Assembly (NCBI GenBank): GCA_913055565.1
Contig: CAJXKP010000003.1
Coordinates: forward strand, 1 to 64,000
Length of the DNA: 64,000 nucleotides
Source: an uncultured Ectothiorhodospiraceae bacterium
GTDB taxonomy: Bacteria; Pseudomonadota; Gammaproteobacteria; Nitrococcales; Nitrococcaceae
Direction of reading: 5' to 3'
Shown here: positions 1 to 64,000 of the stretch, piece by piece
How positions within the stretch are numbered: position 1 is the stretch's first letter
Layout of the letters: each line of letters starts with the position of its first letter
Made by a program: the position numbers and the translations under genes
Notes under the pieces: model-generated
Database searches by the model: none
What the model saw: the letters and a program-made list of their open reading frames with translations, nothing else
What the model was told of the DNA's origin: nothing

Positions 1-93
1 CGCGAGACGGTAGCGACCCTGGCGTTGGTTGACCGCTGGCTAAGCTAGGTGACGACTTGTAGCCTGCTGGTCCCGTTGCCTGGAAATCATGGT

Positions 94-942
94 ATGAGCG
101 ATCAACTGCTGAGGCTTTACCCTGAACCAAATCTCGCCCTGGAGCATAAAGGTCGTTACCTAACCGATCCCTTGGCGGACGATACGCATGCCGGCCCTTT
201 CATCTACAGCAACTTCGTTACCAGCCTCGATGGGCGTATCGCCTTGGCCGAGGGCGCCGACGCCGGACGCGCCGTCCCCCGCGCCATTGCCAATCCTCGG
301 GACTGGCGGCTATTTCAGGAGCTAGCTGGTCGCGCCGAGCTGCTCATCACGTCGGGCCGGTATCTGCGCGATCTCAGTGCCGGCACGGCGCAGGATGTCC
401 TGCCTGTCAGCACCGCCCCGGAGTTTGATGATATCCATGAGTGGCGCCGCGGCCGCGGCATGGCCGCACAGCCGGACGTCTTGGTCCTTAGTACAAGCCT
501 CGACTTCCCGCCCCCGCGTCGCTTAGCCGAGCAGGGTCGCCGCATCCTGGTGCTAACGACGACGGCGGCCGACCCGCACCGGCGTCGCGAGCACGAGGCG
601 GTCGGTGCCGAGGTTATCGCTTGCCACGGTGATGCCGATGGTGTGCTCGGTGACAGCGTGCGTGCGCTCATCGCCGATCAAGGATTCTCCACGGTCTATT
701 CGGTAACCGGTCCGGACGTATTGGCTACGCTCACTCGCGGGGGTGCCCTGGATGCCCTTTTCCTCACCACCGTGCCCCGCATCCTCGCGGGACGGGATTT
801 CAGCACCATTACTCGCGGGGCACCCCTTGAGCCAGCCATGGATCTAAGCCTGACCTCTCTGTACCTGGATACGGCCGGGCAAGCGCGGGCCGGCCAGACG
901 TTCGCCCGCTACGATCGACGTCGCGACACGGGCGAGGCTTAG
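94..942 (+). CDS. RibD C-terminal-domain reductase (pyrimidine reductase family)
   Basis: A 282-residue protein of the RibD_C/dihydrofolate-reductase fold. The motif YSNFVTSLDGRIAL near residues 36-49 is the typical start of this fold, and the Rossmann-like body runs to the C terminus. Family members reduce a pyrimidine or pterin-like ring with NAD(P)H. The true substrate is unknown here: no deaminase domain or other rib gene is nearby, so a riboflavin role is not proven. An in-frame GTG at 49 would add 15 residues; ATG at 94 was chosen because it follows a GGAAAT-like site and puts the conserved motif at the usual distance. It converges on fumC. Confidence 0.75.
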   Translation: MSDQLLRLYPEPNLALEHKGRYLTDPLADDTHAGPFIYSNFVTSLDGRIALAEGADAGRAVPRAIANPRDWRLFQELAGRAELLITSGRYLRDLSAGTAQDVLPVSTAPEFDDIHEWRRGRGMAAQPDVLVLSTSLDFPPPRRLAEQGRRILVLTTTAADPHRRREHEAVGAEVIACHGDADGVLGDSVRALIADQGFSTVYSVTGPDVLATLTRGGALDALFLTTVPRILAGRDFSTITRGAPLEPAMDLSLTSLYLDTAGQARAGQTFARYDRRRDTGEA

Positions 943-987
943 GGAGACCTCCGTCAACGCTGGCGTAACCGCCCGGCTGGCACCGGT

Positions 988-3846
<2,859 letters not shown>

Positions 3847-3849
3847 CCG

Positions 3850-5016
3850 GTGGGACCAGAGGCAATGCTCAGCACGCTCGGTGGCGATACGTTTGTTCAT
3901 GACTACTGGCAGCAGTGCCCTCTAGTCGTGACGGGCGCCTGGCGGAGTCCGCCGCAATTCCTCGGTGCCGATGAACTAGCGGGTCTGGCCACTGATCCGG
4001 CGATCGCGTCGCGCATCGTCATGGGGGATACCGAGGCCGAAGACTGGATGATCATCGAAGGCCCCGTCACCGAGACCTTCTTTAGCGACACCCCGGAGAC
4101 AGACTGGCAACTGACCGTGCACGGCGTCGATCGCCATGTCCCGGTCTACGCAGCGGTACGCGAGGCCTTTCGCTTCCTCCCGGACTGGCGCTTCGATGCC
4201 GTCGCCATAAGCTATTGTGTGCCGGGGGGCACCACGGGCCATAACGAGGATGACGCGGATCTGTTTTTCCTGCAGGTCAGCGGCGATACGGACTGGTCCA
4301 TCCATGAGCCCGTCGAGTCGGCTGCCGGGGCCTGCGGCCAGAGCGCACGGCAAGCCTGGAACCTGCGGACTGGTCCCGGGGATCTGGTGTATCTGCCGCC
4401 CTATACCGGCTACTACGGCGTTGCCCGGACCGAGGGTGTGACCTACTGCATTCGATTTCGCGCGCCAACCCCGGCCGAGCTGTTGCGAACCTGGGCGCAG
4501 GATCGCGCCCAACAGCTCGAGCATCACGCGGACGAGATCGTCAACTCACAAGCACCAGCGGCTAATCCAGCGGCGCTACCAGAGGCCACTCGGGCGCAAC
4601 TGCGTGCGGCCTTGCGGGCCTATCTGGACCCCTCGGACCGTGAACTCGACGAATGGCTCGCGCGTTATCTAACGCGACCGGACGAGACACTCGATGCTGA
4701 ACCGACCGACTCCGCGCCGACGTCGATGGCCATTCGCGAGGCACTGGCGGCAGGACGGGAGCTAGTCGTTGATCCCATGGCCCGCCTGGCATGGTTAACC
4801 ACAGCGGACAACGGCGTATTACTGTACGTCAATGGCTACCCTCAGCCCGCACCATCATCGGCACAGGGCGTTTTGGTCGGCTTCGCGCAGGCCCGGCGTT
4901 TTACGGGCGCGGATCTCGCTACGGCTGACGACGCGGGCGCCGGCGCGGTGGTGGAACTACTCGCAACCGGCCTTCGGTGGGGTTGGTTGGCATTCCACGA
5001 TGAGCTCGTGGGCTAA
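3850..5016 (+). CDS. JmjC/cupin protein of the RoxA (YcfD) family with degraded metal site
   Basis: A 388-residue protein with the layout of ribosomal oxygenases: N-terminal JmjC/cupin barrel (about 1-210), helical dimerisation part and C-terminal winged-helix-like domain. Active relatives hydroxylate an arginine of ribosomal protein L16 using Fe(II) and 2-oxoglutarate bound by HxD...H. Here the first motif reads GHNEDDADLFFLQ (H131-Q143). Aligned on the FLQ end, Asn132 takes the place of the first His and Asp134 is kept. The distal motif reads LPPYTGYYGVA, with Tyr188 where His is expected. The fold is therefore kept but the iron site looks lost. It follows purB by 3 bases, the same neighbour as the cupin gene in Pseudomonas. 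It may be a pseudoenzyme or have a shifted active site. Confidence 0.8.
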   Translation: MGPEAMLSTLGGDTFVHDYWQQCPLVVTGAWRSPPQFLGADELAGLATDPAIASRIVMGDTEAEDWMIIEGPVTETFFSDTPETDWQLTVHGVDRHVPVYAAVREAFRFLPDWRFDAVAISYCVPGGTTGHNEDDADLFFLQVSGDTDWSIHEPVESAAGACGQSARQAWNLRTGPGDLVYLPPYTGYYGVARTEGVTYCIRFRAPTPAELLRTWAQDRAQQLEHHADEIVNSQAPAANPAALPEATRAQLRAALRAYLDPSDRELDEWLARYLTRPDETLDAEPTDSAPTSMAIREALAAGRELVVDPMARLAWLTTADNGVLLYVNGYPQPAPSSAQGVLVGFAQARRFTGADLATADDAGAGAVVELLATGLRWGWLAFHDELVG

Positions 5017-5190
5017 CGACGCTGCTGAAAACCGCTACGACCGGCACCGCTCTAGGGGCCTAGCCTCGCGGCTCTTGCCGTCGGCTCGGCACGCGATGGA
5101 AACTAGTAATGGCGCAAGGGTCGCGGTTGCGGCAAGGACGCGCCGAGAAGCTGGTGCACTGGTGACGCATCCCGGCCTATGGAGGTCAGC

Positions 5191-5709
5191 ATGCCCTATC
5201 CGGATTGGTCTAGTCTCAGTCTAGGCAGCGATGAACAGGTCTATGAGGTCGATGACAGTCAGGCCCTGCGCGATGCCGTAGCCGCGCTCGCCGCTCAGGC
5301 CCGGCGCCGGATCGAGGTCCTAACGCCCGACCTCGAAGCTACACTCTATGATACGCCGGATTTCCTTGAAGCCGTGCGGGACCTTGCGATCGCTAGCTCG
5401 CGCACCCACCTGCGCTTCCTCGTCGGCGATAGTCAGCGCGCCGTTAAACAGGGACACCGCCTGATCGAATTGGCACGACGGCTATCGACGCCCGTGGATC
5501 TGAACCAACCGGGCCCAACGGCGGAGCTCGGGAGCGAGGCCTTCCTGCTGGCCGATGGTCGAGGGCTGTACTGGCGTGCGGATACGGACAGCACACGGGC
5601 GATCGTCTGCTTCAATGACCCGAGCGGGACCAGACGCCTACGCCACCGATTCGATCAACTTTGGGAGGAGTCGCGGCCCGACCCCGAGATGCGCCGACTG
5701 CATGTCTAG
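5191..5709 (+). CDS. conserved hypothetical protein (DUF7931-like)
   Basis: A 172-residue soluble protein without signal peptide or membrane segment. It contains repeated beta-alpha stretches (RRIEVLTPDLEATLYD, HLRFLVGDSQRAVKQGHRLIELARRL) and ends in a short RRLRHRFDQLWEES helix, resembling the domain I recall as DUF7931, often attached to a GNAT acetyltransferase next to RoxA/PurB. No acetyltransferase part is present. ATG 5191 was chosen because GGAGGT at 5180-5185 sits 5 bases upstream; the in-frame ATG at 5179 overlaps that ribosome-binding site. Function unknown. The 174 bp before it hold no clear gene. Confidence 0.6.
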   Translation: MPYPDWSSLSLGSDEQVYEVDDSQALRDAVAALAAQARRRIEVLTPDLEATLYDTPDFLEAVRDLAIASSRTHLRFLVGDSQRAVKQGHRLIELARRLSTPVDLNQPGPTAELGSEAFLLADGRGLYWRADTDSTRAIVCFNDPSGTRRLRHRFDQLWEESRPDPEMRRLHV

Positions 5710-5732
5710 GGCAACGCTGAGAGTCTCCCTAG
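5706..5732 (+). terminator. possible hairpin at the end of the DUF7931-like gene
   Basis: The arms CTAGGG and CCCTAG enclose 15 bases and overlap the TAG stop codon. There is no T tract, so termination is uncertain. The segment GGCAACGCTGA inside it also occurs at the ends of the palindromic element downstream of hrpA. Confidence 0.3.
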
Positions 5733-5756
5733 CCCGCCTAACGACGGGTGATCCGC

Positions 5757-6353
5757 TCAACCCGAGTGCCAACGATCCGCCAGGCGCTGCCTATTCAGGG
5801 CCAACCACTGTAGGGCCAGGATCAGCTGGGCGGCATGAATGCCACCGCTCGCTATCAGGCTCAGCGCCTCGTCCAGGGCCAGGACGTGGACGCGGATATC
5901 CTCGCCCTCGGCTGCCAAGCCATGGATGCCACCCAGTGCCGAGGTGTCTGTAAGCCCGCAGAACACGGTTTGTTCCTCGCTATTACCACCGGGGCTGACC
6001 AGATAGCGTGCCACGAATTCGAGGTGGTCGAGATGGCATCCCGCCTCCTCGTAGGCCTCCCGATGCGCCACCGCTTGAGCCGTCTCACCCGGCTCGATGA
6101 CCCCTGCGACCGCCTCGAGGACCCATGGTCCCTGGGGATGCCGAAGCGCCCCAATGCGGAACTGCTCGATCACCGCAACCTCATCGCGCTGCGGATCATA
6201 GGGGAGTACACCAACCGACTGGCCGGGCTCAAAGCACTCACGCATGACGGGCTGGCTCATGCCACCGCTGAACAACGCATGCCGTAGCCAGTAGCGCCGC
6301 GCCTCAAAGAAGCCCTGATAGATCAGCTCGTTGCTCTGGATCTCGAAATGCAT
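5757..6353 (-). CDS. nudF: ADP-ribose pyrophosphatase (Nudix hydrolase)
   Basis: A 198-residue Nudix hydrolase predicted to split ADP-ribose into AMP and ribose 5-phosphate. The Nudix box GVIEPGETAQAVAHREAYEEAG follows the Gx5Ex7REUxEExGU pattern, and the preceding EQFRIGALRHPQGPWVLE is typical of the NudF/TrgB group. A GGAGA ribosome-binding site precedes the ATG. It is the last gene of cysM - exonuclease - rlmD - nudF, starting 8 bases after the rlmD stop. Confidence 0.9.
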   Translation of the reverse strand: MHFEIQSNELIYQGFFEARRYWLRHALFSGGMSQPVMRECFEPGQSVGVLPYDPQRDEVAVIEQFRIGALRHPQGPWVLEAVAGVIEPGETAQAVAHREAYEEAGCHLDHLEFVARYLVSPGGNSEEQTVFCGLTDTSALGGIHGLAAEGEDIRVHVLALDEALSLIASGGIHAAQLILALQWLALNRQRLADRWHSG

Positions 6354-6361
6354 GGGTCTCC

Positions 6362-7693
6362 CTAGCGGCGTTCAAACACCGCCATGCTCTCCACGTGTGC
6401 CGTATGCGGGAACATATCCATCACTCCGGCCGCGGTGAGGCGGTAGCCGTGGTTGTGCACGAGGGATCCGGCGTCGCGAGCCAAGGTCGCCGGACCGCAG
6501 GCCACGTAGACGATGCGCTCGGGGGCGAGCTTTGCCACTGCCGGCAGCACCTCAGCGGCCCCCGAGCGAGGCGGATCGAGCAGTACGCGATCCACGCCTT
6601 GAGACAACCACGGTTGATCGCCCAATTCCGCCGTCAAGTCGCCCGTGTGGAAGCTCGTGCGCCCAGCCAGGCCGTTTCTGTCAGCGTTCTCGCGGGCCCG
6701 CTCCACCAGGGGCGCTTCGCCCTCGACCCCGACCACCGAGGCCGATTGCGTCGCCAGCGGCAGACTGAAATTGCCGAGGCCACAGAACAGATCCAACACG
6801 CGACTCTCGGGGGTCGGCGCCAGGAGCTCCACAGCCTGATCAACGATGGCACGGTTCATGGTGCCATTGACCTGAGTAAAATCCGTGGGCTCAAAGCGCA
6901 ACCGAATCCCGAAGCTGGGCAGCTCGTAGCTCAACTCGGGCGTTGTCGGCCACAGCGGCGCCACAGTGGATTCATCACCCGGTTGCTCGTAGACGAACAG
7001 ACCGCTGCGTTTGCCGAATTCGATCAGGGTATCGCGATCGTGCTCGCTCCACGGCGCGAGATTCCGAAAGATCAGCGCGACGGCGTCGTCGCCCGCGGCG
7101 ACCTCGATCTGCGGCACACGGTCGAGGTTATCCAGGCTGCGTATGAGCGACGATAGCTCCCCGAGTCGCGATGCCACACGCTCATCGAGGACATGACACT
7201 CGTGGATGTCCGCAACGAAGGGGCTGTGTTTTTCCCGAAAGCCCACCAATACTCGATCATCCTTGCGCGGCACGTACTTGACACCAAGACGCGCCTTACG
7301 CCGATAGCCCCAGACCGGGCCCGTTAGCGCTGGCAGCCAGCGCTCCGGCTGGACAGCTCCCATATGCCGGAAGTGCTCGGCGAGCACCTCCGCCTTGTGG
7401 GCGATCTGATCGGCCGTCTCCAGGTGCTGCAGACTACAGCCACCGCAGACCCCGAAATGCGGGCATCGCGCGTCGATACGTTGCGGTGAGGGGTCGAGGA
7501 CCTCGTCGGTAATGCCCTCGTCGCGTTGGCTGCGCCGGCGAGTATAGCGAAAGCGTACATGCTCGCCAGGGAGCGCACCATCGATGAAAACGATCTTGTC
7601 GTTGACATGGGCGATGCCGCGGCCCTCATGGCTTAGCCCCTCGATGCGCGCGTCGACCGGTTCCTTGGGGATGCGTTGGCGGCGGCGTCCCAT
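6362..7693 (-). CDS. rlmD: 23S rRNA (uracil-1939-C5)-methyltransferase RlmD
   Basis: A 443-residue SAM-dependent methyltransferase for U1939 of 23S rRNA. It has an N-terminal TRAM/OB domain (RIEGLSHEGRGIAHVNDKIVFIDGALPGE), the Cys cluster CPHFGVCGGC that binds a 4Fe-4S cluster, a Rossmann domain with LDLFCGLGNFSLPLA, the DPPRSGA motif and the nucleophile segment VACGPATLARD. The frame is open further upstream, but ATG 7693 gives the family-like start and lies 8 bases after the exonuclease stop. The longer form would overlap that gene by about 95 bases. Confidence 0.95.
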   Translation of the reverse strand: MGRRRQRIPKEPVDARIEGLSHEGRGIAHVNDKIVFIDGALPGEHVRFRYTRRRSQRDEGITDEVLDPSPQRIDARCPHFGVCGGCSLQHLETADQIAHKAEVLAEHFRHMGAVQPERWLPALTGPVWGYRRKARLGVKYVPRKDDRVLVGFREKHSPFVADIHECHVLDERVASRLGELSSLIRSLDNLDRVPQIEVAAGDDAVALIFRNLAPWSEHDRDTLIEFGKRSGLFVYEQPGDESTVAPLWPTTPELSYELPSFGIRLRFEPTDFTQVNGTMNRAIVDQAVELLAPTPESRVLDLFCGLGNFSLPLATQSASVVGVEGEAPLVERARENADRNGLAGRTSFHTGDLTAELGDQPWLSQGVDRVLLDPPRSGAAEVLPAVAKLAPERIVYVACGPATLARDAGSLVHNHGYRLTAAGVMDMFPHTAHVESMAVFERR

Positions 7694-7700
7694 TCGACCC

Positions 7701-8492
7701 TCAAGCCTCCGGGGTCGGTTGTGATTGCCAGGCGTCGAGAAACGCCGCGGCATGGGATTCGGCCATTTCCGAGAGGCTCGATCGGACCCGCTCACAGGCG
7801 GTGGTGTAGCTGTCGTCCATTAGGTTCCCCCGCATATATTCGAACCGCAAGAACAGCAGATACGTATTGAGGGCATCCACCTCGCAGTAACGCCGAACCG
7901 CATCGATCTCGCCGGCCGCCACCGCGGCTTGGACGTCGCCGCCGGACATACCCATCTTGCCCGGCAAACCGCACAACGAGGCGACCTCATCCAGGGGGGC
8001 GGCCGAGCGTAGCTGATACCCGGATAGCACATCCATGAGATCAAGATGCCCCTCATGGAAGCGATTCAGGTAGTTGTTCCAGCGGAATGAGCGCTCATTC
8101 TGGCCGCTTTCCCAATAACACGGCGCGCGGACGCCATGGCGCAAGGCCCGGTAATGGAGCACCGGTAGATCGAAGCCGCTCCCGTTCCACGAGACCAACT
8201 GCGGCCGATACCGATCGAGACCATCGAAGAAACGCTGAATGATCGCACTCTCCGGCTCCCCCTCGTGGCCGAGAGAGAAGACGAGGAAGCGATCACCGAT
8301 ACAGGCGGCGATCGATATAACGGCCACACGATGCAGATGATGCGGCAGGAACTCGTTCCCCCCGGTACGAGCCCGCCGCATGGCGAGCATGGCGCTGGTG
8401 ATCTCGTCGTCCGGCAAACCGCCGAGCCCGTGAATACCCGCGCCGCCGACCGTGTCGGGCACGGTCTCGATATCGAACGCGAAGACGTTCAT
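7701..8492 (-). CDS. 3'-5' exonuclease related to the PolB proofreading domain
   Basis: A 263-residue DEDD-type exonuclease of the DNA_pol_B_exo2 group. The first catalytic motif FDIET covers residues 6-10. The second (SWNGSGFDLPVL) is of the ExoII type with Asn and Asp, and the C-terminal helix holds the ExoIII-type YCEVDALNTYLLFLR with its Asp. Such proteins are stand-alone exonucleases of unclear substrate. ATG 8492 was preferred over GTG two codons earlier. It lies between cysM and rlmD on the same strand. Confidence 0.85.
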   Translation of the reverse strand: MNVFAFDIETVPDTVGGAGIHGLGGLPDDEITSAMLAMRRARTGGNEFLPHHLHRVAVISIAACIGDRFLVFSLGHEGEPESAIIQRFFDGLDRYRPQLVSWNGSGFDLPVLHYRALRHGVRAPCYWESGQNERSFRWNNYLNRFHEGHLDLMDVLSGYQLRSAAPLDEVASLCGLPGKMGMSGGDVQAAVAAGEIDAVRRYCEVDALNTYLLFLRFEYMRGNLMDDSYTTACERVRSSLSEMAESHAAAFLDAWQSQPTPEA

Positions 8493-8571
8493 CGGCACGG
8501 CCCGACGACGACACTACGACCGGCATGACGGCGCATCCCGGCTACCAAGTGCCCAAGTCCTTTCGGGAACT

Positions 8572-9462
8572 TCAATCCGGAAACACCCCGGACGATAGGT
8601 AGCGATCACCCCGGTCACAAACAATAGCAGCGATGGTGGCGTTCTCGAGTTCCTGACACAGCCGCAGGGCAACGCTCAGGCATCCCCCGGACGAGATGCC
8701 GCCCATGATGCCCTCCTCGGCGGCGAGCCGGCGCGTCATCGCCTCGGCGTCGGGCTGACTGACCTCGAGGATGCGATGAACGCGCTCACGCTGGTATATC
8801 CGCGGCAAGTAGGCCTCGGGCCATTTGCGTATCCCCGGAATGCGTGCTCCCTCACTGGGCTGGACGCCAACGACCTCGACGCCCGTCTCGTTGTCGGCGA
8901 AAAAGCGCGACGAGCCCATGACCGTGCCTGTTGTGCCCATGGAGGCTACAAAATGGGTCAACTCGCCCCCGGTAGCGCGCCAAATCTCCGGGGCAGTCCC
9001 CTCGTAATGGGCGCGCCAATTATCGTCATTCGCGAACTGGTCAAGGATGTAGCCCTCGCCGTCGGCGTGCATACGCGCCGCCAGGTCTCTCGCGCCCTCC
9101 ATGCCGTCGTCACCGCTGACTAGGACCAGCTGCGCGCCATAGGCGCGCATGGACGCACGCCGCTCCGAGGTCATGTTCTCCGGCATGACTAGGACCATGT
9201 GATAGCCGCGAATAGCGGCCGCCATGGCCAGAGCGATACCGGTATTGCCACTAGTCGCCTCAATGAGGGTATCGCCCGGTGTGATCTCACCGCGCTCCTC
9301 GGCGCGGCGTATCATATTCATGGCGGGCCGATCCTTGACCGATCCCGCTGGGTTGTTCCCTTCAAGCTTGAGTAACAGGGTGTTCGAACCCGTGTCGGCC
9401 ACGCGGCCCACCCGCACCAACGGTGTCGAGCCGACGCAGTCCTCTATATCCCGATAATCCAT
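8572..9462 (-). CDS. cysM: cysteine synthase B
   Basis: A 296-residue PLP enzyme that makes cysteine from O-acetylserine and sulfide or thiosulfate. The PLP-lysine motif is KLEGNNPAGSVKDRPA, and the phosphate-binding loop is EATSGNTGIALA. ATG 9462 was chosen because MDYRDIEDCVGSTPLVRV is the normal family start, nine codons inside the open frame. A TATAAT box (positions 9470-9475, minus strand) lies so close to this ATG that a nearly leaderless transcript is implied. It heads the operon that continues into the exonuclease, rlmD and nudF, and it diverges from barA. Confidence 0.95.
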   Translation of the reverse strand: MDYRDIEDCVGSTPLVRVGRVADTGSNTLLLKLEGNNPAGSVKDRPAMNMIRRAEERGEITPGDTLIEATSGNTGIALAMAAAIRGYHMVLVMPENMTSERRASMRAYGAQLVLVSGDDGMEGARDLAARMHADGEGYILDQFANDDNWRAHYEGTAPEIWRATGGELTHFVASMGTTGTVMGSSRFFADNETGVEVVGVQPSEGARIPGIRKWPEAYLPRIYQRERVHRILEVSQPDAEAMTRRLAAEEGIMGGISSGGCLSVALRLCQELENATIAAIVCDRGDRYLSSGVFPD

Positions 9463-9469
9463 GGGCCGG

Positions 9470-9475
9470 ATTATA
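9470..9475 (-). promoter_or_regulatory. cysM: -10 box of cysM
   Basis: A perfect TATAAT on the minus strand, ending 8 bases before the cysM ATG. No good -35 hexamer is visible at 17-18 bases upstream. The predicted transcription start falls within 1-2 bases of the start codon. Confidence 0.45.
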
Positions 9476-9573
9476 AGGCAAGCAGCCACAGCGCGGAAAC
9501 GCGTCAGTCATGATTCCACGGCGCGGCTAGTCACTTGCTATGATGCCGACCGACCCAGCCAACGGTGTCTGCC

Positions 9574-12288
9574 ATGGCTCGCGCAAGACAGGGACGCGGT
9601 GTTCGCGGCCGCCTCTACACGGCCATCCTCGTGCCGACAGGCCTGATCCTCTGCATCGGTTTGGTACTGTACGGCTGGGCTCAGCTCGGTGTGCTGGCGC
9701 TATCGCTGCGTCAGGATATCGCCGCCTACGCACGCGAGACCGCCCCATCACTTGCGCCAGCGCTGGAGCAAGCGGATCGGCCGCGAATACAGTCCCATTT
9801 ACGCGAGCTCATAGAACGCCCTGATATCGCCTCGGCGGAGTTGAGAGCAGCCGGCGCTAGCCAGGCCATCGCCGACGCGTCAGGTGGCCGCAACGCATAC
9901 CGCGACTTCGCGGCCTGGCTCGCTACCGCATTGGATCGCCACAGCGTTGCTGCCCACGGCGTTAGCGTCGATGTGGCTGACGGACGTGCCTCGGGCGGAC
10001 AAGCGTTACCAACGACACTGACGTTAAAACCGGCCCCCGCCGAGCTGGGACATCGCTTCATGGCGGCCATGATGCCAGCGGTCGTACTCGCTGCGTTCGC
10101 GCTGCTGGTCGCCTTGGCAATGACCGTATGGGTAAGTCGCGGGCTGATTACACGGCTGGAGCGGCTCAAGATCCATCTGGCTAGCCTCGCCAACGAGGAC
10201 ATCGGGCGGCGCCTGCACGAGGACGGCCGGGGCCTAATCGGCGAAATCGAAGCGACCACGAATCGCACAGCCGAGAGCCTGCAACATCGGCAACAGACGC
10301 TACGCCGACAAATCCACGACACAACGGCGGAATTACGACAAACGCTCAAATCCGTCGAGGTACAAAACAGTGAGCTCGACGACGCGCGCCGACGCGCTCA
10401 GGAAGCGAATAAGGTCAAGTCGGAGTTCTTGGCCAACGTCAGCCACGAGATACGCACGCCCATCAACGGCATCGTCGGCTTCGCCGATCTGCTCTATCAC
10501 ACCTCCCTGGACGTCGAGCAGGCGGACTACGTCAGCACCATCCGCGAGTCCTGCACCAACCTTTTGACCATCGTCAACGACATCCTCGACTTCTCGAAGA
10601 TCGAGGCCGGCAAGCTCGTTATCGATAACATCGCCTTCGATCTGCGCGATAGTGTCGAGGAGGTGCTGTCGCTACTGGCGCCCGCCGCTTATGGCAAGCG
10701 CCTCGAGCTGGTGCATTTCATCTACGATGATGTCCCACTCAAGCTCTTTGGCGACCCCATCCGCATTCGCCAGGTCTTAACGAATCTGGTCCATAACGCG
10801 ATCAAGTTCACGCCATCCGGGCGCATCGTCGTGCGGGTCATGCTTGAAGAGGACTATGGCGATGTGGCCGAGCTCATGGTCAGCGTGGCGGATACGGGGA
10901 TCGGGCTGAGCGAGGCCGATCAGGACAAGCTCTTTACCGCCTTCAGTCAGGGCGATACGTCGATGACACGACGTTTCGGCGGTGCCGGGTTGGGCCTGAT
11001 CATCTCTAGCAAGCTGCTCGAGCAGATGGGCGGCGAGATCGGGCTGACCAGCGAATCCAATTCCGGGGCAACGTTTTGGTTCACGATGCGGCTGCAAAAG
11101 CAACCCATCGTCGAGGCCAACACCAGCACCGAGGCTGAGACCAACCCGCTGGCCGCCGCGCACGCCTTGGTACTCGATGAGCAGCCCCTATCGCGCCTGG
11201 CACTGGGCCATCTGGTGAGAAGCTGGGGCCTGGATGTCCTGGAGACGGAGAGCCGGGAACGCTTCGTTAACTTCGCCCAGACGCCGGGGTATTGGGATGT
11301 GCTTATCGTCGGCTTTACGCGTCAGGATCTCAGTGCGCGGGTTCCCGAGGCCGTGCTGTCACAGCTGCGCCATACCGACGCCCCGCTGGTGGTCATGGCC
11401 AGCACCGTCGATCGCAACGAACTACGCTCGCTGTATCACCGCGGCGCCGCTGCCTGTCTCCCCAAGGCCGTCCGCCGGCAGACGGTCTACCGTGAGCTAT
11501 GCCGTATCGTCGCGCCGGAGAGTGCCCCCACAACCCCCCGCTCGACGGAGGAACTGACGCACACGACCCCCGACCCGCGCGTTGGGCAACGCATCTTGGC
11601 GGTGGATGATAACGACATCAATCTCAAGCTGGTCAGTCATATCGCCCAACGCACCGGCGCCGAGGTGGTTGAGGCGCGCGATGGCCAAGAGGCGATCAAC
11701 GCCTGCCGTTACCAGCGTTTCGATCTCATCCTGATGGATATCCACATGCCGGGCCTGAGTGGGGAGGATGCTGCCGCGCGTATCCAACAACTCCACGAGC
11801 GCGGCGCCATTCCCCGCGTTGTCGGGCTGACGGCCAACGCGATGCCCGGCGAACGCGAGCGGCTACTGGAAGCGGGCTTGGATGAGTGCTTGATCAAGCC
11901 CATCACCGAGGACAAGCTACAATCGGCCATGCAGGCAGCGAACGCAGCGCCCGGATCGGTGCCTCAACCGTTGGAGGGCAGCGAAGCGAGCGCTCCCGAC
12001 GAGCGCCCGGACGTCAAGACCATGCTCATCGCCGACCTACCGCAGCATCGACAACGGATCCGGCGCGCCTATCGCGAGAATGACCTCGAGGCCCTGGGCG
12101 AGGCCGTCCACAAATTGCACGGCGGGGTCGCCGTATGTCACCTACCACAGCTGCGCGCGGCCTGTCAGCACCTCGAGGAGCGAATCCATGACCGCGATAC
12201 GGTGGCCGTCCCCGGGGCTATGAAGCAGGTCACGGACGCCATCGAAAGCCTCATGGCCCAGCAGCAGTCCACTATCGTCGAGGCCTAA
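9574..12288 (+). CDS. barA: BarA/GacS-type hybrid sensor histidine kinase
   Basis: A 904-residue inner-membrane tripartite kinase that would phosphorylate a UvrY/GacA-type regulator (not in the window). Visible order: TM1 (about 14-37), short periplasmic loop, TM2 (about 167-187), HAMP, HisKA with His291 in NVSHEIRTP, HATPase with N and G boxes, a degenerate receiver (about 530-645), a full receiver with DD pair and Asp722 ([10 protein letters not shown]), and an Hpt domain with His846 in HKLHGG. In the first receiver the phosphoacceptor position is Gly580 (DVLIVGF), so it cannot take phosphate in the usual way. The GTG at 9565 is an alternative start. It converges on acpS across a short ATCCC/GGGAT hairpin. 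Confidence 0.93.
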
Positions 12289-12300
12289 TCCCAACCGGGA

Positions 12301-12696
12301 TCAGCGGCTCGCGCTACCTTCTAGGACAACAAAGGCCAGCGCGTAATCGCGTTCATCGCTAAGGCTAAGATGGCATTGCGCCACCCCTATCCAGGCCGCC
12401 CACTGCGCGGCCCCACCGTCAAGGACTAGATAGGGCCGACCAAGGGGCTCGTGATAGACCGCCAGGTCGGCAAATCGTACACCGCGAGCGATGCCCGTTC
12501 CCAGCGCCTTCACGGCCGCTTCCTTGGCGGCGAAACGCCGCGCCATGTAAGCCGCCTGCACCTCGGGATTGGCCGGCAGGGACTCACGCTCATGCGATGA
12601 CAGCAGCCGCCGCGGCAGACGCGCCCCGTAACGCGCCACCAGCTCCCGCATGCGCTGTATCGCCACGATATCGGTCCCAATGGCTCGGATGTTCAA
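12301..12696 (-). CDS. acpS: holo-[acyl-carrier-protein] synthase
   Basis: A 131-residue 4'-phosphopantetheinyl transferase that activates acyl carrier protein with CoA. It shows [11 protein letters not shown] at the N terminus with the metal-binding Asp, and [14 protein letters not shown] near residue 59. It starts with TTG, which overlaps the TGA of pdxJ (TTGA). No ATG lies upstream of the conserved core, so translation is probably coupled to pdxJ. It is the last gene of the rpoE-lepA-era operon. Confidence 0.94.
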
Positions 12697-13445
12697 GCGT
12701 CGCGCGCCTCGCGCATCAGGCGCTTCATCTCTCGCACAGCCTCGGGGAGCCCCGTGAACAAGGCCCGTGCGATGATGGCGTGGCCGATGTTGAGTTCGTG
12801 GATATCGGGCATCGCCGCGATGCGCTGGACGTTATGATAATTCAGGCCGTGACCGGCGTTGACAGTCAGGCCATCCTCGCGGGCTGCTGCGAGCACCGTC
12901 TCAAGGCGCTCTACTTCACGCGCGCGCGCCGCCTCCGACTGGGCTTCCGTGTAATGCCCTGTATGCAGTTCGATAGCCGGCGCGCCCACATCCCGTGCCG
13001 CCTCAATCTGTTCCCTATCGGGATCGATGAATAACGACACCACGATGCCCGCCTCGGCAAGCTGCTGGCACACGCGCGCGGTGCGCTCGCGCTGGCCGGC
13101 GACGTCCAACCCCCCCTCGGTGGTTAACTCGGAGCGCTTCTCGGGCACGAGACAGCAATTCGAGGGCGCGAGTCCCTTGGCAATGGCGACCATCTCGTCG
13201 GTCATCGCCATCTCCAGGTTGAGCCGTGTCTGCACCACCTCAGACAACAACCGGACATCGCGATCCATGATATGCCGGCGGTCCTCGCGCAAATGGACCG
13301 TGATGCCATCAGCCCCCGCCTCTTCGGCCGCAAGCGCTGCCTGAACGGGCTCCGGATAGCGGTGACCGCGGGCCTGTCTCAGTGTGGCAACGTGGTCGAT
13401 ATTGACACCGAGCAACAGGTCAATACAGGGATTAGTCCTACTCAT
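12693..13445 (-). CDS. pdxJ: pyridoxine 5'-phosphate synthase
   Basis: A 250-residue TIM-barrel enzyme that joins 1-deoxyxylulose 5-phosphate and 3-amino-2-oxopropyl phosphate to make pyridoxine phosphate. [16 protein letters not shown] at the N terminus, the [12 protein letters not shown] segment and the C-terminal [12 protein letters not shown] and [12 protein letters not shown] are diagnostic. ATG 13445 was chosen over upstream in-frame starts: AGGAT lies 7 bases before it and it overlaps the recO stop in ATGAGTAG. The pdxJ-acpS pair is conserved in gammaproteobacteria. Confidence 0.96.
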
Positions 13446-14181
13446 TCGTCGCATCCTCGCCGTCAACAGGCCTTGAGTCTCGGTAGCGGGCATACAGCTC
13501 GCGGCTTTTCAGCGGTTTCTCTCCGAGGTAGAGGCTCAGGGCCGAACGCATCAACCGTTTTAGAGGCGGATCGTCCGCGGTATCCGGCTCACCTGACGCC
13601 AGGGCCAGTAGCGCCTGGCCAGGCAGGCGCAAACCAGCGCCTGGTGGGTCCGCGACCGGGCCGCGTTCAAGCTCATAGCGATACCACGTGCTCGCCTCGA
13701 CCGGATTGCCATCGGTATCAGTCTTGAGCATGAGGCCGTACCCCAGATCGGTTAGCAGGTCGCGCTCGAACACGCGAAGGCTGGGACCGATAGCGCCACC
13801 GCTCTTCAACTGCTCCAGCAAGGCGGCATAGCGCGAGAAGGTCAGCGACTGGCATTGGCGCCGTGGCAGCAGTCGCAGCATCAGCTCATTGGCGTAGAAG
13901 CCCGCAACCATACGACGCCCGGTCAGGGCGATTGCTGCCGAGGCCGGCTCAGTAGCCGTCAGCGTGCCGAGATCGCCGCGAGACCGCCAACTAATGCGCA
14001 GCGGCTGGAACGGCTGCAGCAGTGCCGCCTGGTTTGAGCGTCGTCGCTGCACTCCCCGTGCCACCAAGCCTACTCGACCATTAGTCGCCGTTAGCAGCTC
14101 CACCAAGGCACTGGTATCGCCATAGGCACGCCGATGAAGGACATAGGCCGCCTCGTCCTCAAACGCCTCGGTGCTCGCCAT
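13438..14181 (-). CDS. recO: DNA repair protein RecO
   Basis: A 247-residue recombination mediator that helps RecA load on SSB-coated DNA. The N-terminal OB fold is visible in [35 protein letters not shown], followed by the helical domain. Identification rests on this N-terminal pattern and on the conserved era-recO-pdxJ order. The last codons overlap the pdxJ start by 8 bases. Confidence 0.92.
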
Positions 14182-14206
14182 ACCGCGCGATCAATACCGC
14201 CTCGCC

Positions 14207-15121
14207 CTAAGGCTCAAACGCCGCATACCCTAGCGATTGCAGCGCCCGCTCATCGTTGGACCACCCCTCGCGCACCTTGACCCATAACTCGAGGTGGACG
14301 CGGGTCTCGAATAGTGCCTCCATGTTCTGTCTTGCCGCGCTACCGACCCCCTTGAGCCGCTTACCCCCCGCACCGATGACCATCTTCTTCTGGCCTTCGC
14401 GCTCAACCCAGATTACCGCCGCGATGTTGTAGCGCTCGCCTTCGGGTTCGAAGGCCTCGACCGCAACGGTGGTGGCGTACGGCAGCTCCTCCCCGAGCGC
14501 TTCCATCAACTGCTCACGAACGAGCTCCGCGGCCATGAACGAGCGACTGCGATCGGTGAGCTGATCAGACGGATAGAGCCAGGGTCCCTGTGGGATCAGA
14601 CGCGTCAGCTCATCGGCGAGATCGGCGAGATTGGTCTCCCGGGTTGCCGAGATCGGCACCACGGCAGCGAAGTCCATGCACTGGGATAGCTCATCGATGA
14701 TGGGTAGCAGCGCGTACTTATCCTTGATGCGGTCGACTTTGTTGATCGCCAGTACCACGGGGACCGAAAGTCCCTGGAGACGCGTAAGAACGCTGGCGTC
14801 CTCATCCGTCCAGCGACCCGCCTCGACCAGGAAGACCACCACATCGACATCACCCACCACGTATTCCGCGGTGCGGTTGAGATAGCGATTCATCACACTC
14901 GGTTCGTGGTGATGGAGCCCGGGCGTGTCCACGTAAACGAGCTGAGCCTGATCGCGGCAGTGGATGCCGATGATGCGATGCCGCGTGGTCTGCGGTTTGC
15001 GCGTTACGATACTGACCTTCTCACCTAGGAGGCCGTTGAGTAACGTCGATTTACCGACATTGGGACGCCCGGCTAATGCCACCAGACCGGCGCGACTGCC
15101 TCCATTGTCTGGGTCAACCAT
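14207..15121 (-). CDS. era: GTPase Era
   Basis: A 304-residue essential GTPase that binds the 3' end of 16S rRNA during small-subunit assembly. G1 is GRPNVGKST at residues 18-26, G3 is DTPGLHHHEP and G4 is NKVD. The C-terminal KH domain carries VIGAGGKRLKGVG. The ATG overlaps the rnc stop by 8 bases (ATGGTTGA), so the two are probably translated in a coupled way. Confidence 0.97.
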   Translation of the reverse strand: MVDPDNGGSRAGLVALAGRPNVGKSTLLNGLLGEKVSIVTRKPQTTRHRIIGIHCRDQAQLVYVDTPGLHHHEPSVMNRYLNRTAEYVVGDVDVVVFLVEAGRWTDEDASVLTRLQGLSVPVVLAINKVDRIKDKYALLPIIDELSQCMDFAAVVPISATRETNLADLADELTRLIPQGPWLYPSDQLTDRSRSFMAAELVREQLMEALGEELPYATTVAVEAFEPEGERYNIAAVIWVEREGQKKMVIGAGGKRLKGVGSAARQNMEALFETRVHLELWVKVREGWSNDERALQSLGYAAFEP

Positions 15122-15797
15122 TAGAGCTATCCCTCGTCAGCGTATCGAGCATCGCCTCAGCCGCTCGTTGCTCGGCCTTACGGCGGCTTCCGGCGCGCCC
15201 CGAGCTCGACCGGTCGAAGGCGCGCACGTAGCAGGCCACCTCAAAACTCTGATCGTGGGATACACCATCGACCTCCCGAACCTGGTAGTCGGGCAGCTCA
15301 TAGCCCCGCCCCTGCAGATGTTCCTGCAGCCGCGTCTTGGGATCCTTGAGCTCCTGAGCACTCGGTAGATCTGACAACCGGTTGGCGTAGAGATCAGCGA
15401 TGACGCGTTGCACGGGCGCGAAGCCCCCATCGAGATAGATCGCGCCAAAAACCGCTTCCAGGGCATCCGCGAGGATACTATCCCGGCGGTGCCCCCCGCT
15501 CTTGAGCTCACCGCTGCCGAGCTGGATACACTCCCCCAGCTCAATGCCTCGCGCGATCTCAGCGAGTGACTGCTTGTTAACAAGGTTCGCCCGCAATCGG
15601 CTGAGGTCGCCCTCGGGGGCTTCCGGGCGCCGACGGAATACCTCGTCGGCGATAACGAAGTTCAGGACGCTATCCCCAAGGAACTCGAGTCGCTCGTTGT
15701 TAGTCGGGCTCGCGCTCCGGTGCGTCAGCGCTCGGGTGAGCCACGTCGCCTCAGCGAACGCGTACCCTATCGCGTATTCCACATCGACTTGGGCCAC
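15114..15797 (-). CDS. rnc: ribonuclease III
   Basis: A 227-residue double-strand-specific endoribonuclease for rRNA and mRNA processing. The signature ERLEFLGDSVLN covers residues 35-46. The second acidic site is in DALEAVFGAIYLDGG, and the C-terminal part is a dsRNA-binding domain (DPKTRLQEHLQGRGYELPDY). The start codon is GTG, one codon after the DUF4845 stop. Confidence 0.96.
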   Translation of the reverse strand: MAQVDVEYAIGYAFAEATWLTRALTHRSASPTNNERLEFLGDSVLNFVIADEVFRRRPEAPEGDLSRLRANLVNKQSLAEIARGIELGECIQLGSGELKSGGHRRDSILADALEAVFGAIYLDGGFAPVQRVIADLYANRLSDLPSAQELKDPKTRLQEHLQGRGYELPDYQVREVDGVSHDQSFEVACYVRAFDRSSSGRAGSRRKAEQRAAEAMLDTLTRDSSNG

Positions 15798-15800
15798 GAT

Positions 15801-16172
15801 CTAGTCTTCTACCGTCTCGGTCATGCGAAACTCGCCAACGATGTAGAGGTTACCCGCAAAAGGCACGCGATCCTCGTACGTCAGTAGGTACTTGAATCCA
15901 TCGCCAACCTTCTCGATCTTGAGGTCTTCGGCCTCCACGGCATCGATCTCGTTGAGGTTGAAGCGCTTGCGCAGGCTATCCCGTACCTCCCGGGGATTGC
16001 GTGGCGATAGGGCGGCGTCCTTCGCGACCTCCTTTACCGCCCGATCAATGGCGTACGACTCGTAGTACATGGGAAACAGGCGCATACCGAGCAGCAGGAA
16101 GAACCCGGCAATCACGATAATAATGAGCCAACTCAAAAAGGTAAGGCCTTGCTGGCCATCTCGCCTCGTCAT
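15801..16172 (-). CDS. DUF4845 membrane protein
   Basis: A 123-residue protein with one N-terminal hydrophobic helix (about 9-30, GLTFLSWLIIIVIAGFFLLLG) and a soluble domain outside it. The N terminus resembles a pilin-like type II membrane anchor without a clear prepilin peptidase site. Genes of this family sit between lepB and rnc in many gammaproteobacteria. No function is established. Confidence 0.85.
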   Translation of the reverse strand: MTRRDGQQGLTFLSWLIIIVIAGFFLLLGMRLFPMYYESYAIDRAVKEVAKDAALSPRNPREVRDSLRKRFNLNEIDAVEAEDLKIEKVGDGFKYLLTYEDRVPFAGNLYIVGEFRMTETVED

Positions 16173-16241
16173 GGTTTTGTCCTCCTCGACAAAGGTGTCA
16201 TCGCCCGAGGGCCTCCTTGCTCGCGCTCCGTCGTCAACCGA

Positions 16242-17003
16242 TCAGTCGACAAACGTCCCGATGCGCGACCACTGGAATGACCCATCAGCGAAATCCAGAT
16301 GGAACCAAATCAGCCAGGCGCGCCCGACCAGATTCTCAGCGGGCACGGTGCCCCAGCGGCGGCTGTCCCGACTGCGGTTGCGATTATCACCGAGAACGAA
16401 ATACTCGCCCTCAGGAACGGTTCCTTCGTAGACCAGCGGCGATTGCGGTGGATAGATCAAGATGTCGTGCAAATCACCAGCAAGCCCCTCCGTATGCCGC
16501 TCGTAGGCGCTGTTAGCCTGATAGCGACCAACTGGATCCTGCGGCATCAGTTCGCCATTTATATACAGTTTGTTGTTAGAAGTATAACGGATATGGTCGC
16601 CGGGCAACCCTACGATGCGCTTGATGTAATCCGTACTCGGATCTTTAGGGTAGCGAAAGACCGCCACATCGCCGCGGCCCGGTTGCCCCGTGGCGATCAC
16701 CTCGTGATGTGTGACCGGCAAATGGATGCCGTAGGCCGTCTTGTTGACCAGGATGAAGTCACCCTGAAGCAGGGTCGGGATCATGGAACCGGAAGGGATA
16801 CGGAAAGGCTCCGCAATGAACGAGCGGATGATCAGCACGACGAGGATGACCGGAAACAACGAACGGGCAAACGCTATCACCCCGCCCGGGTCGCGGGGCG
16901 GATCGTCATCGTCCCGGCCTCGTTGTTGCCACCGCTGCCAGCCGGCACATAGCCCGGTCACGATGGTGGCGATGACCAGGATGGCCTCGAAATCAAAATG
17001 CAT
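16242..17003 (-). CDS. lepB: signal peptidase I
   Basis: A 253-residue inner-membrane serine/lysine protease that removes signal peptides of exported proteins. Two N-terminal hydrophobic segments are present (about 5-21 and 44-63). The nucleophile Ser73 lies in IPSGSMIPT, and the general base Lys128 lies in YIKRIVGLPGD. The C-terminal GDNRNRSRDSR is the conserved box E. It starts 12 bases after the lepA stop. Confidence 0.97.
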   Translation of the reverse strand: MHFDFEAILVIATIVTGLCAGWQRWQQRGRDDDDPPRDPGGVIAFARSLFPVILVVLIIRSFIAEPFRIPSGSMIPTLLQGDFILVNKTAYGIHLPVTHHEVIATGQPGRGDVAVFRYPKDPSTDYIKRIVGLPGDHIRYTSNNKLYINGELMPQDPVGRYQANSAYERHTEGLAGDLHDILIYPPQSPLVYEGTVPEGEYFVLGDNRNRSRDSRRWGTVPAENLVGRAWLIWFHLDFADGSFQWSRIGTFVD

Positions 17004-17014
17004 CGCTGCGATCC

Positions 17015-18826
17015 CTATTTATTAGAGTCCACTTGCAGCACGGCCAGGAAGGCATCTTGCGGGATATCCACCTTGCCAACCTGCTTCATGCGCTTTTTCC
17101 CCTCTTTCTGTTTCTCCAGCAGCTTCTTCTTGCGCGACATGTCGCCGCCATAACACTTCGACGTAACGTTCTTGCGCATCGCCTTCACGGTGGAGCGGGC
17201 GATAACCTTCGATCCAATAGCAGCCTGAATGGGCACCTCGAACATCTGTCGCGGGATGATGTCCTTGAGCCGCTCCGTAATATCGCGTCCTTTCTGCTCG
17301 GCGTGCTCGCGATGGACGATAATGGACAGGGCATCGATGCGGTCGTTATTCACAAGGATATCCAGTCGCACGAGATCGCCTTGTTGGAACCGCTGGAAGC
17401 TGTAGTCGAACGACGCGTAGCCGCGGCTCGCGGATTTGAGGCGATCGAAGAAATCGAGCACGACCTCGCCCATGGGCATCTCGTACTCCAGCGAGATCTG
17501 ATTACCCACGTACTGCATGTCTTTCTGGACGCCGCGCTTGTCCTCGCAGAGCTTGATCACATTACCAATGAAATCCTGCGGTACGAGGATACTGGCGCGA
17601 ATAATCGGTTCACGGACCTCCTCAATGTCGCCGATCGAGGGCAACCGCGAGGGGTTGTCTATGGACAGAATGTCGCCGTCGCGGGTCAGAACCTCGTGGA
17701 CAACGGTTGGCGCGGTAGTAATGAGCTCAAGGCCATACTCCCGTTCTAGGCGTTCCTGGATGATCTCCATGTGGAGCATCCCCAGAAAGCCGCACCGGAA
17801 GCCGAACCCGAGAGCGTCCGAGGATTCCGGCTCGTAGGCGAGCGAGGCATCATTGAGGCGCAGCTTGCCGAGCGCCTCGCGAAAGGCCTCGTAGTCGTTC
17901 GAGCTGATGGGGAATAGGCCCGCGAATACGCGCGGTTGCACGCGTTTAAATCCTGGCACGGGCGTCTCAGTCGGATGCGCCGCGTGGGTCAGCGTATCGC
18001 CCACGGGGGCACCGTCGATGTCCTTAATGCCGGCGACCACGAACCCGACGCGCCCGGTCGTTAGTTTGTCCCAATTGCTCTTGCGCGGCGTAAAGATCCC
18101 CAGCTCGCTGACTTGGAACTGGCGCTCGGTCGACATGACGCGGATCCGGTCACCCTTTTTGAGCTCGCCGTCGAAGACACGTACCAAGCAGACCACACCG
18201 ACATAGTTATCGAACCACGAGTCGATAATCAGTGCCTTGAGCGGGGCATCGAACTCGCCTTGGGGTGCAGGGATCTGGTGTACGATCGCTTCCATGAGCT
18301 CCTCGATCCCTTGCCCTGTTTTGGCACTAATGCTGGTCACATCGTTGGCGTGGAGACCGATGATCTCGTCGATCTGCTGGATGACGCGCTCAGGTTCCGC
18401 CGAAGGCAAATCGATCTTATTGAGTACCGGCAGGATCTCGAGATCCTGCTCAATTGCCGTGTAGCAGTTAGCCACGCTCTGCGCCTCGACACCCTGGGAG
18501 GCGTCAACAAGCAACAGCGCGCCCTCACAGGCATAGAGCGACCGACTGACCTCGTAGGAGAAATCGACGTGACCCGGCGTGTCGATGAAGTTGAGCTGGT
18601 AGGTCTCACCGTTGCGAGCGGTGTATTCGAGGGACACGCTCTGAGCCTTGATCGTAATGCCGCGCTCACGCTCCAGATCCATTGAATCCAGGACCTGTTC
18701 TGACATCTCACGATTACTCAGGGCCGCGGCGCCTTGGATGAAGCGATCGGCCAGCGTCGACTTACCGTGGTCGATATGCGCAATGATGGAGAAATTGCGT
18801 ATGTGGTCGATCGCCTGGACAGGCAT
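17015..18826 (-). CDS. lepA: elongation factor 4 (LepA), ribosomal GTPase
   Basis: A 603-residue translational GTPase thought to act in back-translocation or 30S assembly. G1 is [10 protein letters not shown]3 is [15 protein letters not shown] and G4 is NKIDLPSA. The C terminus has the LepA-specific domain ending in [22 protein letters not shown] 18826 was chosen because GGTGA lies 4 bases upstream; the GTG at 18850 has no ribosome-binding site. The preceding 160 bp contain a branched inverted repeat. Confidence 0.95.
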
Positions 18827-18867
18827 AGGGTCACCAACGGGTTCGGTCACGAGATGAATGTGCCATC

Positions 18868-18920
18868 GCCGGCCCGCCGCCCGTACCTCAGCCGCTCACG
18901 CGAGCTGTAAGGGGGCCGGC
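18868..18920 (-). other. structured leader between rseC and lepA
   Basis: An 8-bp perfect inverted repeat (GCCGGCCC at 18868-18875 and GGGCCGGC at 18913-18920) encloses a second hairpin, GCTC-ACGC-GAGC at 18894-18905. The structure lies 42 bases before the lepA start and could be a weak attenuator or processing site. It has no T tract. Confidence 0.35.
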
Positions 18921-18987
18921 AGCGACAACTCGCGAACGATACGGGTTTAGCTCGCGCTACTCAACGAGCGTGTCGCCGGGCGACGTC

Positions 18988-19446
18988 CTATGTGACCGTA
19001 TCCCAGTCCTCGGAGGTCCTCAGCATCACGGGTTCGACGCGCTGGCGCAGGGCAGCGCAGCGAAGGCGCCACCGCGCCGCCAGGGCACCAACGCCGAACC
19101 CGGTACCACCGCCAATCAGGACCAGCACGTCGGACGCCACGCCAGCGCCGAGGGGGGCGGCGATCGCCGCACCGGCAAGCATTGAGCCGAGCGGCAGGGC
19201 ATAGACCAATAACGAGCCGGCAAGCAAGGCGTCATCGCGCAACCCAATGATCACGGTATCACCGGCCTCAACACCAAGCGTATTCTCGATCAAAAGTTCC
19301 GGCTGGCGTCGGCCGAAGTAGCTCGCCAAAGCGCCAACGCCACAGCCACCCTGCGCCGCGCATTGACCGCAGCTTGCGCGCCGCAGCGGCGTGACCCGAG
19401 CGGTATTGCCCGTAACCGCGTTGACGATTGCCGGCTCTTCAATCAC
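18988..19446 (-). CDS. rseC: RseC/MucC, sigma-E system inner-membrane protein
   Basis: A 152-residue protein with the N-terminal Cys pattern CGQCAAQGGC and two membrane helices (about 77-95 and 102-121). RseC family proteins modulate the RpoE stress response and the SoxR-reducing system. It starts 4 bases inside the rseB stop region. In Pseudomonas a mucD protease gene would follow; here lepA follows directly. Confidence 0.9.
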   Translation of the reverse strand: MIEEPAIVNAVTGNTARVTPLRRASCGQCAAQGGCGVGALASYFGRRQPELLIENTLGVEAGDTVIIGLRDDALLAGSLLVYALPLGSMLAGAAIAAPLGAGVASDVLVLIGGGTGFGVGALAARWRLRCAALRQRVEPVMLRTSEDWDTVT

Positions 19447-20432
19447 GGCTTGGCACCATCTGTCTGCTCAATGGATCGTCCCATGCTCTCGACCGTTAGC
19501 GCCGGAACCTCACCGACCACCACAACCTGATACGGCCCTACTTTGCGACCGTAGACATTGAGTGCGCCCATGCCGGAGCGGCCATGGAAGGCACCGATGT
19601 CGTCCCCCGCCCGTTCAATATACACCGATACCGACGCCAGACCATCACTGTAGAGCCAGTGCTCCACCATGACATCGCGGCCAGGTAGCGTGTGGCGCTC
19701 CCGCCTGTTCAAGCGAAATCCCTGGGGTACGTTGCCGACCCGCCAGCGAGAACTCTCGGCGCTCATCTCATCCCGATCCGAGCTCGGATCGCGCCGGTGC
19801 CACGCGAAATCATCGCCGTTGATCGTTTGTTCCAACACGCTGTCCGGGATGCTCTCGCGTTGCTCGATGCTCGTAAACATGATCTGCTCGCTAGGCCCGC
19901 CGTCACCCTCGGCAAGCAGCTCTGAGCCGAGCAACAAGCCGGCCTCGCGATCAATGGCCAGCTCGTAGCCGTAGCGATATCCGTCCCGCGGCGCAATGCG
20001 AACACGCACAACCTCGCGGTCGGCAATCCGTCCGCGACCAACGACATTGAGCTTATACTGCTGACCGAGCGTGTCCGCGCCGGATGGGACTAGGTCACTG
20101 AGTGGGCTGCGCGCCTGGCGCCGATCGACGACGACAGCATCCTTGTCGGCGAAGATGCAGGTAACGGCGGTCCCGTCGCGAATGATCTCACGCCGACGAC
20201 CCGTCAGCGATATCAACCGTTCCCGCTCACCATCGGGACCGCCCCGATGCGCCACCCGCATTGCCTCGAGGCGGTCGCCGAAGCGATAGACGAATGTGCC
20301 CATGTAGTCGGACTCGCGCATGGTACGCGTCATGTAATCCAACCACTGCTGAGCCGTTCGCTCCGCAAACGCGCCGGATGGCACGGCTACCAGGCACATG
20401 GCGGCCAGCATAAGCGGCCACGCCCTACTCAT
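19443..20432 (-). CDS. rseB: periplasmic regulator RseB/MucB
   Basis: A 329-residue periplasmic protein that binds RseA and shields it from cleavage, and senses lipoprotein or LPS precursors. The start MSRAWPLMLAAMCLVAVPSGAFA is a signal peptide (cut after AFA). The mature protein has the MucB/RseB N-terminal lipid-binding domain and the C-terminal domain (RWRVGNVPQGFRLNRRERH). ATG 20432 was chosen because it overlaps the rseA stop in ATGAGTAG and has GAGG 6 bases upstream. Confidence 0.94.
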   Translation of the reverse strand: MSRAWPLMLAAMCLVAVPSGAFAERTAQQWLDYMTRTMRESDYMGTFVYRFGDRLEAMRVAHRGGPDGERERLISLTGRRREIIRDGTAVTCIFADKDAVVVDRRQARSPLSDLVPSGADTLGQQYKLNVVGRGRIADREVVRVRIAPRDGYRYGYELAIDREAGLLLGSELLAEGDGGPSEQIMFTSIEQRESIPDSVLEQTINGDDFAWHRRDPSSDRDEMSAESSRWRVGNVPQGFRLNRRERHTLPGRDVMVEHWLYSDGLASVSVYIERAGDDIGAFHGRSGMGALNVYGRKVGPYQVVVVGEVPALTVESMGRSIEQTDGAKP

Positions 20433-21045
20433 CCGCGGCCTCGTGCCCCGCGATGCGTACATAGCTCATAACACCCCCGACACCGCCGCCGGCGGCATAC
20501 TCACTATGGTTAATCATATAGCTATTCAAGCGCTGCCGCATCTCGGGCTGGATGGGCCCGCTTTGCCCCGCACCCGCTCCCGCGGCACGCAAAGCCGGCT
20601 CGGCATCGGCGCCATCGGCAACGGGGCGCGCCCCGGCCGTCGAGCCCGCCTCGGCGACGGGCTGAGCCATCGACTCACCCCGCTGTGAGCCCGACATCGG
20701 GTTGGGGGTGGGCCACAGCGCCAGTGTTACCGCCGCGACGCCGGCTGCCAGGGCAGCCCCGGCCGCTGGCTGTACCCAGCGCCGCCCAAGCCTGTTGCCG
20801 CCGGCGGCGTCGTGCGCCGGCTCCTCCTCTAGAGCCGCCGCGACCTCCTTAGCCACGTGACGCGAATCGCCTTCCGGTGTAACCGCCAACGATCCCTGGA
20901 GCGCGTGGCGTATCGTGATGTAGCTAGCGACCTGGTCGCGGGCTTGTCCGTCACTCCCCACCCGCGCCATCAGAAAACGCGACTCCTCCGGGCGGAGCTC
21001 GTCGTCGACGAGTGCCGAGATCTGCTGTTTGTAATCATCCCTCAT
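20425..21045 (-). CDS. rseA: anti-sigma-E factor RseA/MucA
   Basis: A 206-residue single-pass inner-membrane anti-sigma factor. The cytoplasmic part begins MRDDYKQQISALVDDELRPEE, matching the sigma-binding helix of the family. One membrane helix lies at about 92-109. The periplasmic end has QPEMRQRLNSYMINHSEY and VMSYVRIAGHE, which is the conserved MucA C-terminal motif. ATG 21045 was preferred over ATG 21057 because GGTGA lies 4 bases before it. The longer start would overlap the rpoE stop. Confidence 0.93.
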   Translation of the reverse strand: MRDDYKQQISALVDDELRPEESRFLMARVGSDGQARDQVASYITIRHALQGSLAVTPEGDSRHVAKEVAAALEEEPAHDAAGGNRLGRRWVQPAAGAALAAGVAAVTLALWPTPNPMSGSQRGESMAQPVAEAGSTAGARPVADGADAEPALRAAGAGAGQSGPIQPEMRQRLNSYMINHSEYAAGGGVGGVMSYVRIAGHEAADE

Positions 21046-21049
21046 AACA

Positions 21050-21637
21050 TCACCCATCCGAATCTGACATTAGGGGCTGCAGACGGTTCTCGATGAACTC
21101 GCGCGCCCTGAAGATACGAGACCTTACGGTCCCAATCGGGCAATCCATGGCCTGTGCGATTTCCTCGTAGCTCAGCCCCTCAAGCTCGCGCAACGTGATA
21201 GCGGTCCGCAGATCCTCGGGGAGCTCCTCGATCGCCCCAAAGACCACCGATTGCACCTCATCGCGTCGCGCCATTGCTTCAGGTGACTCATGATCCTTCA
21301 GACGCGATTCGATGCCATATCGTTCCGCGTCACTGGCATCAATATCACTATCCGGTGGCCGGCGGCCCTGTGAGACCAGGTGATTCTTGGCGGTGTTGAT
21401 CCCAATCCGGTAGAGCCAGGTATAGAAGCTGCTATCGCCACGGAACTTCGGTAGGGCTCGATAGGCCTTAATGAAGGCTTCTTGGGCCACGTCCATGGCC
21501 TCGCTCTGGTCGTGGACGTAGCGCGTAATGAGCTTGATCAGCTTATGCTGATATCTTTCGACCAGGACATTAAAGGCCTGCTTATCACCCGATTGGACCC
21601 GTTCCACGAGCTCTTGGTCGGTACTGGATGTGTTCAT
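21050..21637 (-). CDS. rpoE: sigma-E (RpoE/AlgU) extracytoplasmic-function sigma factor
   Basis: A 195-residue ECF sigma factor for envelope stress. Region 2 is seen in YVHDQSEAMDVAQEAFIKAYRALPKFRGDSSFYTWLYRIGINTAKNHL, and region 4 in ELPEDLRTAITLRELEGLSYEEIAQAMDCPIGTVRSRIFRARE. AGGAG lies 8 bases before the ATG. It heads a 12-gene operon running to acpS and diverges from nadB, the same arrangement as in E. coli. Confidence 0.98.
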   Translation of the reverse strand: MNTSSTDQELVERVQSGDKQAFNVLVERYQHKLIKLITRYVHDQSEAMDVAQEAFIKAYRALPKFRGDSSFYTWLYRIGINTAKNHLVSQGRRPPDSDIDASDAERYGIESRLKDHESPEAMARRDEVQSVVFGAIEELPEDLRTAITLRELEGLSYEEIAQAMDCPIGTVRSRIFRAREFIENRLQPLMSDSDG

Positions 21638-21700
21638 GCCCCGATCTCCTGGCTATCGGTGGCTCGTCCGAAGAGCGTAGGGTTACGAACGAAGACAATG

Positions 21701-21728
21701 GGAACCGGCAAACGTGACAAGGTGCTAA
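21701..21728 (+). promoter_or_regulatory. sigma-E-like promoter motif upstream of nadB
   Basis: GGAACCG, then 15 bases, then TGCTAA. This resembles the sigma-E consensus GGAACTT-N15-GTCTAA in its GGAAC and CTAA parts. It points toward nadB, 94 bases ahead. The match is partial. Confidence 0.25.
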
Positions 21729-21822
21729 TGGTGATGCCGCGTGGGGGCTGCATGTGGCAAGCTCAGAAGCGATCGCGTACACGCGTCGGAGCTTATCCGA
21801 CGCACGGCATGGGCGCAATCCA

Positions 21823-23493
21823 ATGAGAACCCGTACCGAGGTATACGACGTCCTAATCATCGGCAGCGGCGCCGCGGGCCTCACCCTCGCCCTACGCCTG
21901 CCGGACGACCTGCGCGTTGCCGTCCTCTCCAAGGGCCCTTTACAGGAAGGCTCAAGCCTCTATGCGCAGGGCGGTATCTCGGCCGTACTCGAGGAGACCG
22001 ACTCAGTGGAGGCCCATGTTCGAGACACCCTCGACGCTGGTGCCGGTCTTAGCGAGGAGACCACGGCACGTTTCGTCGCGACGCACGCACGCGGGGCTAT
22101 CGAGTGGCTTATCGACGCCGAGGTTCCCTTTTCTAAAGAGACACGCGCCGATGGCAGCGAGGGGCTGCATCTCAATCAGGAGGGCGGGCATAGCCACCGT
22201 CGGATCGTCCATGCTGCCGACGCCACGGGGCGTGCCATCGAAACGACCCTCGAGGGGCGGGTGCGCGCGAGCGAGCACATCGATGTCTTCGAACATGCGC
22301 TCGCGGTCGATCTGGTAACCGGACACCGTCTGGGGCACCCCGATAACCAGTGCTACGGTGCCTACGTATTCGATGCCCAGGCGGGTCGCGTATTCCTGGC
22401 CCCCGCTCGCCGCGTAGTACTCGCGTCTGGCGGCGCCAGCAAGGTCTATCTCTACACCAGTAACCCGGATGGCGCCACGGGCGACGGCATCGCCATGGCC
22501 TGGCGTGCCGGCTGCCGCGTGGCCAACCTTGAGTTCAATCAGTTCCATCCGACGTGCTTGTACCACCCGCAGGCCAAGTCCTTCCTCATCAGCGAGGCAC
22601 TGCGCGGTGAGGGCGCGCGTCTATTGTTACCCGATGGTAGTCGTTTCATGGACCGCTTCGATGAGCGCGGCGAGCTCGCGCCGCGCGATATCGTCGCCCG
22701 GGCCATCGATTATGAGATGAAACGGCTCGGCAGCGATTCGGTATACCTCGATATCAGCCACCGTCCTTCCGAGTTCATCCGCGAGCACTTTCCGACCATC
22801 TACGACAAGTGCTTGGCCTACGGCATCGACATTACCACCGAGCCCATCCCGGTGGTGCCGGCAGCGCACTACACCTGTGGCGGTGTCGCCGTCGACCGCG
22901 CCGGCCGTACCGACGTCGGCGGCCTTTACTGTATCGGCGAGACCTCCTACACGGGCTTACACGGCGCCAACCGCCTGGCAAGCAACAGCCTCCTGGAGTG
23001 CCTGGTGTACGGCACTGTGGCCGCTGACGATATCGCGGCGAGCTTGGCATCCGGCGACAACACCCTACCCGACATCCCTGACTGGGATGAGAGCCTGGTT
23101 ACCGATTCCGATGAGCAGGTGGTGGTGAGCCATAACTGGGATGAGATTCGGCGGTTCATGTGGGACTACGTCGGCATCGTCCGCACCACCAAGCGCCTGG
23201 AACGCGCTAAACGCCGAATCGATCTGCTGCTCGGCGAGATCCAAGACTACTACGGCAGCTTCCGATTGACCGCCGATCTCGTCGAGCTGCGCAACCTAGC
23301 CGTTGTTGCCGACCTAATCATACGCTGCGGTCAGTCGCGCCGCGAGAGTCGTGGCCTGCATTACAACCTGGACTTCCCGTTCCGGCGCGATGACGAGGGC
23401 GCGCGAGCCACGGTTCTCACCCCCACGCCGCCGCGACCGTATCGCCGCCGCCAGGGCGGTCGTATCGACAACCCCGTCGAGGACCCTTTCTAA
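21823..23493 (+). CDS. nadB: L-aspartate oxidase
   Basis: A 556-residue FAD flavoprotein that oxidises aspartate to iminoaspartate, the first step of NAD synthesis. The dinucleotide site is [15 protein letters not shown] at the N terminus. [25 protein letters not shown] and the substrate loop [12 protein letters not shown] follow, as in the succinate dehydrogenase/NadB superfamily. An in-frame upstream start at 21754 would add 23 residues without a ribosome-binding site. ATG 21823 places the FAD motif at the normal distance. Confidence 0.96.
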
Positions 23494-23516
23494 CGATCCT
23501 AGGGCCCTAACAGAAC

Positions 23517-23533
23517 GCCGCCCTTCGGGCGGC
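23517..23533. terminator. hairpin between convergent nadB and ygfX
   Basis: The 7-bp arms GCCGCCC and GGGCGGC are separated by TTC. It lies 24 bases after the nadB stop and 43 bases after the ygfX stop. No T tract follows on either strand. Confidence 0.45.
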
Positions 23534-23575
23534 CGCGTATCCAGCGCCCCATCGAGCGTAACTCGCGCCGCCGTT

Positions 23576-23983
23576 CTAACGGGTCATCTGAACCAATCGC
23601 CGGCGCAGTTGCCAATGGCCGACCTCGCCCAACGCGTCGCGGGCCAGCCAGAGGTGGTGGCGCCCATCATCAACGTCACTAATGACAACGCGGCAGACCC
23701 AAGGCGTCACCCAGGCGCTACGTACAAAGCCCTGGCGACCATCCAGCCACCACATCCCATCGCTGCTGACGACGATACGACGCGGCATCGATCGGGATCC
23801 GGGTTGAAGGCTGGCGCGATAGGTATAGTACCAGCCGGTTAGGGCCAGCACAGGCCCCCAAACCGGCGCACCGTACTGCACACCCCACCGCGCGATGATC
23901 AGGCCGCCCAGGGCGAGATACAGGACCACTGCCAGGCCCATGAGCAAGCTGGAGCGCTCAACCGGGAGCAGCAGCGGACTCAC
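23576..23983 (-). CDS. ygfX: YgfX/CptA-like membrane protein
   Basis: A 135-residue protein with two membrane helices close to the N terminus (about residues 11-30 and 36-52), then a soluble beta-rich domain (PRRIVVSSDGMWWLDG). It follows sdhE, as ygfX does in E. coli, where YgfX (CptA) has been linked to cell-division proteins and SdhE to flavinylation. The open frame begins at ATG 24037, which would overlap sdhE by 80 bases. GTG 23983 keeps the family-like start with a 26-base overlap. The start is uncertain. Confidence 0.7.
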   Translation of the reverse strand: MSPLLLPVERSSLLMGLAVVLYLALGGLIIARWGVQYGAPVWGPVLALTGWYYTYRASLQPGSRSMPRRIVVSSDGMWWLDGRQGFVRSAWVTPWVCRVVISDVDDGRHHLWLARDALGEVGHWQLRRRLVQMTR

Positions 23984-24209
23984 GGATGCGCTGTACGAGC
24001 TCGCGTAGTGACTCGTCGAGTGGTTGTCCCTGACCATTGATCAACCAGTCCGCCAGCTGATCATCCTCATGCTCGAGCAACCGCTCGAAGGCTTCGAGCG
24101 TGGGTGCCGAGAGCTGATCGCCGTGGCGCGCCAGAAACCCGGCCAGGATACGCTCAAGTTCGGTTGTGCCGCGCCGACAGCGCCAGCGCAATCGGCCGAA
24201 TTCGACCAA
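23958..24209 (-). CDS. sdhE: succinate dehydrogenase flavinylation factor SdhE
   Basis: An 83-residue all-helical protein (SdhE/CptB/SDHAF2) that promotes covalent FAD attachment to SdhA. The conserved RGxxE motif is R13-G-T-T-E17, and the typical FERLLEHEDDQLADWL follows. It starts 12 bases after sdhB, so it belongs to the sdh operon. This fits a role in assembling the SdhA encoded just upstream. Confidence 0.93.
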   Translation of the reverse strand: MVEFGRLRWRCRRGTTELERILAGFLARHGDQLSAPTLEAFERLLEHEDDQLADWLINGQGQPLDESLRELVQRIRESAAAPG

Positions 24210-24221
24210 TGGGCGCCGCCC

Positions 24222-25001
24222 TCACTGACGAGCGAGCATGAGCCGCTTGATATCCGCAATCGCCTTGGCCGGATTCAACCCCTTCGGACAGACCGAGGCG
24301 CAGTTCATGATGCTATGGCACCGATAGAGCTTGAACGGATCCTCAAGCTCGTCGAGGCGCTCGCCCGTCGCCTCATCGCGGCTATCGACAATCCAGCGAT
24401 AGGCCTGCAGCAGGACCGCCGGCCCCAGGTAGCGATCCGGATTCCACCAATAGCTCGGGCACGAGGTCTGGCAGCAAGCGCACATAATGCACTCGTAGAG
24501 CCCATCCAGCTCGGCGCGATCCTCCTTGGACTGCAGGCGCTCATGATCCGGCGGCGCCGGTGTCTCCGTCTTCATCCAGGGCTGGATCGAGGCGTACTGG
24601 GCGTAGAAGTGGGTCATGTCCGGAACCAGATCCTTGATAACCCGCATGGCCGGCAACGGATAGATCCGGATATCGCCCTCGATATCATCGATGGCGGTAA
24701 TACAGGCCAGGGTGTTGTGGCCATCGATGTTCATGGCACACGAGCCGCATACACCCTCGCGGCAGGACCGCCGGAAGGTCAGCGTGGGATCGATCTCGTT
24801 TTTGATCTTAATCAGGGCATCCAGAACCATGGGACCGTACCTATCGGCATCGATCTCATAGCTATCAACCCGCGGGTTCTCGCCGCTATCCGGATGCCAG
24901 CGATAGACCTTAACGATCTTGGTGCGCGCGGCGTTGTCCGCCGCTTTCCACTCCTGGCCGCCCTGGATGCGGGAATTCTTGGGCAGTGTTAGTTGGGCCA
25001 T
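24222..25001 (-). CDS. sdhB: succinate dehydrogenase iron-sulfur subunit
   Basis: A 259-residue subunit of complex II carrying three Fe-S clusters. The 2Fe-2S ligands lie in [21 protein letters not shown]. The 4Fe-4S and 3Fe-4S ligands are in [16 protein letters not shown] and [17 protein letters not shown]. The long N-terminal extension and the DGHNTLAC form resemble the alphaproteobacterial/mitochondrial type more than E. coli SdhB. It is followed at 12 bases by sdhE. Confidence 0.97.
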
Positions 25002-25024
25002 GGCCGTAACCTCGCAGTAGCCAG

Positions 25025-26818
25025 TTAGTACACCCGCGCCTTAGGCGGAATGGTCTGCATCTCGTCGCTCAACGTCTCCATATGGACCGGCCGATAATCC
25101 AACGTGTAGTTACCAGACTCGTCCAGCCAGCACACCGTGTGCTTCATCCACTGCTCGTCATCGCGCTCGCCGTAGTCCTCGCGCGCATGGGCCCCGCGGC
25201 TTTCGGTGCGGTTCCGCGCCGAGGCGACGGAAACGACCGCGTTAGCTAGCAGATTTTCCAGCTCCAGTGTCTCCACGAGATCGCTATTCCAGATCAGCGA
25301 GCGGTCGGTGACGTGGACATCCTCAAAGGATTGAAAGATCTCCTGCATCTTGTTGTCACCCTGGTCGAGGGTCTCCGCGGTTCGGAAGACGGCGACGTAG
25401 TCTTGCATCGTGCGCTGCATACGATCGCGGATGGCCGATGTTCGCTGGCTGCCATTGGCCTGGCGGATTCCATCGAGTCGTTCCAAGGTCTTGTCGCCGG
25501 CTCCCTTAGGCAGCGGGGCGTGATCGCTGCCCGCCTCGGCCACCAGTTTCGCGGCCTGATCGGCCGCCGCCCGGCCGAACACAATGAGGTCCAGCAGGGA
25601 GTTTGAGCCCAGCCGGTTGGCGCCATGCACGGAGATACAACCCGCCTCGCCGATGGCCATAAGGCCTGGCACGACGGCGTCGGGATCGCCGTCACGCGGC
25701 GCTACCACCTCGGCCTTATAGTTCGTCGGGATGCCGCCCATGTTGTAATGGACCGTCGGCAGCACCGGGATCGGCTGCTTGGTAACATCAACGCCGGCGA
25801 AAATACGCGCTGTCTCGGCGATGCCCGGCAGCCGCTCGTTGATGACCTCGGGGCCGAGGTGCTCGAGATGGAGATGGATATGGTCGGCCTCGGGGCCGAC
25901 GCCGCGACCCTCGCGGATCTCCACGGTCATGGACCGGCTGACCACGTCGCGCGAGGCGAGATCCTTGGCATTGGGCGCATAGCGCTCCATGAAGCGCTCA
26001 CCATCCGAATTCGTCAGATAGCCGCCCTCGCCGCGGACGCCCTCGGTAATCAGGCAACCCGCGCCGTATACACCAGTTGGATGGAACTGCGTGAATTCCA
26101 TGTCCTGCAGCGGCAAGCCGGCACGCAGCACCATGCCGCCGCCGTCCCCCGTGCAGGTGTGCGCGGAGGTGCAGGAGAAGTAGGCGCGGCCGTAGCCGCC
26201 GGTTGCCAGTACCACCACATGCGCCCGAAAGCGATGGATTCGGCCCGTGGCGAGCTCCAGGGCGATGACGCCGCGGCAGTTGCCCGCGTCGTCCATAATC
26301 AGGTCGAGCGCGAAGAACTCGATGAAGAACTCCGCCTGGTACTTCATCGCCTGCTGATAAAGCGTATGCAGGATGGCGTGACCCGTTCGGTCGGCAGCGG
26401 CACAGGTCCGCTGGGCGGTGCCCTGGCCGTAGTGCGTGGTCATGCCGCCAAACGGGCGCTGGTAGACGCGACCCTCCTCCGTCCGCGAGAACGGCACGCC
26501 GTAGTGCTCCAGCTCGATGATGGCGGGAATCGCCTCGCGGCACATGTACTCAATGGCATCCTGGTCCCCGAGCCAATCCGACCCCTTGATGGTGTCGTAG
26601 GCGTGCCAACGCCAGTCATCGTCACCCATGTTGCCGAGCGCGGCGCTCACGCCGCCCTGCGCCGCCACCGTGTGGCTGCGCGTGGGGAAAACCTTGCTGA
26701 TGCAGGCCGTCTTAAGCCCCTTCTCCACCATGCCGAAGGTCGCGCGCAGCCCGGAGCCGCCGCCCCCGACCACAACGGTGTCGTAGGTGTGGTCGACGAT
26801 CTCGTAATCACCGGTCAT
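25025..26818 (-). CDS. sdhA: succinate dehydrogenase flavoprotein subunit
   Basis: A 597-residue FAD subunit that oxidises succinate to fumarate on the inner face of the membrane. The FAD fold is [12 protein letters not shown], and the histidine for covalent FAD is His49 in [11 protein letters not shown]. The catalytic Arg region is [15 protein letters not shown]. The sequence is of the mitochondrial/alphaproteobacterial type. Neighbours are sdhD (3 bases upstream) and sdhB downstream. Confidence 0.98.
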
Positions 26819-26821
26819 GCG

Positions 26822-27202
26822 TCAGTCTCCAAGGGCGATAATCAGAACCGCGAAGATGCCGGCCGTGCCGAGCACTATGGCCACGAGTTTTACGGCGACA
26901 ATGGCGGCGAAGCGGCTACCCGCGTGCGATACATAATCTTCGAGCACAACTTGCAGCCCGAGACTGGCGTGGTAAAAAAGCGTCGCCACCAACAGGATCA
27001 TCAGGACTGCATTCACCGGATGAGCGAGCCAAGCAACGGCTACGCCGTAGCCAGCACCAGTGTTGGCCGCAATACCGATGACCAGCCAGAACATCAGCGG
27101 CACTAGCGCCAAGGCCGTCAGGCGCTGTAGCCACCAGTGCCCCGTGCCATGATGCGCCGAGCCGAGGCCCTTAGCGTCTTTAATGGGCATTCGATAATTC
27201 AT
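26822..27202 (-). CDS. sdhD: succinate dehydrogenase membrane anchor subunit
   Basis: A 126-residue hydrophobic subunit with three membrane helices (about 27-48, 55-77 and 98-121). It helps bind haem b and ubiquinone. GSAHHGTGHWWLQRLTALALVPL at the N terminus and FYHASLGLQVVLEDYV with the haem-ligand region are typical of the alphaproteobacterial SdhD form. It lies between sdhC and sdhA with 3-8 base gaps. Confidence 0.95.
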   Translation of the reverse strand: MNYRMPIKDAKGLGSAHHGTGHWWLQRLTALALVPLMFWLVIGIAANTGAGYGVAVAWLAHPVNAVLMILLVATLFYHASLGLQVVLEDYVSHAGSRFAAIVAVKLVAIVLGTAGIFAVLIIALGD

Positions 27203-27210
27203 GCCGACTC

Positions 27211-27594
27211 CTAACTAGTGAACGCGATGAGCCACGCCGCGACCGTCAACAGGCCGGCGGCTGCCACTGCCGCCATGCCAGTACGCCGCGTAACAGCGAG
27301 ATCGAACCCGTAGCCGGCGTCCCAGAACAGGTGCCGGACGCCGTTACACAGGTGGTAAAACAGCGCGTACGTCCACAGAAACATCAGTACCTGGATCGGG
27401 ATGCTGCCGAGAATCACACCCGCCGTTGCGTAGGCCCGGGGGCCGGCAGCGGCGGCCACCAACCAGGCAACAACAACGACGCTGCCCAGACTCAGCGCGA
27501 TGCCGGTAAGCCGATGCGAGATGGATAGCACGGCGTTAAATGGCAGCCGATAGATCTGGAGATGCGGCGATATCGGCCGATTGTCGGTCTGCAT
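27211..27594 (-). CDS. sdhC: succinate dehydrogenase cytochrome b556 subunit
   Basis: A 127-residue membrane subunit with three helices. RPISPHLQIYRLPFNAVLSISHRLTGIAL and the haem histidine in ALFYHLCNGVRHLFWD are diagnostic. ATG 27594 was chosen over ATG 27600 because GGAG sits 8 bases before it but only 2 bases before the first ATG. A 114-bp gap separates it from the small sdhF gene upstream. Confidence 0.95.
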   Translation of the reverse strand: MQTDNRPISPHLQIYRLPFNAVLSISHRLTGIALSLGSVVVVAWLVAAAAGPRAYATAGVILGSIPIQVLMFLWTYALFYHLCNGVRHLFWDAGYGFDLAVTRRTGMAAVAAAGLLTVAAWLIAFTS

Positions 27595-27708
27595 GGTCAT
27601 AGCTCCAATGGCAGGCGGCAGGCTCAGAACGCCTTCAAGCTATCCGCTCGTGTCGTGCTTAGCAATACCTTGCACTGCAACAGCCGTGCCGAAAAGGATG
27701 GTGGGGTT

Positions 27709-27888
27709 TTAGAAATCGCTACACCGCCCATTGCGTTCCCAGTCGCCGTAGCGCGTGGGCTCCGGGCCGCGCACGCCGCCGATCTCGCGTGGCCATTGGG
27801 CCGGATCGCCCGGCTCTGGCGTGTTAACCTGCCCCTCAGCGCGGTCCGCGTCCGAGGCCGTATGGTCCCGATCTTCCGGGTCGCTCAT
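27709..27888 (-). CDS. SDHAF4-like succinate dehydrogenase assembly factor (DUF1674)
   Basis: A 59-residue protein, read directly from the sequence. The N-terminal half is acidic and variable; the C-terminal half has the family signature: PREIGG, then [11 protein letters not shown], then the end RCSDF. Mitochondrial SDHAF4 and bacterial DUF1674 proteins bind flavinylated SdhA and promote complex II assembly. AAGGGGA lies 7 bases before the ATG. It is the first gene of the sdhCDAB-sdhE-ygfX cluster and diverges from ygfZ with 41 bp between the starts. Confidence rests on the exact C-terminal motif and the context. Confidence 0.9.
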
Positions 27889-27929
27889 AACCTATTCCCC
27901 TTAACTCGCCAAGTTGTTCAGGAGACGCC

Positions 27930-28928
27930 ATGCCGATGCATCCGCACTGGCAAGCCGCCCTCGTAGAGACCACGCAAGATGATGAGGGTTCCTCAGCGCT
28001 AGGCCAAGCCGGCGCGCTCAGCGAGGCCCTCGTGAGCCCGCTCCCCGAGCAGGGCGTGATACACGTAACCGGCTCCGACGCGCGGGAGTTCCTGCACGCC
28101 CAGCTGAGCAATAGCATCACGGATCTCGACCACGCTGCCAGTCGCCTGGCGGCGTGGTGCTCGCCCAAGGGGCGCACCCTGGCGCTGATACGAGTCCTGC
28201 CGGCCGCCGATGGCTTTGTGCTGCTGCTTGACCGCTCGCTGGTTGCCTATACCCTCAAACGCCTTAAGCTCTTCGTCCTGCGCTCCGACGTCACACTCAC
28301 CGACCGGTCCGATGACTGGGCTGCTGTCGGTTTTGCCGGCTCGGAGGCCGAGCGCTTCGTAGCCAACCATGTCGGCGAACCGCCCAACGCCACCGAGGGT
28401 ATCGCTTGGACCGGTGACCTCGTTGTTCTACACCTGCCCGCGAGCGAGCCACGCCTGATGTTGATCGGCCCGGCGGAGGCGGTTATCGCGCACTGGCACC
28501 AGGCCGCTAGCGGCCTTGGGCCGACGGGTAGCGACGCCTGGGACCTGCTACTGGTCCGCGACGGCCAGCCCGATATCACGGCGGCCACGAGCGACCAGTT
28601 CGTGCCGCAGATGCTGAATCTCGAACCGCTGGGCGGACTGAGCTTCAGCAAGGGCTGCTACCCGGGCCAGGAGGTGGTCGCGCGACTGCATTACCGGGGT
28701 CAGCTCAAGCGCCGCGTCTACAAGCTCCAGCTACCGTCCGAGGAAGCCCCCGATCCCGGCACGGAGCTCGACGGCGGCAGTGGCGTTATCGTTAAGGCCG
28801 TATCAGGGCATGATGCCGTTGAGGCCCTGGCGGTTGTCGGCGTAGAGGCGGCCGAGGGCGGCGACATCCGTTACGACGGTAAGCCGGTCCGCTTCGACGA
28901 GCTGCCGTACGACAAGCCCGAGGGCTGA
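27930..28928 (+). CDS. ygfZ: folate-binding Fe-S cluster protein YgfZ
   Basis: A 332-residue GcvT-like tetrahydrofolate-binding protein needed for maintenance or repair of certain Fe-S enzymes. The family signature SKGCYPGQEVVARLHYRG, with the conserved Cys, is present near residue 236. AGGAG lies 5 bases before the first ATG; a second ATG two codons later is also possible. It diverges from the sdh operon, which encodes an Fe-S complex. The same ygfZ/sdhE/ygfX neighbourhood occurs in E. coli. Confidence 0.94.
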   Translation: MPMHPHWQAALVETTQDDEGSSALGQAGALSEALVSPLPEQGVIHVTGSDAREFLHAQLSNSITDLDHAASRLAAWCSPKGRTLALIRVLPAADGFVLLLDRSLVAYTLKRLKLFVLRSDVTLTDRSDDWAAVGFAGSEAERFVANHVGEPPNATEGIAWTGDLVVLHLPASEPRLMLIGPAEAVIAHWHQAASGLGPTGSDAWDLLLVRDGQPDITAATSDQFVPQMLNLEPLGGLSFSKGCYPGQEVVARLHYRGQLKRRVYKLQLPSEEAPDPGTELDGGSGVIVKAVSGHDAVEALAVVGVEAAEGGDIRYDGKPVRFDELPYDKPEG

Positions 28929-28933
28929 AGCGG

Positions 28934-30433
28934 CTAGCCCTGTGGCCGCAGGGCAGGAAACAGCAGCACATCCCGAATGGACGGCGCATCGGTCAGCAGC
29001 ATGACCAGCCGATCAATCCCGATGCCTTCGCCCGCCGTCGGCGGCAAGCCATACTCAAGGGCGCGGATGAAATCCTCGTCGTAGAACATGGCCTCGTCGT
29101 CGCCGGCCTCCTTCTCGGCTACCTGCTCGCGGAACCGGGCCGCCTGATCCTCGGGGTCATTGAGCTCGGAGAAGCCATTGGCGATCTCGCGACCACCAAT
29201 GATCAGCTCAAAACGCTCGGTCACGAACGGCTGGTCGTCCCGGGGCCGGGCGAGCGGACTGACCTCCTTGGGGTAGTCGGTAACGAATGTCGGCCGCCGC
29301 AGGGTGTGCTCCACGCCATCCTCGAAAAGCGCCATCCAAAGCTGGCCGAGCCCCCAGTCCTCGTCGGCATCGATACCCTGCCCCTGCGCGAACTGGAGCA
29401 GCGAGGCATGGTCGTCCAGTGTGGCACCGCTGAGCGCGGGGTGGTGCTTGAGCAGGGCATCACGGACCGTGACCCGGCGAAAGGCCTGGCTGAGATCGAA
29501 CGACTCGCCCTGATACGAGATCTCGCTGGTGCCGAGCACCTCTTGGCACAGCCCCCGCAACAGCCGCTCGGTGCGATCCATGAGCTCGTTGTAGTCGGCG
29601 TAGGCCTGGTAGTACTCCAGCATCGTGAATTCAGGGTTGTGGCGCGTGGACACCCCCTCATTACGGAAGTTGCGATTGATCTCGTAGACCCGTTCCAGGC
29701 CACCGACCACCAGGCGTTTGAGATACAGCTCGGGGGCGATGCGTAGATAGAGCTCGGTATCCAGGGCGTTATGGTGGGTCACGAACGGTCGAGCCGACGC
29801 CCCGCCCGGGATGGGCTGCATCATGGGCGTCTCAACCTCCAGGAAGCCATCGGCGTTGAAGTAATCGCGAATATAGCGAATGATCCGGCTACGCTGGACG
29901 AAGGTATCGCGCGAGCCGGGGTTCATAATCAGATCCACATAGCGTTGCCGGTACCGCGCCTCGGTGTCCGTCAGCCCGTGATACTTCTCCGGCAGTGGGC
30001 GCAGTGCCTTGGTCAGCAGGCGCAACCCATCACAACGCAGCGAGAGCTCGCCCTTTTTGGTACGGAACATGGTGCCGTCGGCACCAACGATGTCGCCGAT
30101 ATCCCAGTCCTTGAAGGCCTCGTAGGCACCCTGCGGGAGCTCATCGCCCTTGATGAAGAGCTGGATCTGACCGGACATATCCTGGATATGGGCGAAGCTC
30201 GCCTTGCCCATGACGCGCTTGGCCATAATGCGGCCTGCCAGCCGAAAGCGCTGGGGCTTGGCCTCTAACACCTGTACCGTGGCGTCGGCGAAGCGCTCGT
30301 GGAGATCAGCCGCCAGCGCATCGCGGCGGAAATCATTGGGGAAGGCCTCCCCGGCGTCGCGCCAGTCCGCAAGCTTGCGCCGTCGCTCGGCGATGAGCTT
30401 ATTCTCGTCCTGGGCGGGCTCGTCGTTACTCAT
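28934..30433 (-). CDS. lysS: lysyl-tRNA synthetase (class II)
   Basis: A 499-residue class II synthetase that charges tRNA-Lys. An N-terminal OB anticodon-binding domain ([27 protein letters not shown]) is followed by motif 1 ([21 protein letters not shown]), motif 2 ([23 protein letters not shown]) and motif 3 ([11 protein letters not shown]). It lies 57 bases downstream of prfB, the conserved prfB-lysS pair. Confidence 0.98.
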
Positions 30434-30490
30434 GCGTTCGTTCCTGGCTGCGCCCCGTAGCCGGAGCGGTTGGCGTGACTTCGGCGGTTG

Positions 30491-31589
30491 TTACAGACCG
30501 GCCTTGAGGCTCGCCTGGATAAAGGGATCAAGCTGACCGTCCAGCACGGCCTGGGTATTGCCGATCTCCACGCCCGTGCGCAGGTCCTTGATCCGTGCCT
30601 GGTCGAGGACGTAATTACGGATCTGGCTGCCCCAGCCGATATCCGATTTGGAGTCCTCGACCTGTTCGGCCTCCTCGCGGCGGCGCTGGAGCTCCTGCTC
30701 GTAGAGCTTGGCGCGCAACTGCTGCATAGCCGTCGCCCGATTGGCGTGCTGCGAGCGGCTGTTCTGGCACTGGACGACGATACCGGTGGGCTGGTGGGTA
30801 ATACGCACCGCCGACTCCGTGGTGTTGACGTGCTGGCCGCCGGCGCCGCTGGCGCGATAGACGTCGATGCGCAGTTCCGAGGGATCGATCTCGACGTCGA
30901 CGTCGTCATCGATCTCGGGGGTGACGAAAACGGCCGCGAAGGACGTATGGCGCCGGTTCCCCGAGTCGAAGGGCGACTTACGCACCAGCCGGTGGACGCC
31001 GCTCTCGGTGCGCAGCCAGCCAAAGGCGTGATCGCCCTCGATGCGGACGGTGGCACTCTTAATACCGGCTACATCACCTTCCGAGAGCTCGGTGATCTCG
31101 GTGCGCAAGCCCTTATTCTCGATCCAGCGCAGGTACATGCGTAGCAGCAGGTTGGCCCAGTCCTGCGCCTCCGTGCCCCCGGAACCCGCCTGGATCTCCA
31201 GGAAGGCATTCTGGCCGTCCATGTCGCCGGAGAACATGCGGCGAAACTCTAGGGCCTCGATATCCTGCTCGCAGGCCTGAAGATCCGCCGCCACCGACGC
31301 GAGCGTGTCGTCATCGGCCTCGTTCTGGGCCATCGCCAACAGCTCGCCGGCCTCATCAATCCCCGAGGTAAGCCGCTCCAGCAGGCCGGTGATCTCGGCC
31401 AGATGCGAGCGCTCCTTATTCAGCGCCTGGGCGTGATCGGGATCTTTCCAGACTTGGGGGTTCTCGAGCTCGCGATTAACCTCCTCCAGGCGTTCCAGCT
31501 TGCCCGGGTAGTCAAAGATACCCCCTAAGGGACTCGATGCGGCCCTTGAGGTCGTCGATTTGCTGGGCGAGCGGATTGACTTCGGCCAT
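30491..31589 (-). CDS. prfB: peptide chain release factor 2, with programmed +1 frameshift
   Basis: RF2 terminates translation at UGA and UAA. It is encoded as join(30491..31513, 31515..31589) on the minus strand. The first 25 codons end in AGG GGG TAT CTT followed by TGA; ribosomes must slip +1 at CTT to read GAC TAC CCG. The internal Shine-Dalgarno-like AGGGGG lies 3 bases before CTT, as in E. coli. The full product is 365 residues. SPF at the [14 protein letters not shown] segment recognises stop codons, and GGQ in GAGGQHVN triggers hydrolysis. An upstream open frame in the second reading frame (to 31819) is not coding. Confidence 0.97.
31500..31530 (-). promoter_or_regulatory. prfB: prfB +1 recoding site
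   Basis: On the minus strand the sequence is AGGGGGTATCTTTGAC. The slippery CTT is at 31515-31517 and the in-frame TGA at 31512-31514. The SD-like AGGGGG lies 3 bases upstream of CTT. It autoregulates RF2: low RF2 favours the shift. Confidence 0.95.
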
Positions 31590-31673
31590 GCGTTCCCGTT
31601 CCTGTGCGACCAACCGCGCCATCGCGGCAAAGCTCGACAGGATACTACAGCACCGGTCGCGCGGTCAGGCCTG

Positions 31674-32024
31674 AAGGCAACGCTAAACAATTCGCGTGAG
31701 CTTCGGCGCGCCACGGCGGCACTGTGGCAAGGCGGGTTTCGCCGTGAATGGCCAGCAATTCTAATGATGTGATCCCCAGGAGCGGGCGCGCTCGCGTCAC
31801 CCCTGCCGAGGGGCGCCATATACCGTGCCAGGAGGCTCGACTGCGGCCTCCCCCGGCCGCAGACGCCCTCGGCAGGGGGATAACGCGACCACCTTGAAGG
31901 CCAACATAAGAGTTGCTGGTAAATGGCCGTCGCCCTTTTACAAGAAGGCCAACGCCGTCAACAGCGCCGCCGTGGCGCGCCCGTCGGGGCCGCTGAGCTC
32001 GCGCGAACTGTTCAGCGTTGCCTT
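31674..32024. mobile_element. palindromic MITE-like element between prfB and hrpA
   Basis: A 351-bp non-coding element with imperfect terminal inverted repeats of about 60 bp. Both ends start AAGGCAACGCT, followed by related segments AAACAATTCGCGTGAGCT (left) and GAACAGTTCGCGCGAGCT (right, complement), and then GCGCGCCACGGCGGC. The right arm has about 14 extra bases. The similarity continues inward (CCAGCAATTCTAATG and CCAGCAACTCTTATG). The centre is a perfect 13-bp inverted repeat around an 8-bp hairpin. There is no transposase and no clear target duplication. Its right end supplies part of the TAA stop of hrpA. Confidence 0.7.
31800..31878. other. nested stem-loop at the centre of the palindromic element
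   Basis: CCCCTGCCGAGGG at 31800-31812 pairs perfectly with CCCTCGGCAGGGG at 31866-31878. Inside it CTGCGGCC (31841-31848) pairs with GGCCGCAG (31855-31862) around a six-base loop. It would form a stable structure in RNA or as a DNA cruciform. I see no promoter that clearly drives it. Confidence 0.55.
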
Positions 32025-35000
32025 AACGCACTTGCGCCCAGGCCTCAGCCAGGCGTTTATCGGATACCTTCTCGCGCGTGCCCAGCTCCTGGGCAAACAC
32101 CGAAACCCGGTACTCCTCCAGCAACCAGCGGAAATCGGCTAGAGCGGGATCGCTAATACCCTTGCGTTGCTGACGCGCGCGGCGCTGTTCCCAGGCGTCT
32201 ACCCACTGACGCACCGGTCGGCGCAGGGGCTCGTCGCGGGACGGATCGCGGCCGAGGCGGTCCAGCCGTCGCTGGATTGCGTCCAGATAGCGCGGCAGAT
32301 CGCCTAGCCGCTGGCTCGGGGTTGCCGTAACGAAGCCGGGATAGATCAAAGCGCTTAGTTGGGCCTCGATATCCTGGCGTGCGGCCATCTCGGATAACGG
32401 GGCGGCGTCATTGAGCCGCTTCCTCAGCGTGTGGTGACGCTCCAAGATGCCTGTCAGTGTCCCGATAAGCGCGTCCGCCCTATCGATGAGCTCTCCCCGA
32501 TGTTCGTCGCGTAGGCGCTCGAAACCGGCCTTATCCCGGGGCACCTCAGAACGCAGGAAGACCCGGTCGAAAACGGCTGACTGCAGGTCATCGCGCAACT
32601 CATCGCCACGACCGACCCCCCCATAGAGCAGGGTCAGCCGATCGAGCCTCGGGCGCTTGTTCCGAATCTCCTTGGCCTGATCCGGCAACGCGAGCATAAG
32701 TAGCCGGCGGACCCCAACCCGATGGGCCTCAGCGGCGGCCTCGGGGCTATCCTGGAGCCGTAGCGCGACACTCGCGCCCTCATCGACCAGTGCCGGGTAA
32801 CCGTATAGCCTGATACCGCCCTGCTCGAAGGGCACCGAATCCGGTAGTGCACCGACTTGCCATAGCTTGAGCCCGCTACGCTCGTAGCCGGCGTCCGTTG
32901 CGTCGCCGAACGAATTCGATACCTCGTCAGCCAGCCGCCGCTGGAGACTGACGAGATCCCGGTCCTGGTCGAGGAACTGGCCCTGCCCGTCGACGACGCG
33001 GAGATTCATGCGCAGGTGCGCCGGGAATTCGATGTCGTCCCAGGCATCGGCCGGGATCGCCACGCCGGTCATGCGCTCGAGCTGATCCCGCACGGCTTCT
33101 GCCAACGAGCCCGCTTGCGGTGTCACCGCCTCGAGCACAGCGCGGGCGAAATCGGGCGCTGGCACGAAGTTCTTGCGCAGCTGCTTCGGCAACGCGCGGA
33201 TAAGCGTGGTCACCTTGTCCTTAACCAACCCGGGTACCAGCCACTCAAAGGGCGCTGGTTCCAGCTGGTTCAGGGCTGCAATCGGGATAATCACGGTGAC
33301 GCCGTCGGCGGCATGGCCCGGTTCGAAATGATACCGCAGCGGTAGCGTCAGCCCGCCCACCTCAAGCTGGTCGGGGTACGCCGAGGCGGTTACATCGAAG
33401 GCCTCGTGGGCCATGAGCTCGTCGCGATCGAGGCGGAGCTGGCGGTCATTGGCCCGCCTGCGCACCCAGCGCTCGAAACTCGGCCCATCGAGGACCTCGC
33501 CCGGGAGCCGCTGATCGTAGAAATTGAAAAGCACCTCCGGATCGACCAGGACGTCCCGGCGCCGGGCCTTGGCCTCCAGGCCCTGGACGGACTCGATGAC
33601 CTCCCGGTTGTGGGCCAGGCAGGGGGCGCGGCTGCGCAAGTGCCCTTCCACCAGGGCCTCGCGAATAAAAACCTCGCGCGCGCCGGCCGCATCAACACGG
33701 GCGTAGTTGATCTTGCGCCGGCTGGCCAGGGGCAGGCCGTAGAGATTGATGTCCTCGTAGCCACCAACGCGCCCCTTACGCGGCTGCCAGAACGGTTCGT
33801 AATAGTGGCGGTTCACCAGGTCGCCGGCTGCCGCCTCGATCCACTCCGGTCGCACCTCGCCGACGCGGCGCGCGAACACCCGGCTGGTCTCCACCAGTTC
33901 CGCGGCCACGATCCACTTCGGGCGGCGCTTGGCCACTCCGGAGCCCGGAAAGATCATGAGCTTGAGATTGCGCGGCCCCGTATACTCGCTGTCGCCGGTG
34001 CGCAGGGCCACGTTGGACAGCAGCCCGGTCAGCAAGGCCCGGTGGAGGGCGCCGCGGTCGGCGGCCTGCTCGTTCTCGCGCACGCCCATGCCCTTCACCT
34101 GCTCGCGCAGCTGCTGATAGACCTCGCGCCACTCACGGATGCGCATGAATGACACGAAGTGATCCCGGCACCACTGGCGGAATTGGCTATTCGATAGGGA
34201 CCGCTGCTGCTGTCGAGCGTCGTTCCAGAGACGCAACAGGCCGTTGAAGTCCGAGTCCTTGTCCTGCCAGCGCTGCTGGGCGTTATCGGCGGCCTGCTGG
34301 GCCTCCATGGGCCGTTCGCGCGGGTCCTGGATAGACAACGCCGAGGCCAGCACCAGCATCTCCGACAGGCAGCGGTATTCCTGCGCCGCGATCAGCAGGC
34401 GCGCGATACGCGGGTCAACGGATAGGCGTGCCATGCGTTGGCCCAGCTCCGTTAGGGTCTCAGCGGCGTCCAGGGCACCGAGTTCGCGCAGTAGCTTGAT
34501 GCCGTCCCGGACATACCGCGGATCCGGCGGCTCGACGAATGGAAAGTCCTCGACGGCCCCGAGACCGAGATAGTGCATCTGCAGGATAACGGCTGCGAGG
34601 TTGGTACGCAGGATCTCGGGATCGGTAAACGCCGGCCGGCTGTTGTAGTCGTCTTCGCTGTAAAGGCGTAAACAAATCCCGGCGGCCTCTCGTCCACAGC
34701 GGCCGGCACGCTGATCGGCACTGGCCTGTGCGATGGGCTCGATAGGCAGGCGCTGGACCTTGGTTCGATAGCTGTAGCGGCTAAGACGCACTAGGCCGCT
34801 GTCGATCACGTAGCGGATCCCCGGGACGGTTAACGAGGTCTCGGCGACGTTGGTGGCCAGCACCACCCGGCGCTTGTCGTGGGGCGCGAACACGCGCTGC
34901 TGCTCGGCGCTGGATAACCGCCCAAATAGCGGCAGGATCTCCGTGTTGGGCGGGTGATGCTTGCGCAGGTTCTCGGCGGCCTCGCGGATATCGCGCTCGC

Positions 35001-35904
35001 TGGGCAGGAACACCAGGATGTCGCCGGGGCCCTCGCGGGCGAGCTCTTCGACGCCATCCATGATCCCCTGCTGGAGGCTGCGGTCCGGCTCATCGTCGGT
35101 TGCCGTCGCCAGCGGCCGGTAACGAACGTCAACGGGATAGGTCCGCCCGGAGACATGGAGCACCGGCGCATCATCGAAATGACGCGAGAAACGTTCGGGG
35201 TCGATAGTCGCCGAGGTAATGATCACCCGAAGATCGGGGCGGCGCCCTAGCAGCCGCTTGAGATAGCCCAACAGGAAATCGATATTGAGGCTACGTTCGT
35301 GGGCCTCATCGATGATCAAGGTGTCGTAGGCCGCGAGATCGGGGTCGCTCTGGGTCTCGGCCAGGAGCATGCCGTCGGTGGCTAGTTTAATCCGGGTGCC
35401 GTCGCTGACCTGTTGATTGAACCGGATACGATAGCCGACGCCGTGGCCAAGCTCGGTATGGCATTCGGAGGCGACCCGCTCGGCGAGGCTGCGAGCCGCG
35501 ATACGCCGCGGCTGGCTGTGAGCGATCATGCCCTCCGAGCCAAGACCCAGTTCCAGGCAGATCTTGGGCAGTTGGGTAGACTTGCCGGAGCCGGTCTCAC
35601 CACATACGACGACCACCTGGTGATCCCGAATCGCCGCCGCGAGCGCTGGTTTACGCTCAATGACAGGCAAATCCAGATTGAAATCCGGCGCCAAGTCGGC
35701 CCCGAGTCGGGCCGCGCGCTTGGCTTCGATGGATGCCAGCCGCGAGCGCAGCTTCTGAGCGCCTCGATCCCAGGGCTTGCCCTGCCGTGCTCGTCGTCGC
35801 AGACCATTCAAACGTCGCTTGAATTCCCGCTGATAAGGTCTCGGGGCAGCCGCAATTCGGTCGGCAAGGGCCACGAGCTCCTCAGGTTCGCCCTGCTGCG
35901 CCAA
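32023..35904 (-). CDS. hrpA: ATP-dependent RNA helicase HrpA
   Basis: A 1293-residue DEAH-box helicase. Walker A is GETGSGKST, and the DEAH box lies in IIDEAHERSLN. SAT is in TSATIDPERF, and QRAGRCGREAAG is motif VI. The C-terminal half has the HrpA-specific extension (DUF3418). Length matches E. coli HrpA (about 1300), which acts on stalled ribosomes and in mRNA processing. It starts with TTG; GAGGA lies 7 bases upstream, overlapping the end of the phosphoesterase gene. The TAA stop lies at the border of the palindromic element. Confidence 0.95.
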   Translation of the reverse strand: MAQQGEPEELVALADRIAAAPRPYQREFKRRLNGLRRRARQGKPWDRGAQKLRSRLASIEAKRAARLGADLAPDFNLDLPVIERKPALAAAIRDHQVVVVCGETGSGKSTQLPKICLELGLGSEGMIAHSQPRRIAARSLAERVASECHTELGHGVGYRIRFNQQVSDGTRIKLATDGMLLAETQSDPDLAAYDTLIIDEAHERSLNIDFLLGYLKRLLGRRPDLRVIITSATIDPERFSRHFDDAPVLHVSGRTYPVDVRYRPLATATDDEPDRSLQQGIMDGVEELAREGPGDILVFLPSERDIREAAENLRKHHPPNTEILPLFGRLSSAEQQRVFAPHDKRRVVLATNVAETSLTVPGIRYVIDSGLVRLSRYSYRTKVQRLPIEPIAQASADQRAGRCGREAAGICLRLYSEDDYNSRPAFTDPEILRTNLAAVILQMHYLGLGAVEDFPFVEPPDPRYVRDGIKLLRELGALDAAETLTELGQRMARLSVDPRIARLLIAAQEYRCLSEMLVLASALSIQDPRERPMEAQQAADNAQQRWQDKDSDFNGLLRLWNDARQQQRSLSNSQFRQWCRDHFVSFMRIREWREVYQQLREQVKGMGVRENEQAADRGALHRALLTGLLSNVALRTGDSEYTGPRNLKLMIFPGSGVAKRRPKWIVAAELVETSRVFARRVGEVRPEWIEAAAGDLVNRHYYEPFWQPRKGRVGGYEDINLYGLPLASRRKINYARVDAAGAREVFIREALVEGHLRSRAPCLAHNREVIESVQGLEAKARRRDVLVDPEVLFNFYDQRLPGEVLDGPSFERWVRRRANDRQLRLDRDELMAHEAFDVTASAYPDQLEVGGLTLPLRYHFEPGHAADGVTVIIPIAALNQLEPAPFEWLVPGLVKDKVTTLIRALPKQLRKNFVPAPDFARAVLEAVTPQAGSLAEAVRDQLERMTGVAIPADAWDDIEFPAHLRMNLRVVDGQGQFLDQDRDLVSLQRRLADEVSNSFGDATDAGYERSGLKLWQVGALPDSVPFEQGGIRLYGYPALVDEGASVALRLQDSPEAAAEAHRVGVRRLLMLALPDQAKEIRNKRPRLDRLTLLYGGVGRGDELRDDLQSAVFDRVFLRSEVPRDKAGFERLRDEHRGELIDRADALIGTLTGILERHHTLRKRLNDAAPLSEMAARQDIEAQLSALIYPGFVTATPSQRLGDLPRYLDAIQRRLDRLGRDPSRDEPLRRPVRQWVDAWEQRRARQQRKGISDPALADFRWLLEEYRVSVFAQELGTREKVSDKRLAEAWAQVR

Positions 35905-35907
35905 ATC

Positions 35908-36486
35908 CTAATCCTCGTCCGATACGGCCGCATCGGAGTTGCCACCGGGTTGGCGACGCACCGCGGGGTAACGCCGCGGCTCGAATCGCACCGACTCGAC
36001 CTGCCAATGCTCGGCGTCGCAGGAAAGAATCAGACAGCTAGGCCCGCCGTCGGTTCGGGTACGCCCCGCCGCCCCGGGGTTAAGGAGCCAGGGCGTTGTC
36101 GTCTGATCCATGAGCAACCGGTGGCTGTGACCATAGACGACGGCAGCGGCATCCGGGTAGTAGCGCCGATACCGCCGGTGGCGCTGTTCGAGACTACCGC
36201 CATCGTCGCCGTGCAAGACCGCGAGTCGCCCCCCAGGCAGCTCAACAGACGCCTCGCGCGGCAACGTCGCCAGCAGGTGCTGCTCGCCCGCGCTCCAGGT
36301 GTGGGGGGTATCGTTGTTGCCCCGTATAGCAACAACTTCTTTACGCGGTTGGAGCGCTAGCAAGACATCCGCACTCCCGACATCGCCGGCGTGCACGGCC
36401 ACATCGCAGTCATTGACCCATGCCGCGACCCGTGGATCAAGGAAGCCATGGGTGTCGGCGACGACAGCGACGCGCAGCCCTACCAT
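35908..36486 (-). CDS. YfcE-type metallophosphoesterase
   Basis: A 192-residue calcineurin-like phosphoesterase with all metal-binding motifs: ADTHG, HAGDVGS, RGNND, LHGDDGG and YGHSH, followed by LLNPGAAG. Relatives hydrolyse phosphodiesters in vitro; the physiological substrate is unknown. It sits between thrH and hrpA with gaps of 3-4 bases, so they are probably co-transcribed. Confidence 0.88.
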   Translation of the reverse strand: MVGLRVAVVADTHGFLDPRVAAWVNDCDVAVHAGDVGSADVLLALQPRKEVVAIRGNNDTPHTWSAGEQHLLATLPREASVELPGGRLAVLHGDDGGSLEQRHRRYRRYYPDAAAVVYGHSHRLLMDQTTTPWLLNPGAAGRTRTDGGPSCLILSCDAEHWQVESVRFEPRRYPAVRRQPGGNSDAAVSDED

Positions 36487-36490
36487 CGGT

Positions 36491-37096
36491 TCAGCCCCCC
36501 AAGACCGCGTTGATCCCCTGTCTCAGATCGTGGTGTTCGGTAGCCACTGCGAACTCGGGGAACTCGGCTACAACCGACGCGGGCGGGCGAAACAGGATGC
36601 CGCCGTCGGCCTCGGCGAGCATGCTGGTGTCATTGTAGGAATCACCCGCCGCAACGGTCCGGAAGTTGAGCTCCCGAAGGGCCGCTACAGTCTTACGCTT
36701 GTGGTCAACCAGGCGCAATTGATAATCCAAGATACCCCCGTCTGGGCCCACACTGAGGCCGTGACAGAACAACGTCGGCCACCCGAGTTGGCGCATCAGC
36801 GGGCGAGCGAACTCGTAGAAGGTATCCGACAGGATGATGACCTGGTAACGCTCACGCAGCGAGGCCAGAAAGCCCGCGGCACCCTCCAACGGCGCCATTC
36901 CCGTTACCACGCGCTGGATAGCCGCCAGTCCCAGCCCCTCGCGGTCCAAAACGTTCAAGCGAAAGCGCATGAGCTCGTCGTAATCGCTAACGTCACGCGT
37001 CGTCGCCCGCAGCTCGTCGATCCCCGTATGGTCGGCCAGCTTGATCCAGATCTCCGGGACCAGGACGCCCTCAAGATCGAGACAGACGACTTCCAA
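36491..37096 (-). CDS. thrH: phosphoserine phosphatase / homoserine phosphotransferase ThrH
   Basis: A 201-residue HAD-superfamily enzyme. CLDLEGVLVPEIW is the HAD motif I with the Asp nucleophile, followed by ILSDTFYEF and AAGDSYNDTSML. ThrH from Pseudomonas dephosphorylates phosphoserine and can transfer the phosphate to homoserine. The start chosen is TTG 37096 because a strong AGGAGGTG lies just upstream and the protein then begins MEVVCLDLEG, like the characterised enzyme. The longer ATG/GTG start at 37129 would place that ribosome-binding site inside the gene. Confidence 0.93.
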   Translation of the reverse strand: MEVVCLDLEGVLVPEIWIKLADHTGIDELRATTRDVSDYDELMRFRLNVLDREGLGLAAIQRVVTGMAPLEGAAGFLASLRERYQVIILSDTFYEFARPLMRQLGWPTLFCHGLSVGPDGGILDYQLRLVDHKRKTVAALRELNFRTVAAGDSYNDTSMLAEADGGILFRPPASVVAEFPEFAVATEHHDLRQGINAVLGG

Positions 37097-37283
37097 GCCC
37101 ACACCTCCTGCGACGGCCCTGGCTACCAAAGCCGCGCGACTCTACGGTTTTTCAGATACCGGTTCAACCGCGGTCGGCGCGTGCCAATGTTCACCTTCAG
37201 GGGTGGAATAATGCCTGGACAGACCCCATTTAGTAGAGCAGCATAATGCCGCAAATTACGGAAGCATACGGAGGTTAATCCCA

Positions 37284-37961
37284 ATGGTCGACGAGTCCCG
37301 TGTAACCCAGGCGGGCGTAGGAGCCGAAGGCGCGCTGGCGACCAATAAGGTGCTGCGAAATACCTACGCGCTGTTGTCTCTAACCCTGGTCTTCAGTGCC
37401 ATCACCGCCGGCACGGCCATGGCCATGAACGCGCCTCATCCGGGTCTGTTGCTTACCCTAGGTGGATATTTCGGTCTACTGTTCCTGACCAACTGGCTGC
37501 GCAACAGCGTTTGGGGGCTGTTTAGCGTCTTCGCCCTTACCGGCTTCATGGGTTGGACCCTTGGTCCCATCCTCAGCGCCTACCTGACGATGTTCAGCAA
37601 CGGCGGTGAGCTGATCATGATGGCCTTCGGCGGTACCGGCTTTATCTTCCTCGGCCTCTCCGGTTACGCCCTAACAACGCAAAAGGACTTCAGCTTCCTC
37701 GGCTCGTTCCTGGTGGCCGGCATCATGGTGGCCTTTCTAGCGGGCCTGGGGGCCTACTTCTTTAACCTGCCAGCCCTGTCGCTCGCCGTTAGTGCCGCGT
37801 TCGTCCTACTCATGAGTGGCCTGATCCTGTATCAGACCAGCGAGATCATCCATGGGGGCGAGACGAACTACATCATGGCGACCGTCACCCTCTACGTTGC
37901 CATCTTCAACCTACTAACGAGCCTTCTGCATCTTTTGGGCTTCTTCCTCGGCGAGGAGTAG
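37284..37961 (+). CDS. Bax inhibitor-1/YccA family membrane protein
   Basis: A 225-residue protein with about seven membrane helices spread from residue 28 to 220 and the family end (YQTSEIIHGGETNYIMATVTLYVAIFNLLTSLLHLLG). E. coli YccA is a substrate and modulator of the FtsH protease; a similar role here is inference. GGAGG stands 9 bases before the ATG. The 187 bp upstream are AT-richer than usual and contain CATAAT at 37242-37247 as a possible -10, without a clear -35. Confidence 0.9.
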   Translation: MVDESRVTQAGVGAEGALATNKVLRNTYALLSLTLVFSAITAGTAMAMNAPHPGLLLTLGGYFGLLFLTNWLRNSVWGLFSVFALTGFMGWTLGPILSAYLTMFSNGGELIMMAFGGTGFIFLGLSGYALTTQKDFSFLGSFLVAGIMVAFLAGLGAYFFNLPALSLAVSAAFVLLMSGLILYQTSEIIHGGETNYIMATVTLYVAIFNLLTSLLHLLGFFLGEE

Positions 37962-37973
37962 ATCTCGACACGC

Positions 37974-37996
37974 GCTGGGCCCTCACAGGGCCCAGC
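37974..37996. terminator. terminator hairpin after the BI-1 gene
   Basis: A perfect 10-bp stem: GCTGGGCCCT and AGGGCCCAGC around CAC, 12 bases after the stop codon. No T tract follows. Confidence 0.6.
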
Positions 37997-38279
37997 TCCG
38001 TTCGGCATCGGACAGCCCTTCACGCCCCCAGATAACACGGCTTGAGCGCTAACGGGAGCCACTACCCCCTTGGGTGGTAATGGGCACTCCGACGGCGCGT
38101 CTCATCGGACGCCACGGTGCGGCCTTTCGGCCACCGCACGAGCGGCGCTGGATGGCTGGTGATCTTCCTTGGGTTCCCGCTGATCAAGCCCCGTCCTAGC
38201 GCCGTTATGGCTTGTGCTGCCGCGGATGTCGCCACGCAACGGAAGGGCCGCGGCACGCCATTCACTGAGCAGGGTTCGC
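37997..38279. other. non-coding gap with weak hairpins
   Basis: About 280 bp between the BI-1 gene and the exporter gene. It contains an imperfect hairpin TACCCCC-TTG-GGGTGGTA-like near 38064-38082 and GTGCGG/CCGCAC at 38117-38139. A 67-codon open frame on the minus strand (38062-38265) lacks a ribosome-binding site or recognisable family, and I do not call it a gene. Confidence 0.4.
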
Positions 38280-39095
38280 TTAATGGATCACGCCAACAAT
38301 GGACTCGTAGGCCAGGCGCCCCCCGATGCCCAGGAGCATGAGGGCGAGCACCGGCCGTAAGACCCCATCGGAGATACGCGACGCCAAGCGACTCCCCGCA
38401 TAGACCCCTGGTAACGAGCCCATCAGCAAGGACAGGAGTAGCCAGCCGTCAACTCGGCCCACATCGGCATAGAGATGGCCGAGGCCGGCGACGAAGGTTA
38501 GCGGCACCGCATGGACCAGCTCGGTACCGACAACGCCGATGGTGCTCAAGCTCGGGAATAGGAAGAGGATGAGCGTCGTCCCGAGCACCCCGGAACCAAC
38601 GGATGTAAGCGTGACCAAAATACCCAGGGCGGCGCCACCCATCACGGTCAGGGCCGGCCGGTGATTGCGAAAGACCTGACGGAACAGCCCCAGACGACTG
38701 TCCTCACGCACCCACCGGACCAGTCGGTTCCGTACCAGCAGGAACACGGCCGTTAGCAACAACGCGGCACTCAAGGTGGTGGTGATCAGCCAGGCGAAGC
38801 CCTTGTCATCGACACCGACGACCTCAATCGCCGCGATGGTCATCACGGCTGCCGGGAGGCTGCCCGCCAACAGCCGCTTGACAACCCACCAGTTGACGAC
38901 GCCGTTGCGCGCATGCATCCAGGCGCCCGAAGCCTTGGTCAAGGCGGCGTAGAATAGATCCGTACCGACCGCCGTTTGGACGGGGATGCCGAAGCCTAGA
39001 TGGAGGAGTGGCGTCATGAGTGCGCCGCCTCCGACACCGGTCAGACCGACCGCAAATCCAACGACCAGCCCCGCCAGTACCTGCCACAAATCCAT
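38280..39095 (-). CDS. TauE/SafE-family sulfite/anion exporter
   Basis: A 271-residue membrane protein with about eight helices in two related halves. VGFAVGLTGVGGGALMTPLLHLGFGIP at the N terminus and ILVTLTSVGSGVLGTTLI in the middle are the paired family motifs. Members export sulfite, sulfoacetate or related organic anions. It diverges from cysB with a palindromic operator between them, so CysB control and a role in sulfur metabolism are likely but inferred. Confidence 0.85.
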   Translation of the reverse strand: MDLWQVLAGLVVGFAVGLTGVGGGALMTPLLHLGFGIPVQTAVGTDLFYAALTKASGAWMHARNGVVNWWVVKRLLAGSLPAAVMTIAAIEVVGVDDKGFAWLITTTLSAALLLTAVFLLVRNRLVRWVREDSRLGLFRQVFRNHRPALTVMGGAALGILVTLTSVGSGVLGTTLILFLFPSLSTIGVVGTELVHAVPLTFVAGLGHLYADVGRVDGWLLLSLLMGSLPGVYAGSRLASRISDGVLRPVLALMLLGIGGRLAYESIVGVIH

Positions 39096-39149
39096 GCGAG
39101 CTCCAGGTCCCGATTGCGAAAGCGCTACTGTAAGGGGGGTTCCTTATTT

Positions 39150-39191
39150 ACTAAAAGAATGCTTTCTTTTAGTTATAGGCACTTTAGTTAT
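39150..39191. promoter_or_regulatory. palindromic and direct-repeat operator between tauE-like gene and cysB
   Basis: A perfect 10-bp inverted repeat ACTAAAAGAA-TGCT-TTCTTTTAGT at 39150-39173 lies in an AT-rich island. Its right arm starts a direct repeat TTTAGTTAT (39168-39176 and 39183-39191, 15-bp period). It ends 14 bases before the cysB ATG. A CysB autoregulatory site is the best explanation; the arms are also AT-rich enough to include the -10 regions of both genes. Confidence 0.6.
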
Positions 39192-39205
39192 TAGGAGCGC
39201 GCGTC

Positions 39206-40186
39206 ATGAAGCTCAACCAGTTGCGTTATATCACCGAGGTGGCCTATCGGGGGCTGAACGTCTCGGCGGCCGCCGAGGCGCTGTACACATCGCAACCGGG
39301 CGTGAGCAAGCAGATTCGCATGCTCGAGGACGAACTCGGCGTCCCCATCTTCGGTCGCAGCGGCAAACACCTAACCCACGTGACCACCGCCGGCGGTGAG
39401 ATCCTGGCCGTTGCGGAACGTATCCTGGGCGATGTCCAAAACATCCGCTCCATCGCCCAGGAGCACGTTGATGAGTCGCGCGGTAGCCTGTCGATCGCAA
39501 CGACCCACACCCAGGCGCGCCACGCCCTGCCGCCCGTGGTGACGGCATTCCGCGGTCGCTATCCCAATGTCAGTCTCCACATGCACCAGGGCACACCCAT
39601 GCAGATCGCCGAGATGGCCGCGCGGGGTTCGGTTGACTTCGCCATCGCTACGGAGGCCATTGAGCTCTTCGAGGATCTGGTGATGATGCCCTGCTATCGC
39701 TGGAACCGCAGTATTATTGTGCCGCAAGGGCACCCCCTCACCCGGGTTGACCCGCTGACACTGGAGGCGGTAGCCGAGTACCCGCTCGTGACCTATGTCT
39801 TCGGCTTTACCGGCCGCTCCAAGCTCGATAAGGCCTTCGCCGACCGCGGCCTTGCCCCAGAGGTGGTCTTCACTGCCACGGATTCGGAGGTCATCAAGAC
39901 CTACGTCCAGCTAGGCCTCGGTGTTGGCATCATGGCCTCCATGGCGTTTGACGCGGAGCGGGACCGCGGCCTCACGGCCCTCGATGCGTCCCATCTCTTC
40001 GAGCCCAGCGTCACCAACATCGGCTTCCGGCGCGGGGCCTACATGCGGGGCTTTATGTACGACTTTATGCAGACCTTCGCGCCCCACCTGACGATGCCCG
40101 TTATCGAGCGCGCCATGGCCGCCCGTACGCCCGAGGAACGCCATCAGCTCTTCCGCGAGCTCGACCCGGCCCTGAGCACGCCCTAA
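39206..40186 (+). CDS. cysB: LysR-family regulator CysB
   Basis: A 326-residue regulator of sulfur assimilation that responds to N-acetylserine. The N-terminal helix-turn-helix is MKLNQLRYITEVAYRGLNVSAAAEALYTSQPGVSKQIRMLEDELG. The sensor domain contains SIATTHTQARHALPPVV and VFTATDSEVIKTYVQLGLGVGI, typical of CysB and Cbl. AGGAG lies 8 bases before the ATG. Length equals E. coli CysB (324). cysM, a CysB target in other bacteria, lies 30 kb away. Confidence 0.95.
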   Translation: MKLNQLRYITEVAYRGLNVSAAAEALYTSQPGVSKQIRMLEDELGVPIFGRSGKHLTHVTTAGGEILAVAERILGDVQNIRSIAQEHVDESRGSLSIATTHTQARHALPPVVTAFRGRYPNVSLHMHQGTPMQIAEMAARGSVDFAIATEAIELFEDLVMMPCYRWNRSIIVPQGHPLTRVDPLTLEAVAEYPLVTYVFGFTGRSKLDKAFADRGLAPEVVFTATDSEVIKTYVQLGLGVGIMASMAFDAERDRGLTALDASHLFEPSVTNIGFRRGAYMRGFMYDFMQTFAPHLTMPVIERAMAARTPEERHQLFRELDPALSTP

Positions 40187-40212
40187 CCGACGTCGCCCCG
40201 GCGCGACGTCGG
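40187..40212. terminator. bidirectional terminator between cysB and serS
   Basis: A perfect 10-bp stem CCGACGTCGC / GCGACGTCGG around a six-base loop. It starts directly after the cysB TAA and ends 7 bases before the serS stop codon. Confidence 0.7.
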
Positions 40213-40219
40213 CGTTTGC

Positions 40220-41509
<1,290 letters not shown>

Positions 41510-41899
41510 TTAACCGGTAGCCATCAGGTAGCGGCAGACGACGAGCCCGAGCCAGGCGGCGCCGAGGCAGACCCCAACATTGGCCAGTACATTAACCCCG
41601 GCACGCAGCGCATGGCCCTGCTGCAGCAGTGTCAGCGTATCCAGCGAGAACGTTGAGAAGGTCGTCAGCGCGCCGATGAAGCCGACCAGGATCGCGGCAC
41701 GCCACAGGCCGCCCGAACGCTGCGCTAAAGCCACATACACCGCCCCAATGGCCAGACTGCCGACAACGTTGACCGTGAGGGTGCCCCATGGGAAAGCGGT
41801 ACCCAACCAGCGCTGCATGGCCTGGGCGATCAGGTGGCGACTCGTGGCGCCCAAGGCCCCGCCTGCCGCGATTGCGGCCAACTCACGTAGCAGCTGCAC
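41510..41899 (-). CDS. crcB: fluoride exporter CrcB/Fluc
   Basis: A 129-residue protein with four membrane helices. It forms a dual-topology dimeric channel that releases fluoride. GGALGATSRH at the N terminus, WGTLTVNVVGSLAIG and FIGALTTFSTFS (with the conserved polar track) are diagnostic. The 67 bases between it and rarA show no fluoride riboswitch. Confidence 0.95.
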   Translation of the reverse strand: MQLLRELAAIAAGGALGATSRHLIAQAMQRWLGTAFPWGTLTVNVVGSLAIGAVYVALAQRSGGLWRAAILVGFIGALTTFSTFSLDTLTLLQQGHALRAGVNVLANVGVCLGAAWLGLVVCRYLMATG

Positions 41900-41966
41900 G
41901 AGCGCGCCGCCCTTGCCACTAAACGAGCTGAGATTGTAGCGCGCCGCCCGGGGCTAGCCCAGCGTC

Positions 41967-43262
41967 CTATACGTCACCGGCGTCCCGATCACGGGCGCGC
42001 AGCCGCTCAAACCGTTGCTGGATACGTTGTTCCAGCCCGCGATCCGTGGGTTCATAGTATCGCCGCCCCACTAACTCATCCGGCAGATACTGCTCACCAG
42101 CGGCATAGGCCTCAGGCTCATCATGGGCGTAGCGATACGCATGCCCATAGCCCAACTCCTTCATCAGGCGCGTCGGCGCATTGCGCAGATGGACCGGCAC
42201 CTCCAACGAGCCGTACTGCCGCGCCTCGGCCATGGCGGCATTGAAGGCCGTGTAGACGGCGTTACTCTTGGGCACGCTCGCAAGATACGCTACGGCGTGC
42301 GCGATGGTCAGCTCACCCTCGGGGCTACCCAGCCGCTCCTGAGCCTGCCACGCGTCCAGCGCTACCGATAGGCCGCGGGGATCGGCATTACCGATGTCCT
42401 CCGACGCCATGCGCACGACCCGACGCGCGATGTAGAGGGGGTCACAGCCGCCCTCTAACATCCGAGCGAGCCAGTACAGCGCGCCATCCGGGCTGGAGCC
42501 ACGCACCGCCTTGTGGAGCGCCGAGATCTGGTCGTAGAAGGCGTCGCCACCATTATCGAAGCGCAGTCGCGCCCCACCGGCCGCCGCCTCTTGAACGAGC
42601 TCGCGGGTCAGCGTGGCGTGGCCATCGCAGAGATCCGAGGCGACCTCGAGCAGACTCAATGCCGTGCGGGCATCGCCGTCGGCGGCGTCGAGCAGGAGCG
42701 TCCGCGCCTCGCGGCTGAGGCCCAGCTGTCTCTCGCCCAGGCCTCGCTGCCCGTCGGCTAACGCCCGATCCACCAGGGCACCTAACTCCTCGCCCTCAAT
42801 GCGGCGCAGTACGTAGGTTCGCAGGCGTGACAGGAGGGCGTTATTGAGCTCGAACGAGGGATTCTCCGTGGTGGCGCCGACGAAGATTAGCGTGCCGTCC
42901 TCGACGTAGGGCAGGAAGGCATCCTGCTGGCTCTTATTGAAGCGATGGGCCTCATCGACGAATAATAGCGTGCGACGCCCGGCCGCTAGGTTCTCAGACG
43001 CCTGATTCGCCGCTGACCGGATCTCCTTGACGCCGCTCATCACCGCGGAGAGTGTAAGAAACTCGGCATCCGCATACACCGCGATGAGGCGCGCCAGCGT
43101 GGTCTTACCGGTACCCGGCGGTCCCCAGAAAAGCATGGAGTGCGGGCGCCCCCCCTCGATCGCCTGTCGCAGGGCCTTCCCGGGCGCTAACAGATGGGAT
43201 TGGCCAACGAACTCATCGAGATGGGCGGGCCGCATCCGGTCAGCCAGCGGACCGGCCTCCAT
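41967..43262 (-). CDS. rarA: replication-associated recombination protein A (MgsA)
   Basis: A 431-residue AAA+ ATPase related to clamp loaders, acting at stalled replication forks and on SSB-coated DNA. Walker A is GPPGTGKTTLARL, Walker B is LFVDEAHRFNK, and sensor 1 lies in FVGATTENPSFELN. The ATG shares one base with the lolA stop (TGATG), which implies coupling. A TTG directly before it is an alternative start. Confidence 0.95.
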   Translation of the reverse strand: MEAGPLADRMRPAHLDEFVGQSHLLAPGKALRQAIEGGRPHSMLFWGPPGTGKTTLARLIAVYADAEFLTLSAVMSGVKEIRSAANQASENLAAGRRTLLFVDEAHRFNKSQQDAFLPYVEDGTLIFVGATTENPSFELNNALLSRLRTYVLRRIEGEELGALVDRALADGQRGLGERQLGLSREARTLLLDAADGDARTALSLLEVASDLCDGHATLTRELVQEAAAGGARLRFDNGGDAFYDQISALHKAVRGSSPDGALYWLARMLEGGCDPLYIARRVVRMASEDIGNADPRGLSVALDAWQAQERLGSPEGELTIAHAVAYLASVPKSNAVYTAFNAAMAEARQYGSLEVPVHLRNAPTRLMKELGYGHAYRYAHDEPEAYAAGEQYLPDELVGRRYYEPTDRGLEQRIQQRFERLRARDRDAGDV

Positions 43263-43894
43263 CAACGCGACCGGCGCTCGAACGCGTCCGGGGCGATGAC
43301 ATCCGCATCGTCGGGGATCTCGAACCGGAATCGTTCCGCCGGTATAGAGACATTACGCTCGAGCTCATCGAGGCTCAGCCGCATCGTCTGACCGAGCCCG
43401 TCACTGACCTCCACCGTCGCGGGAACGCCCTCGCGTAAGCGCAGCCGCACGCTCTGGAATTGCCAGTCCTCGTCACGCGGCTCAAGACGATACCAGCCGT
43501 CCTCGCCCTCGCGGATGCGGAAGCTAGCTTGCAGGTCTTGGAAGTCACCACTGAGTACCACCGCCGGGCCCACACCCAACACCTCCTCGATGGGACGTAT
43601 GGTGACTTGAAGGAGCTCGACGTCGTGCGAGTACAGCCACTTGCCGTTCGAAACTAGGCGCTGCTTAAACGGCGTCTCGTAGAACCAGTGGAACCGATCC
43701 GGGCGCTTGAGGCTGAACTGGCCCTTGGATCGCTTGACCACTTGCCCTTGTTCGTCGCGGGTGACCTGCTTGAACGTGCCCTGCAGTGAGCTGACGGACT
43801 CGTAATACTCGCGTAATGGCTCAGTGCTCGCCGAGATCGGCGCACCGCCGAGGCCGACAAGGATACCTACTAGGCTAACAATGGCTGCGCGCAC
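43262..43894 (-). CDS. lolA: outer-membrane lipoprotein carrier protein LolA
   Basis: A 210-residue periplasmic chaperone that carries lipoproteins from LolCDE to LolB. An N-terminal signal peptide (about 1-23) is followed by the LolA fold: LQGTFKQVTRDEQGQVVKRSKGQFSLKRPDRFHWFYETPF. The start codon is GTG with GGAGGGG 5 bases upstream. It lies 27 bases after ftsK; the ftsK-lolA-rarA order is conserved. Confidence 0.94.
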   Translation of the reverse strand: MRAAIVSLVGILVGLGGAPISASTEPLREYYESVSSLQGTFKQVTRDEQGQVVKRSKGQFSLKRPDRFHWFYETPFKQRLVSNGKWLYSHDVELLQVTIRPIEEVLGVGPAVVLSGDFQDLQASFRIREGEDGWYRLEPRDEDWQFQSVRLRLREGVPATVEVSDGLGQTMRLSLDELERNVSIPAERFRFEIPDDADVIAPDAFERRSR

Positions 43895-43921
43895 GAATTC
43901 CCCTCCGCGGATTGCAAGCGC

Positions 43922-46291
43922 TTACTCGGCCGGCGGCGGCGCCGAGACCAAGATCTGGCGGCTGCCGTTGGACTCCAGGGGCCCGACCACCCCGGCGGCC
44001 TCCATTTCCTCGACCAGACGGGCGGCTCGATTGTAGCCGATCTTGAGCCGTCGCTGGACGCCCGAGATGGATGCCTTTTGCGTCTCGGTAACCACCTTGA
44101 CCGCCTGGTCATAGAGCGGATCGGCGTCCTCACCACCGCCGCTATCCGGGCTCATGCCGGGGACATTGGCGGCATCTTGCGGGGCCTCCTGGAGGATGTC
44201 GCGCGCATACTCCGGCCCGCCCATGGCCTTGAGGTGGTCAACCACGCGATGCACCTCCGCGTCGGAGACGAATGCCCCGTGGACACGTTCCGGTATACCG
44301 CGGCTACTGGGTCCAGCATAGAGCATATCGCCATGACCGAGCAGCGACTCCGCCCCCATCTGGTCGAGAATGGTGCGTGAATCCACCTTCGAGGAGACCT
44401 GGAACGCCATGCGCGTCGGGATATTCGCCTTAATCAGCCCGGTAATGACATCAACCGACGGGCGCTGCGTCGCCAGGATCAGATGGATACCGGCCGCCCG
44501 CGCCTTTTGTGCCAGTCGGGCAATGAGCTCCTCCACCTTCTTGCCGACCATCATCATCATGTCGGCGAACTCATCGACCACCACCACCACGTACGGCATG
44601 GTCTCCAGCGTCGGTGCCTCGCCGGCCTGTGGATCGAGCTGATCGGCTTCCGAGGGACTCCAGAGCGGATCCCGAAGCGGTTCGCCGGCCTCGCGGGCCT
44701 CCCGAATCCGTTGGTTGAGCCCATCGATATTGCGTACCCCCAGGCTCGCCATGAGCTTGTAGCGCCGTTCCATCTCGGCGACGCACCAGCGCAGGGCGTT
44801 GGCCGCCTCGTTCATATCCGTGACCACCGGCGCCAGCAGATGCGGGATGCTCTCGTAGACGGACAGCTCCAGCATCTTGGGGTCGATCATGATGGTGCGC
44901 ACCTCCTCCGGGGTATTCTTGTAGAGGAGGCTCAGGATCATGCCGTTCACACCCACCGACTTACCCGATCCCGTGGTACCAGCAACCAACAGGTGCGGCA
45001 TCTTACCCAGATCCACCACGACCGGCTGGCCACCGATATCCTTACCAATGGCCAAGCTCAGGGCCGACTCGGATTGCTGATAGTTATCGGAACGAATGAT
45101 CTCAGAGAGCGCGATGGACTCGCGTTGCTTGTTCGGTATCTCGAGGCCGACCACCGACTTGCCCGGGATGACCTCTACGACCCGCACGGAAGTCACTGAC
45201 AACGCGCGCGCCAGATCCTTGGAGAGGTTCGTGATCTTGGACACCTTGACCCCGGGCGCCGGTTGCAGCTCGAAGCGGGTTACTACCGGTCCGGGATGCA
45301 CCGCGGCCACCTCGACACTGACACCGAAGTCACCCAGCTTGGTCTCGACCAGCTCAGAGATGGCATCCAGATCCTGCTGGCTGTAACCCCGCTTATGCTG
45401 CGGGGCCTCATCCAGCAGATTCACCGGCGGCATGCTGCCCTCCCCCGGGACCGACGACTTTGGCGGCTGCTTCGAGGCGCGCTTGCCGGATGCTGGCTTG
45501 GCTTGCGGTTTCGACGGTGCCGGCGAGGGTTCAGGCGCCTCGATACGCGGCGGCTCGCTCGGCCCAGTACCGATAACCGGATCACTCGCAGCAACGGGCA
45601 TCGGTTCCGGCGGCCGGGCCTTGCGACGATCGGCCCACCGTCGCCGCAGCGAGCCCAGCCCGCGACGACAGGCTGCTCCCATTCGCAGCACCCAACGGCC
45701 CACCGCATCCATGAGCTGTATCCAGGACAGACCGCTAAACACGGTAACGCCAGCGAGGCAAAACGCCAGGCTCAGAAGGGTCGCGCCATCAAAACCGAAG
45801 CCGTCGCGCAAGGCAGCACCAACCGCAGTCCCCACGGCACCGCCCGAGGCCATGGGAACCGTGCCTGTCACGGGCTCGACGTGGTAATAGGCCAGGACAT
45901 CGCCAGCGAGAACAGCTAACACGAAACCCGCAAACCGAACCCCAAGCAACCCCCAGCGCACGGGCTGCGCGGCGCGCTGCCAGCGATAGACGCGCACGCC
46001 AAGGGCGACGATGAGCACAGGCAGCAGATACGCCAGATAGCCGAACAGGTACAGGCTCACATCAGCGAAATAGGCCCCAAAGATGCCGCCCTGGTTCGCG
46101 ACGCCCGGGGTAGCCGCCTCATAGCTCCACCCGGGGTCCTTGGGGTCATAGGTCACGAGGGCCAGCAGCATCAAGCCCGCCACCGCTAAAAGCAGCACTA
46201 GGGCGGCCTCACGCAGGACCCGATTAAGAGGCTGGGTCACCAACACGGATGCCTGGCTGGTGCCGGATTGGGCCTCGGAGACATCATCCAT
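43922..46291 (-). CDS. ftsK: DNA translocase FtsK
   Basis: A 789-residue division-septum DNA pump. The N terminus has four to five membrane helices (within about 26-195), then a Pro/Lys-rich linker (about 225-300), the RecA-like motor with Walker A GTTGSGKS near residue 435, and the C-terminal gamma winged helix ([41 protein letters not shown]), which reads KOPS and activates XerD. Upstream there is an AT-rich stretch at 46320-46360 that probably holds its promoter. The linker is short compared with E. coli FtsK. Confidence 0.97.
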
Positions 46292-46501
46292 CGAGATTCA
46301 GATACGGAAACAAGAGTTGCCTATAACCCCGCATTTATTATTAATTTAACCCTGTAATGACAGCCAGGCAAGCAAGCGCAGCCATGGCAGTCCACCGCGA
46401 CGAACCGCTAGCATCACAGTCTGGGCGTCGCGGTCCCCAGCCGCAATGACGACGAACGCCGCCCATTATCAATCCCGCAGCGCCACTATAGGCTCGCCAC
46501 C

Positions 46502-47668
46502 ATGGAACTAACGACCGCGTCTCGTCTCTCGGACATACCCGCCGACGCCTGGGACGCACTAAACCCGGATGAGTATCCCTTCCTCCGGCACGGCTTCCTC
46601 GACGCCTTGGAACGCCATGGCGCCGTCACGGCACGCACCGGTTGGCAACCCCATCACCTACTCCTCCATGACGACGACACCCTGGTGGCCGCCGTCCCGG
46701 CCTATCTTAAGAGCCACTCGTGGGGTGAATTCGTGTTCGACTTCGCGTGGGCCGATGCCTATGAGCGCTATGGCGGCGCGTATTACCCCAAACTCGTCGG
46801 CGCCATCCCCCTGACGCCGGCAACGGGACCCCGCGTCCTAGCCCGCCCAACCACCGATCGGGGTGATGCCGTCGACAGGCTGGCGAGCGGCGCCAGGCAG
46901 CGCGCCAGCGAGAACGGGCTGAGCTCGGCCCACTGGCTCTTTCCCAACCCCGACGACGCGGCCGCCCTCGCGGCGGCAGGCTACAGCATCCGGCACGGCT
47001 GCCAGTTCCACTGGTTCAACCCCGGCTACCAGGACTTCGATGACTTCCTGGCGCGCTTGACTGCCAAGAAACGCAAGAACATCCGTCGCGAGCGCCGGAA
47101 CGTCGCCCAGGCCGGAATCCGATTCCGCATCGTACACGGCGACGAGGCGGAGCCGGCCCTCTGGGACGCCATGCATCGCTTCTATCGCACGACATTCGAG
47201 CTCCACGGCAATCTGCCTCTCATCAGTCGCGATTGCTTCGCCGCCATGGGCGAGGCCTTAGCGTGGCGCATGGTGCTTATCGTCGCCGAGCGCGATGGCA
47301 CTCCCATCGCGGGCGCTATCTGCTTTCGCGATCGCCAGCGCCTCTACGGCCGTTATTGGGGCTGTGACACGGAGATCGACGGCCTGCACTTCGAGGCCTG
47401 CTACTACCAGGGTATCGAGTACTGCATCCATCATGGCCTTCAGTGCTTCGAGCCGGGTGCCCAGGGGGAGCATAAGATAGCCCGGGGATTCGTGCCGACC
47501 ATCACGCGCTCGGCGCATTATTTTCCCGACGCCGGATTCCAGCGTGCGGTCTCGGACTTCCTCGCCCGTGAGCGGCGGGCGGTGTACGAATACGCCCAGC
47601 GCCTTACAATGGAGGGACCGTATCGCACCGAGCACGAACCCGCCGTCGTCGACGGTCGCGAGCCCTGA
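46502..47668 (+). CDS. FemAB-like GNAT acyltransferase (COG3146 family)
   Basis: A 388-residue protein of the peptidogalycan/FemAB-like group. AKKRKNIRRERRNVAQAGIRF, VAERDGTPIAGAICFRDRQRLYGRYWGC and GAQGEHKIARGFVPTITRSAHYF are the typical conserved blocks. The fold transfers an acyl or aminoacyl group, but the substrate is unknown. It has no signal peptide. It occupies the place where I recall trxB between ftsK and aat in Pseudomonas, and it diverges from ftsK. TATAGG lies 9 bases before the ATG. Confidence 0.82.
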   Translation: MELTTASRLSDIPADAWDALNPDEYPFLRHGFLDALERHGAVTARTGWQPHHLLLHDDDTLVAAVPAYLKSHSWGEFVFDFAWADAYERYGGAYYPKLVGAIPLTPATGPRVLARPTTDRGDAVDRLASGARQRASENGLSSAHWLFPNPDDAAALAAAGYSIRHGCQFHWFNPGYQDFDDFLARLTAKKRKNIRRERRNVAQAGIRFRIVHGDEAEPALWDAMHRFYRTTFELHGNLPLISRDCFAAMGEALAWRMVLIVAERDGTPIAGAICFRDRQRLYGRYWGCDTEIDGLHFEACYYQGIEYCIHHGLQCFEPGAQGEHKIARGFVPTITRSAHYFPDAGFQRAVSDFLARERRAVYEYAQRLTMEGPYRTEHEPAVVDGREP

Positions 47669-47692
47669 GCCCCGAGATCGCAGTGAGGCCGC

Positions 47693-48430
47693 ATGCTGGC
47701 CGTACCCTGGATTGCTGCTGACGATCACGACACACCGTTCCCCGACGTCGAGCAGGCACTCGCCGAACCGGATGGTCTGCTGGCCATCGGCGGGCCGTTA
47801 TCGCCGGCCCGCCTGGAGCAGGCCTATCGCCGGGGGATATTCCCCTGGTTCAGCACCGATCAGCCGGTCCTCTGGTGGGCACCATCGACAAGGGCGATCA
47901 TGCGACCGGGACAGATGCGTCTCGCGCGCAGCCTGCGTAAACGCCTACGGCGTCGCGACTACCAGGTAAGCGCGGACCAGGACTTTGACAGGGTCATCGG
48001 CGCCTGCGCGGCGGCACGGTCCGACGCCGAGGGGACCTGGATCACGCCGACCATGCGGCAAGCCTACACGGCGCTGCACGAGCGGGGTATCGCCCACTCC
48101 ATTGAGGTCTGGCAAGGTACATGTCTGGGCGGCGGGCTCTACGGCGTCTCGCTGGGAGGTGCTTTCTTCGGTGAATCCATGTTCAGCGCGGTCAGTGACG
48201 GCAGTAAGATCGCGCTGGCCTGGCTCCACGCCCAGCTACGGCAAGCGGACTTCGAGCTCATCGATTGCCAGATGCCTACCGAGCATCTGCTGGGGCTGGG
48301 CGCTGCGTGCCTGACACGCCCTGCCTTCACCACGACACTCGAGCACGCCTTGCGCCAACCAACTCGCGCCGGCCGCTGGTCGCTTGATTCGGAGCTTGAT
48401 CCCCTAACGGCCGGGAGCGCAAACGCATGA
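47693..48430 (+). CDS. aat: leucyl/phenylalanyl-tRNA-protein transferase
   Basis: A 245-residue aminoacyl transferase that adds Leu or Phe to proteins with N-terminal Lys or Arg, making them N-degrons for ClpS/ClpAP. PDGLLAIGGPLSPARLEQAYRRGIFPWF and VSLGGAFFGESMFS are diagnostic. GAGG lies 4 bases before the ATG. Its end overlaps bpt by 4 bases (ATGA). Confidence 0.96.
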   Translation: MLAVPWIAADDHDTPFPDVEQALAEPDGLLAIGGPLSPARLEQAYRRGIFPWFSTDQPVLWWAPSTRAIMRPGQMRLARSLRKRLRRRDYQVSADQDFDRVIGACAAARSDAEGTWITPTMRQAYTALHERGIAHSIEVWQGTCLGGGLYGVSLGGAFFGESMFSAVSDGSKIALAWLHAQLRQADFELIDCQMPTEHLLGLGAACLTRPAFTTTLEHALRQPTRAGRWSLDSELDPLTAGSANA

Positions 48431-49140
48431 CATGGCGAGGTGACGCACCACCGCTGCTGACAACCGGCGACCATCCGTGCCCCTACCTGGATGACCGTTA
48501 CGCACGTACGGCCTTCGTGGACCCGCGCCTGCCGTTCGATCCCGCCCTCTATCGACGCCTCCTGGATGCCGGCTACCGCCGCAGCGGGCCCTACCTCTAC
48601 CGGCCTGCCTGCCCCGGATGTCAGGCCTGCCAAAGCCTGCGCATCCCCGTCGACGCCTTTCGCCCACGGCGACGGCATCGTCGCAATAGGCGCGATAACG
48701 CCCAGCTTGAGTGCAAGCTCGTGACCGGCGGTTTCTACGACACCCACTACCGCCTGTATGAGCGTTATGTCACCGAACGCCACCCGGGCGGCGGTATGGA
48801 TGAGCCAACCCCCGGCGACTATGCCCACTTCCTGTTCGCGAGCTGGTGCGATTCGCTCTGCATGGAACTCCATGAGCCGGATGGGGGCCTGATCGCGGTA
48901 GCCGTTATGGATCACCTCCCTGGCGCCTTGTCGGCCGTGTACACCTTCTATGAGCCGTCACTGGCCAGGCGCGGGCTCGGCACGCACATGATCCTCCGCC
49001 AGATCGAGCTGGCTCGTGAGTGGCGCTACGACTGGCTCTATCTCGGTTACTGGATCGACGGCTGCCAACGCATGGACTACAAGGCTGAGTTCAGGCCTCA
49101 CGATATCCACACGCCCACGGGTTGGTCCCGTCGCCCTTGA
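48427..49140 (+). CDS. bpt: aspartate/glutamate leucyltransferase (Bpt)
   Basis: A 237-residue transferase, related to eukaryotic arginyl transferases. It adds Leu to N-terminal Asp or Glu. CPYLDDRYARTAFVDP with its Cys, GYRRSGPYLYRPACPGCQACQSLRIPV and the C-terminal DWLYLGYWIDGCQRMDYKAEFRPH are typical. With Aat, ClpS and ClpA it gives a full bacterial N-degron pathway within 6 kb. Confidence 0.95.
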   Translation: MTWRGDAPPLLTTGDHPCPYLDDRYARTAFVDPRLPFDPALYRRLLDAGYRRSGPYLYRPACPGCQACQSLRIPVDAFRPRRRHRRNRRDNAQLECKLVTGGFYDTHYRLYERYVTERHPGGGMDEPTPGDYAHFLFASWCDSLCMELHEPDGGLIAVAVMDHLPGALSAVYTFYEPSLARRGLGTHMILRQIELAREWRYDWLYLGYWIDGCQRMDYKAEFRPHDIHTPTGWSRRP

Positions 49141-49235
49141 GGAGGGCTGGTCATTCACTGGCAGGCGGGCCTTGGAAACGATAGAATTAGGCGACTTAAG
49201 GCGCGGTAGCGATCTAAGGCAATCACGAGGACTGA

Positions 49236-49454
49236 ATGGCGAAGGAAGACAACATCCGGATGCAAGGCACGATTACGGACGTGCTGCCCAACACGATGTT
49301 CCGGGTCGAACTAGAGAATGGTCACACCGTTACGGCCCATATCTCCGGGAAGATGCGTAAGCACTATATCCGCATCCTCCGCGGTGACAAGGTCACCGTC
49401 GAACTTACCCCTTACGATCTGAGCAAGGGGCGGATCGTGTATCGCGCCCGCTAG
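49236..49454 (+). CDS. infA: translation initiation factor IF-1
   Basis: A 72-residue S1/OB-fold protein that blocks the ribosomal A site during initiation. The sequence [20 protein letters not shown] and [19 protein letters not shown] is nearly invariant. GAGG lies 5 bases before the ATG. It converges on clpA. Confidence 0.99.
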
Positions 49455-49459
49455 GCCGC

Positions 49460-49475
49460 CCGGTCGCGAGACCGG
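49460..49475. terminator. hairpin between convergent infA and clpA
   Basis: CCGGTC and GACCGG form a perfect stem around a GCGA tetraloop, 6 bases after the infA stop and 15 bases after the clpA stop. No T tract. Confidence 0.5.
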
Positions 49476-49490
49476 ACGGTCCGAGGGTCG

Positions 49491-51776
49491 TCATTCCTCG
49501 GGCGAGTCGACGACCTCCTGGGTATTGAAGCCAAAGCTCAGCTCGCCCTCGTCCCCGAGGTCCACCACCACGTGGCCACCGCGACTAAGCCGACCGAAGA
49601 GCAGCTCATCGGCAAGCGGGCGCTTGATGCGGTCCTGGATCAGCCGGCCCATCGGCCGCGCTCCCATGTTCGCATCGTAGCCCTCGCGCGCTAGCCAGTC
49701 CCGAGCCGCGTCGGTGACTTCCAGGGTGACCTTCTTCTCGGCCAGCTGATGGCGCAGATCGCGCACGAACTTATCAGCGACCTTGGCCACAACCTCCTCG
49801 GGCAGCGGATTGAACTGAATAATGGCATCCATGCGGTTGCGGAACTCGGGGGTGAAGATCCGACGAATCGCTTCCAGGGCATCCGTACCGTGATCCTGCG
49901 GCGTGAAGCCTATCGAACGACGGCTCTGCTCCTCGGCGCCCGCATTAGTGGTCATCACCAGCACCACGTTACGGAAATCGGCCTCGCGACCGTTGTTATC
50001 CGTGAGCTTGCCGTGATCCATGACCTGCAGCAGCAGGTTAAAGACATCCGGGTGGGCCTTCTCGATCTCGTCGAGGAGAACCACACAATGGGGGTGCTTG
50101 AGCACCTCCTCGGTCAACAGGCCACCTTGATCGTAGCCGACGTAACCCGGAGGCGCGCCGATGAGCCTTGATACGGTGTGGCGCTCCATATACTCCGACA
50201 TATCGAAGCGCAGCAGATTAATGCCCATCAGCTCGGCGAGCTGACGCGTCACCTCCGTCTTGCCCACACCGGTTGGCCCCGCGAATAGGAAGCTACCGAC
50301 AGGCTTCTCGGTATCCCGCAAACCGGCGCGCGACATCTTGATCGTCGCGGCCAGGCTGTCGATAGCCTGATCCTGGCCGAAGATAGCCCGCTTGAGATCC
50401 TTCTCGATGTTTTCCAACAATCGCATATCCGAGGTCGACACCCGCTTCGGCGGGATGCGCGCCATCTTGGCGATGATGGACTCGACGTCAGGCACATTAA
50501 TCGTCTTCTTACGCTTCGATGGCGGCAGCAGACGCAGGTTGGCGCCAGCCTCATCAATGACATCGATGGCCTTGTCCGGCAGCCGACGGTCCGTGATGTA
50601 TTTCGCAGCTAGCTCGGCCGCCGCCTCGAGTGCGGGATTGGAGTAGCGCACCTGATGATGCGCTTCGAATTTGTCCTTGAGTCCGCGCAGGATCTGGACC
50701 GTATCGGCCACCGACGGCTCCGTGACATCGATCTTCTGGAACCGCCGGGCCAGGGCGCGATCCTTCTCGAAGATGCTTCGATACTCCTGATAGGTGGTCG
50801 AACCGATGCACTTGAGCTCGCCGCTGCCAAGCATCGGCTTCAAGAGATTGGAGGCGTCCATTACTCCCCCCGAGGCGGAACCCGCGCCGATCAGGGTGTG
50901 GATCTCGTCGATGAACAGAATCCCGTTAGGCTCCTTGCGCAACTGAGCCAACAAGGATTTCAAGCGCTTCTCGAAGTCGCCCCGATACTTCGTCCCGGCA
51001 ACGAGGGAACCGAGGTCGAGGGCGTAGATGCGCGCATCGCTGAGCACCTCGGGGGCTTCGCCATCGACAATCAGCTTGGCAAGGCCCTCAGCGATAGCGG
51101 TCTTCCCGACGCCGGCCTCGCCGACGTACAGCGGATTGTTCTTGCGCCGCCGGCAGAGCACCTGAATGGTTCGCTCGACCTCCTGGCGACGGCCCACCAG
51201 GGGATCAATCTTGCCCTGACGCGCTCGCTGGTTGAGATCCGTGGCGAAGCTCTCCAACGGCGTCTTGGCGCTGCTATCCGTCGCCGCCTCCTCATCGTCC
51301 TGCGGGGCGCCCTCCTCGCCCTCCGAGGAATCATCCTCGCCAGGCACCTTGGAGATGCCGTGCGAGACGTAGTTAACGGCATCCAGGCGCGAGATATTCT
51401 GCTTGTGCAGGAAGTAGACCGCCTGCGACTCCTGCTCGCTGAAGATGGCAATCAGTACGTTGGCCCCCGTGACCTCCTTATTGCCGGAGGACTGAACGTG
51501 CAGGATCGCGCGTTGCAGTACGCGCTGAAAGCCCAGGGTCGGCTGGGTCTCGCGGCTGTCATTCTCCGGCAGCAGCGGCGTCGTCTCGTCCAGGAAGGCC
51601 TCAAGGTCCCGGCGCAGTTGATCGACATCCGCGCCGCAGGCCCGTAGGACCTCCAATGCGGCGGGATTGTCCGTTAGGGCGAGCAACAGGTGCTCGACCG
51701 TCAGAAACTCGTGACGCTTATCCCTCGCCTCCTTGAAAGCGAGATTCAGCGTGAACTCCAGCTCTTTACTCAGCAT
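49491..51776 (-). CDS. clpA: ATP-dependent Clp protease ATP-binding subunit ClpA
   Basis: A 761-residue unfoldase with two AAA+ modules. The Clp N domain ([34 protein letters not shown]) is followed by Walker A of D1 (GEAGVGKTA) and of D2 (GPTGVGKTE). The ClpP-contact loop reads [10 protein letters not shown], with IGF where many ClpA proteins have IGL. ATG 51776 fits the family start; the GTG three codons earlier is rejected. It lies 88 bases downstream of clpS. Confidence 0.97.
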
Positions 51777-51864
51777 GCGCCTCACCCGATACCCGGCCGT
51801 AAAAATCTCTACTCGTGCGACCTGGCCAGTTGCCGGTCGGTTCCAACGGACAGACCCAGTGGCC

Positions 51865-52185
51865 CTACGCCGGCTCCATGGTGCACATCAACGGGTGCTC
51901 ATTCTGACGCGAGTACTCGTTGACCTGGTCCACCTTCGTCTCGGCGACATCGCGACTGAACTCGCCACATACCCCCTTACCCCGAGTATGCACGTGGAGC
52001 ATGATCTGTGTCGCCTTACTACGATCCATGTTGAAGAACGTCTGCAGCACCTCGACCACGAAGTCCATCGGCGTGAAGTCGTCGTTCAACAGCACGACCC
52101 GATAGCGTGGCGGCTCTTTGAGCTCCGGCTTAGCTGTCTCGACTGAGGTGCCATCGTCGTCCGGAAGATTCGGTTCGTCTGCCAT
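51865..52185 (-). CDS. clpS: ClpS, N-degron adaptor of ClpAP
   Basis: A 106-residue adaptor that binds Phe, Leu, Trp or Tyr at protein N termini and hands them to ClpA. The conserved [18 protein letters not shown] (with the Asp-Asp pair and Met of the binding pocket) and [13 protein letters not shown] (with His) are present. ATG 52185 gives the usual length of 106; the open frame extends 16 codons further without support. Confidence 0.96.
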
Positions 52186-52353
52186 GGTTCCGATTGATCG
52201 CCGTAAGGCTAAAGATGGGCCCGAAATGGGCATTTTAAAGGGGGGCGGCTAACGGCTTCGCGGCAACGATGAGGCTGCGCTAGGCCGACCCGCACTGCTG
52301 GGAGCCTATCATAGTGCGGTGGGCGGCCGCCGTAGCCGTGCCGTACCAGCGGC

Positions 52354-52380
52354 GCCCGGAGCCGGCGGTCGGCCCCGGGC
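52354..52380 (-). terminator. possible terminator after aceA
   Basis: GCCCGG (52354-52359) and CCGGGC (52375-52380) enclose a GC-rich loop that can pair further (CCGG/CCGG). It lies about 30 bases after the aceA stop on the minus strand. No T tract is seen. Confidence 0.35.
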
Positions 52381-52410
52381 TGGGTCTAATAACCCTTAGG
52401 TTGGCGTCGT

Positions 52411-53697
52411 TTACTTCGCGGTGCTGAACTGACCCTCCTCGGTCGAGCCGCTCATGGCCGTCGTCGACGACTGCCCGCCCTGGATCACGTTAGTCACCGT
52501 GTCGAAATAGCCGGCGCCGACCTCACGCTGATGGCGAGTCGCGCTGTAGCCATACTTCTCGGCGTCGAACTCCTTTTGCTGGAGCTCCGAGTAGGCCTCC
52601 ATCTGACGCTCCTTGTAGCCGCGGGCCAGCTCGAACATCGAGTAGTTGAGGCTGTGGAACCCAGCCAGCGTGATGAACTGGAACTTATACCCCATGGCCG
52701 CCAGCTCCCGCTGGAACTTGGCGATAGTTACGTCATCCAGATTGCCCCGCCAATTGAACGACGGCGAGCAATTGTAGGCCAGCATCTGATCCGGGTTCAC
52801 ATCGTGGATCGCATCCGCGAACCGCTTGGCGAACTCCAGATCGGGCTTTCCGGTCTCGCACCAGATCAGATCCGCATACGGCGTGTAGGCCTTGCCGCGC
52901 GCGATCGCTTGCGCCTCCCCCGCATGCGTGCGATGGAAGCCCTCGAAGGTGCGCTCATCCTTGATGAAGGGGGCGTCGTCCTCGTCGATGTCGTTAGTGA
53001 TCAGGTCCGCTGCCAGAGCGTCCGTTCGCGCTACGATCAGCGTCGGCACATCCATCACATCAGCAGCCAAACGGGCGGCCTTGAGCTTCTCAACGGCCTC
53101 GCGCGTCGGCACCAAGACCTTACCGCCCATGTGGCCACATTTCTTTACCGACGCCAGTTGGTCCTCGAAGTGGACCCCTGCCGCGCCGGCCCGGATCATG
53201 CCCTTCATCAGCTCAAAGGCGTTAAGGACACCGCCGAAACCGGCCTCGGCATCGGCAACGATGGGCTGGAACCAGTCGACGCTGTCATCACCCTCGGCAT
53301 GGCTAATCTCGTCGGCGCGCATCAGGCAGTTATTAATGCGCTCGACCACTGACGGCACGGAATCGGCGGGATACAACGACTGATCCGGATACATCGTGCC
53401 GGCGTTATTGGCGTCCGCGGCGACCTGCCAGCCCGAGAGATAAATGGCATTAAGGCCCGCCTTAACCTGCTGCATCGCCTGATTGCCCGTCAGGGCACCC
53501 AGGGCGTTGACGTAATCCATCTCATGAATCTTGCGCCAGAGCTTCTCCGCGCCCAGCCGTGCCAAGGTATACTCGATCCGCACCGAGCCGCGCAGATTGA
53601 CCACATCCTCGGCCGTATAAGGGCGGGTGACGCCCTGCCACCGGGGATTCTCGGCCCAGTCCTTCTGGAGCTGATTGATTGCGGTTTGGTCGTTCAT
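52411..53697 (-). CDS. aceA: isocitrate lyase
   Basis: A 428-residue enzyme of the glyoxylate shunt that cleaves isocitrate to succinate and glyoxylate. The catalytic signature [10 protein letters not shown] has Cys187. [15 protein letters not shown] and the C-terminal [12 protein letters not shown] are also conserved. ATG 53697 was chosen because [20 protein letters not shown] is the family start; the extra 15 upstream codons are not conserved. glcB, its pathway partner, is 6 kb downstream. A good promoter (TTGTCA-N18-TATAGT) precedes it and overlaps that of the divergent LysR gene. Confidence 0.97.
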
Positions 53698-53801
53698 GGC
53701 CTTAATGCCTCCCGTATCGGATCCGCTCCGGATCCGGTTCACTCATTGCGTCGATAAGGCGTCACCACCGCCGCCACCGGCGACAACGGGACTAGGCGAG
53801 C

Positions 53802-53831
53802 ACTATAGTGTCGCGCCGCAGCATTTGACAA
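53802..53831 (-). promoter_or_regulatory. aceA: aceA promoter
   Basis: On the minus strand TTGTCA (53826-53831), 18 bases, TATAGT (53802-53807); each hexamer matches consensus at five of six positions. The -10 lies inside the palindrome CACTATAGTG (53801-53810). The transcription start would be about 100 bases before the ATG. Confidence 0.6.
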
Positions 53832-53871
53832 GGCAATTTTGCCCGTCTGTAGTATTCTAAAAACATATAAT
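53825..53871 (+). promoter_or_regulatory. promoter region of the LysR gene
   Basis: A perfect TTGACA at 53825-53830 is followed at 17 bases by TGTAGT (4/6). A perfect TATAAT at 53866-53871 lies 13 bases before the GTG, without its own -35. The TTGACA overlaps the aceA -35 on the other strand almost completely, so the two promoters should exclude each other. Confidence 0.5.
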
Positions 53872-53884
53872 GAGAGGATGATGC

Positions 53885-54889
53885 GTGGTCACAGAAGCGC
53901 AGAGCCCGAATAAGCATAATCGGATCAAGCAGTTACGTGCCTTCTGCTTCGCGGCAGAGACCGGCAGCATCTCCAAGGCAGCCGAGCAGCTATCCCTAAG
54001 CCAGCCGTCGGTATCGCTGCAGATACAGGCCCTTGAACGCGAGCTCGGTATCACCTTGTTCGAGCGCCGCGGGCCCCGCATCACGGTGACACCCGACGGG
54101 CAGACGCTGTATGAACTGGCTCAACCGCTGGTCGCGGGGGTGGACGCCCTTCCCACACACTTCGCCGCGCGGACACGCAGCCTCAGTGCCGGCCGTCTGG
54201 ACCTCGCGGCCGGCGAATCGACGACGCTCTATCTGTTGCCCGAGCTCATCAACGACTTCATGAAGCAACACCCGGGGATCCACGTCAAGGTCCACAACCT
54301 TGAAGGCCGCGAGATGTGCCAGGCACTTCGCGACGACGAGGTGGATTTTGCCGTGGGCTCCATGCTCGAGCTGCCACCGGACGTCAATTATCGCGCCGTC
54401 TACGCCTACGGCCTATCGCTCATCACACCGCGCCACCACGAACTGGCCGAGCGCGAGGTGATCACCCTGGAGGATCTGGCGCGAGACGACCTCATCGTAC
54501 CGCCACGCCGATTGACCACCTGGCGGCTCATCAACCTGGTATTCCAGCAGCACAGCATCCCGTACCGGCCACGGCTGGAGGTGGGTGGTTGGGAGGTCAT
54601 CAAGCGCTACGTTGCCTGTGGTTTCGGCATCGCCATCGTTAGCAACATGTGCCTGACCGGGAACGAGGACTTCGCGGTCAAGCGTCTGCCCGATATATTC
54701 CCCTGGCGCACCTACGGCGTGCTGACACGCCGGGGGAAGTTCCTGTCTAGCCCTGCCAAGCGCTTTATTGAGCAGATGCAGCCGGACTACTTCGAAGCCG
54801 CGGAGCGCCAGACGAGCCCCGCCAGCGAGAACGTTAGCGAGAACGTCTTCATCCCGGCGGATGCTGATGTCCCGCCCCAGGGATACTGA
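53885..54889 (+). CDS. LysR-family regulator divergent from aceA
   Basis: A 334-residue regulator. The helix-turn-helix is RIKQLRAFCFAAETGSISKAAEQLSLSQPSVSLQIQALERELG, and the sensor half starts near GRLDLAAGESTTLYLLPELINDFM, in the CysB/Cbl-like branch by overall look. The start is GTG 53885 with GAGAGG 7 bases upstream. Divergence from aceA with overlapping promoters suggests that it controls the glyoxylate shunt. The C-terminal 35 residues are low-complexity and probably flexible. Confidence 0.85.
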   Translation: MVTEAQSPNKHNRIKQLRAFCFAAETGSISKAAEQLSLSQPSVSLQIQALERELGITLFERRGPRITVTPDGQTLYELAQPLVAGVDALPTHFAARTRSLSAGRLDLAAGESTTLYLLPELINDFMKQHPGIHVKVHNLEGREMCQALRDDEVDFAVGSMLELPPDVNYRAVYAYGLSLITPRHHELAEREVITLEDLARDDLIVPPRRLTTWRLINLVFQQHSIPYRPRLEVGGWEVIKRYVACGFGIAIVSNMCLTGNEDFAVKRLPDIFPWRTYGVLTRRGKFLSSPAKRFIEQMQPDYFEAAERQTSPASENVSENVFIPADADVPPQGY

Positions 54890-54961
54890 TCCCCACACCG
54901 GCCCGTGGACCCGGCAGGCATGTTAGCCTGATCGATCGTTTTTAGGCGTCGTGAGGCTTCG

Positions 54962-56074
54962 ATGACCGATACCGGTAGCCGGATCATCGTGGGGTTATCC
55001 GGCGGCGTGGACAGCGCCGTCAGTGCCTATCTACTCGTGCGGCAGGGCTACCGCGTCGAGGGGCTGTTTATGAAGAATTGGGAAGACGATGACGCCCCGG
55101 GCGTGTGCCCAGCGGCCGAGGACCGCTCGTTTGCCGATCAGGTCTGCAGCGAGCTCGGCATCCCACTGCATGACGCCAACTTCTCCCAGCGCTATCGCGA
55201 GCAGGTCTTCGAGCACTGCCTCGCCGAGTTCCGAGCCGGGCGCACGCCCAACCCGGACGTGCTGTGCAATCGCCACATCAAATTCGGCGCGCTCGTCGAC
55301 CATGCCCAGCGGCTGGGCGCGGACGCCGTGGCGACCGGCCATTACGCCGGGATACGCGGCGAACCGGGGAACTGGCGACTGATGCGGGCAGCGGACCCGA
55401 GCAAGGATCAGACGTATTTCCTCCATGCCCTCACGCAAGAGCAACTGGCTTGGGCCCGCTTCCCGTTGGCGGAACTCACCAAGGCCCGGGTCCGCGAGAT
55501 CGCAGCCGATGCCGGTTTCGACAACTTCAATCGCAAGGACAGCACCGGGATCTGCTTCATCGGGGAGCGCGACTTCCGCGGCTTCCTGGCGCACTACATC
55601 GAGCCCCAGCCCGGCCCGATTATGACCGACGCCGGCGACTACCTGGGCGAGCATATGGGCCTGGCGTTCTACACCATCGGTCAGCGCCGAGGCCTCGATC
55701 TCGGCGGCCGGGGTGGTCCCTGGTACGTAGCTAACAAGGACCCCGAACGGAATCGGCTCATCGTCGTCGAGGGCCACGACCATCCGGCCCTGTTCAGTCA
55801 TGGCCTGCAGGCGACTCCGGTCCATTGGATCGGGCTGACGGTCCGCGAGCTACCGCGGCGCTGCGTCGCCCGAAACCGCTACCGCCAGCCCGATCAGTCG
55901 TGTCTCATCGAGCCGACGCGAGACGGGGTGCGGGTCTGCTTCGACAGGCCCCAGCGGGCACTCACGCCGGGTCAGTACGTGGTGTTCTACGACCGTGAGG
56001 AGTGTCTGGGTGGCGGTGTCATCGACCATATTGAGGGGCAGAACGACGAGGGGATCGAGCGTGTCAGCGCCTGA
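54962..56074 (+). CDS. mnmA: tRNA 2-thiouridylase MnmA
   Basis: A 370-residue enzyme that puts sulfur on U34 of Lys, Glu and Gln tRNAs. The PP-loop is GLSGGVDSAVSAYLL. The catalytic cysteines lie in NPDVLCNRHIKF and GICFIGERDF. GAGG precedes the ATG by 5 bases. It overlaps hflD by 14 bases; the mnmA-hflD pair is conserved, but purB, its usual third member, is 50 kb away here. Confidence 0.97.
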   Translation: MTDTGSRIIVGLSGGVDSAVSAYLLVRQGYRVEGLFMKNWEDDDAPGVCPAAEDRSFADQVCSELGIPLHDANFSQRYREQVFEHCLAEFRAGRTPNPDVLCNRHIKFGALVDHAQRLGADAVATGHYAGIRGEPGNWRLMRAADPSKDQTYFLHALTQEQLAWARFPLAELTKARVREIAADAGFDNFNRKDSTGICFIGERDFRGFLAHYIEPQPGPIMTDAGDYLGEHMGLAFYTIGQRRGLDLGGRGGPWYVANKDPERNRLIVVEGHDHPALFSHGLQATPVHWIGLTVRELPRRCVARNRYRQPDQSCLIEPTRDGVRVCFDRPQRALTPGQYVVFYDREECLGGGVIDHIEGQNDEGIERVSA

Positions 56075-56678
56075 ACGCGAACAAGTCCTGGCCATGAGCG
56101 GGGTGTTCATGGCGCTGCACCAGGTCCGACGGCTCGGCAGTTACGGCCAGACGGATCAAGCCCAGATAGAGCCGTGCATCCGCGCCTTGCTCACCGACTA
56201 CGATGGCGGCGTAGCCGCGCTCTACGGTGATGACCATAGCCTCCAGCCCGGCCTACACCAACTCATCGATCACCTCGGCAATCCGCGCGAAGCGGAGCTC
56301 ACGCGCTATCTGGTAATCATACTGGCGCTCGAACGCCGCCTCAGTCGGCATCGCCGCTACATGGAGACCGTTCGCCACGGCCTGCAGCGCGCTGCGAGCC
56401 AAGCGGAGTACTTCCAATCGCCCATCCATCGCAACGTCATTAGCAACCTAGGCGATCTATACAGCGAGACGTTGAGCCAGCTCAAGCCGCGGATCGTGGT
56501 CCGCGGCGAGCGCCTCCACCTGGAAGACCCCGACAACGCCGCCATGATTCGCGCGCTGCTCCTATCGGCCGTCCGCGGCGCTGCCCTGTGGCGCGCGGTC
56601 GGTGGCAGTCGCTGGCGCTTGATCACAGGCCGCAATCAACTCATCGAGATCGCACGAGGCCTCCTGGCCACTACCTAG
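56061..56678 (+). CDS. hflD: HflD homologue
   Basis: A 205-residue helical, peripheral membrane protein. E. coli HflD interacts with phage lambda CII; its cellular role is unclear, although the gene is constantly linked to mnmA and purB. GTG 56061 was chosen: GAGGGG stands 7 bases upstream and the protein begins MSAPEREQVLAMSGVFMALHQVRRLGS. Typical blocks are LTRYLVIILALERRLSRHRRYM and NLGDLYSETLSQLKPRIVVRG. The TAG stop lies at the border of a repeat. Confidence 0.92.
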   Translation: MSAPEREQVLAMSGVFMALHQVRRLGSYGQTDQAQIEPCIRALLTDYDGGVAALYGDDHSLQPGLHQLIDHLGNPREAELTRYLVIILALERRLSRHRRYMETVRHGLQRAASQAEYFQSPIHRNVISNLGDLYSETLSQLKPRIVVRGERLHLEDPDNAAMIRALLLSAVRGAALWRAVGGSRWRLITGRNQLIEIARGLLATT

Positions 56679-56716
56679 GGATGCGCTGAATAACCCTCGC
56701 GGGCCTCGGCGCGCCA
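56677..56716 (+). repeat. solo end of the palindromic-element family
   Basis: The segment 56684-56716 matches the left arm of the element at 31681-31713 at 25 of 33 positions without gaps; nearly all differences are transitions. Shared cores are CGCTRAAYAA and TCGGCGCGCCA. It begins inside the hflD stop codon. No matching inverted arm lies nearby. Confidence 0.6.
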
Positions 56717-56992
56717 TAACAGGCGCGCTCGCAGCAAGCGTCGCGACCTCGACCGTCGCGCCAGTGAAGCGGGGCCCGCCGCGCCTTGTCAGAGCGGGCG
56801 CTCGGCGAACAGGGCCCAAGTGCGATTTGAGCGATGTTGTACCTAAACCAGCAATGCGGCACTGCCGCAGCGCCGCCGGATTGGTGTAGACTAGAGGGAC
56901 AACTGGCTGCTACCCCGGGGGCTGAGATGAGGCCCACAAACGGTGGTCGCGAGCCAGGGACAGCGCCCCGTATTAAGCCCCTGGAGTTATCT
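56717..56992. other. acnA upstream region
   Basis: About 275 bp. It has GC-rich inverted repeats at 56717-56830, a perfect palindrome TGCGGCA-C-TGCCGCA at 56855-56869, and TAGACT at 56887-56892 as a weak -10. GGCTGAGA at 56920 recalls a thi-box but the rest of that riboswitch is missing. I see no gene in it. Confidence 0.5.
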
Positions 56993-59752
<2,760 letters not shown>

Positions 59753-59776
59753 GCGGGCAGCCGTCAGCCCATCGAC

Positions 59777-59805
59777 AAGGCCCGGCCGCCGCGCCGGGCC
59801 TTTTT
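59777..59805 (+). terminator. acnA: rho-independent terminator of acnA
   Basis: AAGGCCCGG and CCGGGCCTT form a 9-bp stem with an eight-base loop, followed by TTT (five T in total). It lies 24 bases after the stop codon. Confidence 0.9.
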
Positions 59806-59978
59806 CGTTGCGAACCCCCCGGAGCCGCAGGCGTTAGCAGTCTATGCGTGATCTGGCCGCTCAACTGACAACCGGGCTCGACCGGTTCCTGACAGGCACC
59901 GCCCAGCCCCCGCGCGATCGCTAAGATTTACCCTACGAAACGGCAACGGCGGCACTTGCGGCACCGCCGCCACCTTTG

Positions 59979-59997
59979 AGGCAGCGCTTAGCTGCCT
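59979..59997 (-). terminator. small hairpin at the glcB stop codon
   Basis: AGGCAGC and GCTGCCT pair around five bases, overlapping the glcB TAA. A further GGCGGC/GCCGCC repeat lies just beyond (about 59948-59971). Neither has a T tract on the minus strand. Confidence 0.3.
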
Positions 59998-62162
59998 TTG
60001 AGCTCGCGTCGCCGGGCGTGGAGGATGGGCTCGGTGTAGCCGCTGGGCTGCTCACGGCCCTTGAAGATCAGGTCGCAAGCCGCCCTAAAGGCCACGCCAT
60101 CGTAGGCCGGTGCCATGGGCTGGTAGTTGGGATCGTCACTGTTCTGCCGATCCACGACATCGGCCATGCGCTTGAGCGTCGCCATGACCTGATCCTCGCT
60201 CACCACGCCGTGATATAGCCAGTTGGCAACGTGCTGGCTGCCGATGCGCAGTGTTGCCCGGTCCTCCATGAGCGGGGTATCGGTGATATCCGGCACCTTG
60301 GAGCAGCCGATGCCATGGTCGATCCAGCGCACGACGTAACCCAACAGGCTCTGGCAGTTGTTGTCGAGCTCCTGCTGAATGGCCTCGTCGGACCAGTCCC
60401 GCGCCTCGGTCACGGGAATGGTCAGGAGCTGCTCCAGGCTCGCGCGACGCTGACCAGCCAGCTCGGCCTGCCGGGCACGCACGTCACAGCGGTGATAGTG
60501 GATGCTATGCAGCGTGGCCGCCGTCGGCGATGGGACCCAGGCGCAGTTCGCGCCGGCCTGGGGATGCCCGATCTTGGCGTCCATCATGGCGCTCATCCGA
60601 TCCGGCATGGGCCACATGCCCTTGCCGATCTGGGCGCGCCCCTGTAGCCCACACGCCAGCCCGACGTCGACGTTCCAGTCCTCATAGGCATTGAGCCACG
60701 TGGACTGCTTCATCTCGCCCTTGCGGATCATGGCGCCGGCTTCCATCTCGGTATGGATCTCGTCGCCGGTACGGTCGAGGAAGCCGGTGTTGATGAAGAT
60801 GATGCGTTCGCTGGCCTCGCGTATGCACGCCTTGAGGTTGAGCGTAGTCCGACGCTCCTCATCCATGACGCCGATCTTAATGGTATTGCGGGCCAATCCC
60901 AGTGCTTGTTCAACCTTGGCGAATAGATCACAGGCAAAGCGCACCTCATGGGCGCCGTGCATCTTGGGCTTGACGATGTAGACACTGCCCGTGCGGCTAT
61001 TGCGCATCTCGCCCGGGCCCTTCGCGAGATCATGGATCGCGATCAGGCCCGTGCACATGGCGTCCAGAATGCCCTCAAAGACCTCATTGCCCTCGCCATC
61101 CAGTACCGCGGGCGTGGTCATCAAATGGCCCACATTGCGGACCAGCATCAGGCTGCGGCCTTGCAGGCGCTTGTCACCACCATCCGGCGCCGTGTAGACC
61201 CGGTCGGCATTGAGGTGCCGGGTCATGCTCTGGGTGCCCTTGCGGAAGCTCGTCGTTAGATCGCCCTGCATCAGGCCGAGCCAGTTGCGATACACCCCGG
61301 CCTTATCCTCGCCATCGACGGCCGCCACCGAATCCTCGCAATCCTGGATCGCCGTGACAGCCGCCTCCATGATCACGTCCTTAACGCCGGCGGGATGCTC
61401 GGCCCCGACCGGGTCGCGCGCATCGATGACGATCTCCACATGCAGGCCGTTATTGACCAACAAGATCGTGCTCGGCGCCTCCCCGGTCCCGGTATAGCCG
61501 GCGAACTGGCTGGGGTCCTGCAACCGGACCTCGCGATCACCGTGGACGACAACGAGCTGGCCGTGACCGTAGGGCCCACGCACGCGGTACGCGGTCGCAT
61601 CGCCATGGCTGCCCTCCTGCAACGGCATGAGCTCATCCAGAAAGGCAGCGGCCCGGCGCATGACCTCCTGGCCGCGCTTGGCGTTGTACGCCTTGCCTGG
61701 CGCCAGCTCACCCTCTTGCGGGATCAAGTCGGTGCCGTAGAGGGCGTCGTAGAGACTACCCCATCGCGCGTTGGCCGCGTTGAGCGCATAGCGCGCGTTA
61801 CTCACCGGCACGACGAGCTGCGGGCCAGCGACGTGAGCGATCTCGTCATCGACGTTGGCGGTCGAGACCTGGAAGTCATCGCCCTCAGGCTCGAGGTAGC
61901 CGATCGCCTCGAGGAAGGCGCGATAGCTATCGCTATCGACGGCCCCCGGATTATTACCGTGCCAGTTATCCAACTCGTTCTGCAGTCGCTCGCGTTCGGC
62001 GATCAGCTCCTGGTTGCGCGGAGACATCTCGCGGATGATCCGTGCGAGGGCCTTCCAGAAGTCCTCTACCGTGACACGGGTACCCGGGATGGCCTCGCCA
62101 CTGATGAGCCGATCCAGCGAACGCTCGATCTGGAGTCCTGCCCTGTTCACTCGTTCCGTCAT
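59988..62162 (-). CDS. glcB: malate synthase G
   Basis: A 724-residue single-chain enzyme that joins glyoxylate and acetyl-CoA to malate. [33 protein letters not shown], and the C-terminal [31 protein letters not shown] are characteristic of the G isoform. With aceA it completes the glyoxylate shunt. It diverges from the DsbA-like gene; the 208-bp gap has no clear promoter. Confidence 0.97.
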
Positions 62163-62370
62163 GCCCTGTCTGCCTCGTCTCGATCGAAAGCGGGATTGAT
62201 GCGATTACAAGCCTGATCAGCGAAGCTTAACGCAGGACCGATGGTCCGGAAAGGTGGCCATCCGCCCAACCTTATACGAGCTCGGGCGGCGCACGCGGCG
62301 CCCAGCGTAACGACCCTAGAGCGTGGTGCGACTGATATCGTAGGCCTCCCATAAGCGCCCAGGCCAACCC

Positions 62371-62997
62371 ATGACCGACGCCATCCGTGTTCCAGTCGAA
62401 CTGTTCTTCGACTACAACTGCCCCTTCTGTTACGTGGCCAGTGAACGCCTAGACCGCCTGGCCCGCCACTACGCCCTGGCAATCCACTATCGGTTCGTCG
62501 AAACGCAACCGAGTAATCCGATCCTCGGATCGATTGTGGCAACGGCGGACGCCAGCGCTGATGGCGCGGCGACCGATGGCGCCCTGCGTGTGCTCATTGA
62601 TCACGATCAACTGCCGCTGGCCGAGCAGCGCCGCGTCACCAACTCGCGCTATGCCCTGCTGCTGGGCCACACGGTCATGAACCACCGGCCACAGTCGTTT
62701 CCGGATTTCCATCGCGCCTTGTTACGCCGTCACTTCGCCGATGGCGCCGTTATCGGCGATACCGATGTGCTCGAGGCTCTAGCCGCCGAACATGGCGTAA
62801 GCGACCTCCTCGCCACGGCCTGGTCCAGCGCTGAGGGCCTGAAGGGCCTGTTAGCGGACGTCGAGAGCGCGCAGCGGCGCGATTTGACTAGTGTGCCCAG
62901 CCTCGTCGTCGGCGAGCGCGCCTTCAACGGTGCCGTCTCCGTAGTAACCCTCGAGACGGCATTGGCCAAGCAGGCAAGGGGCAACCAGGCCGATTAA
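62371..62997 (+). CDS. DsbA-family thioredoxin-fold protein (FrnE-like)
   Basis: A 208-residue protein without signal peptide. FFDYNCPFCYVASERL has the CPFC redox motif at about 18-21, and TSVPSLVVG near residue 175 has the cis-Pro loop. The helical insert lies between. This matches cytoplasmic FrnE/2-hydroxychromene-2-carboxylate isomerase-type proteins. It may be a thiol oxidoreductase or isomerase; the substrate cannot be read from the sequence. Confidence 0.85.
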   Translation: MTDAIRVPVELFFDYNCPFCYVASERLDRLARHYALAIHYRFVETQPSNPILGSIVATADASADGAATDGALRVLIDHDQLPLAEQRRVTNSRYALLLGHTVMNHRPQSFPDFHRALLRRHFADGAVIGDTDVLEALAAEHGVSDLLATAWSSAEGLKGLLADVESAQRRDLTSVPSLVVGERAFNGAVSVVTLETALAKQARGNQAD

Positions 62998-63050
62998 CGC
63001 CCGCGGCTCAGGTCAGAGCTCCGGCTAGCGCAATAGCGCTCGTAACAGCG

Positions 63051-63068
63051 CTGTCACTGAACTGCCAT
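63051..63068 (+). promoter_or_regulatory. Pho-box-like site upstream of ppk1
   Basis: CTGTCAC-TGAA-CTGCCAT: two 7-base units 11 bases apart, one mismatch each from the PhoB half-site CTGTCAT. It lies directly before TATAAA (63071-63076), a likely -10. This spacing is shorter than in classical PhoB promoters. The left unit also belongs to the palindrome ACAGCGCTGT. Confidence 0.45.
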
Positions 63069-63107
63069 AATATAAATCCCCCGGCGAGCAACGGCATTCG
63101 AGCCTCG

Positions 63108-64000
63108 ATGAATACCCCGGATCTCAACAATCCCGATCTCTACATCAACCGCCAGCTAAGCCTGTTGGAGTTCAATCGGCGCGTCCTTGAGCAGGCGCGC
63201 GATACGAGCAATCCGCTGATCGAACGGCTCAAGTTCCTATGCATTGCCAGCGATAACCTGGACGAGTTCTTCGAGGTCCGAGTCGCGGGTCTCAAGCAGG
63301 CGGAGGAGTTGGGCTCCGTACAGGCCGGTCCTGACAACCGAACCCCCCAGGAGGTGCTGCGCGAGATCAGCGCGCGCACCCACGAGCTGGTTGATTACCA
63401 ATACCGCGTCCTCAATGAGAACCTGATGCCGGCGTTGGAGGCGGAGCGTATCCGCTTTTTACGGCGCAGCGAGTGGAGCGACAATCAACGGGCGTGGGTG
63501 GCGCGTTACTTCCGCGAATCATTGTTGCCGATACTCAGCCCGCTGGGCCTCGACCCAGCGCATCCCTTCCCGCAAGTGCTGAACAAGAGCCTTAACTTCA
63601 TCGTCTCCCTCGAGGGCAAGGACGCCTTCGGACGAAGCAGCGGCATGGCCGTCGTCCAGGCACCACGTGCCCTACCCCGCGTCATTCAGCTACCGCCGGA
63701 TGAGCCGGGTAACGGCCCTTGGGACTTCGTCTTCCTATCGTCGATTATCCACGCCCATGTCAACGACCTGTTCCCCGGCATGAAGGCCAATGGATGCTAC
63801 CAATTCCGCGTTACCCGCAATAGCGACCTCTATGTCGACGAGGAAGAGGTCGACGATCTGCTGCGCGCCATGGAAGGTGAGCTGCCGTCCCGGCGCTACG
63901 GCGACTGCGTGCGCCTCGAGGTTGCCATCAACTGCCCGCAGTTCATGTCCGATTACCTGTTGGAGCAATTCGAGCTCAGCCGCGACGACCTCTATCAGGT
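63108..64000 (+). CDS. ppk1: polyphosphate kinase 1 (5' part)
   Basis: The first 297 codons of polyphosphate kinase, which makes polyphosphate from ATP; the gene runs off the window. NPDLYINRQLSLLEFNRRVLEQARD and LKFLCIASDNLDEFFEVRVAGLKQ are the typical N-domain, and the FPQVLNKSLNFIVSLEG segment leads into the head domain. The catalytic His and the C domains lie beyond the window. A PhoB-like site and TATAAA precede it. Confidence 0.96.
   Translation, partial: MNTPDLNNPDLYINRQLSLLEFNRRVLEQARDTSNPLIERLKFLCIASDNLDEFFEVRVAGLKQAEELGSVQAGPDNRTPQEVLREISARTHELVDYQYRVLNENLMPALEAERIRFLRRSEWSDNQRAWVARYFRESLLPILSPLGLDPAHPFPQVLNKSLNFIVSLEGKDAFGRSSGMAVVQAPRALPRVIQLPPDEPGNGPWDFVFLSSIIHAHVNDLFPGMKANGCYQFRVTRNSDLYVDEEEVDDLLRAMEGELPSRRYGDCVRLEVAINCPQFMSDYLLEQFELSRDDLYQ

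Follow-up and report, generated by a model that had tools for sequence, protein, structure and literature searches.

The window, a 64,000-nucleotide stretch of DNA from an uncultured Ectothiorhodospiraceae bacterium, encodes a RoxA/YcfD-like protein that has lost almost all of the residues for iron, 2-oxoglutarate and substrate arginine. Judged by sequence and gene order, this 388-amino-acid protein is an intact-frame RoxA/YcfD orthologue, inherited in place behind purB. It is probably a vertically inherited RoxA that has given up Fe(II)/2-oxoglutarate hydroxylase activity and persists in a non-catalytic role.

The open reading frame (3850..5016, + strand) has no internal stop. It begins 3 nt past the purB stop codon with a GTG preceded by GAGG, and an alternative ATG lies at 3865; GC content by codon position was uninformative across the frame. 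Two Pfam domains score above their gathering thresholds, which places the protein among RoxA/YcfD homologues: JmjC_2, the double-stranded β-helix, at residues 104–211 (4159..4482, +; PF08007, E 1.4e-13; model pLDDT mostly >90), and the ROXA-like_wH winged helix at residues 263–374 (4636..4971, +; PF20514, E 4.7e-10). Helices where YcfD has its dimerization domain (residues 208–259; 4471..4626, +) are predicted from the secondary structure of the model and a VIA alignment over residues 1–386. NCBIfam provides no family name for the protein, nor for its active relatives; the nearest solved structures by sequence are those of Rhodothermus marinus and Escherichia coli YcfD, both L16 arginine hydroxylases.

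An AlphaFold2 model of the protein, built from 21 sequences, has a mean pLDDT of 85. In Foldseek and VIA-align comparisons, YcfD entries rank first, with Z scores of 32–33 over 353–370 residues and a fold match spanning residues 1–386. The protein is thus homologous over its full length to the YcfD/RoxA uL16 arginyl C-3 hydroxylases (E. coli, 4LIT/4CCL; R. marinus, 4CSW/4CUG), sharing with them the order of JmjC, dimer and winged-helix domains and the predicted fold (Z 33), as the first-pass annotation had proposed from length and domain order. Human RIOX1/NO66 and RIOX2/MINA53 have the same three-domain ribosomal-oxygenase architecture and score well below the YcfD entries (Z about 16–19); unlike the window protein, they are active histidyl hydroxylases with an intact HxD...H motif and a 2-oxoglutarate lysine. 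The sole stretch of the JmjC domain that the model cannot place is the β-IV/V loop at residues 155–167, where pLDDT falls below 50.

The gene lies at the orthologous position behind purB (adenylosuccinate lyase; 2479..3846, +; Pfam ASL_C). This linkage, already recognized in the first-pass annotation, is the same as in the Pseudomonas and Arhodomonas orthologues, and purB is present in 79 of the 82 RoxA-bearing stretches examined. Downstream lies a conserved DUF7931 gene (5179..5709, +), with homologues downstream in Arhodomonas aquaeolei (G003/L015) and in a second relative, G005. The complete relative G005 has the same order of fumC, purB, roxA, DUF7931 and NUDIX genes as the window; the Arhodomonas contig carries the first four in this order and stops shortly beyond them. 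An assembly chimera was ruled out by this shared gene order. Arhodomonas and G005 carry the nearest relatives of the protein (39–41% identity) but, unlike it, keep HxD...H, the 2-oxoglutarate arginine and the full arginine pocket. The DUF7931 gene follows roxA in all three genomes, and lies behind purB in G004, a family genome without RoxA.

Pocket residues were numbered by anchoring on H133 of R. marinus YcfD, the change of which to alanine abolishes activity (PMC5862935). The R. marinus segment GGTVGAHIDNYDVF aligns gap-free with GGTTGHNEDDADLF of the window protein, setting Asn132 against the first histidine ligand and Asp134 against the aspartate (first ligand motif Asn132, Glu133, Asp134; 4243..4251, +). 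At the distal site, PPRIPHYGVA of solved YcfD lies gap-free over PPYTGYYGVA, so that the histidine ligand is replaced by Tyr188 (4411..4413, +). Alignment with family and order relatives returned the same ligand substitutions. Misalignment was rejected as their cause, as neither site contains a gap in the pairwise, family or 222-row survey alignments. Both replacements had been read from the sequence in the first-pass annotation and hold. Two of the three iron ligands are therefore gone, and only Asp134 is left.

The losses extend beyond those first listed, to the 2-oxoglutarate arginine, every residue of the arginine-binding pocket and a segment of the substrate loop. The residue that binds the 2-oxoglutarate C5-carboxylate is an arginine or lysine 15 positions past the first histidine ligand, as in the HyRiox pairs H178/K193 and H330/K345 (PMC6006756); the window protein has Thr147 there (4288..4290, +). 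YcfD holds the target arginine of L16 between walls formed by Y137 and M120 and through hydrogen bonds from D118 and S208 (PMC5862942). In R. marinus numbering, Asp118 and Met120 are replaced by Ala117 and Ala119 (4198..4206, +), Tyr137 by Ala136 (4255..4257, +), and Ser208 and an invariant glycine by Cys200 and Arg202 (4447..4455, +), the arginine now standing within the pocket. The β-IV/V loop, which participates in substrate binding in YcfD (PMC5862942), is shortened by an in-frame loss of nine residues between residues 164 and 165 (4339..4344, +), where relatives carry, for example, LRLLxDF. The changed positions on the strands are spaced by two (117, 119 and 123; 132, 136 and 138; 200 and 202), a pattern that would be expected if the inward strand face had been rebuilt and the outward face kept.

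To place these losses among homologues, we compiled 222 rows from family, order and class relatives and from named genomes. A few of the rows are repeats; the class survey covered 369 genomes with a whole-protein profile, of which 138 had a match. The 13-residue pocket signature DMSAVHDYVRHSG is unchanged in 206 of the 222 rows, a count to be read knowing that the named-genome subset is biased to intact triads (one of its two search patterns contained the HxD motif); the class survey, with its whole-protein profile, is free of this bias. The window protein reads AASCTNDALTYCR, with 11 of the 13 positions changed. The position of Asn132 is histidine in 220 rows and a gap in the other two; that of Tyr188 is histidine in 219 and a gap in three; that of Thr147 is arginine or lysine in 219, the rest being one glutamine and two gaps. 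With columns this uniform, the ligand replacements are not a matter of chance. Loss of both histidines was found in no other full-length homologue of the survey, where the HDH triad was otherwise broken only in one HNH protein and three fragments. A search of the open-access literature turned up no bacterial RoxA described as a pseudoenzyme.

Several other proteins in the survey depart from the canonical pattern in their own ways. The HNH protein (L220, G316:C468:18035-19541) is a RoxA homologue in which the iron aspartate has become asparagine (HxN...H), with the remaining pocket intact. Another (L191, G387:C50:72912-74457) keeps the HDH triad and has the pocket AMSAVHDRLQHTG, with D118 changed to alanine, Y137 to arginine, the 2-oxoglutarate arginine to glutamine and S208 to threonine; it is perhaps a hydroxylase with an altered substrate. 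In two genomes of the class, G108 and G237, frameshifts or stops break the RoxA gene (L236 and L237). What is still legible of the G108 pocket is unchanged, the pattern of ordinary decay, unlike the window gene.

The distribution of change along the protein bears on whether the gene is decaying or retained. We took 43 positions with conservation of 95% or more across 123 non-redundant homologues (<75% identity). Of these, 30 are unchanged in the window protein and 13 differ; the most altered of the other homologues differs at five. Twelve of the 13 fall in the JmjC domain, and all nine N-terminal conserved positions are kept. Among the eight catalytic or substrate residues seven differ, compared with six of the 35 others (Fisher p = 4e-4), and those six include conservative replacements (V to L, L to V, A to C and V to T). 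When neutral point mutation was simulated to the same conserved-site damage, about 1% of runs were free of stops (frameshifts excluded), a figure that rises to 7% if non-pocket sites alone are counted.

Domain-wise branch lengths point in the same direction. With the tree fixed and the average of the two active family members as reference (60 bootstraps, 2.5–97.5%), the terminal branch of the window protein is 9.7-fold (5.2–21.8) for JmjC, 2.7 (1.5–4.0) for the N-terminal part, 1.6 (0.7–2.7) for the dimer part and 0.9 (0.3–1.8) for the winged helix, estimates that are inflated by changes at almost invariant sites. Raw identities give a smaller contrast between domains than these model-based rates suggest: across the four parts, they are 49, 48, 32 and 29% between the window protein and G005, and 63, 77, 36 and 37% between G005 and Arhodomonas. 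The winged helix evolves quickly even in active orthologues, and its lack of acceleration is therefore weak evidence of constraint.

The most serious alternative, which we regard as possible but a good deal less probable than retention, is that the gene is a relic: the family would have ceased to need hydroxylation, the pocket would have come under weaker selection, and a functionless gene would be awaiting deletion behind purB. The RoxA branch of the window is long, at 1.51 substitutions per site against 0.46 and 0.62 for its active relatives, whereas the PurB branch shows no more than mild acceleration in this genome (0.40 against 0.30 and 0.22). The history of the family also fits a relic. 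RoxA is present in three of 23 family genomes, degenerate in the window and canonical in Arhodomonas and G005, and missing from 20. On the purB tree, RoxA-less genomes occur in three places: g2, grouped with G005 (support 89); G004, grouped with Arhodomonas (support 79); and g3. The 3′ side of purB differs among them, with a NUDIX gene at once in g2, DUF7931 at once in G004 and neither within 1.5 kb in g3. These three places, with their differing neighbours, indicate at least three separate clean losses; with the pocket loss of the window, the family has so given up RoxA hydroxylation at least four times.

Set against a relic is the concentration of damage in the pocket rather than its scatter along the gene, together with a frame that stays open despite heavy change; these argue against plain decay and bear out the first-pass view that the gene is not simply eroding. 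Structural positions, the winged helix and the conserved N-terminal positions are spared. The family loci from which RoxA was lost show no detected remnant, and the damaged RoxA genes elsewhere in the class are split or stop-bearing, a contrast that favours a window gene retained for a reason, although it falls short of proof. No close relative of the window genome is available for dN/dS, the genus being represented by one genome.

Somewhat less probable again is that the pocket has been rebuilt as a whole into a docking site for a non-iron ligand or a protein, carried on the old frame of dimer and winged-helix parts. A more far-reaching version, which we consider unlikely, holds that the cavity was remodelled around another ligand or metal, with Asp134 kept, giving a new sensor or enzyme. 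The residues concerned would be Ala117, Ala119, Cys123, Thr129, Asn132, Ala136, Thr147, Tyr188, Cys200 and Arg202. That so many pocket positions were altered together does look like remodelling, and the replacements go in both size directions, some side chains shrinking (D to A, M to A and Y to A) and others growing (G to R and H to Y). Close to the former metal site, Tyr188 and Arg202 take up more room, whereas alanine now stands at three positions. These two side chains are predicted to occupy the pocket, with Arg202 perhaps pairing with Asp134. However, the new pocket is known from one genome, with no relative sharing its sequence; the shortened substrate loop is modelled with low confidence; and a single candidate metal ligand is left from the old triad. 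The particular site suggested in the first-pass annotation, formed by His131, Asp134 and Tyr188, is improbable: His131 occupies the proline or alanine position that precedes the ligand, where its side chain on the β-strand should point away from the pocket, and the 2-oxoglutarate arginine is gone as well.

Eukaryotic chromatin proteins, which are not RoxA orthologues, offer a partial parallel. Epe1 and PHF2 share with the window protein the change of the distal histidine ligand to tyrosine. Both keep the first histidine, in which they differ from the window protein. Epe1 of fission yeast has an HXE...Y motif and a function that is not enzymatic, and no activity has been demonstrated for it in vitro (PMC7192584). 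It is a precedent for a JmjC protein kept without catalysis, and also an example of a natural tyrosine at the distal JmjC ligand that can matter, a point in favour of a repurposed pocket.

That the protein is still an active Fe(II)/2-oxoglutarate hydroxylase, acting on L16 or some other substrate through an Asn/Asp/Tyr triad, is very improbable despite its overall YcfD fold and retained Asp134, given that two of three ligands, the 2-oxoglutarate arginine and each of the four arginine contacts have disappeared and that a single histidine change already inactivates R. marinus YcfD (PMC5862935).

The genome, which is about 94% complete, was searched for a second, intact RoxA, a check raised in the first-pass annotation, and for a JMJD5-like Cupin_8 protein. 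Neither another JmjC_2 gene nor a Cupin_8 gene was found in it. The substrate is present: the L16 of this genome carries EVRQGKGKGN, the Arg81 loop, which all inspected L16 proteins of the family share whether or not RoxA accompanies them, and which hence does not discriminate between them. A co-evolved L16 was rejected as an explanation, Arg81 and its loop being unchanged. An anaerobic lifestyle as the reason for the loss likewise has no support, as the genome encodes heme-copper oxidase subunit I. Since the only JmjC_2 gene found is the RoxA without its pocket, Arg81 of L16 is probably unmodified in this organism.

We therefore return to a retained, non-catalytic RoxA. Such a protein would fold as a YcfD homodimer, with the helices predicted at residues 208–259 forming its dimer part, and would act through protein–protein contacts of the dimer and winged-helix parts; it would not hydroxylate Arg81. 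Its partner may be a ribosome-assembly component. The dimerization domain of YcfD matters for activity, its winged helix is regarded as a binding site for substrate or ribosomal partners rather than for nucleic acid, and holding L16 before ribosome assembly has been suggested as a role for YcfD (PMC4295552). Of the ribosome-binding pseudoenzyme envisaged in the first-pass annotation, the pseudoenzyme part is supported by the lost catalytic residues, while ribosome binding is weakened, with the L16-arginine contacts replaced and the loop shortened. Because the arginine pocket and the loop are lost, any contact with L16 would have to use other surfaces.

These results carry a caution for annotation: Pfam JmjC_2 scores well above its cut-off here, and domain matches alone can mislabel proteins as L16 arginine hydroxylases. 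If the rebuilt-pocket reading is true, this RoxA would be a bacterial counterpart of the chromatin JmjC pseudoenzymes, with a function that can be separated from hydroxylation. A naturally occurring RoxA in which the protein persists without its chemistry would offer a direct test of whether YcfD/RoxA has a job independent of hydroxylation.
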